Origin: Chloroflexota bacterium
Lineage (GTDB): Bacteria; Chloroflexota; Anaerolineae; Aggregatilineales; J027
Direction: 5' to 3'
Assembly (NCBI GenBank): GCA_013112715.1
Contig: JABFGB010000020.1
Span: 1-64,000, forward strand
DNA: 64,000 bases
Made by a program: the position numbers and the translations under genes. Of the stretch, positions 1 through 64,000 are shown piece by piece; positions within the stretch are counted from its first letter, which is position 1, and the number at the start of each line of letters is the position of its first letter. The notes under the pieces were generated by a model that was not told where the DNA came from, ran no database searches, and saw only the letters and a list, made by a program, of their open reading frames with translations.

Positions 1-125
1 TACTGGGCCATCTTCTTCAAGGACAGTGTCTTGGTGATGGCCGCCGTCAAGGTCGTCTTGCCATGATCGACGTGACCTATTGTCCCGATGTTCACATGTG
101 GTTTCGTTCGTTCAAACTGGGCCAT
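1..125 (-). CDS. tuf: Elongation factor Tu, N-terminal part (cut by window edge)
   Basis: EF-Tu is the GTPase that carries aminoacyl-tRNA to the ribosome. Only the first 41 or so codons are present. They read [20 protein letters not shown] followed by HGKTT, which is the EF-Tu N-terminus with its P-loop. The ATG lies at 123-125, with an AGGAG ribosome site 6 bases before it. It is the last visible gene of the str operon (rpsL-rpsG-fusA-tuf). A strong hairpin with a T-run separates it from fusA, so it may be partly uncoupled from the genes upstream. Confidence 0.95.
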
Positions 126-186
126 TGTTGCTCCTGAATTACTCTGATTTTGCCTGCTTTTTAATTGGTTTTAATCTATACTGGGC

Positions 187-249
187 AAAAAATTTCGTGG
201 GACTGCGGGGAGGCTTATACACCATCCCCGCTTTCAATCCCACGAAATT
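187..249 (-). terminator. Two-tier hairpin with T-run between fusA and tuf
   Basis: On the minus strand a 12-base arm (AATTTCGTGGGA and its complement, at 238-249 and 191-202) encloses a second 7-base arm (GCGGGGA/TCCCCGC at 225-231 and 205-211). The outer 3' arm runs straight into TTTTTT. This is the form of a Rho-independent terminator or attenuator. It begins inside the fusA stop codon and ends about 60 bases before the tuf start. It probably sets the fusA to tuf ratio. Confidence 0.75.
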
Positions 250-2350
250 AACGACTGCCTTTAATGATTTCGTCGGCAACGCTGTTGGGTACAGGGTTGT
301 ATTTCTCGAATTCCATCGAGAAGCTCCCGCGCCCCTGCGTCATATTCCGCAAATCGGTGGCATACCCAAACATTTCGGCGAGCGGTACGCTGGCTTTAAT
401 ACTCGAAGCGCCATCGCCACGTGGCTCCATCCCCTGAATAATCGCACGACGGGCCGAGAGATTACCGATAATATCACCCGTGTATTCGTCCGGACTGACG
501 ACTTCGATCTTCATCATCGGTTCGAGCAGGATGGGGCCGCCTTTTTGGACGCCTTCCTTCAAGCACATCGAACCCGCGATCTTGAAGGCAATTTCGCTGG
601 AGTCTACTTCGTGGGAAGCGCCATCTACTAGACGGGCACGAATACCCACAACTGGATAACCCGCGATAACGCCGCCGCTCATGGCATCGGCGATACCGTT
701 GCGGGTAGGTTTGACAAACTCGTTGGGAATAGCGGCCCCACGAATTTCATTAATGAAATCTAGTGGGCCATCTACCTTGGCCTGCTCGTCTTCGGGAATG
801 GGTTCAAATTCGACCACGACGCGAGCATATTGGCCCGAACCGCCTGTTTGACGTTTAAAAGTTGTGTCAATGCGGACATGCTTGGTGATGGTTTCACGAT
901 AGGACACACGCGGGCGACCTACCGTCGCATCCACCTTGAATTCCCGCATGAGACGATCCACCAACACTTCAAGATGCAGTTCACCCATTCCGGCGATAAT
1001 GGTTTGACCGATCTGATCATCCACTGAGACTTGGAACGTGGGGTCTTCTTCGGCCAACTTACGCAGCGCCACACCCATCTTGTCCTGATCGCCTTTGGTT
1101 TTGGGTTCAATCGCCACCTGAATAACCGGGGTTGGGAATTTGATCTTTTCCAACACAACGGGTTTGTCAGGATCACACAGAGTATCACCCGTGAAGGTGT
1201 CCTTGAGGCCCAACAACGCCGCAATGTCACCCGCATGAACTTCTTCGACATCCTCACGGCTGGCGGCAAACATACGGACGATACGACCAATCCGTTCGCG
1301 GCGACCTTTGGTGCTATTGGTCAAGGTCGTGCCGGTTTTGAGCACGCCTGAATAAACGCGCACAAAGGCTAGGCGACCAACATAAGGGTCGGTGATAATC
1401 TTAAAGATCAGCGCAGACAGGGGTTCGTCGTCGTCGGCTTTGCGAACGATTTCTTTTTCTTCGTCGTCTGGATCACTGCCTTTGACGGCGGGAATATCCA
1501 GTGGGGAGGGCAGCAAGTCTACAACGGCGTCTAGCAATAATTGGACACCTTTGTTCTTGAGAGCCGAACCGCACAGGACGGGTTGGATCCGACCAGCAAC
1601 CGTTGCGGCACGCAGACCCGCCTTCAATTCATCTTGGCTGACTTCTTCCTCCATGAGGTATTTCTCAAGCAGGTATTCATCATTTTCCACAATGAGTTCA
1701 ATCATCTCGGCGCGTTTGGTCTCGACCAAATCTTGCAATTCAGCCGGGATTGGCTCCACTTTAATATCGGTGCCGAGGTCGTTGCCATAGGTGACAAGTT
1801 GCTGATTAAAGAGATCAATAATCCCTTTAAACTCATAGCCCTCGCCATAGGGCCAGTGAATCGGCACGGGTTTGGCGGAAAGCCGTTTCTTCATCATGTC
1901 AATGCAGCGTTCATAGTTCGCACCGACGCGATCCATCTTGTTGACAAGGCAGATACGCGGCACGCCATATTCGTCCGCTTGACGCCAAACAGTTTCAGAC
2001 TGGGGTTCGACACCTGCTACACCATCAAACACGACCACCCCACCGTCCAAAACGCGCAAACTGCGCTGTACTTCGGCGGTGAAGTCCACGTGTCCGGGGG
2101 TGTCAATCAAGTTAACTTGATACCCCTTCCATTCAGCGGTAATCGCGGCGGCGGTAATGGTAATCCCGCGTTCGCGTTCCTGCGGCATATAGTCAGTTGT
2201 GGCGGTGCCGTCGTGTACTTCACCAATGCGATGAATATTGCCGGTGTAGTACAGAATGCGTTCGGTGGTCGTGGTCTTACCCGCGTCAATGTGGGCAATC
2301 ACCCCGATATTACGAACTTTCGCCAAATCTAGCTTGCCATTTTTAGCCAT
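248..2350 (-). CDS. fusA: Elongation factor G
   Basis: Ribosomal translocase GTPase, 700 residues, the normal length for bacterial EF-G. G-domain motifs are complete: AHIDAGKT at residues 19-26, the RGITI switch near 61-65, DTPGH at 83-87 and NKMD at 137-140. The later domains follow with the usual GMGELHLEV motif. It lies between rpsG (45 bases upstream) and tuf in the str operon. The stop codon overlaps the first arm of a large hairpin. Long open frames on the opposite strand are codon-bias shadows. Confidence 0.98.
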   Translation of the reverse strand: MAKNGKLDLAKVRNIGVIAHIDAGKTTTTERILYYTGNIHRIGEVHDGTATTDYMPQERERGITITAAAITAEWKGYQVNLIDTPGHVDFTAEVQRSLRVLDGGVVVFDGVAGVEPQSETVWRQADEYGVPRICLVNKMDRVGANYERCIDMMKKRLSAKPVPIHWPYGEGYEFKGIIDLFNQQLVTYGNDLGTDIKVEPIPAELQDLVETKRAEMIELIVENDEYLLEKYLMEEEVSQDELKAGLRAATVAGRIQPVLCGSALKNKGVQLLLDAVVDLLPSPLDIPAVKGSDPDDEEKEIVRKADDDEPLSALIFKIITDPYVGRLAFVRVYSGVLKTGTTLTNSTKGRRERIGRIVRMFAASREDVEEVHAGDIAALLGLKDTFTGDTLCDPDKPVVLEKIKFPTPVIQVAIEPKTKGDQDKMGVALRKLAEEDPTFQVSVDDQIGQTIIAGMGELHLEVLVDRLMREFKVDATVGRPRVSYRETITKHVRIDTTFKRQTGGSGQYARVVVEFEPIPEDEQAKVDGPLDFINEIRGAAIPNEFVKPTRNGIADAMSGGVIAGYPVVGIRARLVDGASHEVDSSEIAFKIAGSMCLKEGVQKGGPILLEPMMKIEVVSPDEYTGDIIGNLSARRAIIQGMEPRGDGASSIKASVPLAEMFGYATDLRNMTQGRGSFSMEFEKYNPVPNSVADEIIKGSR

Positions 2351-2395
2351 GTGTTTTTTGCAGATTCCTCAGAATTAATTGGTTTGCTAGGTGCT

Positions 2396-2866
2396 TTACC
2401 AACGGTAGTGAGCAAAGGCGCGGTTCGCTTCTGCCATACGGTGGGTATCTTCGCGCTTCTTGACGGCGCTGCCCTGATTATTAGCAGCGTCCAGCAGTTC
2501 AGCGGCTAATTTTTCGGCCATGCTGCGTCCATTGCGGGCGCGGGCTGAGGCCAATACCCAGCGCATCGCCAAAGAGCGACCACGAGCCGGGTCCACTTCC
2601 ATTGGCACTTGATACGTAGAACCACCCACGCGGCGGGGTTTGACTTCGACAGCCGGGGCGACATTGCGTAGGGCTTGGTCAAACACTTCCATCGGGTGCT
2701 TCTTGGCACGCTGTTCCACAATGTCCAGCGCGTCATACATAATGGTCAGGGCCGTGCTGCGTTTGCCGCGCATCATCATGCGGTTGACAAACATGGTCAC
2801 CGCGATGCTGTTATATTTGGCATCTGCCAGCACAGGTCGTTTAGCAGGTCTAGAACGACGTGACAT
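2396..2866 (-). CDS. rpsG: 30S ribosomal protein S7
   Basis: Primary 16S rRNA binder that starts assembly of the 30S head. It has 156 residues, the standard length. The N-terminus [11 protein letters not shown], the stretch [13 protein letters not shown] and the C-terminal [13 protein letters not shown] are typical of S7. It lies 32 bases after rpsL and 45 before fusA. In Escherichia coli S7 represses its own operon by binding the rpsL-rpsG spacer. The spacer here is short and I see no clear equivalent structure in it. Confidence 0.98.
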
Positions 2867-2898
2867 AGTTGGGTTTACTCCCGTCCTCTAATCAACAA

Positions 2899-3321
2899 TT
2901 ACTTGGACTTGGGCCGTTTGGCACCATATTTACTGCGGGCCTGCTGGCGATTCTTGACGCCATCGGTATCCAGCGAACCACGCACGATGTGATAACGCAC
3001 ACCGGGCAGGTCTTTCACACGGCCACCGCGCACAAGCACCACACTGTGTTCTTGCAGACTGTGACCTTCACCGGGGATATAGGCCGTCACTTCGATACCG
3101 TTGGTGAGGCGCACACGGGCCACCTTTCGCAAGGCCGAATTGGGCTTCTTGGGGGTCATGGTACGAACCAGCGTGCAGACACCTCGTTTTTGCGGAGCGC
3201 CTTTGGGCTGTTGAGTCCGTTTCTGCGAATAAGAATTAAAAGTATATTGCAGCGCCGGAGCGGTGCTCTTCTTTTTCTTCGGGGTACGGCCTTTGCGTAC
3301 CAGTTGGTTAATCGTTGGCAT
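2899..3321 (-). CDS. rpsL: 30S ribosomal protein S12
   Basis: Decoding-centre protein, 140 residues. The core is canonical: [10 protein letters not shown], the GHSLQEHS loop and [10 protein letters not shown]. The lysines whose mutation gives streptomycin resistance in other bacteria (in PKKPNSA and VKDLPG) are both unmutated. A GGAG ribosome site lies 6 bases before the ATG. It is the first gene of the str operon, about 155 bases after the predicted transcription start, so the mRNA carries a long structured leader. Confidence 0.98.
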
Positions 3322-3367
3322 TCCAATCTCCGAATTCTATGACTGTCATCCCGTTTTGGCACGATTT

Positions 3368-3459
3368 GAGGCCACCTCCTCATGACGAATTGGCGGCCTC
3401 AGACGTATGTACTTCACTCAATTCCCAGATCATAGCCTTGTTGTACAAGGGTGTCTGGG
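3368..3459 (-). promoter_or_regulatory. Structured leader of the str operon (two hairpins)
   Basis: Two inverted repeats lie in the untranslated leader before rpsL. The promoter-proximal one has arms at 3424-3429/3454-3459 (CCCAGA/TCTGGG) around a compact stem at 3435-3450 (CCTTGT-TGT-ACAAGG). The second pairs 3368-3376 with 3392-3400 (GAGGCC core, one mismatch in nine). Neither has a T-run, so they are not obvious terminators. An autoregulatory binding site is possible. The fold was drawn by eye, not computed. Confidence 0.5.
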
Positions 3460-3484
3460 GTTGGGATCGCGTTTAGAGAGTAAA

Positions 3485-3513
3485 ATAGTATCATTCTAAA
3501 AAGGCTGTGTCAA
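3485..3513 (-). promoter_or_regulatory. Sigma70-type promoter of the str operon
   Basis: On the minus strand TTGACA (3513-3508) is followed by a 17-base spacer and TACTAT (3490-3485). That is a perfect -35 box and a 5/6 -10 box at ideal spacing. The predicted start of transcription is near 3478, about 155 bases before rpsL. Confidence 0.85.
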
Positions 3514-3553
3514 GACAATTTCGCACTATTGCATCTAAAAAGGTTCTCAAACA

Positions 3554-4426
3554 ATGGCGCAATCTGCTTGGGAGGATTATGCCCTGCTCGACAGTGGCAA
3601 TCGGCTTAAATTGGAGCAGTTCGGCCCGTATCGCTGTGTACGTCCCGAAGACCAAGCCACATGGCGACCTACACTGCCCCCCGCTGAATGGTCAGCCGTC
3701 CACGCCCAATTTCACCTGAATCCCAACAAAAATGAGGGTTACTGGGAATTTCGCCAACCGCTACCAGAAAAATGGGCGATGCGCTATCGGGACGTTTCAT
3801 TTTATGCCCGCCCAACCCCTTTTCGACATATGGGCGTGTTCCCAGAACAGGCCGTGCATTGGGATTGGATGGTGGGACTCATCCAAAAGGCTAATCGCCC
3901 CATTCGCGTGTTAAATTTGTTCGGTTATACCGGAATTGCCTCTCTGTTCGCGGCGCGGGCAGGGGCGCATGTTACGCATGTAGATGCCTCCAAACCGACG
4001 GTGGCGTGGGCGCGTGAAAACCAGACGCTGACCGGGTTAGCGGATAAACCGATACGCTGGATTGTGGAAGATGCGGTGAAATATGTGGAACGGGAGGTGA
4101 AACGGGACAGTCACTATGAAGGGATATTGCTTGATCCGCCGCCGTTTGGACATGGGCCAAGAGGGGAAATCTGGAAATTTTCCGATTCCCTACCGCGTTT
4201 ATTGGAAGGATGTCGGCAGTTGTGGGGAGAGCAACCCTTGTTTATGATACTGACGGCCTACACTACTCAAGCCGATTTGCCGGATTTGCGGCAGGCCATT
4301 GGCGCAACGGTGACAGGTTTGGGAGGCAAAATGGAGACTGGCGTCGCTGAATTAATCGAAAAAAGCGCGGGGCGGGTGTTGCAGCCTGCGACATATATAC
4401 GATGGGAGGGTAAAGCCAAGTCATGA
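3554..4426 (+). CDS. Class I SAM-dependent methyltransferase, RlmK/RlmI-like
   Basis: Predicted S-adenosylmethionine-dependent methyltransferase of 290 residues. It has the SAM-binding motif LNLFGYTGIAS, an acidic residue after the second strand (HVDAS) and the catalytic-type motif LDPPPFGHG. These resemble the family of 23S rRNA cytosine and guanine methyltransferases (COG1092-like). The true substrate cannot be read from sequence. An N-terminal 90-residue region precedes the Rossmann fold and lacks an obvious PUA domain. The ATG at 3554 overlaps the str promoter region by its leader. The stop codon overlaps the next gene by 4 bases, so the two are translationally coupled. Confidence 0.8.
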   Translation: MAQSAWEDYALLDSGNRLKLEQFGPYRCVRPEDQATWRPTLPPAEWSAVHAQFHLNPNKNEGYWEFRQPLPEKWAMRYRDVSFYARPTPFRHMGVFPEQAVHWDWMVGLIQKANRPIRVLNLFGYTGIASLFAARAGAHVTHVDASKPTVAWARENQTLTGLADKPIRWIVEDAVKYVEREVKRDSHYEGILLDPPPFGHGPRGEIWKFSDSLPRLLEGCRQLWGEQPLFMILTAYTTQADLPDLRQAIGATVTGLGGKMETGVAELIEKSAGRVLQPATYIRWEGKAKS

Positions 4427-4725
4427 CGACTCATACCACCGAGGATATTGAAAAAGTGCGGCAGGGGATTATGCGCTATCGGGAACTGCTCGATATTATG
4501 CGATTTCGCTTGGAAGAAGCAGAAAAGGCTTATGAGGGACTCTTCACCAAATATGTACCCGATGAGCGGGATGGGATGGAGATCAAAAAATTGCAGTGGT
4601 TGATTGCCGAACGAATCATTAACCAACCCATTGATTTAACAAGAGCGGTTATGCAGATTCGATTTGATGCCCGTGATTTAGAAAAGGCTTTTGAAGAACT
4701 GTACGACAACCTTATCCCGGATTAG
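4423..4725 (+). CDS. Hypothetical helical protein
   Basis: 100-residue protein of unknown function. It starts within the stop codon of the methyltransferase (ATGA overlap), so the two are probably co-expressed. The sequence is rich in charged residues (Glu, Lys, Arg) with heptad-like spacing, suggesting mostly helix. There is no signal peptide, membrane segment or cysteine pair. I do not recognise the family. Confidence 0.6.
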   Translation: MTTHTTEDIEKVRQGIMRYRELLDIMRFRLEEAEKAYEGLFTKYVPDERDGMEIKKLQWLIAERIINQPIDLTRAVMQIRFDARDLEKAFEELYDNLIPD

Positions 4726-4731
4726 GGCATA

Positions 4732-5580
4732 TTACTCGAATTTGTACCACCCATAGGGCAGCAGGCTCTTTTTCAGAACACCGATCAATTCGTCAGCAAG
4801 GGGACGACGGTGTTCGGCTAGTTCGACCTGAAAATAGAGTGCTCGCAGGAAATTGCGTACATTCTGCGAGGTTGCATAGCCGTCTGTGCCATTTTCAGCC
4901 ATCCGCAGGCGTGTTTTGGTTGGCTCACCCAGATTCTCAATCCATGCCGCCAGCGTGTCGAGTGATAAGAGATGTCGTTTTAAGATGGCGTCCAACACAT
5001 GCGTCAGACGGTCATCTTCGCCGTACACAAATACCGTAGGGCCGATGGTCGTCAATTTGGCGGCAATCGCGTGGAGGATGCTTTCTAAATCGGCTGCATT
5101 GAGATGGGTGTTTCGGCTCAAGAATTTGAGTAAATCGGCAGTATGGGCAACGGAATGTGCCCATCCTTTTTCGCCAACCATCCCACGTAAATCCCGTTCA
5201 GCCTGAAAATAATCGAGACCTGCTTCCAATACTTGCCGCACTTCCGCTGGACTGAGATAAGGTTTCTCATTATCGTGGGCAATAAGGGTTGCTAGATGCA
5301 GCACCGAAAATGACCGAAAAAATACGGTGTTCGTCTCTTGCTCGCCAATCCCGATTCGCAAATTGGCGATCATTTTGGGAATCATGCCGCGCAAAATCTC
5401 CGGCCCAATGAACCCCTTTTCCATCCAATTGACCAAAATCGCATAACCAAATTCATCACGTAATAGAGGATCGGTTGAGCCGAAGTAACCCAATAATTCG
5501 TCCGTCAAATTTTCAATCGTGTGACCGCCGGGTAGAGCAAAGTCGTTGTGGATAATGCCCTGCCAAAAAGTTTTGTCCAT
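4732..5580 (-). CDS. DUF2785-family protein
   Basis: Protein of 282 residues of unknown function, resembling DUF2785: an all-helical protein with a conserved GWAHSVAHTADLL motif and an N-terminal LxDELLGYFGSxDPxLRD segment. I chose the ATG at 5580 (MDKTFWQ) because GGAG lies 7 bases before it. An in-frame ATG 78 bases upstream has no ribosome site and would add unconserved residues. It lies 78 bases downstream of the ArsA-type ATPase on the same strand and may share its transcript. The catalytic role is not known. Confidence 0.7.
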   Translation of the reverse strand: MDKTFWQGIIHNDFALPGGHTIENLTDELLGYFGSTDPLLRDEFGYAILVNWMEKGFIGPEILRGMIPKMIANLRIGIGEQETNTVFFRSFSVLHLATLIAHDNEKPYLSPAEVRQVLEAGLDYFQAERDLRGMVGEKGWAHSVAHTADLLKFLSRNTHLNAADLESILHAIAAKLTTIGPTVFVYGEDDRLTHVLDAILKRHLLSLDTLAAWIENLGEPTKTRLRMAENGTDGYATSQNVRNFLRALYFQVELAEHRRPLADELIGVLKKSLLPYGWYKFE

Positions 5581-5658
5581 GATTTTTCTCCAAATAAAAA
5601 CGCAGGACTCCGATAAGATACCCCCTTTCGCGGCCCTGCGTTCAAAATATCCAAGCAC

Positions 5659-6849
5659 TTATTCTGTCTGTTTGTTTACAAACCGAATTTGCAGCGCCCC
5701 TTCGACAAAATTGGCTGGCCCGGTCTCCAATTTCCATAGGGCATAGGGCAGGACGATATTGCGACGATATGGCCCGACACGCACCGTTAGTTCGTCGGCA
5801 CTGCGATACAAATCGAGGTCGGTTTTGTCGGCAAAGGGCAATGGAATGCGGAGGAGGTAATCGCCCGTTTCCAAATCATGCTCAATCGAATGGGTTCCAA
5901 CTTCCGATGTCATTATTTGTGAGGGGTTGGTACTGTCATAAAGCGCATCCGCCAACCGCCGCAGATCATCCAAGCCGCCGATGTCGCTGTTGAACATGGG
6001 GGCTTTTAGCACCTTTAATCCACCGAAGGCTTCCCCAATCAAATCCAGATTTTTGCGCTGTGAATCTTTCCATGCACTAAAATAGGGGTCGGTTACTTCT
6101 GGCGGGATGATGCGGTTGCAAATCACAGAGTCCGTCGGATAGCCATACAAATTGAGATAGGTATAGGTGCGTTGGGTTTCTTTGATGACCATTTTTTCGG
6201 GCGTCATCACCAAACGCATGGTGCTGAGTTCGGGGTTTGCCAATAGGCCCGCCACTTTACTGAGGGTATCAAACAAGCGCTGTACGCTGTCAAGTTCTTC
6301 TTGTTCGGGCAGGTCTGTTCCAAAGAGGGGTTTTGCTAATGGGCGCAGCAAACGGCCTGTCATGCCTTTCATCAAATTCATGGTACGCTCGAACCACCAG
6401 CGTGAGGCATCCGGCAGACTGAGCAGGCGCAGTGTTTCGGCGGTGGGTGCGGCATCTACAATCAACACGTCGAATTCTTGGGTTTCAAAATATTGGTTGA
6501 TCCACAGCAGGTGAGCGCCTTCTTCCAGACCGGGCAGGATGGTTATTTCCTCCGCCACGATGTCATCAAGGCCCTCACGCTGTTTAAATACATTGATGAG
6601 GTAGTTCTGGATGCGCCACCAATATTTATCCATTGAGTAGCGGGCATCCACTTCCTGCCCCCACAGATTGTCATATAGCTGAATCGGCTCCGGCCCGATT
6701 TTCATTTCCAGCGAGTCCCCCAGCGAATGGGCGGTATCGGTACTGATGACGATGGTTTTAAGCCCCATTTCGGCACAGCGTAGAGCAGTTGCCGCTGACA
6801 CACTGGTTTTCCCGACGCCACCTTTGCCCGTATGCACAATAATCCGCAT
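5659..6849 (-). CDS. ArsA/GET3-family ATPase
   Basis: Deviant-Walker P-loop ATPase of 396 residues. GKGGVGKT lies at residues 8-15 and the A-loop type STDTAHSLGDS follows at about 36-46. DAAPTAETLRLLSLP is the switch II region (the D-x-A-P-T-G signature reads DAAPTAE). The C-terminal 80 residues (DYLLRIPLPFADKTDLDLYR) match the small beta-sandwich domain found on bacterial ArsA paralogues. There is no arsenic resistance gene nearby and the arsenite-binding cysteines of true ArsA are absent. A role in membrane-protein handling or an unknown process is more likely than arsenic export. Confidence 0.85.
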   Translation of the reverse strand: MRIIVHTGKGGVGKTSVSAATALRCAEMGLKTIVISTDTAHSLGDSLEMKIGPEPIQLYDNLWGQEVDARYSMDKYWWRIQNYLINVFKQREGLDDIVAEEITILPGLEEGAHLLWINQYFETQEFDVLIVDAAPTAETLRLLSLPDASRWWFERTMNLMKGMTGRLLRPLAKPLFGTDLPEQEELDSVQRLFDTLSKVAGLLANPELSTMRLVMTPEKMVIKETQRTYTYLNLYGYPTDSVICNRIIPPEVTDPYFSAWKDSQRKNLDLIGEAFGGLKVLKAPMFNSDIGGLDDLRRLADALYDSTNPSQIMTSEVGTHSIEHDLETGDYLLRIPLPFADKTDLDLYRSADELTVRVGPYRRNIVLPYALWKLETGPANFVEGALQIRFVNKQTE

Positions 6850-6925
6850 CTTGGTTACGTTAAATCCCTTTCTAGGTCCTGTCTGTGATATTGACTACTA
6901 CGCGATGTTAAGACCGGGGGTTGCG

Positions 6926-7330
6926 CTATAAATCCCAAATCGCCAGCATGTGTTTGGCGGTCTGGATAAATTCGCGTAGTTCAAGGGGGCGCTGCAAGAC
7001 TTTGACCCGATCTGGTAATTCATGGACACGCAAGCGTTCCAATCGGGAATGATCCGCCAAGATCAAGAGGGGGGTCATGACAAGGGCGGCTTCATTGTCT
7101 GAGTGCTGCAATTCCAGCCATTCAATGGCATCCACGCCGGATTCGGCATCATCAATGGCGACCACCAGATCGGGCTTACAGCGGCGGGCCAATTTAATGC
7201 CCTCGGCAAGCGACGCCGCTTTGACCACTTGGAAGCCTTCGGAAATCAAACGATCCCCAAAAACATCCATTGGATAATGGGTTGCATCCACTTTTACCAC
7301 TAATGGGCGGGCTGGGGCCGAATCTGCCAT
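6926..7330 (-). CDS. Degenerate response-regulator receiver domain
   Basis: 134-residue single-domain protein with the alternating pattern of a CheY-like fold. It keeps PDLVV and the final strand-helix region, but the key residues are altered. The first acidic pair is reduced to one Asp (VKVDAT). The phospho-acceptor position reads VAIDD in place of LLD. The conserved Lys-Pro near the end is QRPL. It is therefore likely a pseudo-receiver that signals without phosphorylation. It lies between panE and the ArsA-type ATPase, all on the minus strand. Partner unknown. Confidence 0.6.
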   Translation of the reverse strand: MADSAPARPLVVKVDATHYPMDVFGDRLISEGFQVVKAASLAEGIKLARRCKPDLVVAIDDAESGVDAIEWLELQHSDNEAALVMTPLLILADHSRLERLRVHELPDRVKVLQRPLELREFIQTAKHMLAIWDL

Positions 7331-7381
7331 GCCTACCGTTTCCTCAAGTTGCTAATAACAGCATAAACGACCACCCTCATT

Positions 7382-8368
7382 TTACCCAATTTTTTCGGGG
7401 GATGGGAGCGTTAATTGCTGGCGGTGCGCTTGGGTTTCTTCAATCGCTTTGACCAAACGATACAGCCATGCGTTGACCGGGGTAGCAATACCGAGTTTTG
7501 CCCCTTCCCGCATGACCGCGCCGCTGATGGCCTCAATTTCGGTAGGCGTCCCTCGGAGGACATCTTGCAGCATGGAGGAGTAATTGGTGGCAGTGCGTTG
7601 GGCGACCTCCTCGGCACGGGCGGCGGCGTCCTCGTGGGGTAAAGTTATTCCTTTGGCGTGGGCGACTGCCGCGACTTCATTGGCTGATTCGCGCATCATT
7701 TGACGTGCCCATTCCGACTCCAATAGTGCCCCGTTCGGAATCCGTAAAATGGCGGTCAGGGGGTTGATGGAGGCGTTGACCACTAACTTGCCCCACACCA
7801 ACCCTGCAACGTCATCTACGACTTCGGTAACCAACCCCCCTGCATTTAAGAGGGCAGCAAATTCCTGAATATGGGCATCAATAGCAGGATGTGTTGCCAA
7901 ATAGGTCAAACCCCGTCCGCCGTAACGCAAAAACCCAGCCCGATTATCGGTGGATGCACCTTGCATGGTGACGCCAAGCGTGGCACGAGGTGCCCCGACA
8001 ATTTCCGCGATACATTCCAGATTGCCCACGCCATTTTGCAGCGTAATCGCCACACCGTCGGGTTTCAGGATTTGGGCGGCGTCTTCAGCAGCGAGGGTCG
8101 TTTTGTTGGCTTTGGGGAGGATCAAAGCAATGTCAATCAGGTCAGCATGGTCGAGGTTATCAGTGGCCCGTAGCGGAACATATTCGTCATGCCCATCAGG
8201 ATAGAGGATATGCAACGGCGCATGTTGGAGGGCGTGGATTTGTTCAGGCCAGCGCCCAAACAGCATGACATCTGCAAGGGGAGTGAGTTTTGCGCCGAAC
8301 AGCGTCCCCATGGCGCCGATGCCAAAAATGCCAATTTTTATGATGGGCCTCCTAGAATTTGCCGTCAA
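7382..8368 (-). CDS. panE: 2-dehydropantoate 2-reductase
   Basis: Ketopantoate reductase reduces 2-dehydropantoate to pantoate with NADPH for coenzyme A synthesis. The nucleotide-binding motif GIFGIGAMG and the catalytic-type segment WGKLVVNASINPLTA are present. Length (319-328 residues) fits the family. It follows panB by 41 bases, which supports the call. The start is doubtful. A TTG at 8368 opens the frame but lacks a ribosome site. A perfect AGGAGG inside that extension lies 6 bases before an ATA codon at 8341, exactly where family members begin (M-K-I-G-I-F). Initiation at AUA is therefore possible. Confidence 0.88.
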   Translation of the reverse strand: MTANSRRPIIKIGIFGIGAMGTLFGAKLTPLADVMLFGRWPEQIHALQHAPLHILYPDGHDEYVPLRATDNLDHADLIDIALILPKANKTTLAAEDAAQILKPDGVAITLQNGVGNLECIAEIVGAPRATLGVTMQGASTDNRAGFLRYGGRGLTYLATHPAIDAHIQEFAALLNAGGLVTEVVDDVAGLVWGKLVVNASINPLTAILRIPNGALLESEWARQMMRESANEVAAVAHAKGITLPHEDAAARAEEVAQRTATNYSSMLQDVLRGTPTEIEAISGAVMREGAKLGIATPVNAWLYRLVKAIEETQAHRQQLTLPSPEKIG

Positions 8369-8409
8369 ACAAGGCGCTTAAGCACCTTGTTCGGAAAGAA
8401 TTCTGAATT

Positions 8410-9264
8410 TTAATGCGCCGTGTTGCCGATTTCCGCCAAAATTTCGTTCAATACCGCGTCGGAAATACCAAATTCGTGTTCTGGCGCGGGGAAGGCCCCT
8501 GACCGAACTTCTTGATGAAAGGTGGTGAAGACGTTTTGAATCGCCTCACCGATTTTGGCATACTGCTTGACAAATTTGGGCGTGAAGCGGTCAAACATGC
8601 CCAAAATATCGTGCATGACCAAGACCTGCCCATCCGTTCCGCTGCCTGCCCCGATGCCGATGGTGGGGATGCTGACCATGCGGGTAATCAACTCCGCCAG
8701 TTTCGCGGGGACACCCTCAATCACCATCGAAAAGGCACCAGATTGTTCAATTGCTTTGGCATCTTCGATGAGTTTACGGGCTGCCTCGATGGATTTGCCC
8801 TGAACTTTGAAGCCGCCAAACGCACTGACGCTTTGCGGAGTGAGGCCGATATGTCCCATCACCGCGATGCCAACTTGCACCATTGCATGGACGGTTTCCG
8901 CCATATGGATTCCGCCTTCTAATTTAATGGCGTCTGCATTGCCTTCTTTGAGCAGACGGCCAGCATTGCGGAGGGCTTCGTCACGGCTAGCTTGATAGCT
9001 CATAAAAGGCATGTCGCCGACCAAAAAAGCCCGCTTGACACCGCGTCGCACCGCTTGGGTGTGCAGTACCATCATGTCCATTGTGACTGGCAAGGTACTT
9101 TCAAAGCCGTGTACAACCATGCCGAGCGAATCGCCGACCAAAATCATATCCACGCCACTTTGGTCAGCCAGCAAACCGGAGGGGTAATCATACGCGGTCA
9201 ACATGCTGATGGGTTCGCCGCGCTCTTTCATCGCCTGCAACTGCTGAAGCGTCACCTTGTCCAT
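8410..9264 (-). CDS. panB: 3-methyl-2-oxobutanoate hydroxymethyltransferase
   Basis: First committed enzyme of pantoate synthesis: it adds a hydroxymethyl group from methylene-tetrahydrofolate to ketoisovalerate. It has 284 residues. Metal-binding and active-site regions are seen in VGDSLGMVVHG, VGDMPFMSY and the catalytic glutamate region MVIEGVP. IGIGAGSGTDGQVLVMHDILG is the C-terminal signature (Asn-Asp variants aside). A G-rich ribosome site precedes the ATG. panE follows on the same strand; panC lies 49 kb away in this window. Confidence 0.97.
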   Translation of the reverse strand: MDKVTLQQLQAMKERGEPISMLTAYDYPSGLLADQSGVDMILVGDSLGMVVHGFESTLPVTMDMMVLHTQAVRRGVKRAFLVGDMPFMSYQASRDEALRNAGRLLKEGNADAIKLEGGIHMAETVHAMVQVGIAVMGHIGLTPQSVSAFGGFKVQGKSIEAARKLIEDAKAIEQSGAFSMVIEGVPAKLAELITRMVSIPTIGIGAGSGTDGQVLVMHDILGMFDRFTPKFVKQYAKIGEAIQNVFTTFHQEVRSGAFPAPEHEFGISDAVLNEILAEIGNTAH

Positions 9265-9294
9265 TTTAACCCCCTTGCTGAAATCGCTACTTAT

Positions 9295-9698
9295 TCAATT
9301 GGCGGGCGGAAGACATGGATAAAGTTTTTTCTCTATCAGGAAAAGTCTTTCGGTAATTCGATCTTCATCGTTAAGCTGTAATATTTTGACCGTGACTCTT
9401 CCTTGTGGCGTTAATGGCTCAATGCGCCCGTCTTTCAATACAAAATGATCTGACCAGACATCAAATACAATGAGGCAAACGTTTTGGTTATACGGTCATC
9501 TGAGCCTTTATTACGGTTACAAAAACCACAACTTAAACATAAGTTATCTTCCGTTGTCTCTCCGTCATGTTTTTCGGCAATGATATGGTCAATTTCCGGT
9601 GGATAGGGAGACAAATCTAAATTGATATGGCAATATTCGCAGCAATTGCCTGCCCGTTCCTTTACTAAACGGCGGAGTGCATCGGGTATATTGGTCAT
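9295..9698 (-). pseudogene. HNH endonuclease gene broken by a frameshift
   Basis: The N-terminal 75 or so residues are a clear HNH nuclease: CEYCHINLD, the EIDHIIAEKHDG catalytic segment and CLSCGFCNRNKGSD. That frame stops at 9435. The family C-terminus continues in the -1 frame: WSDHFVLKDGRIEPLTPQGR, then VTVKILQLND, ending at a TGA at 9295. The shift must lie between about 9437 and 9487. One lost base would explain it. It may be a true pseudogene, a sequencing error, or a shortened but active nuclease, since the metal-binding residues are intact. It overlaps the small gene upstream by 4 bases. Confidence 0.8.
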
Positions 9699-9952
9699 TT
9701 GGAGGCTGTCTTTTCGTAGACCTTACCCTTTAACATCCGCATAAAATGTTCCCAACGGAGCGCCTCATCAAATTCGGCGATTTCTTCAGTGGTGAGTGTC
9801 CCGTTCCGATTTCCGTCCCGAAGATAGCGTATTCTTTCGGCAACGGCATCCGAAACTTTGAAGGCGAAAATTTCGTCAGGAGTCGGCAAGGCGGCCAAAA
9901 AATCTAGTATTTCGTTCTCAACGGTAATGACTGGTTGGACAGCATCTGCCAT
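9695..9952 (-). CDS. Small protein paired with HNH endonuclease
   Basis: 85-residue hypothetical protein. Its C-terminal half (RNGTLTTEEIAEFDEALRWE) resembles short proteins often encoded just before HNH nucleases in cyanobacteria and Chloroflexota. The nuclease gene starts in its stop codon (ATGA). The ATG at 9952 is preferred: AAGGAG lies 9 bases before it, against 3 bases for the in-frame ATG two codons earlier. Whether the pair is an addiction module is unknown. Confidence 0.65.
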   Translation of the reverse strand: MADAVQPVITVENEILDFLAALPTPDEIFAFKVSDAVAERIRYLRDGNRNGTLTTEEIAEFDEALRWEHFMRMLKGKVYEKTASK

Positions 9953-10004
9953 GTACATCCACTCCTTCTATCAATTGGACGAATCCTAACATCGGATTTT
10001 TACC

Positions 10005-10550
10005 TTACTTCTTTTTCTTGGCGGGTTTGACCTGTGTGACGAATTTATTGGCCTCTTTGCGGAGCTTATGGTCGCTTTTCATGACTTGCAGGGCGCTGTC
10101 CATATCATAATAGGCCAATGTCATCTCATCTTGTTGGTGGAACGCAATTGACCGTGAAAAGAATATTTCAGGCCGCGTCGGGGCATAACGCTGCGCTTGG
10201 GAAAAATGCTCGACTGCCTGCGGAAAATCTTCGTGTCGGATGGCAATCAAACCCAAGATGTAGTGCCCAATCCACTGACGGGGATCGAGCCGTAGCGCGT
10301 ATTCGGCATCCTCTGTCGCATCATCATCCCGTTCCATCTCATACAGAATGACGGCCCGTGTCACATACAGTTCGGCGAGACCAGAGGCGTTGTAAATTGC
10401 TTCATCCAAATCCGCCAGTGCCTCAGCAAATTTTTTGTGTTGATAGTGATGCAGGCCGCGCTCCAAATAGCGATCTGCAATGCTGAGGGGCGCACCCGTA
10501 GATAGGCGTAATTGAGGGCCAGTCGGCGGTGGAACTTTGCGGCGCAGCAT
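10005..10550 (-). CDS. TPR-repeat protein
   Basis: 181-residue soluble protein with about four tetratricopeptide repeats. Examples are ADRYLERGLHHYQHKKFAEA, then the repeats beginning AELYVTRAVILYE, WIGHYILGLIAI and PEIFFSRSIAFH. The C-terminus is basic (KPAKKKK). It has no signal peptide. It lies 6 bases downstream of elp3, so it is almost certainly in the same transcript. TPR proteins act as protein-binding scaffolds; its partner is not known. Confidence 0.8.
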   Translation of the reverse strand: MLRRKVPPPTGPQLRLSTGAPLSIADRYLERGLHHYQHKKFAEALADLDEAIYNASGLAELYVTRAVILYEMERDDDATEDAEYALRLDPRQWIGHYILGLIAIRHEDFPQAVEHFSQAQRYAPTRPEIFFSRSIAFHQQDEMTLAYYDMDSALQVMKSDHKLRKEANKFVTQVKPAKKKK

Positions 10551-10556
10551 ATCCGG

Positions 10557-12380
10557 TTACTCCCTTAAGTCACGAAACTGATAAAGCTGCCCATCGGCGA
10601 AACCACGTTTACGATAATATTCCCGCGTGCCGATAGCAGAAATGACAGCGAGTCGTTGATAGCCCCGCTCGTGGGCGATTTCCACCGCGCGTTCAATTAA
10701 CTGTTTGCCTAATCCGACATGCTGACTTTTGCCAGCCAACGCCTCACCGATTTCAATGGATTGTCCGTAAACATGCACTTCCCGAATCATGGCGGCATTT
10801 TCTAATTCGGGGGTAATCGGCGGTTCGGTAGGCAGGGACAGGCGCAAAAATCCGGCAATCTGACGTTCAGGGGTGATGTATTGCAAGAACACCTCATCAC
10901 TACAATTCGACGTATACCAGACCTCATCCAAATACAAGGTATCAGGGGCAACGTTCCGATGGCGGATTTCACGACTGCGGATGTCGCCTGTATAACTCCC
11001 ATTTTGGGCCAATTCCTGCTGCACCAGTTCACGGAAATTGGTCATTTTGTTGCCGACCACAATATCCGTGCCGGGAATGTCGCGGATAACACGGGTCAGG
11101 CGGCAGTAATCAGGGGTGAGTTGGAAGCAGGCTGTCAGCACGCCTAATAATTCTTCGTGGGTATAGGGTCGCCATTCGCCACGCTGATAGTAGTCCATCA
11201 ATTCGGCGCTTTCGATCAAGGAACAGGGATACACCTTGAGTTCATCAGGGCGGAAATCGGGGTCGTTAAACATCCGCGCATAATCTTCAGTGTCGGCTTC
11301 TGGTGACGACCCATAGAGATTTGGCATCCAATGGGCATGGATCTTAAATCCGGCTTGGCGTAATAGTTTCACAGCGCGGCGTGTGGCGGCGACTTCATGC
11401 CCCCGTTTATTCAGGCGCAGCACTTCGTCATTGAGGCTCTGAAAACCGATTTGGACTTTGGTACAGCCCAATCGTCGGATTCGGAGCACTTCTTCTTCAC
11501 TGATATGGTCGGGGCGGGTTTCAACCACCAAGCCGACACAGCGACATTCGGCATTTTCATTTTCCCGATGCGCCGCCTCTAATTCTTCCCATGTCGCAAA
11601 TTCAGTGATGGAGGTACGCTCCGCCAAACCTAAGCCAATTGAAGCGGCCTGTTCCCTCGAACGCAGCATTTCATCCCAGTAGATGTTCTGGACGACTTGG
11701 TTATAGGTCTGGTCATGTCCCGGTGCGTTGATTTCGGTAATATTACGGGCGGGGTGCAGTTGGGAATGTTCTAACAGCAGGCTTTCGACTTCCGCTGTGT
11801 GGTCTACCCCATTACCAAAATCATGCAGCGCATCAAAAATGCGTTTGATAAACCAGATTTGATAGGTTTCAGGATAAAATGACCATGTGCCGCCCAAAAT
11901 AATCATTTCGATTTTGTCGGTGGGGTGTCCGGTATTATAGAGGGCCAGCAAACGGCGATAGGTTTGCAGATAGGGGTCAAAGGCGTTGGCTTCGGCCCGC
12001 TGCGCCCCCGGCTCATCCGAAAGGTAACTCTTGGGCATCCGAATATCGTTGGGGCAAAAAATACACGTCCCCGGGCAGGGAAATGGCTTGGTCAAAACGG
12101 TGACAGGTGTCACCCCCGAACTGGTTCGCACGGGTTTAAGGCGCAGGCGCTCGACGATGGTTTTGTCGTAGGTAGGTAGCTCACCTGTATCGGTAAAATA
12201 GCGATAAGCCCGAATCAATTCATCCCGACGAAAAAGGCCAGAGCCGTCTTTGGGGTGTGATTTTAGAATGCGCTCCAACTGTTTCTGGGCCAGTTCAGGG
12301 GTATCGAGCACCTGCCGCAAAATCGCTAACAGGGATTCTCGGTAAAGTTCAAGGTCATCAGGGGCAGTTTTGTAAGTCAT
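10557..12380 (-). CDS. Elp3-family tRNA uridine(34) acetyltransferase-like radical SAM enzyme
   Basis: 607-residue homologue of Elp3, the catalytic subunit of eukaryotic Elongator, which makes cm5U at wobble position U34 of tRNA. The radical SAM cluster motif CPGTCIFC has cysteines at residues 102, 106 and 109. The TRP-and-HTxxE-type core EVVETRPDHISEEE reads VVETRPDHISEEEVLR. The C-terminal 100 residues are a GNAT acetyltransferase domain (HVGLGKQLIERAVEIAHERG, REYYRKRGF). Bacterial Elp3 acts without the other Elongator subunits. The gene is divergent, by 32 bases, from a Trm9-like methyltransferase, which would act on the Elp3 product in the eukaryotic pathway. Confidence 0.92.
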   Translation of the reverse strand: MTYKTAPDDLELYRESLLAILRQVLDTPELAQKQLERILKSHPKDGSGLFRRDELIRAYRYFTDTGELPTYDKTIVERLRLKPVRTSSGVTPVTVLTKPFPCPGTCIFCPNDIRMPKSYLSDEPGAQRAEANAFDPYLQTYRRLLALYNTGHPTDKIEMIILGGTWSFYPETYQIWFIKRIFDALHDFGNGVDHTAEVESLLLEHSQLHPARNITEINAPGHDQTYNQVVQNIYWDEMLRSREQAASIGLGLAERTSITEFATWEELEAAHRENENAECRCVGLVVETRPDHISEEEVLRIRRLGCTKVQIGFQSLNDEVLRLNKRGHEVAATRRAVKLLRQAGFKIHAHWMPNLYGSSPEADTEDYARMFNDPDFRPDELKVYPCSLIESAELMDYYQRGEWRPYTHEELLGVLTACFQLTPDYCRLTRVIRDIPGTDIVVGNKMTNFRELVQQELAQNGSYTGDIRSREIRHRNVAPDTLYLDEVWYTSNCSDEVFLQYITPERQIAGFLRLSLPTEPPITPELENAAMIREVHVYGQSIEIGEALAGKSQHVGLGKQLIERAVEIAHERGYQRLAVISAIGTREYYRKRGFADGQLYQFRDLRE

Positions 12381-12412
12381 GATGCACGTTCAACCCGATT
12401 GGAATTCTTTGA

Positions 12413-13135
12413 ATGGATGTTAATCTAATCCGACGCCTAAATCAACTGAATAAAGATTTTTATGCCCAAACTGCCGAGTCGTTTAGTCAATCACGTGACC
12501 ATGCGTGGGAAGGCTGGCTGAAGTTATTACCCTATCTCAAACCACCCCTTTCAGTTTTGGATGTCGGGTGTGGCAACGGGCGCTTTGGGATATTTTTACA
12601 TGAACAATTCGGGGATGGTGTTGCATATCACGGTCTCGATAATGCTCCGGCGCTTTTGGATTTCGCACGACAGGCCTTTGATGAACGTGGCCTATGCTTC
12701 ACATTAGAAAATCGGGACATCGTTGAAAATCCGCCTGATATGGGAGAGTATGATTGGGTCGTGGCGTTTGGCGTGCTGCATCACATCCCCGGTTATAAAA
12801 ATCGGCATGAATTTGTGCGATGTTTGGGTCAGCGTCTCAAAAAAGATGGCTATTTGGTATTCACGAGTTGGCGATTTTATGAGCAGCCCCGTTTCCGTGA
12901 ACGGATTGCGGTTTGGCCTGACGATTTTCAAGTGGAGTCGCACGACTATTTATTGGATTGGCGGCGGGATAGGGGTGGTGATGAAGAGCCTGCCCTGCGC
13001 TACTGCCATTACATTGACGACGCTGAACATCAATCCCTGATTGCTGCCACCGGATTGACCGAAATCACCGCTTATCGGGCGGATGGTCGCAGTGGGGATT
13101 TAAATTGCTACAGCGTGTTGCAGCGCATTACTTAA
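12413..13135 (+). CDS. Trm9/ALKBH8-like class I methyltransferase
   Basis: 240-residue SAM-dependent methyltransferase. Motif I is VLDVGCGNGRFG (residues 48-59), post-I acidic residue in GLDNAP, and motif IV is VAFGVLHHIP. Three features look specifically like eukaryotic Trm9: FYAQTAESFSQSR...AW near the N-terminus (Trm9 has an I-A-x-x-F-S-x-T-R...W pattern), GCGNG, and a C-terminal RYCHYIDDAEHQSLIAATGL. Trm9 methylates cm5U34 to mcm5U34. The gene faces elp3 across 32 bases. Function by homology and context only; a general class I methyltransferase with another substrate is the alternative. Confidence 0.75.
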   Translation: MDVNLIRRLNQLNKDFYAQTAESFSQSRDHAWEGWLKLLPYLKPPLSVLDVGCGNGRFGIFLHEQFGDGVAYHGLDNAPALLDFARQAFDERGLCFTLENRDIVENPPDMGEYDWVVAFGVLHHIPGYKNRHEFVRCLGQRLKKDGYLVFTSWRFYEQPRFRERIAVWPDDFQVESHDYLLDWRRDRGGDEEPALRYCHYIDDAEHQSLIAATGLTEITAYRADGRSGDLNCYSVLQRIT

Positions 13136-13445
13136 AAAAGCCCAATGCAGAAGCCAATGCCATTGCCATCAAAATCGAGACCAGCAACAGCACCCACGCC
13201 ACCGCCCGCCCAATTTCTGGCCCGTAGAGCAATGTGACTCCCTGTTTGCGCTCCAACTGCCCAAGCAGGTCTACCCGTAAATCAATCAAATCACGTTCCT
13301 TGACCAGCCGTGCCGCAAAAGCCGATTCATGCACGACGCGCCAACCATCTGCTACCAATTTCTCAACTTCCGGCTTCAAGATCGCCTCGGCTGCTTCTGG
13401 CGAAATGATTTCAATCTCGGTGTTTTCCGTTTGTGGTTCAACCAT
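13128..13445 (-). CDS. Hypothetical protein with one C-terminal membrane segment
   Basis: 105 residues of unknown function. The first 80 residues are soluble and charged. A single hydrophobic segment (AWVLLLVSILMAMALASALG) lies at the extreme C-terminus, so the protein is probably tail-anchored with its body in the cytoplasm. It overlaps the 3' end of the converging methyltransferase by 8 bases. Confidence 0.6.
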   Translation of the reverse strand: MVEPQTENTEIEIISPEAAEAILKPEVEKLVADGWRVVHESAFAARLVKERDLIDLRVDLLGQLERKQGVTLLYGPEIGRAVAWVLLLVSILMAMALASALGFFK

Positions 13446-13548
13446 CGTTCCATACCCTTAAAAATTTGCCCTTGTTAGAGTACCTAATGTTGGCTCAGTT
13501 CTCCATCCCCTATACAATCAAAGCCAATATTTTACTTAGGGGTGATTT

Positions 13549-14526
13549 ATGGCAGACCAAACGAAAGAAACCTTTTTAGTGACAGGGGCGCTGGGCTGTA
13601 TTGGCGCATGGACAGTCTATCATCTGGTGAAACAAGGGCGGCGGGTGGTCAGTTTTGATATTGCCGAGCAGGGCCACCGTCTCAATTTATTGATGACGCC
13701 TGAAGAACAACAGGCTATCACGTTTGTGCGGGGTGATTTAGCAGACCCCGACCAAGTGCTGGCGACATTTCAACAGCATAGGATTACGCATGTTATTCAT
13801 TTGGCGGCACTGCAAGTCCCCTTCGTAAGGACTAATCCCATCAAAGGGGCGCAAGTGAATGTGGTCGGTACGGTGAATGTCTATGAGGCGGCGCGACAAA
13901 CGGGGGTAAAACATATCGCCCTTGCCTCCTCCATTGCGGTGTTTGGGCCAGCCGAGGATTATCCCGATAATCAACCTGTCGCCAATGATGCCCATCCCTC
14001 ACCACGCACCCTCTATGGCGTCTTTAAACAGGCCAATGAAGGCACGGCGCGGATTTATTGGCAGGATCATCAAATCAGCAGCACCGGATTACGTCCCTAT
14101 ACCGTTTATGGCTTGGGGCGCGATCAAGGTTTGACCAGCGACCCCACCAAAGCGATGCTAGCAGCGGCGGCAGGGCAAAATTTCCATATCAATTTTGGTG
14201 GGGTGATGCAGTTTCAATGGGCCTCCGATACCGCCCTGCAATTTATCGAATCGGCAACCCGGCCCTTGAATGGCGCTTATGTTTTCAATCTGGATGCGCC
14301 ACCAACCCCTGTCACACAGGTGGCTGAAATAATTGAGCGCTTGCGCCCCAACGTCAAAATTACGATCTCGGATACTATGCTGCCATTTCCAGAAAACTTT
14401 GATGGCTCGGAACTACATCGCCATTTCACCAACGTTTATGATACGCCCTTAGAAGAAGGCATCCGACAGACGATTGAGGGATTTGAGAGGGCATTGGCTG
14501 AGGGGAAAATTTCGGTTGGGGCATAG
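13549..14526 (+). CDS. NAD-dependent epimerase/dehydratase
   Basis: 325-residue extended short-chain dehydrogenase. The N-terminus carries the glycine motif VTGALGCIGAW (G-x-x-G-x-x-G). An Asp near residue 39 (VVSFDIA) predicts NAD preference. The catalytic Tyr and Lys are in LYGVFKQANEG, preceded by the serine region LASSIAVFG. The substrate, probably a nucleotide sugar or other hydroxylated metabolite, cannot be set. A GGGGTGA ribosome site precedes the ATG. It is a single gene: both neighbours are on the other strand. Confidence 0.88.
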   Translation: MADQTKETFLVTGALGCIGAWTVYHLVKQGRRVVSFDIAEQGHRLNLLMTPEEQQAITFVRGDLADPDQVLATFQQHRITHVIHLAALQVPFVRTNPIKGAQVNVVGTVNVYEAARQTGVKHIALASSIAVFGPAEDYPDNQPVANDAHPSPRTLYGVFKQANEGTARIYWQDHQISSTGLRPYTVYGLGRDQGLTSDPTKAMLAAAAGQNFHINFGGVMQFQWASDTALQFIESATRPLNGAYVFNLDAPPTPVTQVAEIIERLRPNVKITISDTMLPFPENFDGSELHRHFTNVYDTPLEEGIRQTIEGFERALAEGKISVGA

Positions 14527-14535
14527 GCAAAAACA

Positions 14536-14565
14536 AAAGGGCGAGTCGAATGACATCGCCCCTTT
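14536..14565. terminator. Bidirectional hairpin between convergent genes
   Basis: Arms AAAGGGCGA (14536-14544) and TCGCCCCTTT (14556-14565) form a 9-pair stem with one bulged C and an 11-base loop. It is AT-flanked on both sides. It lies between the epimerase stop and the oxidoreductase stop, so it likely ends both transcripts. Confidence 0.65.
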
Positions 14566-14583
14566 GAAATTCACCATGTAGGA

Positions 14584-16215
14584 TTACAAACTGGCCTCTT
14601 TTTCGTAAATCCCTGATGCACCACTAGGCCGTGTACCCGCCTGTTCAGTGATTTGCGGCGTGCCGTCTTTTTCGGTGCAGCGGACGCGGAAGGTGTGGTC
14701 GCCTTCGCTAAAAGGCCAATCATAGCGCCAGATGACCCATGTTTTTTCGGACAATGGCTGACGTAACTCGGCTTCGACCCATTCTCCGTCATCTACTTGT
14801 ATTTCAACTTTGGAAATCCCGCGTGGCCCAGCCCATGCCATGCCGCCGACGGGGACAAATTGCTGACCGTCTTGTTCGTAGACATCGTTCACGGCGACGG
14901 TATCAATCACCGAGGTGGCTTTAATGAGGGCCTCTTTGTCCCAACCGCGTGAGACCCAATAACCCGCTTCCCATTCATCCACAAAATCGATTTTGGTGAT
15001 CCATTTCGGTTGTTTCATGCCATAGCGATTGGGAATGTGAATGCGCAATGGGAAACCGTGTTTGGCCTTCAACAGCGCCCCGTCCCACGCATAGGTCAGC
15101 ATGACTTTTTCATCGCTCCGGATGACTTCAAGGTCAACATATTCCCAAAAGCCATCTACCGATTCAATCCGCACAAACTTCGCTTCGGGTTTTGGTTTGA
15201 CCTCTTTCAAAATATTTTGGAAGCTCGTACCCGTCCAATGGGTCGTGCTGATGAGGTCGCCACCAAGACGATTAGAGATACACGACATGGTGATGTATTG
15301 ATACATCGGCTCGTAATTATTTTGAATATCGCCTAGCGTCAGTTTGATTGGATTTTCGACCAAGCCACCGATGGGAAGCTCCCATGTATCGGCGTCAATC
15401 TCAGGGATGCTGACATTGATGTCAATGCGGTAGTGGTCTTCCAGTGGGGTGTATTCGGGGCGTGTGCCGGGGGCGGGAATCAGTTTGTCGTTGAGATTCG
15501 GGAAATCTTTGGGGTTCGCCCCGGTGATCTTGACTAGCACTTCCTCTTTTTTGCTGTTCAGGTATGCCCCGATGCCAGAGCCAATGACCGTAATGGTCGC
15601 TGCCGTCCCACCCAAGATGACCAAAAAGCGGCGGCGATCTATCGTTTGGACGGATTTTTCGGGGGCATCCAGAGCAGTCGGAGCTTGCATGGAAGCAGGA
15701 GCATCCAGACGGTTATAGACCCAATTGATGATAATGCCCCACACGACGAAAAGGGCGGTAATCCAAAAGCCGCTGAGAGTGTTATCTACCGAGGAGGTAA
15801 AATTGTAGCGGTCACTAATGAATGATACCGCAATCCCTACCAACAAACCCATGATCGCGCCGGGGAGCAGGGTGCGGGCAAATTTTTGCGCTGGGCCTTC
15901 TTTTTTCTGTAAGCTGAAATAGAGTGCCCCCAGCGCCCCACCCAAGCCAAACACTAGTGCGACGGAGAGTAACTGTTCGGCGAGTTTGGCAGTGTCATCG
16001 GTCTGGCCCAGATTGAAAGCGTCAATAATCGTGACCATGATGTCAATGCCAAAGGTAATCAGAAAGCCGGGAAGGATACGGCTGATCCATTGGAAAATGT
16101 CGAAGGGGGGGAAGGGTAAATCGGCAGCTTGTTCCGCTACATAAAAGATCGCCATTAACGCGGCGGTGGTGAGTGCCCCGACCAGCGCACCTGCTCTATT
16201 TTTTGCTTGGGTCAT
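14584..16215 (-). CDS. Membrane-anchored molybdopterin-dependent oxidoreductase (sulfite oxidase fold)
   Basis: 543 residues in three parts. Residues 1 to about 190 hold about five hydrophobic segments. A cytoplasmic loop with DRRRFLVILGG, a twin-arginine motif before another hydrophobic stretch, follows near residue 195. The rest is a sulfite oxidase-type molybdopterin domain (the cofactor-ligand Cys is in ITMSCISNRLGGDLI; HIPNRYGMKQPKWI follows) and a C-terminal Mo-oxidoreductase dimerisation domain. Such an order implies Sec insertion of the first segments and Tat export of the folded catalytic domain. The electron partner and substrate are unknown. Confidence 0.85.
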   Translation of the reverse strand: MTQAKNRAGALVGALTTAALMAIFYVAEQAADLPFPPFDIFQWISRILPGFLITFGIDIMVTIIDAFNLGQTDDTAKLAEQLLSVALVFGLGGALGALYFSLQKKEGPAQKFARTLLPGAIMGLLVGIAVSFISDRYNFTSSVDNTLSGFWITALFVVWGIIINWVYNRLDAPASMQAPTALDAPEKSVQTIDRRRFLVILGGTAATITVIGSGIGAYLNSKKEEVLVKITGANPKDFPNLNDKLIPAPGTRPEYTPLEDHYRIDINVSIPEIDADTWELPIGGLVENPIKLTLGDIQNNYEPMYQYITMSCISNRLGGDLISTTHWTGTSFQNILKEVKPKPEAKFVRIESVDGFWEYVDLEVIRSDEKVMLTYAWDGALLKAKHGFPLRIHIPNRYGMKQPKWITKIDFVDEWEAGYWVSRGWDKEALIKATSVIDTVAVNDVYEQDGQQFVPVGGMAWAGPRGISKVEIQVDDGEWVEAELRQPLSEKTWVIWRYDWPFSEGDHTFRVRCTEKDGTPQITEQAGTRPSGASGIYEKEASL

Positions 16216-16313
16216 CTATGAAATCCTTTCCAACCACCATGTTCTCAAATAAGATCGTTTAGAAACTGCCCTTTAGATGCTTGAAATTTTGCCGTCAAAA
16301 TCTAACAATTTGA

Positions 16314-17567
16314 TTACAGGGGCAGCGAAAAACTAAAGGTTGTGCCTTTGCCCGCTTCACTTTCGACCCAGATTTCACCACCATGTGCCTCAATAAAACC
16401 ACGCGCGATTGCCAAACCTAATCCCGTCCCCCGATAGCCGTCATTGGCACGGGTACGGGAAGGCTCACCCCGATAAAAACTTTTGAAGATATGGGGCAAA
16501 TCGCTTGGATTAATGACCTCACCCGTGTTGTGAATTTCGATACACACCTTCTGGTTCATTTGGCGGGCGTGCAGGGTCACTTCACCGCCGGGAGGAGTAT
16601 GGCGGATGGCGTTATCGAGCAGGTTGTACAACACACGCTGAATTTTATCTGCCGCCATATTGACCAACTCAATGGGGTCTTCCACTCGCCCGGTTAGCCT
16701 AATTTTTTGTTTTTCGGCTTGGGCACTTATCCCACCCAACGTATCCGAGATCAAATCGCGGATGGAGGCTTTTTCGCGGGTGATTTTGAGGTGTCCGGTA
16801 TCCAATTGGGCCAATTCAAACAGGTCGTCAATCAAATGGCTGAGATGCTGCACTTCTTTTTGAATGCTCTCGTGATAGCGGTTGACTGTCTCAACATCCG
16901 AGACCACCCCGTCAATAATCGCTTCGTTCATAGCACGAATTGCCGCCAGTGGAGTGCGGAGATCATGCGAGACCCATGCAATCAAGGCGCGGCGGGTCAG
17001 TTCCAATTGGCGTTTTTGGTCGTCCACTTGCTGTAGTGCAGCCGCCATCGTGTTGAAGGTGCGGCCTAATTGTGCTAATTCATCACGGCCCGCAATCACG
17101 AGACGGGTGTTCAATTCGCCATCGGCGAGGCGTTCGGCGGCATGGGCCAGCATATAGATGCGTTTAATCATCGTGCCCGATACGACAAAACCCGCAATGG
17201 CTGAAACAATGCCTGCGAACATCAAGAGGGCTGTTGTTAATACAAAGTCGTGGGTACTGATAAACATCAACCGGGCCGTCACCCACACATTCATAAAGGT
17301 AAGAGCCACACTCAGCAGACACGTTGCCAAGACCGTCCAGCGCAAACTACTGAACCACTCCATAATTTCGCGGTGATAAATGACATAGGCCACAACAATC
17401 GTGACTGTCGCTGTGCCGGACATGATGAGGGTCAGCAGTTGAATGTCGCGCATGGGCGGGTTGAGCGCGGCGACGATCATGACCATGGCGATGCTGATGG
17501 CCGCGATTGACCCAATGACGAGTAAAAATATGGGATAGATGGGGGCGGTGAGCCTACGCTGGTTCAA
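16314..17567 (-). CDS. Membrane sensor histidine kinase
   Basis: 417 residues. Four hydrophobic segments lie in residues 10-132 with very short outside loops, so no large external sensor domain. A HAMP linker follows (about 133-185). The dimerisation helix carries the phosphorylated histidine at residue 201 in WVSHDLRTPLAAI. The ATPase domain has the N box (LLDNAIRHTPPGG), G1 and G2 motifs (GTGLGLAIARGFIEAHGG). It overlaps the upstream response regulator gene by 14 bases. The signal is probably membrane-derived, since there is little sequence outside. Confidence 0.95.
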   Translation of the reverse strand: MNQRRLTAPIYPIFLLVIGSIAAISIAMVMIVAALNPPMRDIQLLTLIMSGTATVTIVVAYVIYHREIMEWFSSLRWTVLATCLLSVALTFMNVWVTARLMFISTHDFVLTTALLMFAGIVSAIAGFVVSGTMIKRIYMLAHAAERLADGELNTRLVIAGRDELAQLGRTFNTMAAALQQVDDQKRQLELTRRALIAWVSHDLRTPLAAIRAMNEAIIDGVVSDVETVNRYHESIQKEVQHLSHLIDDLFELAQLDTGHLKITREKASIRDLISDTLGGISAQAEKQKIRLTGRVEDPIELVNMAADKIQRVLYNLLDNAIRHTPPGGEVTLHARQMNQKVCIEIHNTGEVINPSDLPHIFKSFYRGEPSRTRANDGYRGTGLGLAIARGFIEAHGGEIWVESEAGKGTTFSFSLPL

Positions 17568-18270
17568 ATTTGTACCCTACTCCCCACACGGTTTGGATAA
17601 AGGTCGGCTTAGAGGGGTCAGGTTCGATTTTTTCACGTAGCCGCCGGATATGGACAGTGACGGTGCTCTCGTCGCCATAAAATTCATAACCCCAAATGCG
17701 ATTGAGTAGTTGCTCCCGGGTAAAAACCTGCTGCGGATGAGAGGCCATTAGCCATAACAGTTCAAATTCTTTGGCGGTCAGGGTAATTGGCTGATTTTCG
17801 AGCAGGACAGTCCGGCGGATGGGGTCAATTTGCAGCGCGGTGAAGATCAGCGGTTTTTCATGATCTTCTTCTTTGGCACCTGTGCGACGCAAAACGGCCT
17901 TGACCCGTGCCACCAATTCGCGGGGGCTAAAGGGTTTGACGACGTAATCATCTACTCCCAGTTCAAAACCTGCGATTCGGTCAGATTCGTCACCGCGCGA
18001 GGTCAGCATGATAATCGGAATATCTTCATTCAGCTGCAGGTGGGGATAATCACCATCCCGCAGGGAACGGGTGATGTCGAACCCATCAATCCCCGGCAGC
18101 ATAATATCCAACAGCACCAGATCAATTTTGGCGTCGGCGAGTTTTTCGAGCGCCTGATACCCTGTACCTGCTTCCAAGACCGCCAAGCCTTCGCGTTCTA
18201 GATAGCGCCGCACGACTTCGCGGATAGTGGTGTCATCTTCTACAATCAGGATGGTCAACGGTTTTGCCAT
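17554..18270 (-). CDS. OmpR/PhoB-family response regulator
   Basis: 238 residues. The receiver domain has the acidic pair EDD (11-13), the phospho-acceptor Asp at residue 55 (LVLLDIMLPG) and the Lys in VVKPFSP. The winged-helix DNA-binding domain follows (LTAKEFELLWLMASHPQQVF, then VTVHIRRLREKIE and VWGVGYKF). It is the partner of the kinase immediately downstream, with 14 bases of overlap. A good sigma70-type promoter lies at 18325-18353. Targets are unknown. Confidence 0.97.
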   Translation of the reverse strand: MAKPLTILIVEDDTTIREVVRRYLEREGLAVLEAGTGYQALEKLADAKIDLVLLDIMLPGIDGFDITRSLRDGDYPHLQLNEDIPIIMLTSRGDESDRIAGFELGVDDYVVKPFSPRELVARVKAVLRRTGAKEEDHEKPLIFTALQIDPIRRTVLLENQPITLTAKEFELLWLMASHPQQVFTREQLLNRIWGYEFYGDESTVTVHIRRLREKIEPDPSKPTFIQTVWGVGYKFEPA

Positions 18271-18324
18271 AAAGCCACGATTTGATTTCCAAAATTTAGG
18301 ATTAGTCTATTATCGCGCAGATAA

Positions 18325-18353
18325 ATTACAGCGAGATTAAGAAATCGTGACAA
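18325..18353 (-). promoter_or_regulatory. Promoter of the two-component operon
   Basis: On the minus strand TTGTCA (18353-18348), a 17-base spacer and TGTAAT (18330-18325). Each box matches the sigma70 consensus at 5 of 6 positions. It lies about 55 bases before the response regulator start. Confidence 0.65.
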
Positions 18354-18431
18354 GCACTCACGTCAGATGGAAATGATTTAATCTTCCATCGTTCCCGAAT
18401 TCATCTGGTCATTTGCATCCTAAAAGGCTGT

Positions 18432-18437
18432 TATAAT
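18432..18437 (+). promoter_or_regulatory. -10 box of the small hypothetical gene
   Basis: A perfect TATAAT lies 35 bases before the preferred start codon at 18472. I see no convincing -35 box at 16-18 bases. The box overlaps the first in-frame ATG (18436), which argues against that ATG as the start. Confidence 0.5.
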
Positions 18438-18471
18438 GCGATTTAACAGCAGCATAGCCAGAGAGATGACC

Positions 18472-18804
18472 ATGATTAAGAAAGATGCTCCCATTATGCA
18501 AGAATTGTTTCAAGATAAGGAGATTGCCGTTTCACCTGAACGCCGAGCAATGTTAGGTCAGAAAGGTCGTCGCCTCTATGCTAAATACTGTGGCACCGAT
18601 GGCAGAGGAATCTGTGCTGAGAGTTTTGCTGAATATCACATTTGGCGGGGTGAATTAGTCGTGGCTCGTGATATGCTGGAATTCCTATCTGCTCAAATTG
18701 CTGTTTTGAGGCAAAATGAGGACATGCTCAACGAGAAATTATTGATGACTGAGCGATTGATTGAGAGAATACAAGCGCTTTTGGGGGAGACAATAGCTGT
18801 TTAA
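18472..18804 (+). CDS. Hypothetical protein
   Basis: 110 residues, family not recognised. The start at 18472 (MIKKDAP) is preferred: GAGAG lies 6 bases before it, and the longer frame from 18436 would begin inside the -10 box. A central basic segment (MLGQKGRRLYAKYCGTDGRG) is followed by a leucine-rich helical tail (MLEFLSAQIAVLRQNEDMLN) that may form a coiled coil. No signal peptide. It ends 5 bases before the alcohol dehydrogenase and probably shares its transcript. Confidence 0.55.
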   Translation: MIKKDAPIMQELFQDKEIAVSPERRAMLGQKGRRLYAKYCGTDGRGICAESFAEYHIWRGELVVARDMLEFLSAQIAVLRQNEDMLNEKLLMTERLIERIQALLGETIAV

Positions 18805-18809
18805 GACCT

Positions 18810-19910
18810 ATGAAAATTCAAGCCGCCGTACTCTATGAATCGAAAACCCCATTTGTGATTGAAGAATTGACTTTGCAGGAACCGCGTGATGGTGAGGTGC
18901 TTGTGAAAGTGGTGGCGTGTGGGGTCTGCCACAGTGATTATCATCTGGTAGCGGGCACAACCCAACATCCCATGCCTGTTGTGTGTGGGCATGAGGGCGC
19001 TGGGGTCGTCGAAGCGGTTGGCGCAGGTGTGACCCGTGTACGTCCCGGCGACCATGTGGCCCTCAGTTGGAGTCCGGATTGTGGCGAATGTTTCTACTGC
19101 CGACATGGGCAACCGAATTTATGTGACACATTTACTGGGCCAATTTGGGCAGGCACAATGTTAGACGGCACACCACGCCTGTATCGAGGTAAAGACCCGG
19201 TGTATCACTACTGCGGTCTAGCGACCTTTGCTGACCATGTAGTCGTATCGCAGCAAAGTTGCATCCCGATTGCCCAAAATGTCCCACTGAAAGTGGCCTC
19301 CTTGGTGGGGTGCGCGGTGGCGACAGGCGTCGGCGCGGTGATGTATACCGCTGGGGTGCGTCCGGGTGAAAGCGTGGTAGTCTTGGGTTGTGGTGGGGTC
19401 GGATTAAATATATTGCAGGGCGCAAGGCTGTGTGGCGCGAATCCGATTATCGCGGTGGATGTGAATGAGGCCAAAATGCAGTTGGCCCGTCAGTTTGGCG
19501 CAACACATACCCTCTATTCCGACGACCACCTCATTGAAGCGGTGCGCGATCTGACAGGTGGACGTGGAGCCGACCATGCTTTCGAGGCGGTAGGTATCCC
19601 GAAATTACAGGAATTGGCGCTGGAAGTGGCTCGCCCCGGTGGAACGATTGTGCTGGCGGGTTTATCGCCAATGGGTTCAGCGACCAATTTGCCGGGGGCG
19701 ATCATCACGCGACAGGAAAAGACCATCAAGGGCAGCTATTATGGCTCCGTCAATCCTAGCCGCGATTTTCCCATGCTGCTGGATTTATATATGGCGGGTA
19801 AGCTGAAATTGGACGAATTGGTTTCGCGGGAATATCCATTGAGTCAAATCAATCAAGCCTATGATGCCATGCTCGGCGGAGAAGTGGCACGCGGGGTGAT
19901 TGTATTCTGA
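18810..19910 (+). CDS. Zinc-dependent alcohol dehydrogenase (class III-like)
   Basis: 366-residue medium-chain dehydrogenase. Catalytic zinc ligands are C40 and the GHE motif at 60-62, plus the later Cys in LVGCAVATG. The structural zinc site CGECFYCRHGQPNLC has all four cysteines. The NAD-binding motif is VLGCGGVGLN. Sequence features resemble the S-(hydroxymethyl)glutathione/mycothiol-type dehydrogenase branch, but substrate is not settled. It lies 5 bases after a small gene with no clear ribosome site of its own, so it may rely on coupling. Confidence 0.9.
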   Translation: MKIQAAVLYESKTPFVIEELTLQEPRDGEVLVKVVACGVCHSDYHLVAGTTQHPMPVVCGHEGAGVVEAVGAGVTRVRPGDHVALSWSPDCGECFYCRHGQPNLCDTFTGPIWAGTMLDGTPRLYRGKDPVYHYCGLATFADHVVVSQQSCIPIAQNVPLKVASLVGCAVATGVGAVMYTAGVRPGESVVVLGCGGVGLNILQGARLCGANPIIAVDVNEAKMQLARQFGATHTLYSDDHLIEAVRDLTGGRGADHAFEAVGIPKLQELALEVARPGGTIVLAGLSPMGSATNLPGAIITRQEKTIKGSYYGSVNPSRDFPMLLDLYMAGKLKLDELVSREYPLSQINQAYDAMLGGEVARGVIVF

Positions 19911-19936
19911 CCTAAAAAGAGAATGGGACTAGCATC

Positions 19937-19999
19937 GGAGCAGCACGCCACCAGTAGCGAAAAAATGCTATGCCATCATTCTTCGCTTTGCGCTGCTCC
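19937..19999. repeat. Large imperfect inverted repeat
   Basis: Outer arms GGAGCAGC (19937-19944) and GCTGCTCC (19992-19999) enclose inner arms AGCGAA (19956-19961) and TTCGCT (19982-19987). The structure has two unpaired bulges and no T-run. It sits in the 218-base gap between the alcohol dehydrogenase and the STAND gene. It could be a terminator, a small mobile-element relic or a structured RNA. The rest of the gap shows nothing else. Confidence 0.45.
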
Positions 20000-20128
20000 A
20001 ATGTGAATCCCGTACACTTCCAACGATACCTCATAATGTGGTAGCAAATTGAGCGCAAATCTGCGAAAATGAACGCAAACGCCACCCCAATTTCTATTCG
20101 TTATGCGGACTAATAGAGGACTAACCTA

Positions 20129-22993
20129 TTGGATCCCCGCCTGCAATTTCAACAAACCTTACAACAGGCGCTTGATACCTATCATCCGGGATGGGATGTG
20201 CGGCATCATGCTACATGGGAAGAACGTTACCGTGAGGCATGGGAACAAAATCGGCGGTTTAATGTCTGGGTAGATACGCTAAAACGTTGGGTGGCCGGTG
20301 ATCATTTCCCCCGCCTGAAAAAATTCGAAGATTTTTTGACGAGTGTGGATTTTCCGCCGGATGTGCGCGACGAACTACACAAGCAGTTTCACCAAGCGCG
20401 GGTACAAAATCGGCGCTTGGATGCTCCCCCAGACACGATAACTCCCCGTTTCCCAAAATCGCTGCTTATCGTAGGGCAGTCACCTATGAGTATAGGTCGT
20501 CCATTTGTGGGGCGGGAGCGCGAATTGGAGACTTTGCGGATGATTTTGGCTGACCCCACAACACGTATTGTCACCGTAATGGGGCGCAGCGGAATTGGCA
20601 AAACAGCGTTGATTTGTCATGCCTTGCGCGAGATTGAAACGGGTCAATCGGACATCGAAAACGTCTATGGCATCCTCTATGTAAGCGCCGTCCGTGGGCA
20701 GCGGGTTCTAGAACAGGTGGCGATGGCGGGGAGGCCCCTATTGGAGGATGTTTCCCATCGCCCGGTATTCATTTTTTTAGATAATTTAGAAGACTTGATA
20801 GATGACGAAGGCCATTTAACCGACCCTGAATTAAGCCAACTTATTTTTCAAACCCTCCGCCAAAACAGCCCCATCCGATTTCTGCTCACCTCCCAAATTG
20901 AATTGACCTTCCCGCGTGACTTGCGCCATCTCAATCGAGTAGTGGTTTTGGAGGAGGGCCTATCGGAAGCCGAAGGAATTCAACTGCTGCGTGACCTTGA
21001 CCCCGGCGGTACATGTGGTCTGCGAGATGCACCCGATGAACTGCTGCGACAGGCCGTACAAAAGGTACATGGTGTCCCGCGTGCGCTGGAAGTGCTGGTC
21101 GGGATTCTGGAAGATGACCGATTGGCACGCCTTGACCGTGTATTAGCGGAATTCGGCAAGTGGCGCGATGTGCAGGACATGATTCAGACAGGCTATCGGC
21201 GTTTGGATGCACAAGCCCAATGGGTATTGAAGGCCCTCGCAGTGTATCGGCGCCCGGTGCGGGCTGAGGCGATTGAATTTTTGCTGCGGCCCGTTGACTC
21301 GAACTTTGCCGGACGGGAGGTGTTGCAGCGATTGACACGCACCCGTATGGTGACGATTGACCGAACCAGTGGCTTGATTTCCCTGCACCCAATTGATGCC
21401 GATTACGCCTATGCCCAATTGGATGAACGTGGCCCCAGCAGCCGGGAGGCACTGCAACGGCGGGCCGCAGCCTATTATGAGCAGATGCGGATTGCTCCCG
21501 ATTATTGGCGGGGTGTGCAAGACCTTGAACCTCAATTATTGGCTTTTGAACATTATTTGAAAGCTGGAGATGCGGAAACCGCCCTACAGCAAATTGGTGA
21601 ACGTGGCTTTGACGTAATGCTATTGTGGGGGCATGGTCAGCGTGTCATTCATCTACGCCAGCGGGTGATTGGCAAATTGGGTGATGCTCGCATGGAATAC
21701 ATGAATTTATTTGGGTTGGCCCGTGCCTATCAAGCCGCTGGTCAGTTTCAAGAGGCAATAGATTGCTTTGGGCGAGTTATGATTATGGCGGCAGCAGCAG
21801 GGGATACCTCACGGGTGCGCTTGTCGCTGGTCGGTTTGGGAGATATTTATCGCAATCAGGGACGCTATAACGAGGCCATAGATTGTTATTTGCAAGCGTT
21901 AGCGGCCTCTAATGAACAGGATGTTGAAGCCGAGGGCACAGCACTGTTGGGCTTGGGCCTGATTTATCACCAGATGGGGGATGATGAATCGGCACTAGAA
22001 CGGGTAAGGCAAGCACTGGGGTTGGCGGAAAAAGACCCCCCCTTACAAAGCCGATGCTTGATCATATTAGGTTATATCGTACGGAATCAGGGCCGTTATG
22101 CCGACGCCCTTGCCCAGACCGAACAGGCCTTGCACTTTGCTGAAAGTGCCCAAGATTTAAATGGGGCCGGCCACAGCCACAGCCTTTTGGGATTGATTCA
22201 CACCGAATTAGGCCATTACCCGACTGCCGCGCAACATCTCTCTCAATCTATGGAAATTGCCACCAAGTCGGGCGATTGGGGCAGTCAATGTCAGCGATTG
22301 TCGCGCCTATGCAGTTTAGAAATTGATGTCGGGGATACCGCCAAAGCATTGGACTATGGCTCACAGGCACTAGAGATTGCAACTCGGATTGGGGCATGGT
22401 CGGCGGAACGATTGGCCCGTTGGCAGTTGGGCCGGGTGGCCTTGGCGACTGGCGACCCGCATTCCGCTGTTACTCACTTGATGGCAGCGGCAGAAGTGGC
22501 ACGTGAGATTCAAAGTAATCTTGATTTACAGCCAATTTTGACCCACCTCGCGCTGGCCTATCTTGCATTGGGTCGCTTGAAAGAGGCCCTCGAAACCATC
22601 GAAACCAGTCCGGCCTATGCGACGGCGATTCATCGCCCGATGGGTATGATGACCCAAGGATTGATTTTAATGAAAATGGGCGATGGGTGGGGGGCGGAAA
22701 GTGCGTTTCAGGAGGCGGTCACTGCTGCTGATGGACTATTGAAATCTCCGCCAACCTATGTTCGGGCGGGATATATCAAAACAACGGCATTAGCGGGTTT
22801 GGCGATTGTGAATGAGTCGCAGCGTGAGAGCTATTTGCAGCAAAGCCAAAAAGCCCTTGAACGGGCATTGCAGATCTATCAGGGGGCGGGGCTGGTCGCT
22901 GAAGTAGGGCGCTGGTTAGGCGAATTGCAGCAAACCATAGGGGATGCCGATTTGCTTGCTCCCCTATGGAAGCTATTAAAAACCCTTGATTAG
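20129..22993 (+). CDS. STAND-family NTPase with TPR repeats
   Basis: 954 residues. The first 110 are unassigned (short basic helical region). A signal-transduction ATPase module follows: FVGRERELETL, Walker A GRSGIGKT (152-159), Walker B VFIFLDNL (213-220) and a sensor-like FLLTSQIELTFPRD. A winged-helix-like stretch (QAQWVLKALAVYRRPVRAEA) comes next. From about residue 500 to the end are tetratricopeptide repeats (for example GLGDIYRNQGRYNEAIDCYL). Such proteins oligomerise after ligand binding to the repeats. Start codon is TTG, 8 bases after AGAGGA. No known effector domain is visible, so defence versus regulation cannot be decided. Confidence 0.85.
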   Translation: MDPRLQFQQTLQQALDTYHPGWDVRHHATWEERYREAWEQNRRFNVWVDTLKRWVAGDHFPRLKKFEDFLTSVDFPPDVRDELHKQFHQARVQNRRLDAPPDTITPRFPKSLLIVGQSPMSIGRPFVGRERELETLRMILADPTTRIVTVMGRSGIGKTALICHALREIETGQSDIENVYGILYVSAVRGQRVLEQVAMAGRPLLEDVSHRPVFIFLDNLEDLIDDEGHLTDPELSQLIFQTLRQNSPIRFLLTSQIELTFPRDLRHLNRVVVLEEGLSEAEGIQLLRDLDPGGTCGLRDAPDELLRQAVQKVHGVPRALEVLVGILEDDRLARLDRVLAEFGKWRDVQDMIQTGYRRLDAQAQWVLKALAVYRRPVRAEAIEFLLRPVDSNFAGREVLQRLTRTRMVTIDRTSGLISLHPIDADYAYAQLDERGPSSREALQRRAAAYYEQMRIAPDYWRGVQDLEPQLLAFEHYLKAGDAETALQQIGERGFDVMLLWGHGQRVIHLRQRVIGKLGDARMEYMNLFGLARAYQAAGQFQEAIDCFGRVMIMAAAAGDTSRVRLSLVGLGDIYRNQGRYNEAIDCYLQALAASNEQDVEAEGTALLGLGLIYHQMGDDESALERVRQALGLAEKDPPLQSRCLIILGYIVRNQGRYADALAQTEQALHFAESAQDLNGAGHSHSLLGLIHTELGHYPTAAQHLSQSMEIATKSGDWGSQCQRLSRLCSLEIDVGDTAKALDYGSQALEIATRIGAWSAERLARWQLGRVALATGDPHSAVTHLMAAAEVAREIQSNLDLQPILTHLALAYLALGRLKEALETIETSPAYATAIHRPMGMMTQGLILMKMGDGWGAESAFQEAVTAADGLLKSPPTYVRAGYIKTTALAGLAIVNESQRESYLQQSQKALERALQIYQGAGLVAEVGRWLGELQQTIGDADLLAPLWKLLKTLD

Positions 22994-22999
22994 GTATCT

Positions 23000-25900
23000 T
23001 TATAAACTCCGATAATGCTCCTGCAAACTACGTGATTTTAGTGATTTGTCCCGCAAAGCCCGAATCCCCTGCACGGCGGCTTGGGCAGCACTAAGGGTGG
23101 TCATCAGTGGCACACCATAACGGATGGCAGTGGTGCGAATGAGCGCCCCGTCACTATGGGCGGTTGAGCCAAGCGGCGTATTGATGACCAGATCAATCTC
23201 ACCAGCCTGAATAAAGTCGGCGGCGTGGGGACTGCCCTCGGTCACTTTGTTGATGGCCTTAACCGGGACGCCCGCCCGTTCAAAAAAGGCCGCTGTGCCC
23301 TTCGTTGCCAAAATGCTGAAGCCCATACGATGCAGATCACGCGCCAATTTTAGCCCAGCACTCTTATCAAAGTCGTTCAGGCTCATAAAGACCGTGCCCT
23401 TGAGTGGCAGGCGATCACCCGCCGCCATCTCCGCTTTGGCGAAGGCGTGCCCAAAATGGGAGGCATGGCCCATGACCTCGCCTGTACTCCGCATTTCTGG
23501 CCCCAAGAGCGCATCCACCCCCCAGAATTTCTTGAAAGGCAGAACGGCCTCTTTGACAAAAAAGCCGCGCACAGTGGGTTCTTCAACTAAACCAATCTCG
23601 GCCAGCTTCTTGCCGAGGATGACCTGCGTGGCGATTTTGGCAAGGGGTACACCCGTCGCCTTGCTGACATAGGGTGTGGTGCGGCTGGCGCGTGGATTGA
23701 CTTCCAGCACGTATACCACATCTTCTTTGATGGCGTATTGCACATTCATGAGGCCGCGCACCCCCAATGCCAAACCAAGTCGTTCGGTGTATTCGCGGAT
23801 GATGGAGAGGTGGTAGGATGAAATTTTGTAGGGAGGCAAAACACACGCCGAATCGCCGCTGTGGACACCTGCCTCCTCAATATGTTGCATGATACCGCCA
23901 ATGACGACGCGCTCCCCATCCGCCACCGCGTCCACATCTACCTCATACGAGTCTTCGAGGTAGTGGTCAATCAACATGGCACGACCTGATGAGGCTTCAA
24001 GGGCGGTTTTGACATAACCTTGTAACTCAGTCTCGCTGTAGACAATCGCCATGGCCCGACCACCCAAGACATAAGAGGGCCGCACCATGACGGGATATTC
24101 AACGTGGGAAGCGACGATCCGTGCCTCATCTAATGAAGTGGCGATGCCGTAGGCCGGACTGGGAATATCGAGTTCACGCAGGAGGGTGGCAAATCGTTCA
24201 CGGTCTTCAGCAAGGTCAATCGCGTCCGACGATGTGCCCAAAATGGGGACACCTGCCGCCGTTAATCGTCCCACCAAATTGAGAGGGGTCTGTCCGCCAA
24301 ACTGTACGATCACGCCTTTCAGTGGTTGTTCCCGTTCAATGATATTCAAGGTGTGTTCAAGGGTCAGCGGCTCAAAATAGAGGCGGTTGGGGATGTCGTA
24401 ATCCGTGCTGACGGTTTCGGGATTGCAGTTAATCATCACGGCCTCATAGCCCGTCTCGCGCAAGGCCATGACCGCGTGAACACAACAGTAATCAAATTCG
24501 ATGCCCTGCCCGATACGATTTGGACCCCCGCCCAAAATAATCACTTTTTCATTGTCTGATGGCGGGAATTCGCTCTCAGATTCATAGCTGCTATATAGAT
24601 AAGGCGTATACGATTCAAATTCGGCAGCGCAGGTGTCCACCATATGGAAAGTGGGGGAAAGCCCTGCTGTATGTCGTTTTTCGCGCACTTTGAGGGCATT
24701 GGTGGCAAGCAACCAGCCAATATGGGCATCGCCAAAACCTATGCGTTTCGCTTTTCGCAGCAATTGGGTGGGAAGGTCTTCCAAATGAGGATATTGGCTG
24801 ATTTCATTTTCTAGCCAGACGATTTCCGCCATCTGGGTCAAGAACCATACATCAATACCCGTCACCACGTTAATTTCGATAGGAGTATGCCCGGCACGGA
24901 GAGCCTCCCAAATCGCCCAGATGCGTTCAGCACGCGGAATGGCAAGGCTTTCAATGTTGCCATCCCAAACGGAATATTGTGGCGTCGGATAGGGGGTGCG
25001 TGACAATTCCAACGATTGCAGGCCCTTGAGCAGTGATTCCTTAAAAGTGCGTCCCATCGCCATAACCTCGCCGACGGATTTCATCTGCGGGCCGAGGGTA
25101 GGGTCTACACCGGGGAATTTTTCAAAAGCCCAGCGCGGGATTTTGGTGACAACATAATCAATACTCGGTTCAAAGGCCGCGACGGTGGTACGGGTGATGT
25201 CATTTTGTAGCTCATCCAACCGATAGCCGACCGACAGTAGCGCCGCAATTTTGGCAATCGGGAAACCCGTCGCTTTGCTGGCAAGGGCCGATGAACGGCT
25301 GACACGCGGGTTCATTTCAATAATCAACACCCGCCCCTCGTCAGGGTTAACCGCGAATTGCACATTGGAGCCGCCCGTTTCGACGCCGACGGTTTGCATG
25401 ACGACCCGTGCCATATCCCGCAAGCGTTGATATTCACGATCTGTCAGGGTCATGGCTGGCGCGACGGTGATGGAATCGCCCGTATGAACGCCCATCGGGT
25501 CAATATTTTCGATGGAGCAGATCACCACAAAATTATTGGCTCGATCTCGCATGACTTCTAATTCAAATTCTTTCCACCCAACGACACTTTCTTCGACCAG
25601 CACGGTATGGACGGGACTTTCGCGCAATCCAAATTCGGCTTTTTTGACAAAATCAGTGGGGTCATAGGCGATGCTGCCCCCACTGCCCCCCAGCGTAAAC
25701 GAAGGGCGAATCAGAATGGGGTAGCGGTTGATTTCGGCAGCAACGGTTTGGGCTTCGGCAAGGGTGCGGGCGATGCCACCCTTTGGTACTTCAAGGCCCG
25801 CTTCAATCATGGCTTTTTGAAACAGCAGGCGGTCTTCAGCCAATTGAATCGCGTTGATGTTCGCGCCAATCAATTCAACACCATATTTTTCGAGAATGCC

Positions 25901-26215
25901 CTGTTCCGCCAATGCCAGCGCCATATTCAGGGCCGTTTGACCGCCGACAGTGGGCAAAATCGCGTCGGGGCGCTCCTGCGCGATAATCATTTCCACCACA
26001 TCCGGCGTCAGCGGCTCGATATAAGTCGCGTCAGCTAGTTCGGGGTCGGTCATGATGGTGGCGGGGTTGCTGTTGACCAAGACCACCCGATAGCCTTCTT
26101 TTTTGAGGGCACGGACAGCTTGGGTACCGCTGTAATCAAATTCGGCGGCCTGCCCAATCACAATCGGGCCAGCGCCAATGACGAGAATCGTTTCAATATC
26201 AGTTCGTTTGGGCAT
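23000..26215 (-). CDS. carB: Carbamoyl-phosphate synthase large subunit
   Basis: 1071 residues, full length. Two homologous ATP-grasp halves are visible (first half from [20 protein letters not shown]; second from [19 protein letters not shown]), then a C-terminal allosteric domain ([19 protein letters not shown]). It makes carbamoyl phosphate from bicarbonate, ATP and glutamine-derived ammonia for pyrimidine and arginine synthesis. carA ends 4 bases before its ATG. The STAND gene converges on it, the two stops being 7 bases apart. Confidence 0.98.
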
Positions 26216-26219
26216 GGGC

Positions 26220-27356
26220 CTATTTCTTATGGGTATGCATCAGTTGGACAAATTCATCAAACAGCGGATCGGCATCGTGTGGGCCGGGGGCCGCTTCGGG
26301 GTGATATTGGATGCTCAGAGCGGGCAAACTGGTGTGACGTAGCCCCTCGCAGCAGCCATCATTTAAATTCAAGTGGGTGATTTCCACCTCGGCGGGCAGG
26401 CTGGCAGGGTCAACCGCAAAATTGTGATTATGGGCACTGATTTCGACCCGTCCTGTTGGAGTGTAACGCACAGGCTGGTTGCCGCCATGATGCCCAAATT
26501 TGAGGCGATAGGTCTTGCCACCCAACGCCTGCCCCAAAATTTGATGGCCCAAGCAGATGCCAAACACTGGAACTTTACCCAAAAGCTGTTGCGTGGCTTC
26601 GACGGCATACGGTAATGCCGATGGGTCGCCGGGGCCATTGCTTAATAAAACACCATCGGGTTTCAGGGCCAGTGTTTCGGCGGCGGTGGTTTTGGCCGGG
26701 ACAACCGTTACCTGACAGCCATTGGCGGCAAGGCGGCGCAGGATATTGCGTTTAAGGCCGAAATCATAGGCGACCACATGCAGTTTTTCAGTGGAGGGGG
26801 TAGACGATGATTTAAATTCCCATACGTCGTCGGTAGCATCCGTCCAATGATAGGGTTCGTCACAACTGACGGCCTGCACCAAATCTATGCCATCCAAACC
26901 TGACCATGCCCGCGCTTGGGCCACAAGGTTGTCATTGGAAAAATGAGCCTCAGTCGAAAGCACCCCTTTTTGACTGCCATTGTCACGCAGACGGCGGGTT
27001 AGAGCGCGAGTGTCAATCTCACTGATACCGATAACTCCCTGCTCGGCCAACCATGTATCGAGCGTTTTGGTGGCACGCCAATTGGAAATAACAGGACTGA
27101 GTTCGCGGATGATAAAGCCGTTCAGGAAAATGCGCTGTGACTCGTCGTCCTCCAAATTGATACCCGTATTGCCAATCTGGGTGGCCGTCATCACCACCAT
27201 CTGTCCGGCATAACTGGGGTCGGTCAAAATTTCCTGATACCCGGTTAGGCTGGTATTAAAAACCACCTCACCGACCTGTGTGCCCTCCGCCCCAAAGCCA
27301 ATGCCCATCAGGATACTGCCATCTTCAAGTGCTAATCGTGCGGTTCGTTCTGTCAT
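26220..27356 (-). CDS. carA: Carbamoyl-phosphate synthase small (glutaminase) subunit
   Basis: 378 residues from the ATG at 27356 ([13 protein letters not shown]). A longer frame to 27521 adds 55 residues with no similarity to the family. The class I glutaminase triad is present: nucleophile Cys in [13 protein letters not shown], and the His-Glu pair in [11 protein letters not shown]. It hydrolyses glutamine and passes ammonia to CarB. No PyrR site or attenuator is evident in the 76 bases upstream. Confidence 0.97.
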
Positions 27357-27432
27357 GCCTTGTCCCCCAATAGAATATCGGCATGAGATAATAACGACCC
27401 ACTTCCCAAATGACGAGCAAATTTGGGAATAA

Positions 27433-27951
27433 TTACCAGCGATCCCAGTGGACAACCTCAGATAAGGGGCGGCGTCCACCTTTTTTCGGCGGTGTTTCCG
27501 GCTGTTCGGCAGGGTAGCCAAACGAGATCACAATATGGACGGTTTTGTCGGCAGGTAAACTCAATACTTGTCGGGCATCCTCCTGTTTATAGATCGTGCC
27601 AAGACATGAGCCGACCCCTATTTCCAGTGCCGCTAATTGCATATACGACGCGGCTTGACCTGCGTCAAACATATGCTTCCAATCTACATCTTGGCCCGAT
27701 TGGGAGGTCGGAACCACAATCGCCACACACAATGCTGCCCCCGCAACATGCCCCGTCCAATTGCCCAATTCGGAGACTTTTTGAAGTTGGTTGCGGTCAC
27801 GAATGGCGATAAAGTCCCACGGTTGGGTATTTTTGCTGCTTTGTGAACGGCGCCCTGCCTCCAAAATGCGTGTGACGGCTTCATCTGGCAATGGCTCACT
27901 TTTGAAGACCCGCACCGCCCGTTTTTTGCGAATTGCTTCCCATACGTCCAT
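27433..27951 (-). CDS. Nitroreductase-family flavoprotein
   Basis: 172 residues, FMN-dependent NAD(P)H oxidoreductase fold. N-terminal [20 protein letters not shown] and [14 protein letters not shown] are the usual FMN-binding segments. The C-terminal [17 protein letters not shown] closes the domain. The family reduces nitro compounds, quinones or other electrophiles; the substrate is open. It has its own promoter back to back with that of ychF. Confidence 0.9.
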
Positions 27952-27988
27952 CTAAACCCTCTTCAACGGCAATCTATGAGATATGGCA

Positions 27989-28018
27989 ATAATATTCTAC
28001 CTTATAGTTGGACTACAA
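27989..28018 (-). promoter_or_regulatory. Promoter of the nitroreductase gene
   Basis: On the minus strand TTGTAG (28018-28013), 18-base spacer, TATTAT (27994-27989). It lies about 40 bases before the nitroreductase ATG and touches the ychF -35 box. Confidence 0.55.
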
Positions 28019-28047
28019 TTGACGGAAAAGGCTTCTCCCATTATAGT
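28019..28047 (+). promoter_or_regulatory. Promoter of ychF
   Basis: TTGACG (28019-28024), 17-base spacer, TATAGT (28042-28047): 5/6 match in each box at ideal spacing. The predicted transcript start is near 28054, 40 bases before the ATG. Confidence 0.75.
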
Positions 28048-28093
28048 TGCGACGCTTGGGCATGTCAGATTTTTTTAGGAAGGGCAACACTTC

Positions 28094-29173
28094 ATGAAAC
28101 TGGGCATTATTGGTCTACCGAACAGCGGCAAAACAACCGTGTTTAATGCGCTGACAGGTAGCAATTTGGAAACCAGTGCCGTATCCAGCGGCAAATTAGA
28201 AGTCCATACAGCAGTCGTCAATGTGCCGGATGCACGGGTGGACAAACTCAGTGGTATGTATACGCCCAAAAAAACCACCTATGCAACCGTTGTGTACAAT
28301 GATGTGGCGGGGGTAGACAAGGGGATTGGCAATGAGGGCATGTCCGGGCAGTTGCGGAATGCGCTTTCGAATCTGGACGGCTTGATTCACGTCATCCGTG
28401 CTTTTGAAGATAACACCGTGCCACATCCCTATGAAACCATTGACCCAGCCCGTGATTTGGAAATAGTGGATTCCGAATTTTTGCTCTCTGACCTGATTAC
28501 CGTCGAACGCCGTTTGGAACGCCTCAATGAAGACTTAAAAAAAGGTAAGACAGGTGATAAACGAGCCATTACCGAAGAAATAGAACTGCTCACACGCCTA
28601 AAGACCCACCTTGAAACCGAAAAACCCCTGCGTGATCTGGATTTGACCGAACACGAGATGAAACCCCTGCGCGGGTATGGCTTGCTCTCACTCAAACCAG
28701 TGGTAATTGTGTTGAATTTTGGCGAAAAATCACGTAACCCCGCCGAGTTGATTACCTATCCGCATAAAAACAGTGTCCTATTGGGATTGCAGGGCAAGAT
28801 TGAGGCCGAAATCGCCCAACTGCCTGCCGAAGATCGGGTGATGTTTATGGAAGAATATGGCATCAGCGAATCTGGCGCGGCACGGGTCATTCAAGCGTCG
28901 TATGAACTGATGAAAATTATGACCTTTTTCACCGTCGGGCCGGATGAAGTGCGGGCATGGAGTGTAGATCGAGGCGCGACTGCTCCCGAAGCAGCAGGGG
29001 TAATTCACAGCGATTTGCAGCGGGGCTTCATTCGGGCCGAAGTCTTTACCTATGATGATCTGGTGACGTTGGGTGGCACCCACGAAATTAAGGCCAAAGG
29101 CAAATTCCGTTTGGAAGGCAAAGAATATATCGTCCAAGATGGGGATATTCTCAACATCCGCTTTAATGTCTAA
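28094..29173 (+). CDS. ychF: Redox-regulated ATPase/GTPase YchF (OLA1)
   Basis: 359-residue Obg-family P-loop NTPase. G1 is GLPNSGKTT (7-15), G3 is DVAG, and the G4 position reads LNFGE in place of the guanine-reading NKxD, as expected for this ATP-preferring branch. A coiled-coil insert (ERRLERLNEDLKKGK) and a C-terminal TGS-like domain (FITRAEVFTYDDL region reading RGFIRAEVFTYDDL) complete the family layout. It binds ribosomes in other bacteria. The promoter is strong. Confidence 0.95.
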   Translation: MKLGIIGLPNSGKTTVFNALTGSNLETSAVSSGKLEVHTAVVNVPDARVDKLSGMYTPKKTTYATVVYNDVAGVDKGIGNEGMSGQLRNALSNLDGLIHVIRAFEDNTVPHPYETIDPARDLEIVDSEFLLSDLITVERRLERLNEDLKKGKTGDKRAITEEIELLTRLKTHLETEKPLRDLDLTEHEMKPLRGYGLLSLKPVVIVLNFGEKSRNPAELITYPHKNSVLLGLQGKIEAEIAQLPAEDRVMFMEEYGISESGAARVIQASYELMKIMTFFTVGPDEVRAWSVDRGATAPEAAGVIHSDLQRGFIRAEVFTYDDLVTLGGTHEIKAKGKFRLEGKEYIVQDGDILNIRFNV

Positions 29174-29250
29174 CGGTTGATTCCGTTGGCGTGCCTGCCA
29201 GTCTGCGTTATGATTGCGCTGATTATTCTTAAACTGGAGTCCTAAAAAAT

Positions 29251-29553
29251 ATGTCCGAATTTATGCGAAGAGTTGACTCCTCCCCGCGTATCAGCCGTTT
29301 TATCATGCGCCTCTCCTCGGCGTTGGCAACCCGGCGCGGATGGCCTTTACTGGCAGGTACGATTTTGATTGTCATCAGTTTTGTGTCTTTTGGAATCGTC
29401 ATTTTTGGCATTGTCCTCAGCGACAATGCCACCTCAGTCTGGTTGTGGATGTGTTTGCCCTTGACACTGCTGCACGCGGCGATTTTTGCTGGTTTTACGG
29501 GGGCGATGCTGGCGACCCCACTTGGCGAAGGTTATCAAGATACCCACAAATAA
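29251..29553 (+). CDS. Hypothetical membrane protein
   Basis: 100 residues with two hydrophobic segments (PLLAGTILIVISFVSFGIVI and the stretch LPLTLLHAAIFAGFTGAML). A basic N-terminal region suggests both ends lie in the cytoplasm. Family not recognised. Its last 68 bases overlap the next gene if that gene starts at its first ATG, so the two are probably coupled. Confidence 0.55.
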   Translation: MSEFMRRVDSSPRISRFIMRLSSALATRRGWPLLAGTILIVISFVSFGIVIFGIVLSDNATSVWLWMCLPLTLLHAAIFAGFTGAMLATPLGEGYQDTHK

Positions 29554-30322
29554 GATTGCCCTTGCTGCGGATGGCTCCGACCTGCTGTTGGAGTTGATGG
29601 CGGCGGGTCAGGTGCAGGTTGATTTTTTGAAGGTCGGCCCGTGGATTGGGCTTGACCGGATGTTTGACCGAGCCAAGTATTATCCCATTTTGCTGCATTT
29701 GCATAACCCACTCATTGGGTGTTCTATTCAACCGGAACTTACTGCCATCCAACAGTTGATAGACCAGACCCACCCGCCATTTGTATCTTTTCATTTGGAT
29801 GTGCCATCTTCTCGCATTTTCCGATTATGGAAGAAAGCGGGCATCCCCATCCCGATTGTGACTCGACCACGCGCCACCCGACAGGCGATTGAAAATATCC
29901 AACTTTTGCAGGCGGCCCTTTCCATTCCCATCGCTGTCGAAAATCAAGCCTATCATCGGCCCACCGGACATGATTATCTGGTTGACCCACCCTTTATAAA
30001 TAAAGTGATTCAACAAACCGGATGCCATTCGTTGCTGGATTTGGGCCATGCGCGGGTATCGGCGGCGATGCGGGGTGAATCGGCGGATGAATATATTCGC
30101 CAGTTACCCCTAGAGCATGTGATAGAGTTGCATGTGAGTGGGCCGGGGATGTATCGAGGGCGACTGCGTGATTTGCACCACCCTCTCGCCGAAGCAGATT
30201 ATGACCTACTGCCTTTTACGTTGGAACGCTGCCCCAATTTGCGAGTCGTGACATTGGAATATTATGGGCCAGCGGAATTGTTGGTCTCGCAATTGCAGAG
30301 ATTACGCAAAACGATTCTATAG
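29486..30322 (+). CDS. DUF692-like TIM-barrel enzyme (MNIO family)
   Basis: Up to 278 residues. The sequence carries the pattern of multinuclear non-heme iron oxidases (DUF692): VENQAYH, LLDLGHARVS, ELHVSG, RDLHHP and a late TLEYYG, giving the conserved Glu, Asp and His ligands. Related enzymes modify peptides with copper-related or other RiPP roles. No precursor peptide or DUF2063 partner is nearby. The family's usual N-terminus begins around KIALAADGSDLLLELMAAG, so the true start may lie downstream of the ATG at 29486. No standard start codon sits at that point. A relation to AP endonuclease-like TIM barrels is the alternative. Confidence 0.65.
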   Translation: MLVLRGRCWRPHLAKVIKIPTNKIALAADGSDLLLELMAAGQVQVDFLKVGPWIGLDRMFDRAKYYPILLHLHNPLIGCSIQPELTAIQQLIDQTHPPFVSFHLDVPSSRIFRLWKKAGIPIPIVTRPRATRQAIENIQLLQAALSIPIAVENQAYHRPTGHDYLVDPPFINKVIQQTGCHSLLDLGHARVSAAMRGESADEYIRQLPLEHVIELHVSGPGMYRGRLRDLHHPLAEADYDLLPFTLERCPNLRVVTLEYYGPAELLVSQLQRLRKTIL

Positions 30323-30349
30323 AGGCAGATAAACCACCAAATTTCGTAG

Positions 30350-30664
30350 TTACCCTACCTTGCCTGTTTTGGCGATAATTTCCAAGTCATTTATGCAAGT
30401 CCCAATCGAAACGTAGAGTTGGTGTGCATAGATCACGCCTTCAAATGGAATGCCAGCCTCTTGTCGCCTACTCGCTTCAGCAAGCAAGTCGTCATCTTGG
30501 GTAAACAAAACGCGACCAAGTTCGGTGGCACGGTCTAGGAGTGCTGGATCATCAATCTCGCTTGTTCCGTCTTCGAGAGTAGTGATGACATCCACTTCAC
30601 GTATGCGTAAGGCGACTGTGATTGGGCGTGGCACATGATGATCCATATAAAAAGCGATGCTCAT
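30350..30664 (-). CDS. DUF5615 PIN-like protein (toxin-type)
   Basis: 104 residues matching the DUF5615 PIN-like pattern: an N-terminal FYMDHHVP with an acidic residue, then DDPALLDRATELG and LFTQDDDLL. These acidic residues would bind metal in a PIN-type nuclease. It overlaps the DUF433 gene upstream by 4 bases. The pair is a widespread suspected toxin-antitoxin arrangement; activity is not shown by sequence. Confidence 0.8.
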   Translation of the reverse strand: MSIAFYMDHHVPRPITVALRIREVDVITTLEDGTSEIDDPALLDRATELGRVLFTQDDDLLAEASRRQEAGIPFEGVIYAHQLYVSIGTCINDLEIIAKTGKVG

Positions 30665-30975
30665 TTGATGAGGCCCTTAGCTCTGAGTTTATCTAACAAT
30701 GGTACGGGTTTTAGTCCCTTACGAATCGCCTCAACCCGCAACAAACGCCTTTCAATATCGGCATCTAATTCCTCTTGATGATCCCAATAATAGGCTAAGG
30801 CGGAATGGATTTGGCCTAGCGAGAGATGAGGATGTTGAAAATGGACTTCTTCAGGACTCCACCCATAGGCTTTCACATCTAGCACGATCTCGATAACTTT
30901 GGTGGTCGTTCCTTCGATAATCGGGACCCCCGCATCATTCAAAACAACGTGTTTGTAGAGTGTCGCAGTATTCAA
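30661..30975 (-). CDS. DUF433 antitoxin-like protein
   Basis: 104 residues of DUF433: HVVLNDAGVPIIEGTTTKV and WSPEEVHFQHPHLSLGQIHS, then ALAYYWDHQEELD. The fold is a helix-turn-helix-like DNA binder, usual partner of DUF5615. Start is TTG, 7 bases after GGGAG. It lies 12 bases after the upstream lipoprotein gene, so it may be co-transcribed with it. Confidence 0.85.
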   Translation of the reverse strand: MNTATLYKHVVLNDAGVPIIEGTTTKVIEIVLDVKAYGWSPEEVHFQHPHLSLGQIHSALAYYWDHQEELDADIERRLLRVEAIRKGLKPVPLLDKLRAKGLIK

Positions 30976-30987
30976 TTCAAGACTCCC

Positions 30988-32208
30988 TTACTCCGCCGTG
31001 CCCATCACATTCAATTCGTAGCGAATCGCTGGGCCACCCACATCATACATGACCACTTCATAGCTGCCTGCCTCACCGGGGAGCAGTTGATCTTTATCAA
31101 TAAAGACCGTCTCCGTAGCGACGATATTGTTCTGGTCGTCAAAGATGCTGACGACCACCTTAATCAGTTTTACCAACCGTGACCCATTATTAGAAAGCTG
31201 ACCGCTGACCACCAAAAAGCCGCTTTCGTTATAGAAGGGGTCGTTGCTTTGTACGGTGAAATTGCTTTTGTCGTAGAAATTACGTAGAACGGTATCTTCG
31301 GAGGCACGGGCAGCGGCGTGCAGTTCATAGCGCACCACTGTTGAAGGTCGGCCTCCATCAAAACGCAGGCGGAAGGGCGCACCTTCACCGGGGGCTAGAA
31401 TATCAGTAGTCAAAATGCTGGATTTTTCGCTCAGGCGGTTGCTGCGTGAATCAAACAAATAGCCCGTCAAGCGCACGGCTTCCACCGCATAATCGGCGTT
31501 GTTCACGACCCGTCCAGTGATGTTAAACCCCCCGTCGCTGTCTGACCATGCCGTATAGCTGTCGAATCCGATAACCCCGGTGAAGGACGTTACGCCTGTG
31601 ACTTCACCGATTTGTAGGGCCACGCTGCTGTTAACCCGATAGGTATTGACGACAGCGGCAAGGGTATTGATAAGGTTTTCATCAGCATCGGTGACATCAG
31701 TTTCAAGGGCGGAGAAATAGCTGCCATTGCCTTGTAGGAAAATATTCATGGCACGCGGCCCGATGGTAGGATAAGTGCGTACCCCCACCAAGCGACGGCT
31801 GCCATCGGACTGATCTATCGGGTCTTCGATCAACTGCCAGCCATAATTAGCGACATCTTCTGGGGGTTGATACGCGGCGGCGGCATTCAAAAATCCTTCG
31901 CGGGTCATGGGTGTGCCCGTATTGACGACATAAACCGTCAAGCGCACCACACTTTCTGTTCCTTCCAAATTGGAAAATTGGACACGTACCCCGTTCGGGT
32001 CGGGCAAATTATCAGCGACCCAGTTTGGGGGGATACGAATGCTGAATACACCACTTTCGTGCCGATAGGTATAAAAACCTGCGTCGGGGGCAGCCGAAGT
32101 CGCCACAATCACCAATGGTGCGTTGTCGTCGGGATTGTCTTGACAGGCCGATAACCCCAAGGTCGAAAGTATGAACAGCAGAACGATGATCTTAAACCGA
32201 ATTTTCAC
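30988..32208 (-). CDS. Lipoprotein with FxLYD-type repeats
   Basis: 406 residues, exported lipoprotein: positive start MKIRFK, hydrophobic core and lipobox LSAC (Cys near residue 22). A PsbP-like beta domain follows (FSIRIPPNWVADNLPDPNG). The C-terminal half has two similar immunoglobulin-like modules that both contain the F-x-V-x-G-x-V/L-x-N pattern (FNITGRVVNNADYAVEAVRL and FLVVSGQLSNNGSRLVKLIK), typical of FxLYD domains. Start is GTG with GGGA 6 bases upstream. Function unknown; location is the outer face of the membrane. Confidence 0.75.
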   Translation of the reverse strand: MKIRFKIIVLLFILSTLGLSACQDNPDDNAPLVIVATSAAPDAGFYTYRHESGVFSIRIPPNWVADNLPDPNGVRVQFSNLEGTESVVRLTVYVVNTGTPMTREGFLNAAAAYQPPEDVANYGWQLIEDPIDQSDGSRRLVGVRTYPTIGPRAMNIFLQGNGSYFSALETDVTDADENLINTLAAVVNTYRVNSSVALQIGEVTGVTSFTGVIGFDSYTAWSDSDGGFNITGRVVNNADYAVEAVRLTGYLFDSRSNRLSEKSSILTTDILAPGEGAPFRLRFDGGRPSTVVRYELHAAARASEDTVLRNFYDKSNFTVQSNDPFYNESGFLVVSGQLSNNGSRLVKLIKVVVSIFDDQNNIVATETVFIDKDQLLPGEAGSYEVVMYDVGGPAIRYELNVMGTAE

Positions 32209-32242
32209 GCAGATTCCCTTTTTTACTTAGCGCAGGTCTATC

Positions 32243-32270
32243 TTGACACCCTGCCCCCGTCCGATATTAT
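32243..32270 (+). promoter_or_regulatory. Promoter of the fabG-gls24-nusB-tatC operon
   Basis: TTGACA (32243-32248), 16-base spacer, TATTAT (32265-32270). The -35 box is perfect. It lies 45 bases before fabG and close to the divergent lipoprotein start. Confidence 0.7.
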
Positions 32271-32315
32271 CTATCAAGCGATTAAATCACACCACCTCTC
32301 AGGAGCATTTTCGAC

Positions 32316-33065
32316 ATGGGACAGCTAGACGGAAAAGTTGCCATTGTAACCGGAGCAAGTCGGGGCATTGGGCGCGGGATCGCGCTGGAACTTGCCAAAC
32401 GTGGCGCGACGATTGTGGTCAATTATAACCAAAACGCCGATGCCGCGAATGAAGTGGTGCAAATGATTTCGGCAGGTGGTGGGAAGGGTCTAGCGGTTAA
32501 GGCAAATGTGGCAGTGATGGAGGACGCGACCCAGTTGGTTAAAGCGACAGTAGATGCCTTTGAAAAAGTGGATATTCTGGTCAACAACGCTGGCACGACC
32601 CGCGATAATTTGATTATGCGGATGAAAGAAGAAGATTGGGACGAGGTATTGGATACCAACCTGAAAAGTGCATGGAATATGTGCAAATTGGTATCCCGCC
32701 CCATGATGAAAGCGCGTTATGGTCGTATCATCAATATCACCAGCGTCAGCGGCATCGCAGGGCAGGCCGGACAAACCAATTATAGTGCCAGCAAAGCCGG
32801 ATTGATTGGCCTCACCAAAGCCCTCGCCCGTGAAATCGCAGATCGGAATATCACGGTGAATGCGGTTGCCCCCGGTTTTGTACTGACTGATTTGACCTCT
32901 AGCCTACCCAAAGAATTGACCGACCAATTGAATAACGCCATCCCCCTTAAACGTTGGGGCACGATTGATGAAGTGGCGTTTGCGGTAGCATTTTTGGCCT
33001 CCGATGAAGCGGCCTATATCACAGGGCAGGTGCTTTCGGTAGATGGTGGTCTGGTCATGGGCTAG
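32316..33065 (+). CDS. fabG: 3-oxoacyl-[acyl-carrier-protein] reductase
   Basis: 249-residue short-chain dehydrogenase, the NADPH-dependent reductase of fatty acid elongation. TGASRGIG lies at residues 12-19, the NNAG motif is present (LVNNAGTTRD), and the catalytic Ser-Tyr-Lys are in ITSVSG and YSASKAG. AGGAGC ribosome site precedes the ATG. The lack of other fab genes nearby leaves room for a different acyl or keto substrate. Confidence 0.92.
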   Translation: MGQLDGKVAIVTGASRGIGRGIALELAKRGATIVVNYNQNADAANEVVQMISAGGGKGLAVKANVAVMEDATQLVKATVDAFEKVDILVNNAGTTRDNLIMRMKEEDWDEVLDTNLKSAWNMCKLVSRPMMKARYGRIINITSVSGIAGQAGQTNYSASKAGLIGLTKALAREIADRNITVNAVAPGFVLTDLTSSLPKELTDQLNNAIPLKRWGTIDEVAFAVAFLASDEAAYITGQVLSVDGGLVMG

Positions 33066-33120
33066 GCTTTAGTTGTACAATTTAGGACAACGCATAGTAC
33101 AGATTGGCTTGTAGCGGAAC

Positions 33121-33465
33121 ATGGCGACCCTTCAAAATCCGAACGATACAGTAACGGTTGTACCGAGTGTGTTAGTAACGGTGGTACGCATTGCCACCTT
33201 GAACGTGAATGGTGTAGCCCAATTAAGCAGTGTCCCCGGCGGTTCAAGTTGGTTGCGGCTTTCTACTGATGAAAGTGGCGTGCGCCTGAATGTTGAGCCA
33301 GAAGGTGTGCGGGTGGATGTTTACATCGTTGCCAAAGCGTCACATGGGCTTTATGATACTAGCCGACGTGTCCAAGAAGAGGTCGCCCGTACCATAAAGG
33401 AATATATCGGTATGAAGGTTTTAGCCGTCAACGTCCATATTGAAGATGTGGTGTTTGAGAAGTAA
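33121..33465 (+). CDS. Asp23/Gls24-family protein
   Basis: 114 residues of the Asp23/Gls24 (DUF322) alkaline-shock family: VVRIATLNVNGVAQLSSVPG, then the VYIVAKASHGLYDTSRRVQE and KVLAVNVHIEDVVF segments. Family members associate with the cell envelope and stress response. The gene lies between fabG and nusB; asp23-nusB adjacency is also common in Firmicutes. Confidence 0.88.
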   Translation: MATLQNPNDTVTVVPSVLVTVVRIATLNVNGVAQLSSVPGGSSWLRLSTDESGVRLNVEPEGVRVDVYIVAKASHGLYDTSRRVQEEVARTIKEYIGMKVLAVNVHIEDVVFEK

Positions 33466-33478
33466 CCCCAGTGATATT

Positions 33479-34075
33479 ATGACAACACCACCCAACATTG
33501 ACCTTCGCCATCTGGCACGCAGTCTTGCATTATTGGCCCTCTATGAAATTGATAGCACCAACCATACCCCCATCAGCATTTTAGAATCGTATGCCAATAT
33601 GCCTATTCCGGGTGATGATGCCCGCATTACGGCATATATGGCCCTGCATCTTTCATCTAGCACATTCGGTGAGGAGATGGGTGAGGAAGATGAGGATGAC
33701 GATTGGGATGATGCCAGTTTGGTGCTAAAAGACCCACAACTAACCCTAAACGCCGAAACGTATCAGATGATGCAAATTTTGGTAACGGGGGTTTTGAAAC
33801 AACGCGATAATCTTGACCAAGTAATTGCCCAACATGCCCCGGAATGGCCGCTTGACCAGATTGCCATTATTGACCGCAATATTTTGCGTATTGCCATTCA
33901 CGAGTTGACCCAAGACAAAAAACTGCCCGTCAAAGTCGTCATCAATGAAGCGGTAGAGATTGCTAAATTGTTTGGGGCAGAAGGCTCACCCCGTTTTATT
34001 AACGGTGTGTTGGGTTCAATCACCGATGAGTGGTATGGTATCCAGCCCGATTCTCCAACTGAAGAAATGCCGTGA
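33479..34075 (+). CDS. nusB: Transcription antitermination protein NusB
   Basis: 198 residues, longer than typical NusB (about 140) owing to a 50-residue acidic insert (GEEDEDDDWDDASLVLKD). NusB features are clear: N-terminal RHLARSLALLALYEID and C-terminal PVKVVINEAVEIAKLFG with FINGVLGSI. It binds boxA RNA for rRNA antitermination with NusE. The ATG at 33479 is preferred to an upstream in-frame ATG that overlaps gls24. Its stop overlaps a GTG that could start tatC. Confidence 0.92.
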   Translation: MTTPPNIDLRHLARSLALLALYEIDSTNHTPISILESYANMPIPGDDARITAYMALHLSSSTFGEEMGEEDEDDDWDDASLVLKDPQLTLNAETYQMMQILVTGVLKQRDNLDQVIAQHAPEWPLDQIAIIDRNILRIAIHELTQDKKLPVKVVINEAVEIAKLFGAEGSPRFINGVLGSITDEWYGIQPDSPTEEMP

Positions 34076-34083
34076 GGCGAACA

Positions 34084-34887
34084 GTGAAAGAACCTTTGAC
34101 CTCCACATCGCCTAATCCGACTCCCACCGTCATCGGCCCGGCTCCATTGCCGGAAAAAACGCCTGTGGGCACGATGAGCTTTTTTGAACATCTCGAGGAA
34201 CTACGTTCGCGCTTGCTGCGTGCGATAATTGCTTTGATTATCGGGGTAATTATTTCGGCGATTTTTACGGGTGACATTATCAAATATTTGTCTAGCCCCT
34301 ATGAAAATAAACTGATTAATCCCACACCTACTGGTGCAGTCGTGATGTATTTCCGGGTGGCCTTGATGAGTGGTGCGATTCTGGCTATACCCTACATCAC
34401 CTATCAATTATTTATGTTTGTGGCCCCCGGCTTGACCAAAAAAGAACGCAATTGGGTGCTGTTGGCAATTCCAGCTACGACAGGTTTTTTCTTGTTGGGA
34501 GTCTCTTTTGCTTGGTTCATCATGGCCCCAGCGGCCTTTGATTTTTTGCAAACCTTTCAAGATGATGTTTTTCAGGATCAATGGTTTGCCCAAGAATATT
34601 TCAAGTTTTTGACCTCGCTGCTGTTTTGGATAGGCGTGGCATTCGAGATGCCCGTGTTTATGTTTGTGTTGGCGCGACTAGGACTGATCGGGCCGAAAGC
34701 GTTAATCCGCAATTGGCGCTTTGCTGTGGTTGCCATCACGGTCATTGCCGCAATCATCACCCCCACAGTTGACCCCTTTAATATGCTCCTAGTTGTTGCG
34801 CCCCTGTTGATGTTGTACGTTCTCAGCATTGGCCTTGTGGCGATTGCTGCACGTCGTGTTCAACGTTCGCTGAACGCGCCTCATTGA
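34084..34887 (+). CDS. tatC: Sec-independent protein translocase TatC
   Basis: About 267 residues. TatC is the receptor for twin-arginine signal peptides. Six hydrophobic segments, the N-terminal FFEHLEELRSRLLRAIIA motif and FWIGVAFEMPVFMF are characteristic. A Pro-Thr-rich 30-residue N-terminal tail precedes the first helix. GTG at 34084 is favoured by GAGG 6 bases upstream; GTG at 34072 overlapping the nusB stop is the alternative. No tatA or tatB is in the window. A likely client is the oxidoreductase at 14584-16215. Confidence 0.95.
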   Translation: MKEPLTSTSPNPTPTVIGPAPLPEKTPVGTMSFFEHLEELRSRLLRAIIALIIGVIISAIFTGDIIKYLSSPYENKLINPTPTGAVVMYFRVALMSGAILAIPYITYQLFMFVAPGLTKKERNWVLLAIPATTGFFLLGVSFAWFIMAPAAFDFLQTFQDDVFQDQWFAQEYFKFLTSLLFWIGVAFEMPVFMFVLARLGLIGPKALIRNWRFAVVAITVIAAIITPTVDPFNMLLVVAPLLMLYVLSIGLVAIAARRVQRSLNAPH

Positions 34888-34915
34888 GTTTCACTATTTA
34901 GGAGCCAATATCCCC

Positions 34916-36241
34916 ATGAGTAAAACCAAAGTCTTGATTATGGGAGCCGCCGGACGCGACTTTCATAATTATAATATGGTGTTCCGTGACAACGACCAAT
35001 ACGAGGTGGTCGCTTTTACGGCAACCCAGATTCCCGATATTGAAGGCCGAGTTTATCCCCCAGAACTCGCCGGAAAACTCTATCCCAAAGGCATTCCGAT
35101 TTATGCCGAAGAGGAATTACGTGCCCTTATCCACCAATTGAACGTGGATGAGGTCGTTTTTGCCTATTCGGATGTGCCACACGAATATGTGATGCACAAA
35201 GCCAGTCTGGTTTTGGCTGCCGGAGCCAATTTCCGACTGCTCGGCACCAAAGATACCCAAGTCAAAAGCACCAAGCCTGTCGTCAGCATTGGTGCGGTGC
35301 GGACGGGTGTCGGTAAGAGCCAAACGACCCGTGCCGTCAGCCGTGCCTTGCGTGAACTGGGTTACAAAGTCGCTGCCGTGCGTCACCCCATGCCATATGG
35401 CGATCTAGCCAAACAAGCCGTGCAGCGTTTTGGCGATTACAAAGACCTTGAGCATCACCAAGTCACCATCGAAGAACGTGAAGAATACGAACCGCATATT
35501 GACAATGGTGTGGTCGTGTTCGCAGGGGTGGATTATGAACGGATTTTGCGCGAAGCCGAAAAAGAAGCCGACATTGTGCTGTGGGATGGTGGGAACAATG
35601 ACCTGCCCTTCTATGTACCAGATATTCATATCGTGCTGGTTGATCCTCATCGCCCCGGTCATGAAGTGAGCTATCACCCCGGTGAAGCCAATCTGCGTTC
35701 GGCGGACGTGGTCATTATCAATAAAGTGGACACGGCCTCGCCCGAAGGCATTGCAAAGGTGCGTGAATCCATTTTTGCCCTCAATCCCGACGCGATTATG
35801 ATCGAAGCTGCCTCACCAATTTTTGTTGAAAATTCGGACATGATTCGTGGCAAGCGCGTGCTGGTGGTGGAAGATGGCCCAACGCTGACGCATGGCGAAA
35901 TGAAATATGGGGCGGGGATTGTCGCCGCACAGAAATTTGGGGCAGGCGAGATTGTTGACCCACGTCCCTATACGGTGGGTAGCATCACCGAGACCTATGA
36001 GCATTATCCCAAGATTGGCACGCTGCTCCCCGCGATGGGTTATGGGGATGCACAACGGGATGACCTTGAGGAAACGATCAACCGCACCGATGCGGATATA
36101 GTCGTCGTCGGTACGCCGATTGACTTGGGGCGGATTTTGGAGGCCAACAAGCCGATGCTGCGGGTGCGTTATGAATTGCAGGAAATCGGCCAACCAACTT
36201 TGCTGGATGTTCTTGAAGCCAAGTTTGGTCGCAAAAAATAA
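34916..36241 (+). CDS. CpgS-like P-loop GTPase (cyclic 2,3-diphosphoglycerate synthetase homologue)
   Basis: 441 residues. An N-terminal Rossmann-like domain (VLIMGAAGRDFHNYN) is joined to a P-loop domain (GAVRTGVGKSQ at 126-136; NKVD in VIINKVDTASPEG). This is the family often annotated as cyclic 2,3-diphosphoglycerate synthetase from methanogens. Many bacteria have it without that metabolite, so the function here is open. It lies 28 bases after tatC and ends with a good terminator. No neighbour points to a pathway. Confidence 0.75.
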   Translation: MSKTKVLIMGAAGRDFHNYNMVFRDNDQYEVVAFTATQIPDIEGRVYPPELAGKLYPKGIPIYAEEELRALIHQLNVDEVVFAYSDVPHEYVMHKASLVLAAGANFRLLGTKDTQVKSTKPVVSIGAVRTGVGKSQTTRAVSRALRELGYKVAAVRHPMPYGDLAKQAVQRFGDYKDLEHHQVTIEEREEYEPHIDNGVVVFAGVDYERILREAEKEADIVLWDGGNNDLPFYVPDIHIVLVDPHRPGHEVSYHPGEANLRSADVVIINKVDTASPEGIAKVRESIFALNPDAIMIEAASPIFVENSDMIRGKRVLVVEDGPTLTHGEMKYGAGIVAAQKFGAGEIVDPRPYTVGSITETYEHYPKIGTLLPAMGYGDAQRDDLEETINRTDADIVVVGTPIDLGRILEANKPMLRVRYELQEIGQPTLLDVLEAKFGRKK

Positions 36242-36257
36242 CATGAATTGATAGTCG

Positions 36258-36304
36258 GGCGGGTGTGGGGATGTGAAAAATACAGAACCACGCCCGCCAA
36301 ATTT
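36258..36304 (+). terminator. Terminator after the cpgS-like gene
   Basis: Stem of 11 pairs, GGCGGGTGTGG (36258-36268) with CCACGCCCGCC (36288-36298), one G-T pair, and a 19-base loop. It is followed by AAATTTT. Confidence 0.65.
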
Positions 36305-36338
36305 TGATACTTATGGTTTTTGGGAGAATCATTTTTAG

Positions 36339-36575
36339 ATGCCTACTGTGATGCGGATTGGCCCATACCGCTTCTTCTTCTACTCAAACGAAAATGATGA
36401 ACCCAAGCACGTGCATGTTCGGGCTGACGACAATGAGGCCAAATTCTGGCTAGAACCTCTCCAATTGGCATGGAATCGAGGTTTCAATGAGCGAAAACTC
36501 AAACAAATTGAGCGGCACATACAGGACAACCTTGCTTATATAATTGAAGTATGGGAAGAGTATTTCGAGGACTGA
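36339..36575 (+). CDS. DUF4160 protein
   Basis: 78 residues of DUF4160: IGPYRFFFYSNENDEPKHVH is the family core, ending in EVWEEYF. It is usually found just before a DUF2442 gene, as here. The pair is suspected to be a toxin-antitoxin or accessory module. No catalytic residues are established. Confidence 0.85.
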   Translation: MPTVMRIGPYRFFFYSNENDEPKHVHVRADDNEAKFWLEPLQLAWNRGFNERKLKQIERHIQDNLAYIIEVWEEYFED

Positions 36576-36579
36576 TTTA

Positions 36580-36861
36580 ATGGATGAGCATAACCAGATG
36601 CCCCGTGAAGAAGATCGCCCAATTGCCGTTGAAATCAGCGATGATTTTCTAAAAGTGACCCTGCAGGATGGGCGTGTAATTGCTACTCCACTGGACTGGT
36701 ATCCGCGTCTAAAAGAAGCCGCTCCCGAAGAATTGAGAGTGGTTGAACTCGGTTTCAGCGGAATCCATTGGCCTTTACTAGATGAGGATTTGTCGGTGCG
36801 TGGTATGTTGGCTGGCAACCATCCGCCGAAGCCCCAAATCATTGCCAAACAAGAGGCATAA
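36580..36861 (+). CDS. DUF2442 protein
   Basis: 93 residues from ATG 36580 (MDEHNQMPRE), with GAGGA upstream; a longer in-frame start overlaps the previous gene. DUF2442 features: VTLQDGRVIATPLDWYPRL and GFSGIHWPLLDEDLSVRGML. Partner of the DUF4160 gene; stop is 6 bases before rsmG. Confidence 0.85.
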   Translation: MDEHNQMPREEDRPIAVEISDDFLKVTLQDGRVIATPLDWYPRLKEAAPEELRVVELGFSGIHWPLLDEDLSVRGMLAGNHPPKPQIIAKQEA

Positions 36862-36867
36862 ATCGCA

Positions 36868-37599
36868 GTGCAACCCCAACGCCTTGCCGAACATGCCACC
36901 CAAAAATTCGGCGTCGAATTGTCCCCCGCCATCCGTGAACAACTGGTGATTTATGCCCGCGAGATGCTCGATTGGAACGAACACCGTGCCAACTTGACCG
37001 CCATCACTGACCCCGATGCCGTCGAAACGCGCCATTTCCTTGATTCGATTTCGCTACTGGGGCATATTCAAATTCCACAAAAGAGTCACCTGATAGATGT
37101 TGGCACAGGGGCAGGGTTTCCCGGACTCGTCCTGAAGATTATCCGTCCTGATATTGCACTGACTCTGATGGACTCGGTTGGCAAAAAGACGGCATTTTTG
37201 TCGCATATGGTCGAGGTGCTGCAATTATCGAATGTACAGGTTGTGACCTCCCGCGCCGAGGACGCCGGACAGAATAGGGCATACCGCGAAAAATACGATG
37301 TCGTGGTGGCCCGCGCCGTGGCCCATCTGCCCGTTTTGGCCGAATATCTGCTGCCGCTATGTAAGGTCGGGGGAGTTTGTGTGGCGATGAAAGGGGAAAG
37401 CGCGGCACGGGAAATTGACGAAGCGGCCTATGCTCTAAAAACGCTCGGCGGCAAGGTGACGGCGAATCATCGGGTGGAATTGCCGGGAGTTGAAGAAACC
37501 CATTATCTGATTGTGATGGAAAAAATCCGCCCCACGCCTGCCCAATATCCCCGTCAGGCAGGGACACCCTCTAAGCGCCCCTTGCTTCCACAATCGTGA
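36868..37599 (+). CDS. rsmG: 16S rRNA (guanine527-N7)-methyltransferase
   Basis: 243 residues. It methylates G527 of 16S rRNA. Family motifs are WNEHRANLTAITDPDAVETR, the SAM-binding LIDVGTGAGFPGLVLKI and VVARAVAHLPVLAEYLLPL. Start is GTG. Loss of this gene gives low-level streptomycin resistance in other bacteria; here it is intact. Its last 29 bases overlap the 3' end of recF on the opposite strand. Confidence 0.96.
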   Translation: MQPQRLAEHATQKFGVELSPAIREQLVIYAREMLDWNEHRANLTAITDPDAVETRHFLDSISLLGHIQIPQKSHLIDVGTGAGFPGLVLKIIRPDIALTLMDSVGKKTAFLSHMVEVLQLSNVQVVTSRAEDAGQNRAYREKYDVVVARAVAHLPVLAEYLLPLCKVGGVCVAMKGESAAREIDEAAYALKTLGGKVTANHRVELPGVEETHYLIVMEKIRPTPAQYPRQAGTPSKRPLLPQS

Positions 37600-38791
37600 T
37601 TTGACCATCACGCACCTGCCACAAGGCTGCCTTATGCAAAAATTCGGGGGCAAGGGTCGAAATTTCAGTGGTGGTGAGCAACACTTGGTTAACGTCTTTG
37701 ATGCGGTCTACGAGATAACTGCGGCGGTCAGTGTCCAATTCGGCAAAAACTTCATCCAACAGCAGCACGGGCCATTCATTGAGGGTGCGGTGCATCCATT
37801 CCAATTCGGCTAATTTGAGGGCTAGGATTCCAGTACGGGCTTGGCCGCGTGAGCCATAAGTGCCCAAATCCCGCCCATTGACCAAAAAGCGCATCTCATC
37901 GCGCTGGGGGCCAAGCAGGGTCATGCCGCGTGTAATTTCGTCACTGCGCGAAGCCACCAATGCCTCACGATATTGCGGCACAATATCTTCAGGGGGGAGT
38001 TGGCGGTGCAAATCAAGGCCGAGTGCGTTAAATGACCGCTGACCATCGCCCTCAAAAGTCGGCTCAAAACTGGGTTGATAAACCAACTCCAAATCTTCCA
38101 AACGACCACTTAAATCTCGATGTACCCGTTGGGCCAAACGTTCCAGTTCCCGGATAAATCGCTGGCGGCCTGCAATCAAAATCCCGGCAGCTTCAGCGAT
38201 CTGCACATCCCAATATTCCAGTTCGGTAGGAGAGGCGAATCCATCCCCGATGCGGCGTAACAGGGCATTGCGCTGAGTCAGGGCTTTTTCAAAGGTGCTG
38301 AGGGCTTGCGAATAGGTGTTGTCGGTTTGACAGAGGGCAATATCGAGATAGCGGCGGCGTCCAGCGGGTGGCCCTTCGACCAATGACATATCCTGTGGTA
38401 AAAACATCACCACCGCCAGCAAACCCAACAAATCCGACCCACGCCGCGATACTCCATTGATTTTGACCTCTTTGCGGAAACGTTCCCCGCCATCGGGGGT
38501 CTGATCTTTAAAGAGGATAATCTCGGCATGGTTCATGACATGGCTGGACAGAATAATATCCGCACTGACTTGTGTGAACGGCATAAATTCGCCATCCATA
38601 TTCCAATTCATCAACTGCCGATCTGAATTGGTATAGGGAGAACTGCTGGTGGCGAGGTAATAAATAGCTTCGAGCAGGCTGGTTTTGCCTTGAGCATTTG
38701 CCCCGTGAATCACTACCGCGCCCTGTGTTAATGACAATTCAAGGCGGATGTAGTTGCGAAAATTTTTGAGAGACAAATGCTCGATGTGCAT
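37571..38791 (-). CDS. recF: DNA replication and repair protein RecF
   Basis: 406 residues. SMC-like ATPase that loads RecA at gaps with RecOR. Walker A is GANAQGKT (30-37). The signature is in YGSRGQARTGILALKLAE and the Walker B region reads VLLLDEVFAELD. It is downstream of recN on the same strand, not near dnaA-dnaN as in many bacteria. Convergent with rsmG by 29 bases. Confidence 0.97.
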   Translation of the reverse strand: MHIEHLSLKNFRNYIRLELSLTQGAVVIHGANAQGKTSLLEAIYYLATSSSPYTNSDRQLMNWNMDGEFMPFTQVSADIILSSHVMNHAEIILFKDQTPDGGERFRKEVKINGVSRRGSDLLGLLAVVMFLPQDMSLVEGPPAGRRRYLDIALCQTDNTYSQALSTFEKALTQRNALLRRIGDGFASPTELEYWDVQIAEAAGILIAGRQRFIRELERLAQRVHRDLSGRLEDLELVYQPSFEPTFEGDGQRSFNALGLDLHRQLPPEDIVPQYREALVASRSDEITRGMTLLGPQRDEMRFLVNGRDLGTYGSRGQARTGILALKLAELEWMHRTLNEWPVLLLDEVFAELDTDRRSYLVDRIKDVNQVLLTTTEISTLAPEFLHKAALWQVRDGQITIVEARGA

Positions 38792-38845
38792 GAGTTTTCA
38801 GGGTTGGTGACAAGGGGTATTTTTCGACTGCCCCCTGCAAAATAA

Positions 38846-40591
38846 TCACAATAGGCGTACTTGTTGGGACATCTTGGTTTGTCGGGCCAGCCCCAGCAAT
38901 TCATGGGCATTCAGACGGGCGCTTTCGGTTTCTGACCCCAACATCTGGGTGATTTCTTCAACACGGGCCGAATCATACAACTGCTCAATATCGGTGACGG
39001 TGCGGCTGCCGCTGACGTGCTTGCTCACTTTAAAATGCGTATCGGCAAAACTGGCGACTTGGGCCAAGTGGGTGACACACAACACTTGATGGCTGCCTGT
39101 CAAACGCCACAACTTTTCGCCAATCACAATGCCCAAACGCCCACCGATGCCTTGATCTACCTCATCAAAAATCAGCGTTGGGGTGTGGTCGGCGTTGGTC
39201 AGTACATTTTTCAGAGCCAGCATCGCACGGGCCGTTTCACCACCGGAGGCGATTTTGGCGAGAGGCATAATCGGTTCGCCATAGTTGGTGGAAATCATAA
39301 ATTCTACATGGTCAATGCCGTTGAGATCAAAAGCAAAACGTTCATCGCCCACAAAACAACCGTCTACCATTTCCTGCTGTTCAACGGCGACCTCAAAACG
39401 GGCGGCTTCCATGCGTAGGTCTTTGAGTTCGGTCATGATTTCGGCGCTCAATCGGGCGGCGGCGGTTTTGCGGCGCTGACTCAAACGACTAGCGACCTCA
39501 CCAATTTGATGCAACAGGCTATCGGCTTCAATTTCCAATTCAGCCAGTCGTTCTTCACTGTGGGTGATGTTATCGAGTTCGCGCCGCGCTTTTTCGGCAA
39601 ATTCGAGGACGGCCTCAATCGTACCGCCATATTTGCGTTTAAGCGTCGTGATTTGCTGCAAACGAATCTCGACCTCATCAATCCGGCCCGGCGATAAATC
39701 AATGTTTTCGGCATAGCGGCGCACCGTCTGAGCAAATTCTTCCACCTGAATGGTAATGCTATCAGCCAGTTCGGTTAATTCTTGTAGACCTGCGTCAAAT
39801 TTGACCGCTTTTTCCAGCAGGAGGGCGGTCTGACTGACCTGTTCAACCGCGCCGGGCGTGCCGCGTGTGCCGCCAAACAACAGGCGTTCGATTTCTAGGG
39901 TATGCTCACGCAACTTTTCGGCATTGGCAAGCCGATTACTTTCTTCGCGCAGTTGATCTTCCTCATCAGCACGCAGCTTGGCATTTTGAATCTCATCTAT
40001 CTGATATTGCAGAATGTCCATGCGGCGGGCGAGTTCGGCCTCATTGTGCTGCAAATCTTCCATTTCGCGGTGGACAGCTTGGAATTTGCGTACCAGCGCA
40101 GTGACGGCATGGCGTTCGTTTTCCAGTTCGGCAAAGCGATCTAGCAGGTAAATATGCTGGCGTGGATTGAGCAAGGAGAGGTGTTCGTTTTGCCCATGAA
40201 TATCCAACAGTAAATCCCCAATTTCGCGGTAGGTGGTCGCTTTACATACACTGCCATTCACCCGCGCCACGTTGCGCCCATTCGAGCGATATTCGCGGGC
40301 AAGGTGCAGTTCCTCCACCGAGTCATATTCGATGGCTTCTTCATCCAGATAGCTTTGAATATGGGCTTGCAATACATCCGGGACGCGGAAAGACGCCTCG
40401 ACAGTGGTTTGTTGAGCGCCACTGCGGATAAAATCTTTGCCGCTTCCTACCCCCAATACAAAGTTGACTGCATCTATCAGGATGGATTTACCTGCGCCGG
40501 TTTCGCCGGTAATGACGTTAAATCCTTCGCCAAATTCCAAATGCAGTTCGTTGATGATGGCAAAATCTTTGATATGCAGTTCAACCAGCAT
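38846..40591 (-). CDS. recN: DNA repair protein RecN
   Basis: 581 residues, SMC-like ATPase for double-strand break repair. Walker A GETGAGKS at 29-36, a long central coiled coil (about 150-370), the ABC signature in ASGGETARAMLAL and Walker B PTLIFDEVDQGIGG. It lies in the nadK-zinc finger-recN-recF operon; nadK-recN linkage is widespread. Confidence 0.97.
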   Translation of the reverse strand: MLVELHIKDFAIINELHLEFGEGFNVITGETGAGKSILIDAVNFVLGVGSGKDFIRSGAQQTTVEASFRVPDVLQAHIQSYLDEEAIEYDSVEELHLAREYRSNGRNVARVNGSVCKATTYREIGDLLLDIHGQNEHLSLLNPRQHIYLLDRFAELENERHAVTALVRKFQAVHREMEDLQHNEAELARRMDILQYQIDEIQNAKLRADEEDQLREESNRLANAEKLREHTLEIERLLFGGTRGTPGAVEQVSQTALLLEKAVKFDAGLQELTELADSITIQVEEFAQTVRRYAENIDLSPGRIDEVEIRLQQITTLKRKYGGTIEAVLEFAEKARRELDNITHSEERLAELEIEADSLLHQIGEVASRLSQRRKTAAARLSAEIMTELKDLRMEAARFEVAVEQQEMVDGCFVGDERFAFDLNGIDHVEFMISTNYGEPIMPLAKIASGGETARAMLALKNVLTNADHTPTLIFDEVDQGIGGRLGIVIGEKLWRLTGSHQVLCVTHLAQVASFADTHFKVSKHVSGSRTVTDIEQLYDSARVEEITQMLGSETESARLNAHELLGLARQTKMSQQVRLL

Positions 40592-40621
40592 AAGCCGTCT
40601 CTGCCCCTACTCAATTCACTA

Positions 40622-41122
40622 CTAAACACGCAACTGAAAACGGAAGCGACTTAAGGCTACGCTCGTCGCTATCCCGCCAAAAATAGCCCCGTTAAGCGGA
40701 CTAAGCACCATCAAGAACAATGTGGCTGCAATCATACCGATGCCTACCGCGTAAGTGGTATAACGTCCTCGTTTGTACCGGATAGCCCGCCACACAATTT
40801 CGGCAATACCGCCGCCAACGGCTCCACCAATCAAAAACATGAAATAGAAAAACGGAATAAATCGCACCAGCACTGCCCCGCTGACGAGTAGCGATCCAAA
40901 CGCGACAACAGAGGCGATGATATAGTCGTAGCCAGCGATATTGAAATATTTATCGGCTTGTTCACGGGCGGCCTCTTTACTGATATATCCGACGGGGGTC
41001 TTGACCGCACATTTCATGCAGATGGGTACACCCGTGCGATAACATCTAAGACCCGTGCTGCCGGGGCAGTTTGCCTTACCACAGTAAATTTTTTCTTGGG
41101 TTGTTTCAACCGGAGCAGTCAT
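40622..41122 (-). CDS. B-box type zinc-finger membrane protein
   Basis: 166 residues from ATG 41122, with GGAG 9 bases upstream. The N-terminus has a B-box-like finger: CGKANCPGSTGLRCYRTGVP then ICMKCAVKTPVG. The final Cys pair of the motif is replaced (GYISKE), so one metal site may be lost. Four hydrophobic segments follow. Function unknown. It lies between nadK and recN in the operon. Confidence 0.75.
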   Translation of the reverse strand: MTAPVETTQEKIYCGKANCPGSTGLRCYRTGVPICMKCAVKTPVGYISKEAAREQADKYFNIAGYDYIIASVVAFGSLLVSGAVLVRFIPFFYFMFLIGGAVGGGIAEIVWRAIRYKRGRYTTYAVGIGMIAATLFLMVLSPLNGAIFGGIATSVALSRFRFQLRV

Positions 41123-41141
41123 CCACCAATACTCCACTCGA

Positions 41142-42077
41142 TTATTGATTAGTTGAATCGCGTTGGCTGCGCGATACCAACTTTGGTTCAAGTCGGTCTA
41201 AGAGTGACCGAAAAAAATAGCCTTTTTCACGCAGACGGATAAACCGACTGGTTTTTTGACTGGCACGAATAATGACCGAATCATCTACGCCGATTTGTGC
41301 AATGGCCTCCCCGTCCACTGTGACAACGACTTCTGGGGCAGAATTGCGCGGGGCGACCACCACCTTGATGACCGAATTTTCAGATAAGACCAACGAGCGA
41401 TCCATGCTCAGATGGGGCGCAACGGGTGTTACCAAAATATTGCGTAAATCTGGCGGCAGAATTGGCCCACCAGTCGCCAGCGCATAGGCAGTTGAGCCAG
41501 TCGGCGTGGCAATAATGAGACCATCGGCATTATAGGTAGTTGTCCATGTATCGTTAATAAACGTCTCCAGATGGACTGACCGGGCTACCGCGCCGCGACT
41601 AATCACCACGTCATTCAGCGCTTCATCAATGCCAGTACAAATCCCCCCCTGCCAGATTTCACCCATAATCATCATGCGTTCTTCTACCCAATAATCCCCA
41701 TCCAATACCCGCCCCAAGGAGGCTTCCCAATGTTCTGGACTGGATTCAGTTAAAAATCCTAGATACCCAGCGTTAAGGCCAAATATGGGGACACCTAGAG
41801 GGGCACAAACCCGTGCGGTGTGCAGCATGGCACCATCCCCACCAATCGCCACCACCATATCCGAATCTTTGACATGGGGACGAATTCTATCAGCATTCCA
41901 ATCGGTAAACACCCACACATCAAGGCTACGTTGTCGAAGCGAATCAGCTATCCGTTCAGCCAATAGTGCCGTATTGGAGCGCGAAGGATGAGCCAACACA
42001 CCGACACGTTCAAAAGTTGCCAAATTGCTGTCCTCTAGGGCATCGGTCAAATATCGGTTATTATAGCCCATCTTCAT
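41142..42077 (-). CDS. nadK: NAD kinase
   Basis: 311 residues. It phosphorylates NAD to NADP. GGDG lies at residues 79-82 (VVAIGGDGAMLHTA), GLNAGYLGFLTE and the conserved TPTGSTAYALATGGP follow. An N-terminal extension of 24 residues precedes the fold. GAGGCG ribosome site before ATG 42077. It is the first gene of the operon, with a strong promoter. Confidence 0.96.
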   Translation of the reverse strand: MKMGYNNRYLTDALEDSNLATFERVGVLAHPSRSNTALLAERIADSLRQRSLDVWVFTDWNADRIRPHVKDSDMVVAIGGDGAMLHTARVCAPLGVPIFGLNAGYLGFLTESSPEHWEASLGRVLDGDYWVEERMMIMGEIWQGGICTGIDEALNDVVISRGAVARSVHLETFINDTWTTTYNADGLIIATPTGSTAYALATGGPILPPDLRNILVTPVAPHLSMDRSLVLSENSVIKVVVAPRNSAPEVVVTVDGEAIAQIGVDDSVIIRASQKTSRFIRLREKGYFFRSLLDRLEPKLVSRSQRDSTNQ

Positions 42078-42125
42078 TAACGCCTCATGTAAGAATTATG
42101 ATGGACAATTTTTCTTCGTATAGAA

Positions 42126-42154
42126 ATTATAGAATATTTGTTCGGTAATGTAAA
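42126..42154 (-). promoter_or_regulatory. Promoter of the nadK-recN-recF operon
   Basis: On the minus strand TTTACA (42154-42149), 17-base spacer, TATAAT (42131-42126). The -10 is perfect and the -35 has one mismatch. It lies about 50 bases before nadK. Confidence 0.8.
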
Positions 42155-42164
42155 CGAAAAAATT

Positions 42165-43091
42165 TTAGCTAGGGGCACTAAAATCAATTATAAAGGTGCC
42201 ATCCACTTCCACGCGCAGCAAGATACGCGGATTGGCGATACCGGGAACTAATAAATCGCTCCCCAATAATTCATACTGCGCACCTTCCAATTCTGGCACG
42301 AAGGTCGGTTTTTCCGCTCCCTCTCTCAGGTTTAGACGAAGATAAGTATCGTTGTCGGGTACAAACATGTGTAAGTTGCCATTTTCGACCCGAACAATAT
42401 CCTGCAAAATCTGCCCTTGTGTCGGCACATAGAGCGCCATATTGCCGCGCTTGAGTTGAATATCCAGCACTTGGACGATCAACGGACGTAAATCTACCGT
42501 CATTGCGCCGTCGTCAGCCAGATAGCGCAGATTCGCAATCGGCACATTGGCTGGCAAATAGACATTAAGAGTACCCCGCCCGACCTCATCTAATTTGGGT
42601 AATACGCCAGAGGTAGTTTCGGTGATCGTCAGAGTAGCGGATGTCCCATCAATCGTCAAATCAATCTTGACATCGCTTTCGGTGCTGCCTTCAAAACGGG
42701 CGATAATCTGGCTGGCACTGGGGGCAGCGCTGATGGTGGCGCGGGTAGACTTCACTTCAATGTCAACCGTGAGCGATTGAATTTCGGGGGGCAAAACTTC
42801 GAGCCGCGATTCTTTGTAATCGTTGCGATATTCACCGCGACGTTCGGCATAGGCCAAGTTGCCAACCACCACGACCAACACAATCGAGGCGATCAAGATA
42901 ACCCAATTGGCATAGCGGATACGTCCACCCAATAGAATATTCAGGCCAAAAATAACCAGCAGCATCGGCCACGAGCGGATGAACAAATCACCAATGGCTT
43001 CGGGAACGACCTCTATTTGAACGAGCAGCAAGAATAGGCCAATGCCGATAATTAGCACGGGCCACATGAAATTGGGACGGGAGATATTCAC
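42165..43091 (-). CDS. LiaF-like membrane protein
   Basis: 308 residues. Three or four hydrophobic segments in the first 85 residues (FMWPVLIIGIGLFLLLVQIE and ANWVILIASIVLVVVVGNLA), then an external beta-rich domain of LiaF/toast-rack type (LDVDIEVKSTRATISAA-like repeats). LiaF proteins sense cell-envelope damage. It overlaps the PspC-domain gene by 4 bases, a usual partner. The sensor kinase of the system is not here. Confidence 0.72.
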   Translation of the reverse strand: MNISRPNFMWPVLIIGIGLFLLLVQIEVVPEAIGDLFIRSWPMLLVIFGLNILLGGRIRYANWVILIASIVLVVVVGNLAYAERRGEYRNDYKESRLEVLPPEIQSLTVDIEVKSTRATISAAPSASQIIARFEGSTESDVKIDLTIDGTSATLTITETTSGVLPKLDEVGRGTLNVYLPANVPIANLRYLADDGAMTVDLRPLIVQVLDIQLKRGNMALYVPTQGQILQDIVRVENGNLHMFVPDNDTYLRLNLREGAEKPTFVPELEGAQYELLGSDLLVPGIANPRILLRVEVDGTFIIDFSAPS

Positions 43092-43498
43092 CGAGCGGCC
43101 CTCCTCAATTGCTGCGCTAATAGGGTAAGGCCGAGCAGGATGATCGCAAAGGGCAGCAGTGCCCCGCCGTTGGTATTGCTTAACACCCCCAGATTAAAGG
43201 CCAAGACCAAGAGGCCAACCAAAATAATCCCCGCGCCAATCAGCACCAATGTTTCGGGACTGACGCGGCGTGGTGAACTACCTGTCATACCTTGAATATC
43301 ACCTAATGTTTGTTCAGGGATGGCGAGCCAGAGGGTGAGATAGAGCAGTAGTCCCGTGCCAACAGTGAAGAGGGTCAACGCAATAAAGGTAATGCGTACC
43401 CACCAAGGACTGATGCCGATGTAAGTTCCTAATCCGCCGCAAACACCGCCCAATACTCGGTCAAGGAGGCTGCGGGTTAAACGTTGTGTTCGTCGCAT
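43088..43498 (-). CDS. PspC-domain membrane protein
   Basis: 136 residues. The PspC domain is clear: RSLLDRVLGGVCGGLGTYIG, then WWVRITFIALTLFTVGTGLL and LYLTLWLAIPE. Two more hydrophobic segments follow. PspC acts in envelope-stress (phage shock) response. ATG 43498 is preferred to an in-frame TTG 9 bases earlier. It is translationally coupled to the LiaF-like gene. Confidence 0.85.
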   Translation of the reverse strand: MRRTQRLTRSLLDRVLGGVCGGLGTYIGISPWWVRITFIALTLFTVGTGLLLYLTLWLAIPEQTLGDIQGMTGSSPRRVSPETLVLIGAGIILVGLLVLAFNLGVLSNTNGGALLPFAIILLGLTLLAQQLRRAAR

Positions 43499-43588
43499 AA
43501 AAACCAAATTTTGGTTGGATTATCTTCCAATTTTTAACGCGACGAAGTGTAGCATATAAAGCGATAGAGTGCTATTCCGATACCCAAC

Positions 43589-44431
43589 CTAGACGACTAA
43601 ATCCAAATCTTCGGTTGCCACATGGGTGGTCAGTTCGATACTCATCAATGGGATGCGCTCTTCCTGCAAGGTATCTTTCCCTACGACGATATAGCCCTTT
43701 TCCAAATCGCTAAAATTATAAACCGATTCGATGCGCGATTTAAAATTTTGAATCAACGATGTCCGGAAGCCCTCAATATCAAGGGTATGGGTAAAGACCG
43801 CAAAGGTATTTTCACCACTGCTCCCAATAAAATCGTCTTGTGTCCCAAAAGTGGCAATGGTTTCGGTCAGGACTTTGGCGGCGAGGGCAAGGGCTTGGTC
43901 AGCAGCAATGAAGCCATATAAATCACGGAAGGCGTCAAAGTGAGCGATTTTAAGCGAGAGATAATGCCAACCTTCTCGATCCCGCAGACGCTCATATTCA
44001 TCTTGAATGAGGCGACCAGTGGGTAATCCCGTGCGGGGTTCGTGCAAATGGTCACGGGTAGCGCGTCGGATCGAGCCTTGTACACGCAGGCGCAGTTCTT
44101 CGATATCAAAGGGTTTGGTGACATAATCATCCGCGCCAAGTTCGAGCGCCGCCACTTTGTCAGCACGGGCATCACGCTGAGTCAAAAAGGTGATCGGAAT
44201 GTATTTGGTCAGCGTCGCCATTCGCAGTTCTTGACAGACATCAAAACCCTGCATATCGGGCAGCATGACATCCAATAAAATGAGATTGGGGAATTTGGAA
44301 CGGGCTAACGCAATGCCTTCCAACCCTGTATCTGCTTGCAGCACTTCGTAGCCTTGACTGTTGAAAAAAGTCACCAACAGTTCTGCCAAATCAGCATCGT
44401 CTTCAATAATAAGCAATCGCTTTTTGCTCAT
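43589..44431 (-). CDS. Response regulator with degenerate GGDEF domain
   Basis: 280 residues from ATG 44431. The receiver is intact: EDD, phospho-acceptor Asp in LILLDVMLPD, Thr and Lys in FLTQRDAR and VTKPFDI. The C-terminal half has a diguanylate-cyclase-like pattern (RTGLPTGRLIQDEYERL, then FRDLYGF) but the active-site motif GG[DE]EF reads SGENTF, so cyclase activity is unlikely. It may bind c-di-GMP or serve as an interaction surface. Its leader holds two copies of GTTATAAC. Confidence 0.85.
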   Translation of the reverse strand: MSKKRLLIIEDDADLAELLVTFFNSQGYEVLQADTGLEGIALARSKFPNLILLDVMLPDMQGFDVCQELRMATLTKYIPITFLTQRDARADKVAALELGADDYVTKPFDIEELRLRVQGSIRRATRDHLHEPRTGLPTGRLIQDEYERLRDREGWHYLSLKIAHFDAFRDLYGFIAADQALALAAKVLTETIATFGTQDDFIGSSGENTFAVFTHTLDIEGFRTSLIQNFKSRIESVYNFSDLEKGYIVVGKDTLQEERIPLMSIELTTHVATEDLDLVV

Positions 44432-44460
44432 AGGAGGTCGCCTCAAATAGAATGCAGTCG

Positions 44461-44491
44461 GGTTATAACCGGAATCGAACGCAGTTATAAC
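44461..44491. promoter_or_regulatory. Twin GTTATAAC palindromes in the leader of the response regulator
   Basis: GGTTATAACC (44461-44470) and GTTATAAC (44484-44491) are self-complementary, with centres 22 bases apart, about two helical turns. This spacing suits a pair of dimer-binding sites. They lie 30 to 60 bases upstream of the start codon. Confidence 0.4.
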
Positions 44492-44573
44492 GTATAGTTT
44501 ACCAAGAATTGTCACTAAATTAAAATACAAATTTTATGAGGTCGAACTCTAAAATCGGTATTGAGTATATAGC

Positions 44574-45736
44574 CTAGTCACCTACTCCTTTTAGACGGAT
44601 AGCCAACCATTTAAAAGCGGATTCCTGCATAGCTAAATCAAATTTGTGTGGGCCAGCGTAAAATTCGCCTTGATAGGCATCCACGCATCCCGCCGCCGCA
44701 TAATGTTGGCTTAAACGCAGATGGGCAGCTTGCATGGCTTCCCGTGCAAAAAGCTCGTCATCAAGATTGTATTGAACCATCAGAGGTGATGGCGCACGAC
44801 AGGCCGCTAAGTCCGGCCAATCACCAAATCTTGACCACCCCTTTGGGAAAAACAGCCATGTATGTCGGGTGACATCCCGATGGAGCATCTCCGCATATGA
44901 AGCCATCATCGCCACAACGACGGTGGCTTGCATATAGGGATGGGTGGCTTGCAGAAGCGCGGCACGTGCCCCGCCTCCGGATAGTCCAACACAGCCGATG
45001 TGGTGAGTATCTACATCCGGTCTTGAGCACAAATAATTCACAGCAATGCGGTCTTCATGACTGACCACCCCTGCCAGAGTTGTCCCCAAAACGGTGCAAA
45101 GTTTTTCAATTTGATGCTCATGCTGTGAGGCGGCGAAATTATAAAGTCCTATTTCGTAGGGGATTCCATAATTTGACCAGTTGCTGTCTTTCAACCCCGT
45201 GAAGGCTGGGGTTGCCCAGTCAGGCATCACGTCTTGAGGAAAACGTCGGCTACCCCACAGAAATGGTCATGGATGAGTACAACAAATCCTTCATCGGCAA
45301 GGGCATTGGCAAAAGGTCGTCCTCCGTAATATTTGTCCCACCAGTTGTGCATAAAAGGCGGTGGGTCAGTTGGCCCAATGGCGATTTTTTCCTTGCCTAG
45401 ATATTTGAACCCACCATGTTCATAGAGGGCCACCACTCCCGGCAAAGGGCCGGTGGCATTCGCTGGTTTTAACAACCAAGCCTCGGTGCGTGGCCCGTAG
45501 CCGACTGACCATGAAATGGCTTCACCAACTAGGCCATCTTTTGCCCATTGTTGGTTGACTTCAACATCAAATGGGGCCTCATCACCCTCACAAAAACCCA
45601 GCACTTCGCGTACCCGCTGTTGTGTGGTAGGGCCGGGCATAGCCATCGGAAAAAGCACCTGCTGTCGAGCCGCCGCCTCAACCCAATCGCTAAAAATGCT
45701 CAAATCGTGGTAATACGAAGGCGATGACTGGCTCAC
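44574..45736 (-). pseudogene. Alpha/beta hydrolase split by a frameshift
   Basis: Two adjoining frames read as one dienelactone/acetyl-xylan-esterase-like hydrolase. The first (45736 down to a stop at 45227) gives residues up to HDHFCGVAD. The family continues RFPQDVMPDWATPAF in the -1 frame, to 44574. One base lost near 45242-45248 (GACCG to GACG would do it) explains the break. The nucleophile motif GLSGGG and the late catalytic His region (AGPHKF) are in the second part. If the break is real the enzyme is dead or made as two pieces; an assembly error is also possible. The start overlaps the glgB stop by 4 bases. Confidence 0.8.
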
Positions 45737-48006
45737 TCTGCTTTGCCTTTAGGTGGTTTGGATTTAGACGGCTTACTGGCAGGTCGTTTTGTCGCCTGTG
45801 GTTTTGCTCTCTCCAACTTAAAAGCCACAATACCAAGTGGTGGTATAGTCAAGGATAAGCTATGGGGGAAGCCGTGAGAAGTCATTTCTTCGCTGGTCAC
45901 ACTACCGTAGTTGCCAATATTGCTACCGCCATAAATACCCGCATCGCTGTTGAGAACTTCTTTGTAGTGGCCTGCTTCGGGAATACCGATACGATAGTGA
46001 TAACGTGGGACAGGGGTGAAATTGCAGGCGACCACCATAAATTCGGCGAGGTCGTCCGCAAACCGAATATAGGAGAAAACGCTCTGGTCAGCGTCGTTGG
46101 GTTCAATCCAGCGGAAGCCCTCATGTGAAAAATCGTTTTGATAAAGGGCAGGCTGCGATTTGTAGAGGGTATTGAGGTCGCGCATCCATTGGTTTAGGCG
46201 AGCATGGGTCGGCAATTCCAGCAGATGCCAGTCGAGGCTGCGCTCTTCGCTCCATTCACGCCATTGCCCAATCTCCTGCCCCATGAAATTCAATTTTTTG
46301 CCGGGGTGGGTATATTGATAGCCCGCTAACAGCCGCACCGTCGCAAATTTTTGCCACCAATCGCCAGCCGCTTTGTTAATCAGTGACCCCTTGCCATGTA
46401 AGACCTCATCATGGGAGAGCGAAAGGACAAAATTTTCGCTGAAGGCATAGAACAGCGAGAAGGTGATGCGATTGTGGGCATAACGCCGATACACGGGGTC
46501 TTTTTGGATGTAGTCCAACGTGTCGTGCATCCAACCCATGTTCCATTTGAAGGTGAAGCCGAGTCCGCCGATGTAGGTCGGGCGAGAAACCATCGGCCAT
46601 GCAGTAGATTCTTCAGCAATCATCAGCACACCGGGGGATTCGCTATGCACAATTTCGTTGACTTCGCGCAGGAAGTGAATCGCCTCAATGTTTTCTCTAC
46701 CTCCATATTGATTAGGTAGCCATTGACCTGCTTGGCGCGAAAAATCGAGATAGAGCATGGAGGACACGGCATCCACCCGCAGGCCGTCAATGTGATATTT
46801 TTTCAGCCAGAACAGAGCGTTGGACAGCAGGAAGTTGCGGACTTCGTTGCGGCCAAAATTAAAGATGAGCGTGCCCCAATCGGGATGTTCACCCTTGCGC
46901 GTATCGGCATGTTCATACAGATGGGTGCCATCAAAATAGGCGAGGCCGTGTCCATCTTTAGGGAAGTGCGCCGGAACCCAATCCAAAATGACGCCGATGT
47001 TGTTTTGGTGACATTGATCCACTAGATACATAAAATCGGTGGGAGAACCGTAACGGGCCGTTGGCGCAAAATAACCTGTGACTTGATAACCCCATGAGCC
47101 ATCAAAGGGGTGTTCGGCGACTGGCATCAATTCGATGTGGGTATAGCCCATTTCTTTGACGTACTGCACCAGTGAATCAGCGAGTTCTCGGTAGGTCAGC
47201 CATTCATTGCCCTCTTTGCGCCGCCATGAACCAAGATGAACCTCATAAATGGAGATGGGTTGTTTGAGGGGATCACTTTTGGCACGCGCTTCTAGCCAAG
47301 TATTGTCCTGCCATTCATAATTTTCCAGATTGGTTACTACCGAGGCTGTTTTGGGTCGAACTTCGGCGGCAAACGCATAGGGATCCGCTTTTTGGACATG
47401 AAAATCATCAAAGCGCGAACGCAAGTCTAATTTATAAGTTTCGCCTTCTTTTAGGCCGGGGATAAACAATTCCCAGATGCCGCTGACGCCACGTCGCTGC
47501 ATAGGATGGCTAGTTTCGTTCCATCCATTAAAATCACCAATAACACTAACCCGGTAGGCATTGGGTGCCCAGACTGCAAAATGAACCCCAGCGATGCCTT
47601 CAATCTCTACCAGATGAGCGCCGAGTTTTTCGTAACTTGTTAAATGGCGACCCTCCCCTAATAGATAGAGATCAAAATCACTCAAAAAAGCAGGAAAGGC
47701 ATAGGGATCGGCAAACACATCAGTACGTTTATGACTTGAGAACTGAACCTCGGCTTCCAATTGATAGTGAGGGCCGGGCCAGCTGGTTTCGACAGTGATT
47801 TCAAAAAATCCTTCATCCCACAGCCGATTCATAGGAATACGTTGATTGCCTAAAAGCAGTGTCAATTTTTGGGCGGTTGGGCAATAAGCTCGAAAGGAAA
47901 CTGTGTTTTCGTCAATTTTGTGTGGGCCGAGGACATCAAATGGGGCGCCATGATAACCATGCACAATTGCTGCAATCGCATCAGGGTGGATTTCAACTGT
48001 AACCAC
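45733..48006 (-). CDS. glgB: 1,4-alpha-glucan branching enzyme
   Basis: 757 residues from GTG 48006, with GGAG 7 bases before it. It forms alpha-1,6 branches in glycogen. Two N-terminal carbohydrate-binding-like domains precede the GH13 barrel. The catalytic Asp is in [11 protein letters not shown], the Glu in LMIAEEST, and [11 protein letters not shown] is the third motif. The last 20 residues are a Lys-Pro-rich tail ([15 protein letters not shown]) not usual in the family. No other glycogen gene is here. Confidence 0.96.
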
Positions 48007-48047
48007 TGTAAATCTCCATACTCTCAAAAGTTTGTGAAAAGTTTAAC

Positions 48048-49043
48048 TCAATTCCAACGCAAAGTCTTTCGTCGTTTCCAATAAATCGAGGGCGGTTCGG
48101 TGATTTTGCCCAACTCGGAAGTTGCTTCTTCATCCCATTGAACTTCAAGTGCCTTGAGATTGGCCCGTAGATGCTCAAGGGTTGCTGCACCACTTAACAC
48201 GACATCCACCCACGATTGATGCAGCACAGCGGCGAGGGCCAATCCATCTAGAGTGGTGTTCAATCGGTTCACCTGCCGGATAAGTTGGCGCATCGTATCG
48301 GCAAATTCGGAGTCTTGGTTACGGGGCGTTAGGCGGCCATTGGCAAGCGCCTCTTTGATAATCACTCCCATTCCAGCGGCATGGGCTTCTTGTAGCGCTG
48401 GGGCAACCGACGTTTCCAATAAATTATAGGTGGCCTGAACACAATCAAATAAACGGAGACCATCTATCCGAATCGTTATCGCCATGCGGACGGTTTCGAT
48501 TTGGTCGGGACCGCTCAATGTCAGCCCAATTTTAAGACCCTGACTTTTCAGACGCGCCAGTTCGTACAGCACTTCATGGTTAGTTAGCACACCACTTTCA
48601 GGAGTGGCGGAGTGGATTTGATAAAGTCCAACATAATCCCCTAAATTGGCTTGTGTTTCAGCCCATTGGCGTTGTAATACTGACAGAGTATGCTCTTTGA
48701 TTTCATGATGCTCGGCTTCGACCTGCCAACCTGCCATATACGTGTAGCCCCATTTTGAGCCGACGGTGACATCCCCAACGCGAATCTCCCGATCACGTAG
48801 CCAATTGCCCAAAAATTCCTCAGCGCGGCCATACGAACGAGCGGCATCAAAATAGCGAATACCCGCCTGCCAAGCCACATCCAACATTTCATGCGTGTGG
48901 CCTTGCATCACCGTGACATCATAATTATGGTTTAGATCCTCAGCATGACCCAGATTAACGTAACCCGGCCTACCCAGTGCCGCCAATCCCAAGCCGATGG
49001 GGGTGATTGATAAACCCGTTGTACCGAGGGGGCGCAAATTCAT
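48048..49043 (-). CDS. Aldo/keto reductase
   Basis: 331 residues from ATG 49043. TIM-barrel NADPH oxidoreductase. The start MNLRPLGTTGLSITPIGLGL is typical; catalytic Tyr is in YFDAARSYGRAEEFLG and the Lys in VGSKWGY. The usual catalytic His is at YQIHSATPESG. It is probably active; substrate unknown. It shares a palindromic -10 with rpiA on the other strand. Confidence 0.88.
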   Translation of the reverse strand: MNLRPLGTTGLSITPIGLGLAALGRPGYVNLGHAEDLNHNYDVTVMQGHTHEMLDVAWQAGIRYFDAARSYGRAEEFLGNWLRDREIRVGDVTVGSKWGYTYMAGWQVEAEHHEIKEHTLSVLQRQWAETQANLGDYVGLYQIHSATPESGVLTNHEVLYELARLKSQGLKIGLTLSGPDQIETVRMAITIRIDGLRLFDCVQATYNLLETSVAPALQEAHAAGMGVIIKEALANGRLTPRNQDSEFADTMRQLIRQVNRLNTTLDGLALAAVLHQSWVDVVLSGAATLEHLRANLKALEVQWDEEATSELGKITEPPSIYWKRRKTLRWN

Positions 49044-49062
49044 AATGACGTATCCTATGCCA

Positions 49063-49111
49063 TTGGGCAAAATAGTGAGGGGGAGTATACTGAACTCATT
49101 TCACTATGCAA
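49063..49111. promoter_or_regulatory. Bidirectional promoter sharing one palindromic -10
   Basis: AGTATACT (49084-49091) is self-complementary and serves as -10 in both directions. For rpiA: TTGGGC (49063-49068), 17-base spacer, TATACT (49086-49091). For the aldo/keto reductase: TTGCAT (49111-49106), 16-base spacer, TATACT (49089-49084). The -35 boxes are only moderate. Confidence 0.5.
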
Positions 49112-49828
49112 AAAGATTATGGGAATATGAGCCAAACGATTGATGAATTAAAGCGACAGGCTGCCGAACGCGCTGTTGAACAGGTTGAGTCCGGTATGGT
49201 GGTCGGGTTAGGGCATGGCAGCACCGCCATTCATGCTGTCCGCCGAATAAGTGCATTGATTCAAGCAGGCAAGCTGAAAAATATTCTAGGTGTGCCATGT
49301 TCACAGCAAATTGAATTAGAGGCCCGCAGGTTGAATATTCCAATTACCACCCTTGAAGAAGACCCGGTTGTAGATTTGACCATTGATGGGGCGGATGAGG
49401 TTGATCCCCATTTGGAGGTGATTAAAGGCGGGGGTGGAGCGCTGCTGCGTGAAAAAATTGTGGCACAAGCCAGTAGGCGTGAAATCATTGTGGTAGATGA
49501 ATCTAAACTGTCAGGGGCGTTATGCACCAAGTTTGCCCTGCCAATTGAAGTCATCCCATTTGGTTGGACAACCCATTTGGCGTTTTTGGAAGGATTGGGA
49601 GGTAGGCCGAAACAGCGTATGGCAAGCGATGGATCGCCTTTTAAGACCGATCAGGGTAATTTTATTATTGACTGCAAATTTGATCCACTAACGACGCCTA
49701 CGGCCTTAGCGGAACTGGCAGAAAAAATCAAAGCGCGGGTTGGTATCGTGGAACATGGCTTTTTTATCGGCATCGCGTCGGAAGTGATTGTGGCGGGTAC
49801 AGATCGAATACGTAACATTCAACGGTGA
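49106..49828 (+). CDS. rpiA: Ribose-5-phosphate isomerase A
   Basis: 240 residues (or 233 from ATG 49127). It interconverts ribose-5-phosphate and ribulose-5-phosphate. Motifs VGLGHGSTAIHAV, TIDGADEVDP and KGGGGALLREKIVA are complete. The ATG at 49106 lies only about 8 bases after the predicted transcript start, so MSQTIDELKRQ at 49127 is a credible alternative. First of four pentose-phosphate genes. Confidence 0.96.
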   Translation: MQKDYGNMSQTIDELKRQAAERAVEQVESGMVVGLGHGSTAIHAVRRISALIQAGKLKNILGVPCSQQIELEARRLNIPITTLEEDPVVDLTIDGADEVDPHLEVIKGGGGALLREKIVAQASRREIIVVDESKLSGALCTKFALPIEVIPFGWTTHLAFLEGLGGRPKQRMASDGSPFKTDQGNFIIDCKFDPLTTPTALAELAEKIKARVGIVEHGFFIGIASEVIVAGTDRIRNIQR

Positions 49829-49900
49829 GGGCGAGTCCAATTTAGTATGAGCAACACAGTATTTTGACAATTTTTGGCAATTCTCTAAGGAGCAGTAGCT

Positions 49901-50806
49901 ATGCAGATTGCGATGGTGGGCTTGGGGCGAATGGGTGCCAATATGACCAAACGCCTTTTGCAGGGCGGGCATCAAGTCGTTGCATTTGACTTAAACGAAG
50001 ATGCGATTCGTGCGGCTGAGGCAGAAGGGGCAATCGGCGCACGTACATTGGATGAAGTCGCCCCAAAATTGACCGCCCCCCGCACGGTATGGGTGATGGT
50101 TCCGGCAGGCGATCCGACTGAAAAAACCATTATGACCCTAACTGAAAAGTTATCTGCTGGGGATGTCATTATTGATGGCGGCAATAGCAATTATAAGGAA
50201 ACAATGCGCCGCGCCGAAGCCGTCAGCGCCAAAGGTCTGCATTTTGTAGATGTAGGTACCAGCGGTGGGGTGTGGGGACTCAAAGAAGGTTACAGCATGA
50301 TGGTTGGCGGCGAAAAAGATGTCGTGGAGCGCCTGCGGCCTATTTTTGAGACGCTTGCTCCGAGTGCCGATTTGGGTTGGGGGCATGTCGGGCCAAGTGG
50401 ATCAGGGCATTTTGTCAAAATGGTGCATAATGGCATTGAATATGGGTTGATGCAGGCCTACGCCGAGGGCTTTGAGATTATGCGAGCCAAAGAGGAATTT
50501 CATCTCGACCTCTACCAAATCGCCGAAATCTGGCGGCATGGCAGTGTGGTACGTTCTTGGTTGCTTGACCTCACGGCTAATGCACTCAAAGCCGACCCTG
50601 AACTTCCCGGAATCAAAGGTTGGGTGGCGGATTCGGGCGAGGGCCGCTGGACGGTATTTGAGTCCATTGACCAAGATGTGCCTGCTCCCGTCATCATCAT
50701 GTCGCTGTTGATGCGATTTATCAGCCGTCAAGAAGATAGCTATGCTGCTAAATTGTTGGCAGCAATGCGAAATCAATTTGGTGGACACGCCGTCAAACAC
50801 GAGTAA
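49901..50806 (+). CDS. gnd: 6-phosphogluconate dehydrogenase (short form)
   Basis: 301 residues, the short NAD-preferring type (YqeC/GndA-like), not the 470-residue form. N-terminal MVGLGRMGANMTKRLLQGG, the substrate motif VDVGTSGGVWGLKEGYSMM and GPSGSGHFVKMVHNGIEYG are characteristic. It decarboxylates 6-phosphogluconate to ribulose-5-phosphate. AAGGAG ribosome site. It lies 28 bases before zwf. Confidence 0.95.
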   Translation: MQIAMVGLGRMGANMTKRLLQGGHQVVAFDLNEDAIRAAEAEGAIGARTLDEVAPKLTAPRTVWVMVPAGDPTEKTIMTLTEKLSAGDVIIDGGNSNYKETMRRAEAVSAKGLHFVDVGTSGGVWGLKEGYSMMVGGEKDVVERLRPIFETLAPSADLGWGHVGPSGSGHFVKMVHNGIEYGLMQAYAEGFEIMRAKEEFHLDLYQIAEIWRHGSVVRSWLLDLTANALKADPELPGIKGWVADSGEGRWTVFESIDQDVPAPVIIMSLLMRFISRQEDSYAAKLLAAMRNQFGGHAVKHE

Positions 50807-50833
50807 ACACGGGACATCACGAGGGAATACATC

Positions 50834-52306
50834 ATGACTACTACCCGGCAAACCACTGTTGTAATCTTCGGCGCTTCGGGTGATCTCACAAATCGCAAGC
50901 TGATTCCTGCTTTGTTTAACTTGCATCTCAAACATCGGCTGCCAGAGAAGTTTTCGGTGGTGGGAGTCTCGCGTTCGCCATTTTCCCACGAGGATTTTCG
51001 CAAAAAGGTGGAAGAGGGGGTCAAGGAATTTAGTCCGGCAACCTATAACCCTCGCCGTTGGGCCAGATTTGCCGAATCCATCTATTATCATTCTGGCGAC
51101 AGTACCAAACTCGAAGATGTGCATGAATTACACAAGTTTCTGAATGATCTGGAAGATAGCAAAGCGAATCGCCTCTATTATCTTTCCACCGCTCCATCAC
51201 TGTATATCCCGACAGCGGAAAATCTCGGTCTCACCGACATGGCCGATGAGCGCAATGGCTGGCGACGCCTGATTGTTGAAAAGCCGTTTGGGGTGGATTT
51301 AGCATCAGCACAACAGCTAAATTGGGCACTGCACAAAATCTTCAAGGAGGAGCAGATTTACCGGATTGACCACTATCTCGGTAAAGAAACCGCCCAAAAT
51401 ATCCTGTTCCTACGTTTTGCCAACACGATTTTGGAGCCGGTTTGGAATCGCAATTATGTAGATCACGTCCAGATCACTGTTTCGGAAAGTGTAGATGTCG
51501 GGCATCGCGCTGGCTATTACGACCAGTCAGGGGTAGTCAGGGATATGTTCCAAAACCACCTCTTGCAATTGTTGGCATTGGTCACGAAAGAACCCCCTTC
51601 AACACTCGATGCTGATGCGCTGCGAAATGAGAAATCCAAAGTGTTCGCCGCCATCCCGCCCATCCATCTAAAAGATACAGTGCGGGCACAATATGACGGC
51701 TATTGTGAGATAGAGGGAGTTGCTCCCAATTCCCAAACGCCCACGTATGCGGCATTGAAGCTCTATATCAATAACTGGCGCTGGGAAGGGGTGCCGTTTT
51801 ATCTACGCTCTGGCAAGGCGATGGCCGCCAAGACCAGTGAAATTAACGTCGTGTTTCGCCGTCCGCCCCTGACTATGTTTGAGAATGGCACAGATGAGAG
51901 CTTTACCAACAATGTGCTGACGATTCGGATTCAGCCCGACGAAGGCACATCATTGAAATTTGAGGCCAAGATGCCGGATGCGAACGTGACACGCTCGGTG
52001 GTGATGGATTTTGATTATGCCACCTCCTTCGGCGAATGCCTGATACCCGACGCTTACGAACGCCTATTGCACGATGCACTAAATGGTGATGCAACGCTGT
52101 TTACCCGCAGCGACAATATTGAATATGCGTGGAAAATCATTGATCCCGTGATTCATGGTTGGGAAACCTCCCCCAAAGCGCCGCCATTAGTGACGTATCC
52201 GGTTGGGTCTTGGGGGCCAAAAGACGCCGATGATTTGATGGGCAAGGGTCGGGTTTGGCTGCAACTCGAAGGCATGGATGCTGCAAAAAATGGTGGCGAA
52301 AAATGA
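50834..52306 (+). CDS. zwf: Glucose-6-phosphate 1-dehydrogenase
   Basis: 490 residues. NADP-binding GASGDLTNRKLIPALF at the N-terminus and the active-site RIDHYLGKETAQN are both complete. It oxidises glucose-6-phosphate to 6-phosphogluconolactone. The stop overlaps pgl by 4 bases (ATGA), so the two steps are coupled. Confidence 0.98.
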   Translation: MTTTRQTTVVIFGASGDLTNRKLIPALFNLHLKHRLPEKFSVVGVSRSPFSHEDFRKKVEEGVKEFSPATYNPRRWARFAESIYYHSGDSTKLEDVHELHKFLNDLEDSKANRLYYLSTAPSLYIPTAENLGLTDMADERNGWRRLIVEKPFGVDLASAQQLNWALHKIFKEEQIYRIDHYLGKETAQNILFLRFANTILEPVWNRNYVDHVQITVSESVDVGHRAGYYDQSGVVRDMFQNHLLQLLALVTKEPPSTLDADALRNEKSKVFAAIPPIHLKDTVRAQYDGYCEIEGVAPNSQTPTYAALKLYINNWRWEGVPFYLRSGKAMAAKTSEINVVFRRPPLTMFENGTDESFTNNVLTIRIQPDEGTSLKFEAKMPDANVTRSVVMDFDYATSFGECLIPDAYERLLHDALNGDATLFTRSDNIEYAWKIIDPVIHGWETSPKAPPLVTYPVGSWGPKDADDLMGKGRVWLQLEGMDAAKNGGEK

Positions 52307-53025
52307 GCGAAGTTCGTCGCTATTCCGACGCAAATCATTTAGCCCATGCAGCGGCGGAGTTATTGGTAGCCCTATCTAAACCCGCCATTGCCGAGCAGGG
52401 TCGCTTTACAGTGGCCCTCTCCGGCGGCTCGACCCCCAAAGCCCTTTATCAACTGTTGGCACGCGAACCCTATGCCAACCAAATTGAATGGCCGCATGTT
52501 CATATTTTTTGGGGGGATGAACGCTGTGTTCCTGCCGATCATCCCGATAGCAATTATCGCATGGCACGCGAGGCATTTTTACAATATGTGCCGCTACTGC
52601 CGGAAAATATCCACCCCATGCACGGTGATATTGATCCGGCCCAAGCCTCAGCAGAATATGAGCAGCAGTTGCGGATATTTTTTGGCAATGGCTTGCCCAT
52701 GTTTGACCTCATCTTATTGGGGATGGGAGATGATGGACACACTGCCTCATTATTTCCCGGCACGGCGGCGATACATGAACAAAACCGCTGGGTAATCGGC
52801 CATTATGTTGAAAAACTGGAAACATGGCGATTGACTCTAACCCCCCCTGTGATTAATGCGGCAGCACAAGTCGCGTTTTTGGTAGCTGGCAAATCCAAAG
52901 CCGAACGACTGCGAGATGTTTTGAAAGGGCCATATCAACCTGATGTGCTGCCTGCGCAGATTGTTAAACCAACCGAGGGCCGAGTAGTATGGCTAGTAGA
53001 TGAAGAGGCTGCCACACTACTTTGA
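52303..53025 (+). CDS. pgl: 6-phosphogluconolactonase
   Basis: 240 residues from ATG 52303 (MSEVRRYSD), inside the zwf stop. DevB/SOL-type lactonase: ALSGGSTPKALYQLLA, HIFWGDERCVPADHPDSNYR and LLGMGDDGHTASLFPG are the family motifs. It hydrolyses the lactone made by Zwf. The last gene of the four-gene cluster. Confidence 0.96.
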   Translation: MSEVRRYSDANHLAHAAAELLVALSKPAIAEQGRFTVALSGGSTPKALYQLLAREPYANQIEWPHVHIFWGDERCVPADHPDSNYRMAREAFLQYVPLLPENIHPMHGDIDPAQASAEYEQQLRIFFGNGLPMFDLILLGMGDDGHTASLFPGTAAIHEQNRWVIGHYVEKLETWRLTLTPPVINAAAQVAFLVAGKSKAERLRDVLKGPYQPDVLPAQIVKPTEGRVVWLVDEEAATLL

Positions 53026-53209
53026 TACGAACGCCTTACGATGATGCAACGTTGATACGCCGCTAACGAATTTCTATCACAAACTCCTGCTAAAATGAAA
53101 ATATCAATTCAATAATGTGACTCACGCCATGATTCCTTTGGTGGGGAATCAGTCGGATTTTTTCAGTGAATTCCATTTAGCACAGTGAGTGTGAGGAGAG
53201 GTAAGGATC

Positions 53210-54715
53210 ATGAAACGATTTATCCCGTTGATGGTGGTGGTCGCACTAGTGATGGCCTTTTTTGGTCTGGCGAGCCAACCCACATCGGCATCAAATGAAG
53301 TAAACCCAGCAGTTGGGGCAAATCTGCAATCCGGTAATGCCTCATGGATTGGGGATTTCTATAACAATCCATATTTCATCGAGCCAAAGGTCTTAAGTGC
53401 CAATACGGGTGTAATTGCTTTTAACTGGGGCACAAATTCACCTGCCAGTGGTGTTCCAACCGATGGATTTAGCGTTCGTTGGGGCGCACGGCCTACCTTC
53501 GCGGCAGGCACCTATCGGTTCTATATTCTGGCAGATGACGGAATTGCCATCACTTTTGACTTCAGCAATACCATCATCAATACGCTCGACAGTCCACAAC
53601 CCGGTGTGACCTTGACCCGCGATGTCGTTTTGACGGCAGGCGTCCACCATATTCAGGTGGACTATCGTGAAAATGGCACCAATGCCTTTGTCTATTTGAC
53701 ATGGGCCAACCTTGCCAGCAACCCAACCGGCCCCAATTTCCCGGCTGCATCAACCGGTACCAGCAACTATGGAACTGGCACGACCCCCAGCACGGGCAGC
53801 AACACCGCAGTGGTCAGCACCAACACCCTCAATGTGCGCTCTGGCCCCGGCACTGAATTCGGTGTTTTGACAAAGATCACACGTGGTCAGGCGGTTACAT
53901 TGTTAGGCCGCAACACCAACGGCACATGGGCCAAGATTCGTACCGCCTCGGGTATTGAGGGATGGGTTTCCACTGCTTTGATTCTGCCGAATGTGGCGAT
54001 CAGTTCACTGCCTGACCTGTCGGGATCGGTCGTTAGCCCCACGCCCATTCCGCCCGTCACGGGTAATGCGGCAACCGTTAATACAAGCCGCCTGAATGTT
54101 CGTCAGGGGCCGGGGACAAACTTCTCGGTTATCACGTTCGTCACGCGCGGCACTGTTTTGCAAATGTTGGGCCGTACTGCTGACAATCTGTGGATTTTGG
54201 TAAAAATTCCGGATGGCCGTCAGGGTTGGGTGAGTGTGGCGTACATTCTTCCGGGTGTGCCGATTGGAAACTTGCCGATTACCTCTGGCCCGGTCACCAG
54301 CTTGCCAACCGCGACCCCAATTACCCCCGTGACCACTGTGTGGTATGGTGAGTTTTTCAACAACAACTCATTGGCCGCTCCGGTGGTATATACCCGTAGT
54401 GACAGCGCGGTTGCCTTCAACTGGGGTGCTGGTTCACCCGCTGGCAATATTGGCGTAGATAATTTCAGCGCCCGCTTTACCTCGGATGTCTATTTCGCGG
54501 CAGGAACTTATCGGTTCACGGTGACAGCGGATGATGGGGTGCGTTTCTTCCTCGACAACGCTTTTGCGGGGATTGATACGTTCACCGTTACCCAACCGAA
54601 CGTGACATTGACGGTGGATATTGCGATCTCTGCTGGTTATCACCGCCTGCAATTGGATTATCGTGAATACACCAGCGACGCTTTCCTATATTTTAGCTGG
54701 GTGAAAATCGCCTAA
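53210..54715 (+). CDS. Secreted PA14-SH3-SH3-PA14 protein
   Basis: 501 residues. Signal peptide MKRFIPLMVVVALVMAFFGL then cleavage near ASQPTSA. Residues 45-165 form a PA14-like domain (WIGDFYNNPYF, then AGTYRFYILADDGI). Two bacterial SH3 domains follow (LNVRSGPGTEFGVLTKI and LNVRQGPGTNFSVITFV). A second PA14-like copy closes it (VWYGEFFNNNSLA, AGTYRFTVTADDGV). The order is mirror-like. PA14 and SH3b modules bind glycans or wall components. Strong ribosome site AGGAGAGG; no identified neighbour partner. Confidence 0.85.
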   Translation: MKRFIPLMVVVALVMAFFGLASQPTSASNEVNPAVGANLQSGNASWIGDFYNNPYFIEPKVLSANTGVIAFNWGTNSPASGVPTDGFSVRWGARPTFAAGTYRFYILADDGIAITFDFSNTIINTLDSPQPGVTLTRDVVLTAGVHHIQVDYRENGTNAFVYLTWANLASNPTGPNFPAASTGTSNYGTGTTPSTGSNTAVVSTNTLNVRSGPGTEFGVLTKITRGQAVTLLGRNTNGTWAKIRTASGIEGWVSTALILPNVAISSLPDLSGSVVSPTPIPPVTGNAATVNTSRLNVRQGPGTNFSVITFVTRGTVLQMLGRTADNLWILVKIPDGRQGWVSVAYILPGVPIGNLPITSGPVTSLPTATPITPVTTVWYGEFFNNNSLAAPVVYTRSDSAVAFNWGAGSPAGNIGVDNFSARFTSDVYFAAGTYRFTVTADDGVRFFLDNAFAGIDTFTVTQPNVTLTVDIAISAGYHRLQLDYREYTSDAFLYFSWVKIA

Positions 54716-54745
54716 GTTCACTTGAACTTCCCTGTAAGTTTGGAA

Positions 54746-54775
54746 CAAGAGGTGGGTACATTAACCCGCCTCTTG
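54746..54775 (+). terminator. Terminator after the PA14-SH3 gene
   Basis: A 12-pair stem, 54746-54757 with 54764-54775 (CAAGAGG and CCTCTTG ends, one G-T pair), and a 6-base loop ACATTA. It is followed by ATATTT. Confidence 0.75.
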
Positions 54776-54838
54776 ATATTTCGATGTTAGGATTTGTTCA
54801 AATCATCCAAGCGTCAGAAAATCATCAGAATACCCCTC

Positions 54839-54867
54839 TTGAATCAATTTCCATTCCCTTTTATACT
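54839..54867 (+). promoter_or_regulatory. Promoter of the MFS transporter gene
   Basis: TTGAAT (54839-54844), 17-base spacer, TATACT (54862-54867). The leader would be about 105 bases long. Confidence 0.6.
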
Positions 54868-54978
54868 GATAATACTCACATAGCGAGCAGACGAAAAAAT
54901 ACTTAATTGCCTGCTTAGTCTAAATAGGCCAAAGTTTATTTATCTGCGTGTCTGCCGCACACCAAAAGCTGAGTATAT

Positions 54979-56256
54979 ATGCAACGTACATCTGAGTCCG
55001 TTCCGTCTGTGGAGCGGGAAAATTTCAACCACCTTGTCCAAGATATTGGTTGGTTCGGATTAGCTTTGCCTGCCACCACCCACTTTCTTTCGGCATTCGC
55101 TATTCGATTGGGCGCTTCGGCTTTGCTGCTGGGCCTCATGGCGGCTATCCCGTCACTTATCGTACTGATCTCAGCAGGACTAGCCGGGCGATGGGCCAAA
55201 CGCTATCCGGACTCGATTCATGCCCTCTACTGGCCTGCATTAGGACAGCGGTTTGCGTTTTTGCTGCCTGCTCTTACGCCGTTTTTGCCTACCGAATGGC
55301 GACCCTATTGGTTAGTAGCTGCGATTGCAATTCCCGCTTTACCACAGGGGATTTCAACCGTGCTGTTTTTGGTGATGATTCGAGAATCCGTCGAGAACAG
55401 CCGCATTACAACCCTTTTGAGCCGACGTGCCTTATCGTTGAACGTTGGGGTCGGGATTAGTGCGTTTACCCTTGGATTCTGGCTGGACAATGTGCCTTTC
55501 CCATTCAACTATCAAGCTATGTACATGGGGGCATTCTCACTGGCATTGGTCAGTCTGTGGCATGTAAAGCAGACCAAAGTGCTGTTCCATACCGAGACCA
55601 CAGAAGTTGAGGAAAACAAAGAAAGCGTCTGGAAGTCCGCTGGTTTCCGTAAATCTGCAATCGTGGCGGGTCTTGCTCATATGACCTTTTTCTCGATTGT
55701 AGCCATGACCCCGATGTTTTTGATGAAGAAACTAGGGGCGGATGAAAGTTTCCTTGCGTTTTATGCGCTAAGTGAGTTGACGGCAGCAGCAACCGTCTCG
55801 TTCTATATCACCCGGATCATCAAACTCTTTGGAAGTCGTACTTCGGTAGCGATTGGCCTGATGGGTACAGGGATTGCAGCGGCAATTAATGCTATGTCCC
55901 CGGCTTTGGCCTTCACCCTCATTGGGGGCGCATTATCTGGTGCATCATGGACATTAGCGGGTAACTCAACCTTCAGCTTTTTCAGTGAAAGCACGCCCCT
56001 TGAAAATGCGACGCGCTATACACGGGTCTATACGCAGGTGTTGTTCGCGGCGATGTTTGTTGGCCCGCTGATCGGGAGCAATCTGGTAGACTTGGTGCAT
56101 ATTGATCTCGCCAGCGTGCTGCTGTTTGGCGCGGCCCTGCGATTTATGGCGGGTGCTTTCATCCAAGCGGATTTCGATTGGAATTTCCGCCACTGGCATA
56201 TACCATTTTCCCAATCTCGACTGCACAGCGACTTTAGGAATTCAGGGCAGGACTAA
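54979..56256 (+). CDS. MFS transporter
   Basis: 425 residues with about 10-12 hydrophobic segments, for example LGASALLLGLMAAIPSLIVL and VAIGLMGTGIAAAINAMSPA. Conserved GRWAKRYPD after segment 2 is the MFS loop motif. Substrate unknown. The last 23 bases overlap the converging oxidoreductase gene. The C-terminal 25 residues are cytoplasmic and charged. Confidence 0.85.
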   Translation: MQRTSESVPSVERENFNHLVQDIGWFGLALPATTHFLSAFAIRLGASALLLGLMAAIPSLIVLISAGLAGRWAKRYPDSIHALYWPALGQRFAFLLPALTPFLPTEWRPYWLVAAIAIPALPQGISTVLFLVMIRESVENSRITTLLSRRALSLNVGVGISAFTLGFWLDNVPFPFNYQAMYMGAFSLALVSLWHVKQTKVLFHTETTEVEENKESVWKSAGFRKSAIVAGLAHMTFFSIVAMTPMFLMKKLGADESFLAFYALSELTAAATVSFYITRIIKLFGSRTSVAIGLMGTGIAAAINAMSPALAFTLIGGALSGASWTLAGNSTFSFFSESTPLENATRYTRVYTQVLFAAMFVGPLIGSNLVDLVHIDLASVLLFGAALRFMAGAFIQADFDWNFRHWHIPFSQSRLHSDFRNSGQD

Positions 56257-57250
56257 CCGTTTCGCCTAAAATCCGAATCCCCACTTCGGGCTTACTGAGG
56301 CCGTGCGGTGTACCAAATTCAATGCGGTGCGCCCCGGCCTCAAATAATTTCTCCGCCTGTCGAATCAAGTCATTTGCATTCCCTGCAAATGCAAAACGAT
56401 CGAGTACATCGTCCGAAATCAGGCCTGCTGCTTCATCATATTCGTGCCGATTGACATGATGGCGTAGACGGTCAATCAGTTCAGGTTCGATATTGACGGT
56501 AGGGTCAAGTGGGGCGACCACAGGTAGATAGAGAGCGACTGAACGACGTGCAGCATAACGAGCCTGTTCACGGTCTTCATCCGCTACCGTAACTGCTCCC
56601 ATCACTACCCCCACTGACCCGACCGGACGGCCTGCTTTTTGCTCTCCGGCGGTGATGTATTGCTGCATAATCGGTACAAGGCCAGGATTGGCTGAACCCC
56701 CCACTTTGACCTCATCCGCGAGTTCACCCGCCAAAGCACACATTTTCCCCCCCCACGTGCCGATTAATAGCGGGATTTTTTGTGAGGGGAGTAGATAGGG
56801 CGCGGTGACGTGCTCGGCAATTTGATAAATCTGACCCTGATACCCACCAGATTGACCCGACAGCATATACCGGACGACCTCAATGGCTTCACGGATGGCC
56901 TGTAGCGGCGGAGTCAATTCTGTGATGCCATGTTCGGCCAACCATGCCCCGCGTGCAATCCCGATGTAGACACCTCCCTGTGCCAACTGTGCCAATAATG
57001 CGGTTTCGGCGGCAATATCCAGTGGGTGGATGCGCGATGGCGAGATAGCGGCGGGACCAAGTCTTGCGCGGGTGATATGGGGAGCCATCAAGAGCAATGG
57101 GCCGTAACTTGGCTGAAAAGGGGCATCGCAGTAGACCGTGACGGCATCAAAATCATACTGATTAACCAACTGGGCTAATGCAATATATTGAGCGGGAGTC
57201 TTGTCAGTTTGGAAGGCAATGCTGATTTCACGCGGTTTTTGAGAGGTCAT
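56234..57250 (-). CDS. LLM-class (luciferase-like) flavin oxidoreductase
   Basis: 338-residue TIM barrel of the bacterial luciferase family. N-terminal ISIAFQTDKTPAQYIALAQL and VYCDAPFQPSYGPLLLMAPH; the central ISPSRIHPLDIAAETALLAQ and GIARGAWL are typical. FMN or F420 use cannot be decided. It overlaps the upstream TIGR04076 gene by 1 base and so is co-translated with it. Confidence 0.85.
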   Translation of the reverse strand: MTSQKPREISIAFQTDKTPAQYIALAQLVNQYDFDAVTVYCDAPFQPSYGPLLLMAPHITRARLGPAAISPSRIHPLDIAAETALLAQLAQGGVYIGIARGAWLAEHGITELTPPLQAIREAIEVVRYMLSGQSGGYQGQIYQIAEHVTAPYLLPSQKIPLLIGTWGGKMCALAGELADEVKVGGSANPGLVPIMQQYITAGEQKAGRPVGSVGVVMGAVTVADEDREQARYAARRSVALYLPVVAPLDPTVNIEPELIDRLRHHVNRHEYDEAAGLISDDVLDRFAFAGNANDLIRQAEKLFEAGAHRIEFGTPHGLSKPEVGIRILGETVSPALNS

Positions 57251-57567
57251 CAGGTCAATTGATCCGTCTTAAGGGTGCGGCAGGCTATGCGCTCGATTTT
57301 CATAATCAACTGCTCATCGGGGTCAGGGCAAGCGACTAATGAATCTTTTTCCATCCAATCATTGGCCTGCAAATGGCGCTGTTTGGCGGAAAGTAGAGCC
57401 AGCACCGAACCGAGGGCGTAGATGCAAAAATGCTTATTGGCGGGGATGCGTAAACGGCTGCTTTCAGTGAGTTCAAAATAATCACCCACTTGCAGCCCGC
57501 ACACCGAACGGCCTTTGATTTCAACCACCGTCACCCGCAAATCATACAGTTCAAATTGATCACTCAC
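57250..57567 (-). CDS. TIGR04076-family protein
   Basis: 105 residues from GTG 57567, with GGGGG 6 bases upstream. The pattern YDLRVTVVEIKGRSVCGLQV then GDYFEL and VACPDPDEQL matches the TIGR04076 family of unknown function. Its single Cys at CGLQVGD is conserved; the second family Cys region is weaker. Coupled to the LLM oxidoreductase. Confidence 0.75.
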   Translation of the reverse strand: MSDQFELYDLRVTVVEIKGRSVCGLQVGDYFELTESSRLRIPANKHFCIYALGSVLALLSAKQRHLQANDWMEKDSLVACPDPDEQLIMKIERIACRTLKTDQLT

Positions 57568-57644
57568 TATAAGCCCCCTGTTGGGAAGGCATACCGGAAT
57601 ATACAATCGGGGTAATTATATCTGTGAAATCTGATGGAAACGAT

Positions 57645-58562
57645 ATGAGCGAACAATATGCAATTGGGATTGATGGTGGCGGTACAAATTTGCGGGTAAT
57701 CGTCGTCCGGCCCGATTTAACCGTCGTGGGTCGCGCCAATGCTGGTACGGCTAACCCGAATGTGATTGGACATGATTCCTCGTCTGCTTTGTTGCAGCAG
57801 ACTATGCAAGAAGCCATCGCCAATGCGGGATTGGAATTCGGCCAGATAGATGCGGTTGGAATTGGGGTGGCGGGTGCGCCGCGAGAATTTGAGTCGGAGT
57901 GGCTGTATCAAGCCATGCTCGGTGTACTGCCCGACGCGCTGATTGTGCCGAGTTCTGACCATGAAATTGCATTGGTTGGGGCATTGGGCAAGCGCGAGGG
58001 CGTACTGATTTTGGCGGGAACGGGTAGCGTCGGCTATGGCGTTAATGCAGCCGGTGAATCGGCTTTGGTTGGTGGTTGGGGTTATTTATTGGGGGACGAG
58101 GGCAGTGGCTATTCTCTCGGTATGGATGCCTTGCGTGCTTTGATGAAAGTATGGGATGGACGCTTACCAGAATCTTCACTCACCGAGCCTATTTTAGCTG
58201 CGCTTGGGCTCCGAAATATTTGGGACGTTGTGACGTGGTTATATGGCGATATGGTACGCACGCCTGAAATCGCTAAACTAAGCCCGATTGTGCTAGAACA
58301 TGCCGTCAAGGGTGATGGGGTGGCCCAAATGATTGTCGAACGCGGGGTAATGGGGTTAGTTGAGCATGTCGAGACCATTAAACGGCGCTTGGGTATGGAT
58401 ACGCCGGAAATTGCTTTTGCGGGTGGCCTCCTGACCTCCGAAAATTTATTGAGTCGGACATTGTGCGACCGCTTGGGGTTATCCAGTATCCCGCAGCCCC
58501 GCTACACCCCGGTGGTTGGTGCAGCGCTTTTAGCCTTACAGCAATTAAAACAAAGGGTATAG
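57645..58562 (+). CDS. BadF/BadG-type (N-acetylglucosamine kinase-like) ATPase
   Basis: 305 residues from ATG 57645, with GGAAA upstream. ASKHA-fold kinase: phosphate-1 motif GIDGGGTNLRVIVVRP, phosphate-2 ILAGTGSVGYG and GGWGYLLGDEGSGYSLG. The closest described members phosphorylate N-acetylglucosamine. It lies 4 bases before panC and is co-transcribed with it, without an obvious functional link. Confidence 0.85.
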   Translation: MSEQYAIGIDGGGTNLRVIVVRPDLTVVGRANAGTANPNVIGHDSSSALLQQTMQEAIANAGLEFGQIDAVGIGVAGAPREFESEWLYQAMLGVLPDALIVPSSDHEIALVGALGKREGVLILAGTGSVGYGVNAAGESALVGGWGYLLGDEGSGYSLGMDALRALMKVWDGRLPESSLTEPILAALGLRNIWDVVTWLYGDMVRTPEIAKLSPIVLEHAVKGDGVAQMIVERGVMGLVEHVETIKRRLGMDTPEIAFAGGLLTSENLLSRTLCDRLGLSSIPQPRYTPVVGAALLALQQLKQRV

Positions 58563-58566
58563 CCAT

Positions 58567-59403
58567 ATGCAGGTGGTTAAAACAATTGCCGAAGTGCGCC
58601 AAATTCGTTGGATTGACCCGGCGCTGACATGGGGGCTGGTGCCGACAATGGGGGCACTGCATGAGGGTCATCTCGCCTTGGTACGGCAGGCATTGGCGGA
58701 AAATGATCGGGTGGGGGTCAGTATTTTTGTCAATCCGATCCAGTTTGATCGGCCTGATGACCTTCAAAAATACCCACGCCCCATTGAGCATGACTTGGCT
58801 ATGCTCCAAGCGGAAGGGGTGCATCTTGTCTGGACACCCGATGAAACCGAAATGTATCCGTCAGGGTTTCAAACCTATGTGTCTGTCGAAAATGTCACCC
58901 AAGTATTGGAGGGGGCGGCGCGTCCGGGCCATTTTCGCGGGGTGGCGACGGTGGTCGCTAAATTATTTAACGTGTTTCAGCCGACACGCGCTTATTTTGG
59001 GCAAAAAGATGCCCAGCAGATCGCTGTGATTCGACAGATGGTGCGTGATTTGGCTTTCAATCTGGAAGTAGTCGCTTGCCCCACCCTGCGCGAACCCGAT
59101 GGTTTAGCCATGAGCAGCCGCAATGTGCGCCTCAATCCAACCGAACGCCAAGCTGCCCCAGTGTTATATCGTGCCTTGACTATTGCCCAACACGAATGGC
59201 AGTCGGGTCGCCGGGATGCCGAGCATTTACGCACCACTATGCGGCAAATCATCCAATCTGAACCATTGGCAAAAATAGATTATGTGAGTGTCGCTGACCC
59301 TGTTTCGCTGCAAGAATTGAATGGATGGGTGGAAAAGGCCCTGCTCAGTATGGCGGTGTTTTTTGGTGAGGTGCGGCTGATTGATAATATGGTCATTGGA
59401 TAG
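58567..59403 (+). CDS. panC: Pantothenate synthetase
   Basis: 278 residues. It joins pantoate to beta-alanine using ATP. TMGALHEGH (27-35) holds the HxGH motif and EPDGLAMSSRNVRL the second signature. VNPIQFDRPDDLQKYPRP and FGQKDAQQ complete it. The other pantothenate genes in the window, panB-panE, lie 49 kb away on the other strand. Follows the BadF-type gene by 4 bases. Confidence 0.97.
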   Translation: MQVVKTIAEVRQIRWIDPALTWGLVPTMGALHEGHLALVRQALAENDRVGVSIFVNPIQFDRPDDLQKYPRPIEHDLAMLQAEGVHLVWTPDETEMYPSGFQTYVSVENVTQVLEGAARPGHFRGVATVVAKLFNVFQPTRAYFGQKDAQQIAVIRQMVRDLAFNLEVVACPTLREPDGLAMSSRNVRLNPTERQAAPVLYRALTIAQHEWQSGRRDAEHLRTTMRQIIQSEPLAKIDYVSVADPVSLQELNGWVEKALLSMAVFFGEVRLIDNMVIG

Positions 59404-59497
59404 TAGCTGATTTAGTGAAATTCTGTGCTAACAACCTATTTCTAATCAGATTGATACTCGATTCTGTGGGTGTTTGGTGAGTTTCCCATTCTATATT

Positions 59498-59525
59498 TTG
59501 CCAATCGAGTGTTATACTTGCCAAT
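59498..59525 (+). promoter_or_regulatory. Direct TTGCCAAT repeats around a -10-like box
   Basis: TTGCCAAT occurs at 59498-59505 and 59518-59525, 20 bases apart. A TATACT (59513-59518) lies between them. It may be an activator or repressor site for the downstream lipoprotein gene. No good -35 box is seen. The rest of the 187-base gap shows nothing. Confidence 0.3.
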
Positions 59526-59590
59526 GGCGCAGGTGGGTAGAGCGCCCAATAGTATTAATCAAGTTACATTTTTGTTGGAGGGATAGCGCG

Positions 59591-61450
59591 GTGAAGAAGC
59601 TGGTCGTTTTATCCATGCTGATACTTGCAGCATTTTTGGTGGCTTGTGGCGGTGGTGTCGCAACAGTCGCCCCGCCCGAACAGACGCGGAATTATCAACA
59701 TGCGTTGGAAACCGCCAATGCTCCGACGGCAGAAGTCCATACCGAGGTTGCCACTGAATCTGGCGAATCACAAGGTAGTGAGGGCACAGCTACCCAGCCA
59801 ACCTTGCCTCCAACCACTGAAGCCGCACCAACAGAGGCAGTAACCGCCACCGAGTTACCGACTGAAATTGCGACAGAAGTTACCGAGATTTCGCCTACTA
59901 CCGAAGTTCCCACTCAAGCGCCTACCATATCACCGACTGAGCCGCCGACAACCGAACCAACTATTGCCCCAACCATTGAACCCAGCGAAGCGCCTTCAGA
60001 AGTCCCAACTGAGGAGGGTGGCACAGGCGGTGTTGGCGAACAGACCGCGACCTTGCCTCCGACGGAGACGACTGTTCCTTCGCCAACCACAACTGTAACC
60101 CCTACGACGCTGCCAACTGATACCCCTGCTCCGACGGACACGCCCTTGCCCACCAATACTGCAACCCCTGTTCCAACGGATACGCTTATCCCCACCAACA
60201 CGGCGACCTTAACTACGACGCCTGTCCCAAGCAATACGGCAACGCTAATTCCGACGGATACGCCAGTTCCTACCGACACGCCAAGCGCAACGCCAACCTT
60301 TACTTTGACGGCGACAGCGATACCGACCGATACCTATACCCCAACGCCGACGTTTACCTATACTGTGACCTTGCCACCTTCTGAAACGCCTATTCCAACG
60401 AATACCCCGTTTGTGCCACCACAGGAATTTACGACCTATACCAGCGAAGAATTCCATTTGTCGCTGGATTATCCGGTGGAGTGGAGTGAACCCGTTTATG
60501 ATGAACCATTCCTATTGATTGGCCCTAATGGAACGACAGAGGTATTGCCTGCTGCCGCGATCACACGCGGATCGCCGGATTATTTTGCCGATGAATTGGT
60601 CGCTGAAGACATCAGTTCGCCAGAGGCGTTCCTAGAGGCACTCGCCCAAACTGAGGATGACGCTGAAGTGAGTAAAGTCAGCGGTTATCCCTATCCCACC
60701 TTTGAGATAATCTCTACCAGTGATGAGATTAAAGTGCGCGGCTTGTTATTTGTAGTGAATGACAACGATTGGATTTTCTTCATCGGTGCGGCGTATCCTG
60801 AGGTATTTGATCTTTTCTCCGAAACGACCTTCCAGCAGATGGCAACGAGTGTCGTGGCTGAATCCATCGAACCGACAGCAACCCCTTCTCCGATTCCAAC
60901 GAATACCCCACGCCCAACCGCGACCTTGCCCCCCACATGGACACCTACTGCTACGGCGGTTCCCATCTTAGGTGAGGTCTACGAAGATGAGGACGCCGGG
61001 TTTGCCTTTAGCTATCCTGAAGGGGCGGAAGTTTCAGTCGGAGAAAATGAGGTTACTATTGCCGCTGAGGTTCAAGATGTTCCCGGAGAGATTTATTTTG
61101 TGCGGGGTCGGCCTGAAGAGTTGGCAGAACAGGGAATTATTTGTGAAAGCCGTGATCCTGTCGAAGCACTACGTTGTGTCAATTCGGCGGTTGAACCCAC
61201 CTACACTGGCCGATACGAAAAATTCGGCTCCCCCGCATGGTTTACCGTCCAAAATGTCGAGGCCGATGGGCAAATTAACGCGGTTGTGTCATACGTTGTG
61301 GCAGCGGGGCCGGAATGGATTTATATTCGACTCACCGCCCCTGCCAGTGATTACACAACGGCCAACTTGCAGCTTTTCCAGCCGATTTTGGATTCAGTGT
61401 TTATTGAGGTGCAGCCTGCCAGTATTTTTGGGCGATGGAGTCTGCGTTAA
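59591..61450 (+). CDS. Pro/Thr-rich surface lipoprotein
   Basis: 619 residues from GTG 59591, with GGAGG 9 bases upstream; a longer frame to 59474 adds no conserved sequence. Signal peptide [19 protein letters not shown] ends in lipobox LVAC. Residues about 30-275 are low-complexity Thr/Pro/Glu linker. A PsbP-like domain (about 280-430), a second Pro-Thr linker ([20 protein letters not shown]) and another similar domain end it. Such linkers project domains through the cell wall in Chloroflexota. Ligand unknown. Confidence 0.85.
60111..60300 (+). repeat. Thr-Pro codon repeat in the lipoprotein gene
   Basis: The DNA encodes imperfect repeats of P-T-D-T-P/A-x-P-T-N-T-A. About eight copies can be counted. 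It is part of a 600-base Thr/Pro-rich region and will be prone to length change and assembly collapse. Confidence 0.75.
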
Positions 61451-62952
61451 AACCCCATCGTTTCCGGTCGGCGGTAGTGGATGAAACGCTGTAAGGCTTT
61501 CAGTTCCAACGGCCAGCCGTACAATTCGGTTTTATAGCGGATGCCAGAAAGACCCTTTAAGAGCATCCGCATGGTTCCCTTTAGGCGCATATCCGTGACA
61601 GTGGGATAATAGGCGTTGACCACCGTCTCAAAATTGCGAACTCGTTTGCGGGCCGTATCCTTATAAAAAGGGGTGTTCGGTTCACGACGATGGGCAAAAC
61701 TTTCCCATTCTGGGCTGGCCCATTCTTCTAAAGTTTGGGGAAAATGAAAGCCCAACTGCTCTGCCACACGTAATAGTTCACTACGATCATGCGGCACGGG
61801 CGTGTAGATGTACAAAATCAACTCACTAGCGGGGTTGATTTTTTTGAGTTTACGGATGAACTGGATGGTATTTTCAATATCAGCTAGTGCATCCGGTGGG
61901 TTGCCCATCACGAAGCTAAATTCTGGCACAATGCCAAGATGTTTAAATTTCTCGGCGATGGCAAGCGTTTTGTCAGGGCTGCTTTGCCCGCCCTTGTTCA
62001 TAATTTTGAGGGTTTCCGCCGAGCCACTCTCCGCCCCCATAAAAATCATCTTGCATCCGGACTGTTTGATCTTTTGCCACGAAGCGTCGCTGTAGGTGCT
62101 TAAAGTATCCACTCGCCCCAACGCCCACCAATGAATGCCTAATGGTTCAATTCGTTCGGCGATTTCGGCAGCACGCGACTCGCTGACAAAATAATCCATG
62201 TCGTGGAATTCCATCGCATCTGCACCGTGCTGCTCGACCATCATACGGGTGACTTGTTCAACCCGTGCTGGACTTTCGGGTAGCCAACGTTGATTCACCA
62301 GTTTGACCACCGCGCAAAAGCTGCACGCAAATGGACAGCCAAAGCTGGTATGATGGCTGAGAACCGCCTTGCCGAGATAGCTTCTGCCACGATAATCCGC
62401 AATATTGACACGATGATAGGGAAACAAAGGCAAATTATCGAGCGGGACCATTGGCGCACGGGGGTTGACACGCACCGAGCCGTTATCTTTCCAAACGAGG
62501 CTTGGCACATCCGACATGCTCCCGCCATGATGAATGGTATCTACGAATTTGCGGAACGGTGCTTCGCCTTGACCTTCAATCACATAATCTACTATGCCAC
62601 TTTCAAGGCAGACCTGTCCGTGATGGGTGGCAAAATAGCCCCCCCACAAAATGACGAGACCGGGAAGTTCGGTTTTGACGCGCTTACAAACTTGGATAGC
62701 CTGTTTCAATTGTGGCCCCGGCATCGCGGTGACGGCTAGGATTTTTGCGCCCGTGATTTTCGTCCGTTCAATGATATGTGGGGCAGGATCGGCGATGAGA
62801 TTGCCGTCAATAATTTCTGGTGTGTAGTCGTGATCTATCACCGCCGCGATGGATAACAAAGACATGGGGAGTCGCTGTTTACCGGGAGATGTGCTAATAG
62901 GATTATAAAGGAGGACTGTCGGGGCAAGTGTGGTGGTCGGCATTGCTTGCAT
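61447..62952 (-). CDS. B12-binding radical SAM protein
   Basis: 501 residues from ATG 62952 (MQAMPTT); MPTTTLAP at 62943 is possible. N-terminal cobalamin-binding-like domain ([17 protein letters not shown], then [18 protein letters not shown] and [15 protein letters not shown]). The radical SAM motif is GCPFACSFC, with [11 protein letters not shown] after it. An extended C-terminal 150 residues follow. BchE/HpnP-like class; substrate unknown. Its stop shares bases with the converging lipoprotein stop. A TATACT -10 lies at 62994-62999, without a clear -35. Confidence 0.85.
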
Positions 62953-63033
62953 AGCGTATCGCTGGCCCTTTTGCGTTAACCAATACTGCCGGAAGTATAA
63001 CACAAACAGCGCCCGCGAGTGGGAAATTTTGAG

Positions 63034-63055
63034 AGGGCGATCCGTAAATCGCCCT
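63034..63055 (-). terminator. Hairpin after the sigma-factor operon
   Basis: Perfect 8-pair stem AGGGCGAT/ATCGCCCT (63034-63041 with 63048-63055) and a 6-base loop. The minus-strand continuation CTCAAAATTT has only a weak T-run. Confidence 0.5.
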
Positions 63056-63066
63056 GCGGGTTTCGA

Positions 63067-63492
63067 TTAGCAGCCTTGCACCATACCAAAATTTAGCCGC
63101 AAATATTGCATAGACGACCGTATATACTGCCCATATACCGCCATGTGCTGGCTTTGAACTTGGCGAGTGTTAAACCGTTCAGCACGATAGGCATACCGTA
63201 CAGGGCGCTGGGCGGCGTCGGCAATCGCTTCTGGTAGCCAAGTCAGCGTCGGCAGGCTATAAATCGGCTCGTCCAATATTTCGCTTTTGGCAGGCGGAAG
63301 CTGTGGCATCATCTCAGCCTGAGCTTTGATTTTTGCCCACAAATCTCCCGCAGGGGATTGGGGTAGTTCTTGCCCCATCGCCTTTTGGATAATGGCCGTA
63401 AATTCGCGTTCGAGCAGTTCATTCGATTGACAGCCCGTTTCCAGTGGGACATCGTGCATGAACCTGCTGATAAACCTTCTAAGCGTATCCAT
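63067..63492 (-). CDS. Hypothetical protein overlapping ECF sigma gene
   Basis: 141 residues, family not recognised. It overlaps the end of the sigma-factor gene by 14 bases, the usual place of an anti-sigma factor. The segment GDLWAKIKAQAEMMPQLP resembles the linker of anti-sigma proteins. It has no membrane segment and no zinc-binding His-x3-Cys-x2-Cys motif. It could be a soluble anti-sigma or a sigma-linked target. Confidence 0.55.
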   Translation of the reverse strand: MDTLRRFISRFMHDVPLETGCQSNELLEREFTAIIQKAMGQELPQSPAGDLWAKIKAQAEMMPQLPPAKSEILDEPIYSLPTLTWLPEAIADAAQRPVRYAYRAERFNTRQVQSQHMAVYGQYIRSSMQYLRLNFGMVQGC

Positions 63493-64000
63493 GAGCTAAC
63501 TCCGAGATCCAAGTGTCCGATTCAAGGACATGTCGTAAACTTTCACGGGCATAATGCAGCCGCGATTTCACTGTACCAATGGGGCATTCCAAGATTTCCG
63601 CAATATCCTGAATGCTGAGGCAGGCCAGATAATGTAGAATCACTACCACCCGCTGATTCAATGGCAGGTTTTCAATCGCACTGCGGATATTGCGTTCCAT
63701 TTCAGTACGTTCAGTCACACGGTCGGGTGCAAGACCAACAGGTGAAATCAGGGTGTCTGAGACTTGATCGAGGGCCGTGCGCCGTTTCTGATTACGGGTG
63801 ACATAGGTATAGCTGAGATTTGCTGTTACCCGATAGAGCCATGGCATCAAAGGCCGTTCGATGTCAATCCGATGTGCGTAATAATGTAGTTTCAAAAAGC
63901 AATCTTGTAAAATGTCCTCTGCCACCTGTGGGTCACGGACAATTGCGAGTGAAACGCGGTAAACCTGAAGGCGGTATCGCTCAAAGAGTTCGCCGAGGGC
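63479..64000 (-). CDS. ECF-type RNA polymerase sigma factor (start beyond window)
   Basis: At least 174 residues; the reading frame runs to the right edge with no start, so the true start lies outside. Region 2 is seen from ELFERYRLQVYRVSLAI through DPQVAEDILQDCFLKLH and WLYRVTANLSYTYV. Region 4 follows: LPLNQRVVVILHYLACLSIQ and CPIGTVKSRLHYARESLRHV. A sigma70-family factor that would direct a special regulon. No signal gene is visible besides the overlapping downstream partner. Confidence 0.93.
   Translation of the reverse strand, partial: ALGELFERYRLQVYRVSLAIVRDPQVAEDILQDCFLKLHYYAHRIDIERPLMPWLYRVTANLSYTYVTRNQKRRTALDQVSDTLISPVGLAPDRVTERTEMERNIRSAIENLPLNQRVVVILHYLACLSIQDIAEILECPIGTVKSRLHYARESLRHVLESDTWISELAHGYA

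Follow-up and report, generated by a model that had tools for sequence, protein, structure and literature searches.

The window, by which we mean the whole 64,000-nucleotide stretch of Chloroflexota DNA analysed here, contains a divergent gene pair that probably encodes the first two steps of a wobble-uridine pathway of the eukaryotic and archaeal style in a bacterium. The succession of Elp3 and Trm9 is the known eukaryotic route to mcm5U34. The pair comprises elp3 (10557..12380, minus strand), whose 607-aa product is a radical SAM/GNAT enzyme predicted to carboxymethylate U34 of tRNA, and a gene for a 240-aa Trm9-like class I SAM methyltransferase (12413..13135, plus strand), proposed from its PDB match, linkage and motifs to methylate the carboxyl group of cm5U34.

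The gene pair in the window

Both open reading frames coincide exactly with those described in the first-pass annotation; they stand back to back, and 32 bases (12381..12412) separate the divergent start codons. Spacers of about 7–160 bases are typical of most closely linked relatives. A search of positions 12250–12560 for a sigma-70-like promoter found none, which is a weak indication only in Chloroflexota. The gene pair and its motifs are confirmed as real, and they are more than a product of chance, since the N-terminal motif of the methyltransferase distinguishes its family from other methyltransferases and dozens of genomes show the divergent arrangement (see below). Elsewhere in the window, a small HNH endonuclease gene (9435–9698, minus strand) overlaps with its start the end of a small open reading frame of no recognised family (9695–9958), and positions 5659–6849 (minus strand) encode an ArsA-type ATPase whose C-terminal domain is HSP20-like.

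Features of the window Elp3

The first-pass annotation had proposed a full-length Elp3, and this is borne out by Pfam matches to the radical SAM, radical SAM C-terminal and GNAT domains, by the TIGR01211 score (478 bits, above the cut-off of 350) and by matches to Elp3 structures in the PDB. Alignment to the Elp3 of Dehalococcoides mccartyi (DmcElp3, PDB code 5l7j) shows that the two proteins belong to the same enzyme family and have catalytic residues in common: the three [4Fe-4S] cluster cysteines (CxxxCxxC) are kept, and the residues K77, K193, E386 and Y441 of the acetyl-CoA site (PMC6367351) correspond to K156, K346, E534 and Y588 of the window protein, all conserved. K382 and Y384 align, in an alignment read by eye, to K302 and Y304 of the M. 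infernus protein, named in PMC13315578.

Unlike DmcElp3, which has zinc cysteines and no insert, the window Elp3 carries T, D and S in place of these cysteines, and an insert of about 75 aa (residues ~188–265) extends its radical SAM domain (79 residues versus 5 in D. mccartyi). The same subtype was seen at three other loci (L059, L066 and L106), whereas the examined Elp3s of Dehalococcoidia, of family f3 and of other Anaerolineae keep the zinc cysteines and lack the insert. The zinc site is also absent from eukaryotic Elp3 (PMC6367351), so it is a mark of subtype and is unnecessary for membership of the Elp3 family. Two other variants were noted among the relatives: the two examined Elp3s of family f3 (L035 and L039) carry Q where the acetyl-CoA site of DmcElp3 has E386, and in one genome (G021:C24:367908-369339) elp3 is broken over several frames beside an intact methyltransferase gene, through assembly error or mutation.

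Motifs of the methyltransferase

The residues on which the Trm9-like character had been proposed from the sequence alone are present and near-invariant: F24-S-Q-S-R28...W32 (the motif F-S-Q-S-R-D-H-A-W, residues 24–32, 12482..12508), G52-C-G-N-G, and the C-terminal W183...R196-Y-C-H199...N231. Among 20 sequences from the window's order, these residues are invariant (F24, R28 and W32 in 20/20), except that a few sequences differ at G52 and C198. All 48 family members have the N-terminal motif, and it is absent from all 41 further class I methyltransferases that were taken from related genomes and serve as the paralogue set throughout; the Trm9-type C-terminal pattern occurs in 46/48 family members and 1/41 paralogues. 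Since the family and Trm9 themselves served to define both motifs, it is the paralogue counts that are informative.

In yeast Trm9, the mutations R29A, H115A, R241A, Y243A and N271A abolish tRNA affinity and activity (PMC5372719). These residues were located by spacing on the sequence of Yarrowia lipolytica Trm9 (TRYKPW, IHHF, YRYYH and KDNWW) and not on the yeast sequence itself. By alignment, the window methyltransferase keeps four of the five: R28 corresponds to R29, H123 of the pair H123-H124 (12779..12784) to H115, with H124 aligned to the residue following it, R196 of the lid region R196-Y197-C198-H199 (12998..13009) to R241, and N231 (13103..13105) to N271, while Y243 is replaced by C198. 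Across the aligned Anaerolineae family, R28, R196 and H124 are found in 48/48 sequences and H123 in 46/48; at the position of Y243, C and V predominate, with A in some sequences, and the N271 equivalent, present in 20/20 sequences of the window's order, is G, A or S in most of the remaining class. The loss of Y243 and the restriction of N271 mainly to the window's order are counted against the Trm9 reading.

Similarity to Trm9 in sequence and structure searches

A single-sequence search of the PDB with the methyltransferase (METHYLTRANSFERASE) returned Y. lipolytica Trm9 (5cm2_Z) as the best match (8e-10, residues 43–223), the next match being at 2e-5. In a profile search Trm9 again came first (1e-11, 47.6 bits), with an alignment (residues 26–214) that runs through the C-terminal lid region; the second match, covering the Rossmann core only, scored 46.1 bits, so that the lead of Trm9 is 1.5 bits. 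The reverse search, with Trm9 as the query, found the window methyltransferase as the best match in its own genome (2.8e-9 versus 3.1e-4 for the next); among 45 carriers having matches, the linked-type enzyme was best in 34 and another methyltransferase in 11. The narrow lead in the profile search and the 11 carriers with another best match count against the Trm9 reading. The methyltransferase is nevertheless closer to Trm9 than to any other protein of solved structure, lid motif included, and within its own genome this holds in the reverse direction too.

An archaeal Trm9-like protein, from Natronorubrum, whose own best PDB match is Trm9 (1.3e-16), is the best outgroup of the family profile: it scored 66 bits, while the highest score among the 41 paralogues was 49; Y. 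lipolytica Trm9 scored 47 bits, slightly below two paralogues. With a profile of the Dehalococcoidia partners described below, the Natronorubrum protein (92 bits) and Y. lipolytica Trm9 (77 bits) ranked first and second, the paralogue maximum being 67. On a plasmid of Natronorubrum bangense (L191:3518-4228), the gene of a Trm9-like methyltransferase lies about 1.8 kb from a gene whose annotation reads radical SAM protein.

Pfam and Foldseek both support the class I SAM methyltransferase fold, and the AlphaFold 2 model has a pLDDT of 91. Pfam and NCBIfam gave generic methyltransferase matches only, those of NCBIfam far below the equivalog cut-offs. A Foldseek search with the model placed 5cm2_Z at rank 12, with the highest target-normalised TM score among the 50 matches listed; 5cm2_Z was absent among the 50 VIA matches listed. 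Many class I methyltransferases fit the model about equally well, and therefore fold comparison was set aside as evidence for Trm9 identity.

In general plan, the protein resembles the Trm9–Trm112 complex and the corresponding domain of ALKBH8 in its class I fold, the N-terminal [TS]R...W, the HH pair, the lid W...R[YF].H and the equivalents of R29, H115 and R241, plus N271 in the window's order, and in its proposed place as the step after Elp3; it differs in being bacterial, in having Cys at the Y243 position and in being encoded head to head with elp3.

The same data bear on the possibility that the enzyme acts on the Elp3 product, or on another state of U34, to give a different nucleoside, such as a CmoM-like ester on cmo5U or a derivative of cm5U. 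E. coli CmoM is a class I methyltransferase that likewise converts a carboxyl group at U34 into its methyl ester; its substrate is cmo5U. The two enzymes have a fold in common (CmoM structure 8joz, rank 50, Z 18.3 in the fold comparison), and the variation of the subfamilies at the Y243 and N271 positions would suit such a shift in substrate. However, Trm9 heads the PDB sequence matches, the first 60 of which do not name CmoM, and the strict linkage with Elp3, the known product of which is cm5U, favours cm5U as the substrate. We regard a different nucleoside as unlikely; a function like that of Trm9 is likely.

Phylogenetic placement

In a tree of 64 sequences, the family was grouped with support of 98/96 and the two Trm9 proteins with 98/91; the union of family and Trm9 appeared in 301 of 1000 bootstraps, and a tree holding them together was not rejected by the AU test (p 0.395). 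When the Dehalococcoidia partners were added, they joined the Trm9 proteins at 89/79, and the family, the Dehalococcoidia partners and Trm9 fell on one side of a branch supported at 70/84 with three long-branch paralogues left out. These paralogues were dropped after the tree had been seen, and therefore 70/84 is weak evidence; with them included, the clade appeared in 1 of 1000 bootstraps, and was not rejected by the AU test (p 0.133). The first-pass annotation had named a grouping with unrelated small-molecule methyltransferases as an outcome that would speak against its reading; no grouping with unrelated methyltransferases was seen, but the support for the Trm9 clade is moderate at best. 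The trees are compatible with common descent with Trm9 and fall short of proof.

Linkage and co-occurrence in Chloroflexota

Conservation of the pairing was assessed in 61 genomes of the window's order, in 400 evenly sampled Chloroflexota genomes and in a scan of GTDB contigs. The methyltransferase was found in 49 of the 61 genomes of the order and adjoins elp3 in 24 of the 49, always divergently, as counted from coordinates; in about half of the carriers, the genes are apart or on different contigs. In the rest of the class, 35 of the 39 sampled carriers have the two genes divergent and at most 2.3 kb apart, the exceptions to close divergent pairing being G156, G204, G236 and G431. Of 147 relatives in the contig scan, the best 80 were listed, each with a Chloroflexota title; both genes lie within 5 kb at 35 of these 80 loci, 34 of them divergent. 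At four Anaerolineae loci of family f9 (L145:717-1466, minus strand; L150:2237-2986, plus strand; also L141 and L156), a gene for CysH (phosphoadenylyl-sulfate reductase; identity family-tested in two of the four) occupies a gap of about 1 kb between elp3 and the methyltransferase gene, on the strand of elp3 and touching it or within about 50 bases of it.

In the sample of 400 genomes, the methyltransferase was detected in 41, all of the window's class and all with Elp3; within the class sample, both proteins are found in 41 genomes, Elp3 alone in one, the methyltransferase alone in none and neither of them in 13 (Fisher p about 1e-11, to be taken as a guide only, because related genomes are not independent). 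Profile scans of the family f3 genomes of the order detected Elp3 and no methyltransferase of either type, linked or otherwise, which weighs against the proposed pairing of functions.

Outside the class, a scan with the family profile found a divergent methyltransferase gene at 24 of 24 elp3 loci in the Elp3-bearing genomes of the phylum, and G254 provides a 25th divergent pair from coordinates, bringing the total to 25 of 26 Elp3 genomes; no methyltransferase partner was found in G427, which has a partial Elp3. The Elp3 of G067 is almost the same as the D. mccartyi protein of known crystal structure (984 bits against 5l7j) and likewise lies beside a divergent Trm9-like gene; the group therefore includes Dehalococcoides-type genomes, and the whole of it is called Dehalococcoidia here. 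The partner at locus L164 has 5cm2_Z as its best PDB match (7.5e-15, residues 17–196), and for that at L177 it is the second match. All five Trm9 residues are invariant in these partners by alignment (R20, H112, R169, Y171 and N209), where the equivalence of R20 to R29 presupposes an ungapped N-terminal alignment. Taken over the order, the rest of the class and the other Chloroflexota, the linkage with elp3, which the first-pass annotation had wanted checked across Chloroflexota, is strongly conserved.

This distribution also addresses the possibility that the methyltransferase has an unrelated target (another RNA site, a protein or a small molecule) and that the divergent arrangement reflects shared regulation and not one pathway. 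Class I methyltransferases form a very diverse group in which neither fold nor core sequence defines the substrate, and the separation of the genes in roughly every second carrier of the window's order fits such independence. Against it, every genome of the class sample with the methyltransferase also has Elp3, the identical divergent pairing is found in two classes with diverged sequences, and the Trm9 C-terminal pattern is present in 46/48 family members as against 1/41 paralogues. An unrelated target is about as unlikely as a different nucleoside.

Other enzymes of wobble-uridine modification

The MnmE–MnmG (GidA) pathway of most bacteria, which leads to cmnm5U and mnm5U, modifies the same position 34 and has the same decoding role, but its enzymes are unrelated to Elp3 and the methyltransferase. 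MnmG was not found above the cut-off in any of the 61 genomes of the order, and MnmE in none of 31 genomes tested; in the class sample, MnmG was found in 0 of 42 Elp3 genomes and in 3 of 13 Elp3-free genomes, families f10, f13 and f18 having neither Elp3 nor MnmG above the threshold. The lack of MnmG in the Elp3 genomes implies that they need another U34 system. MnmA is present in all nine genomes tested, including that of the window, whereas C2 thiolation in archaea is assigned to Tuc1-type enzymes.

Known Trm9 depends on Trm112. The first-pass annotation had suggested a Trm112-like partner encoded elsewhere, but a search of the window's own genome (96% complete) with PF03966 found no match, so the methyltransferase is not part of the known Trm9–Trm112 heterodimer. 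In three other genomes (G043:C34, G047:C713 and G059:C44), Trm112-domain and methyltransferase matches fall at one location and in open frames of equal length, which suggests Trm112–methyltransferase fusions. Because the Trm112 feature is missing and the support for monophyly is moderate at best, membership of the methyltransferase in the Trm9 family is not proven.

Proposed pathway

Following the known chemistry of its family, Elp3 would carboxymethylate U34 of certain tRNAs with acetyl-CoA and SAM to give cm5U34. The product of the divergent gene would then esterify the cm5U34 carboxylate with SAM, as Trm9 does and with no recognisable Trm112, to give mcm5U34, and MnmA, encoded elsewhere, would probably thiolate some of the tRNAs (those for Lys, Glu and Gln) to mcm5s2U34. 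From the conserved and co-occurring gene pair of Elp3 and Trm9 type, the lack of MnmE and MnmG and the presence of MnmA, we infer substrate, product and thiolation, with mcm5U34 and some mcm5s2U34 as the expected nucleosides. Of the bacterial mcm5U34 pathway proposed in the first-pass annotation, the linkage and the Trm9 match have stood, while the Trm112 partner has not been found, and the mcm5U product is a prediction from genome data. With somewhat less assurance than for the first two steps, we consider it fairly probable that the Elp3-bearing Chloroflexota make mcm5U and mcm5s2U34 by means of Elp3, a Trm112-free Trm9-like enzyme and MnmA, a hybrid route that would replace the missing MnmE–MnmG route. 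That the pair is nonfunctional, or that the tRNA carries only cm5U or ncm5U and the methyltransferase is a relic, is very improbable: the in vitro activity of DmcElp3 is very weak (PMC7663514), but open frames and invariant motifs persist across dozens of genomes, and Elp3 genomes of the class sample need a U34 system in place of MnmG.

Significance

The arrangement recalls the archaeal homologues of Elp3 and Trm9 (Sulfolobus, Haloferax and Natronorubrum), in which a single-subunit Elp3 has a Trm9-like partner, as in the window; the two genes are clustered in Sulfolobus solfataricus, and an archaeal counterpart of the eukaryotic route has been proposed (PMC2584109). For bacteria, a 2017 review described the Trm112-dependent methyltransferases as having no bacterial homologues (PMC5372719), a 2020 review noted that Elp3 occurs in Dehalococcoides but that xcm5U34 derivatives had no direct evidence there (PMC7663514), and a 2020 catalogue assigned mcm5U to Archaea and Eukarya and not to Bacteria (PMC7694415). 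No description of a bacterial elp3–trm9-like pair was found in the literature searched, the coverage of which is incomplete, and priority is not established. The conservation of the pair in two Chloroflexota classes names a likely U34 product for these bacteria. It also offers a small two-gene system, possibly Trm112-free, alongside the D. mccartyi Elp3, for which a crystal structure exists, and it bears on the origin of the mcm5U route, which may be older than the archaea and eukaryotes or may have been transferred from them.
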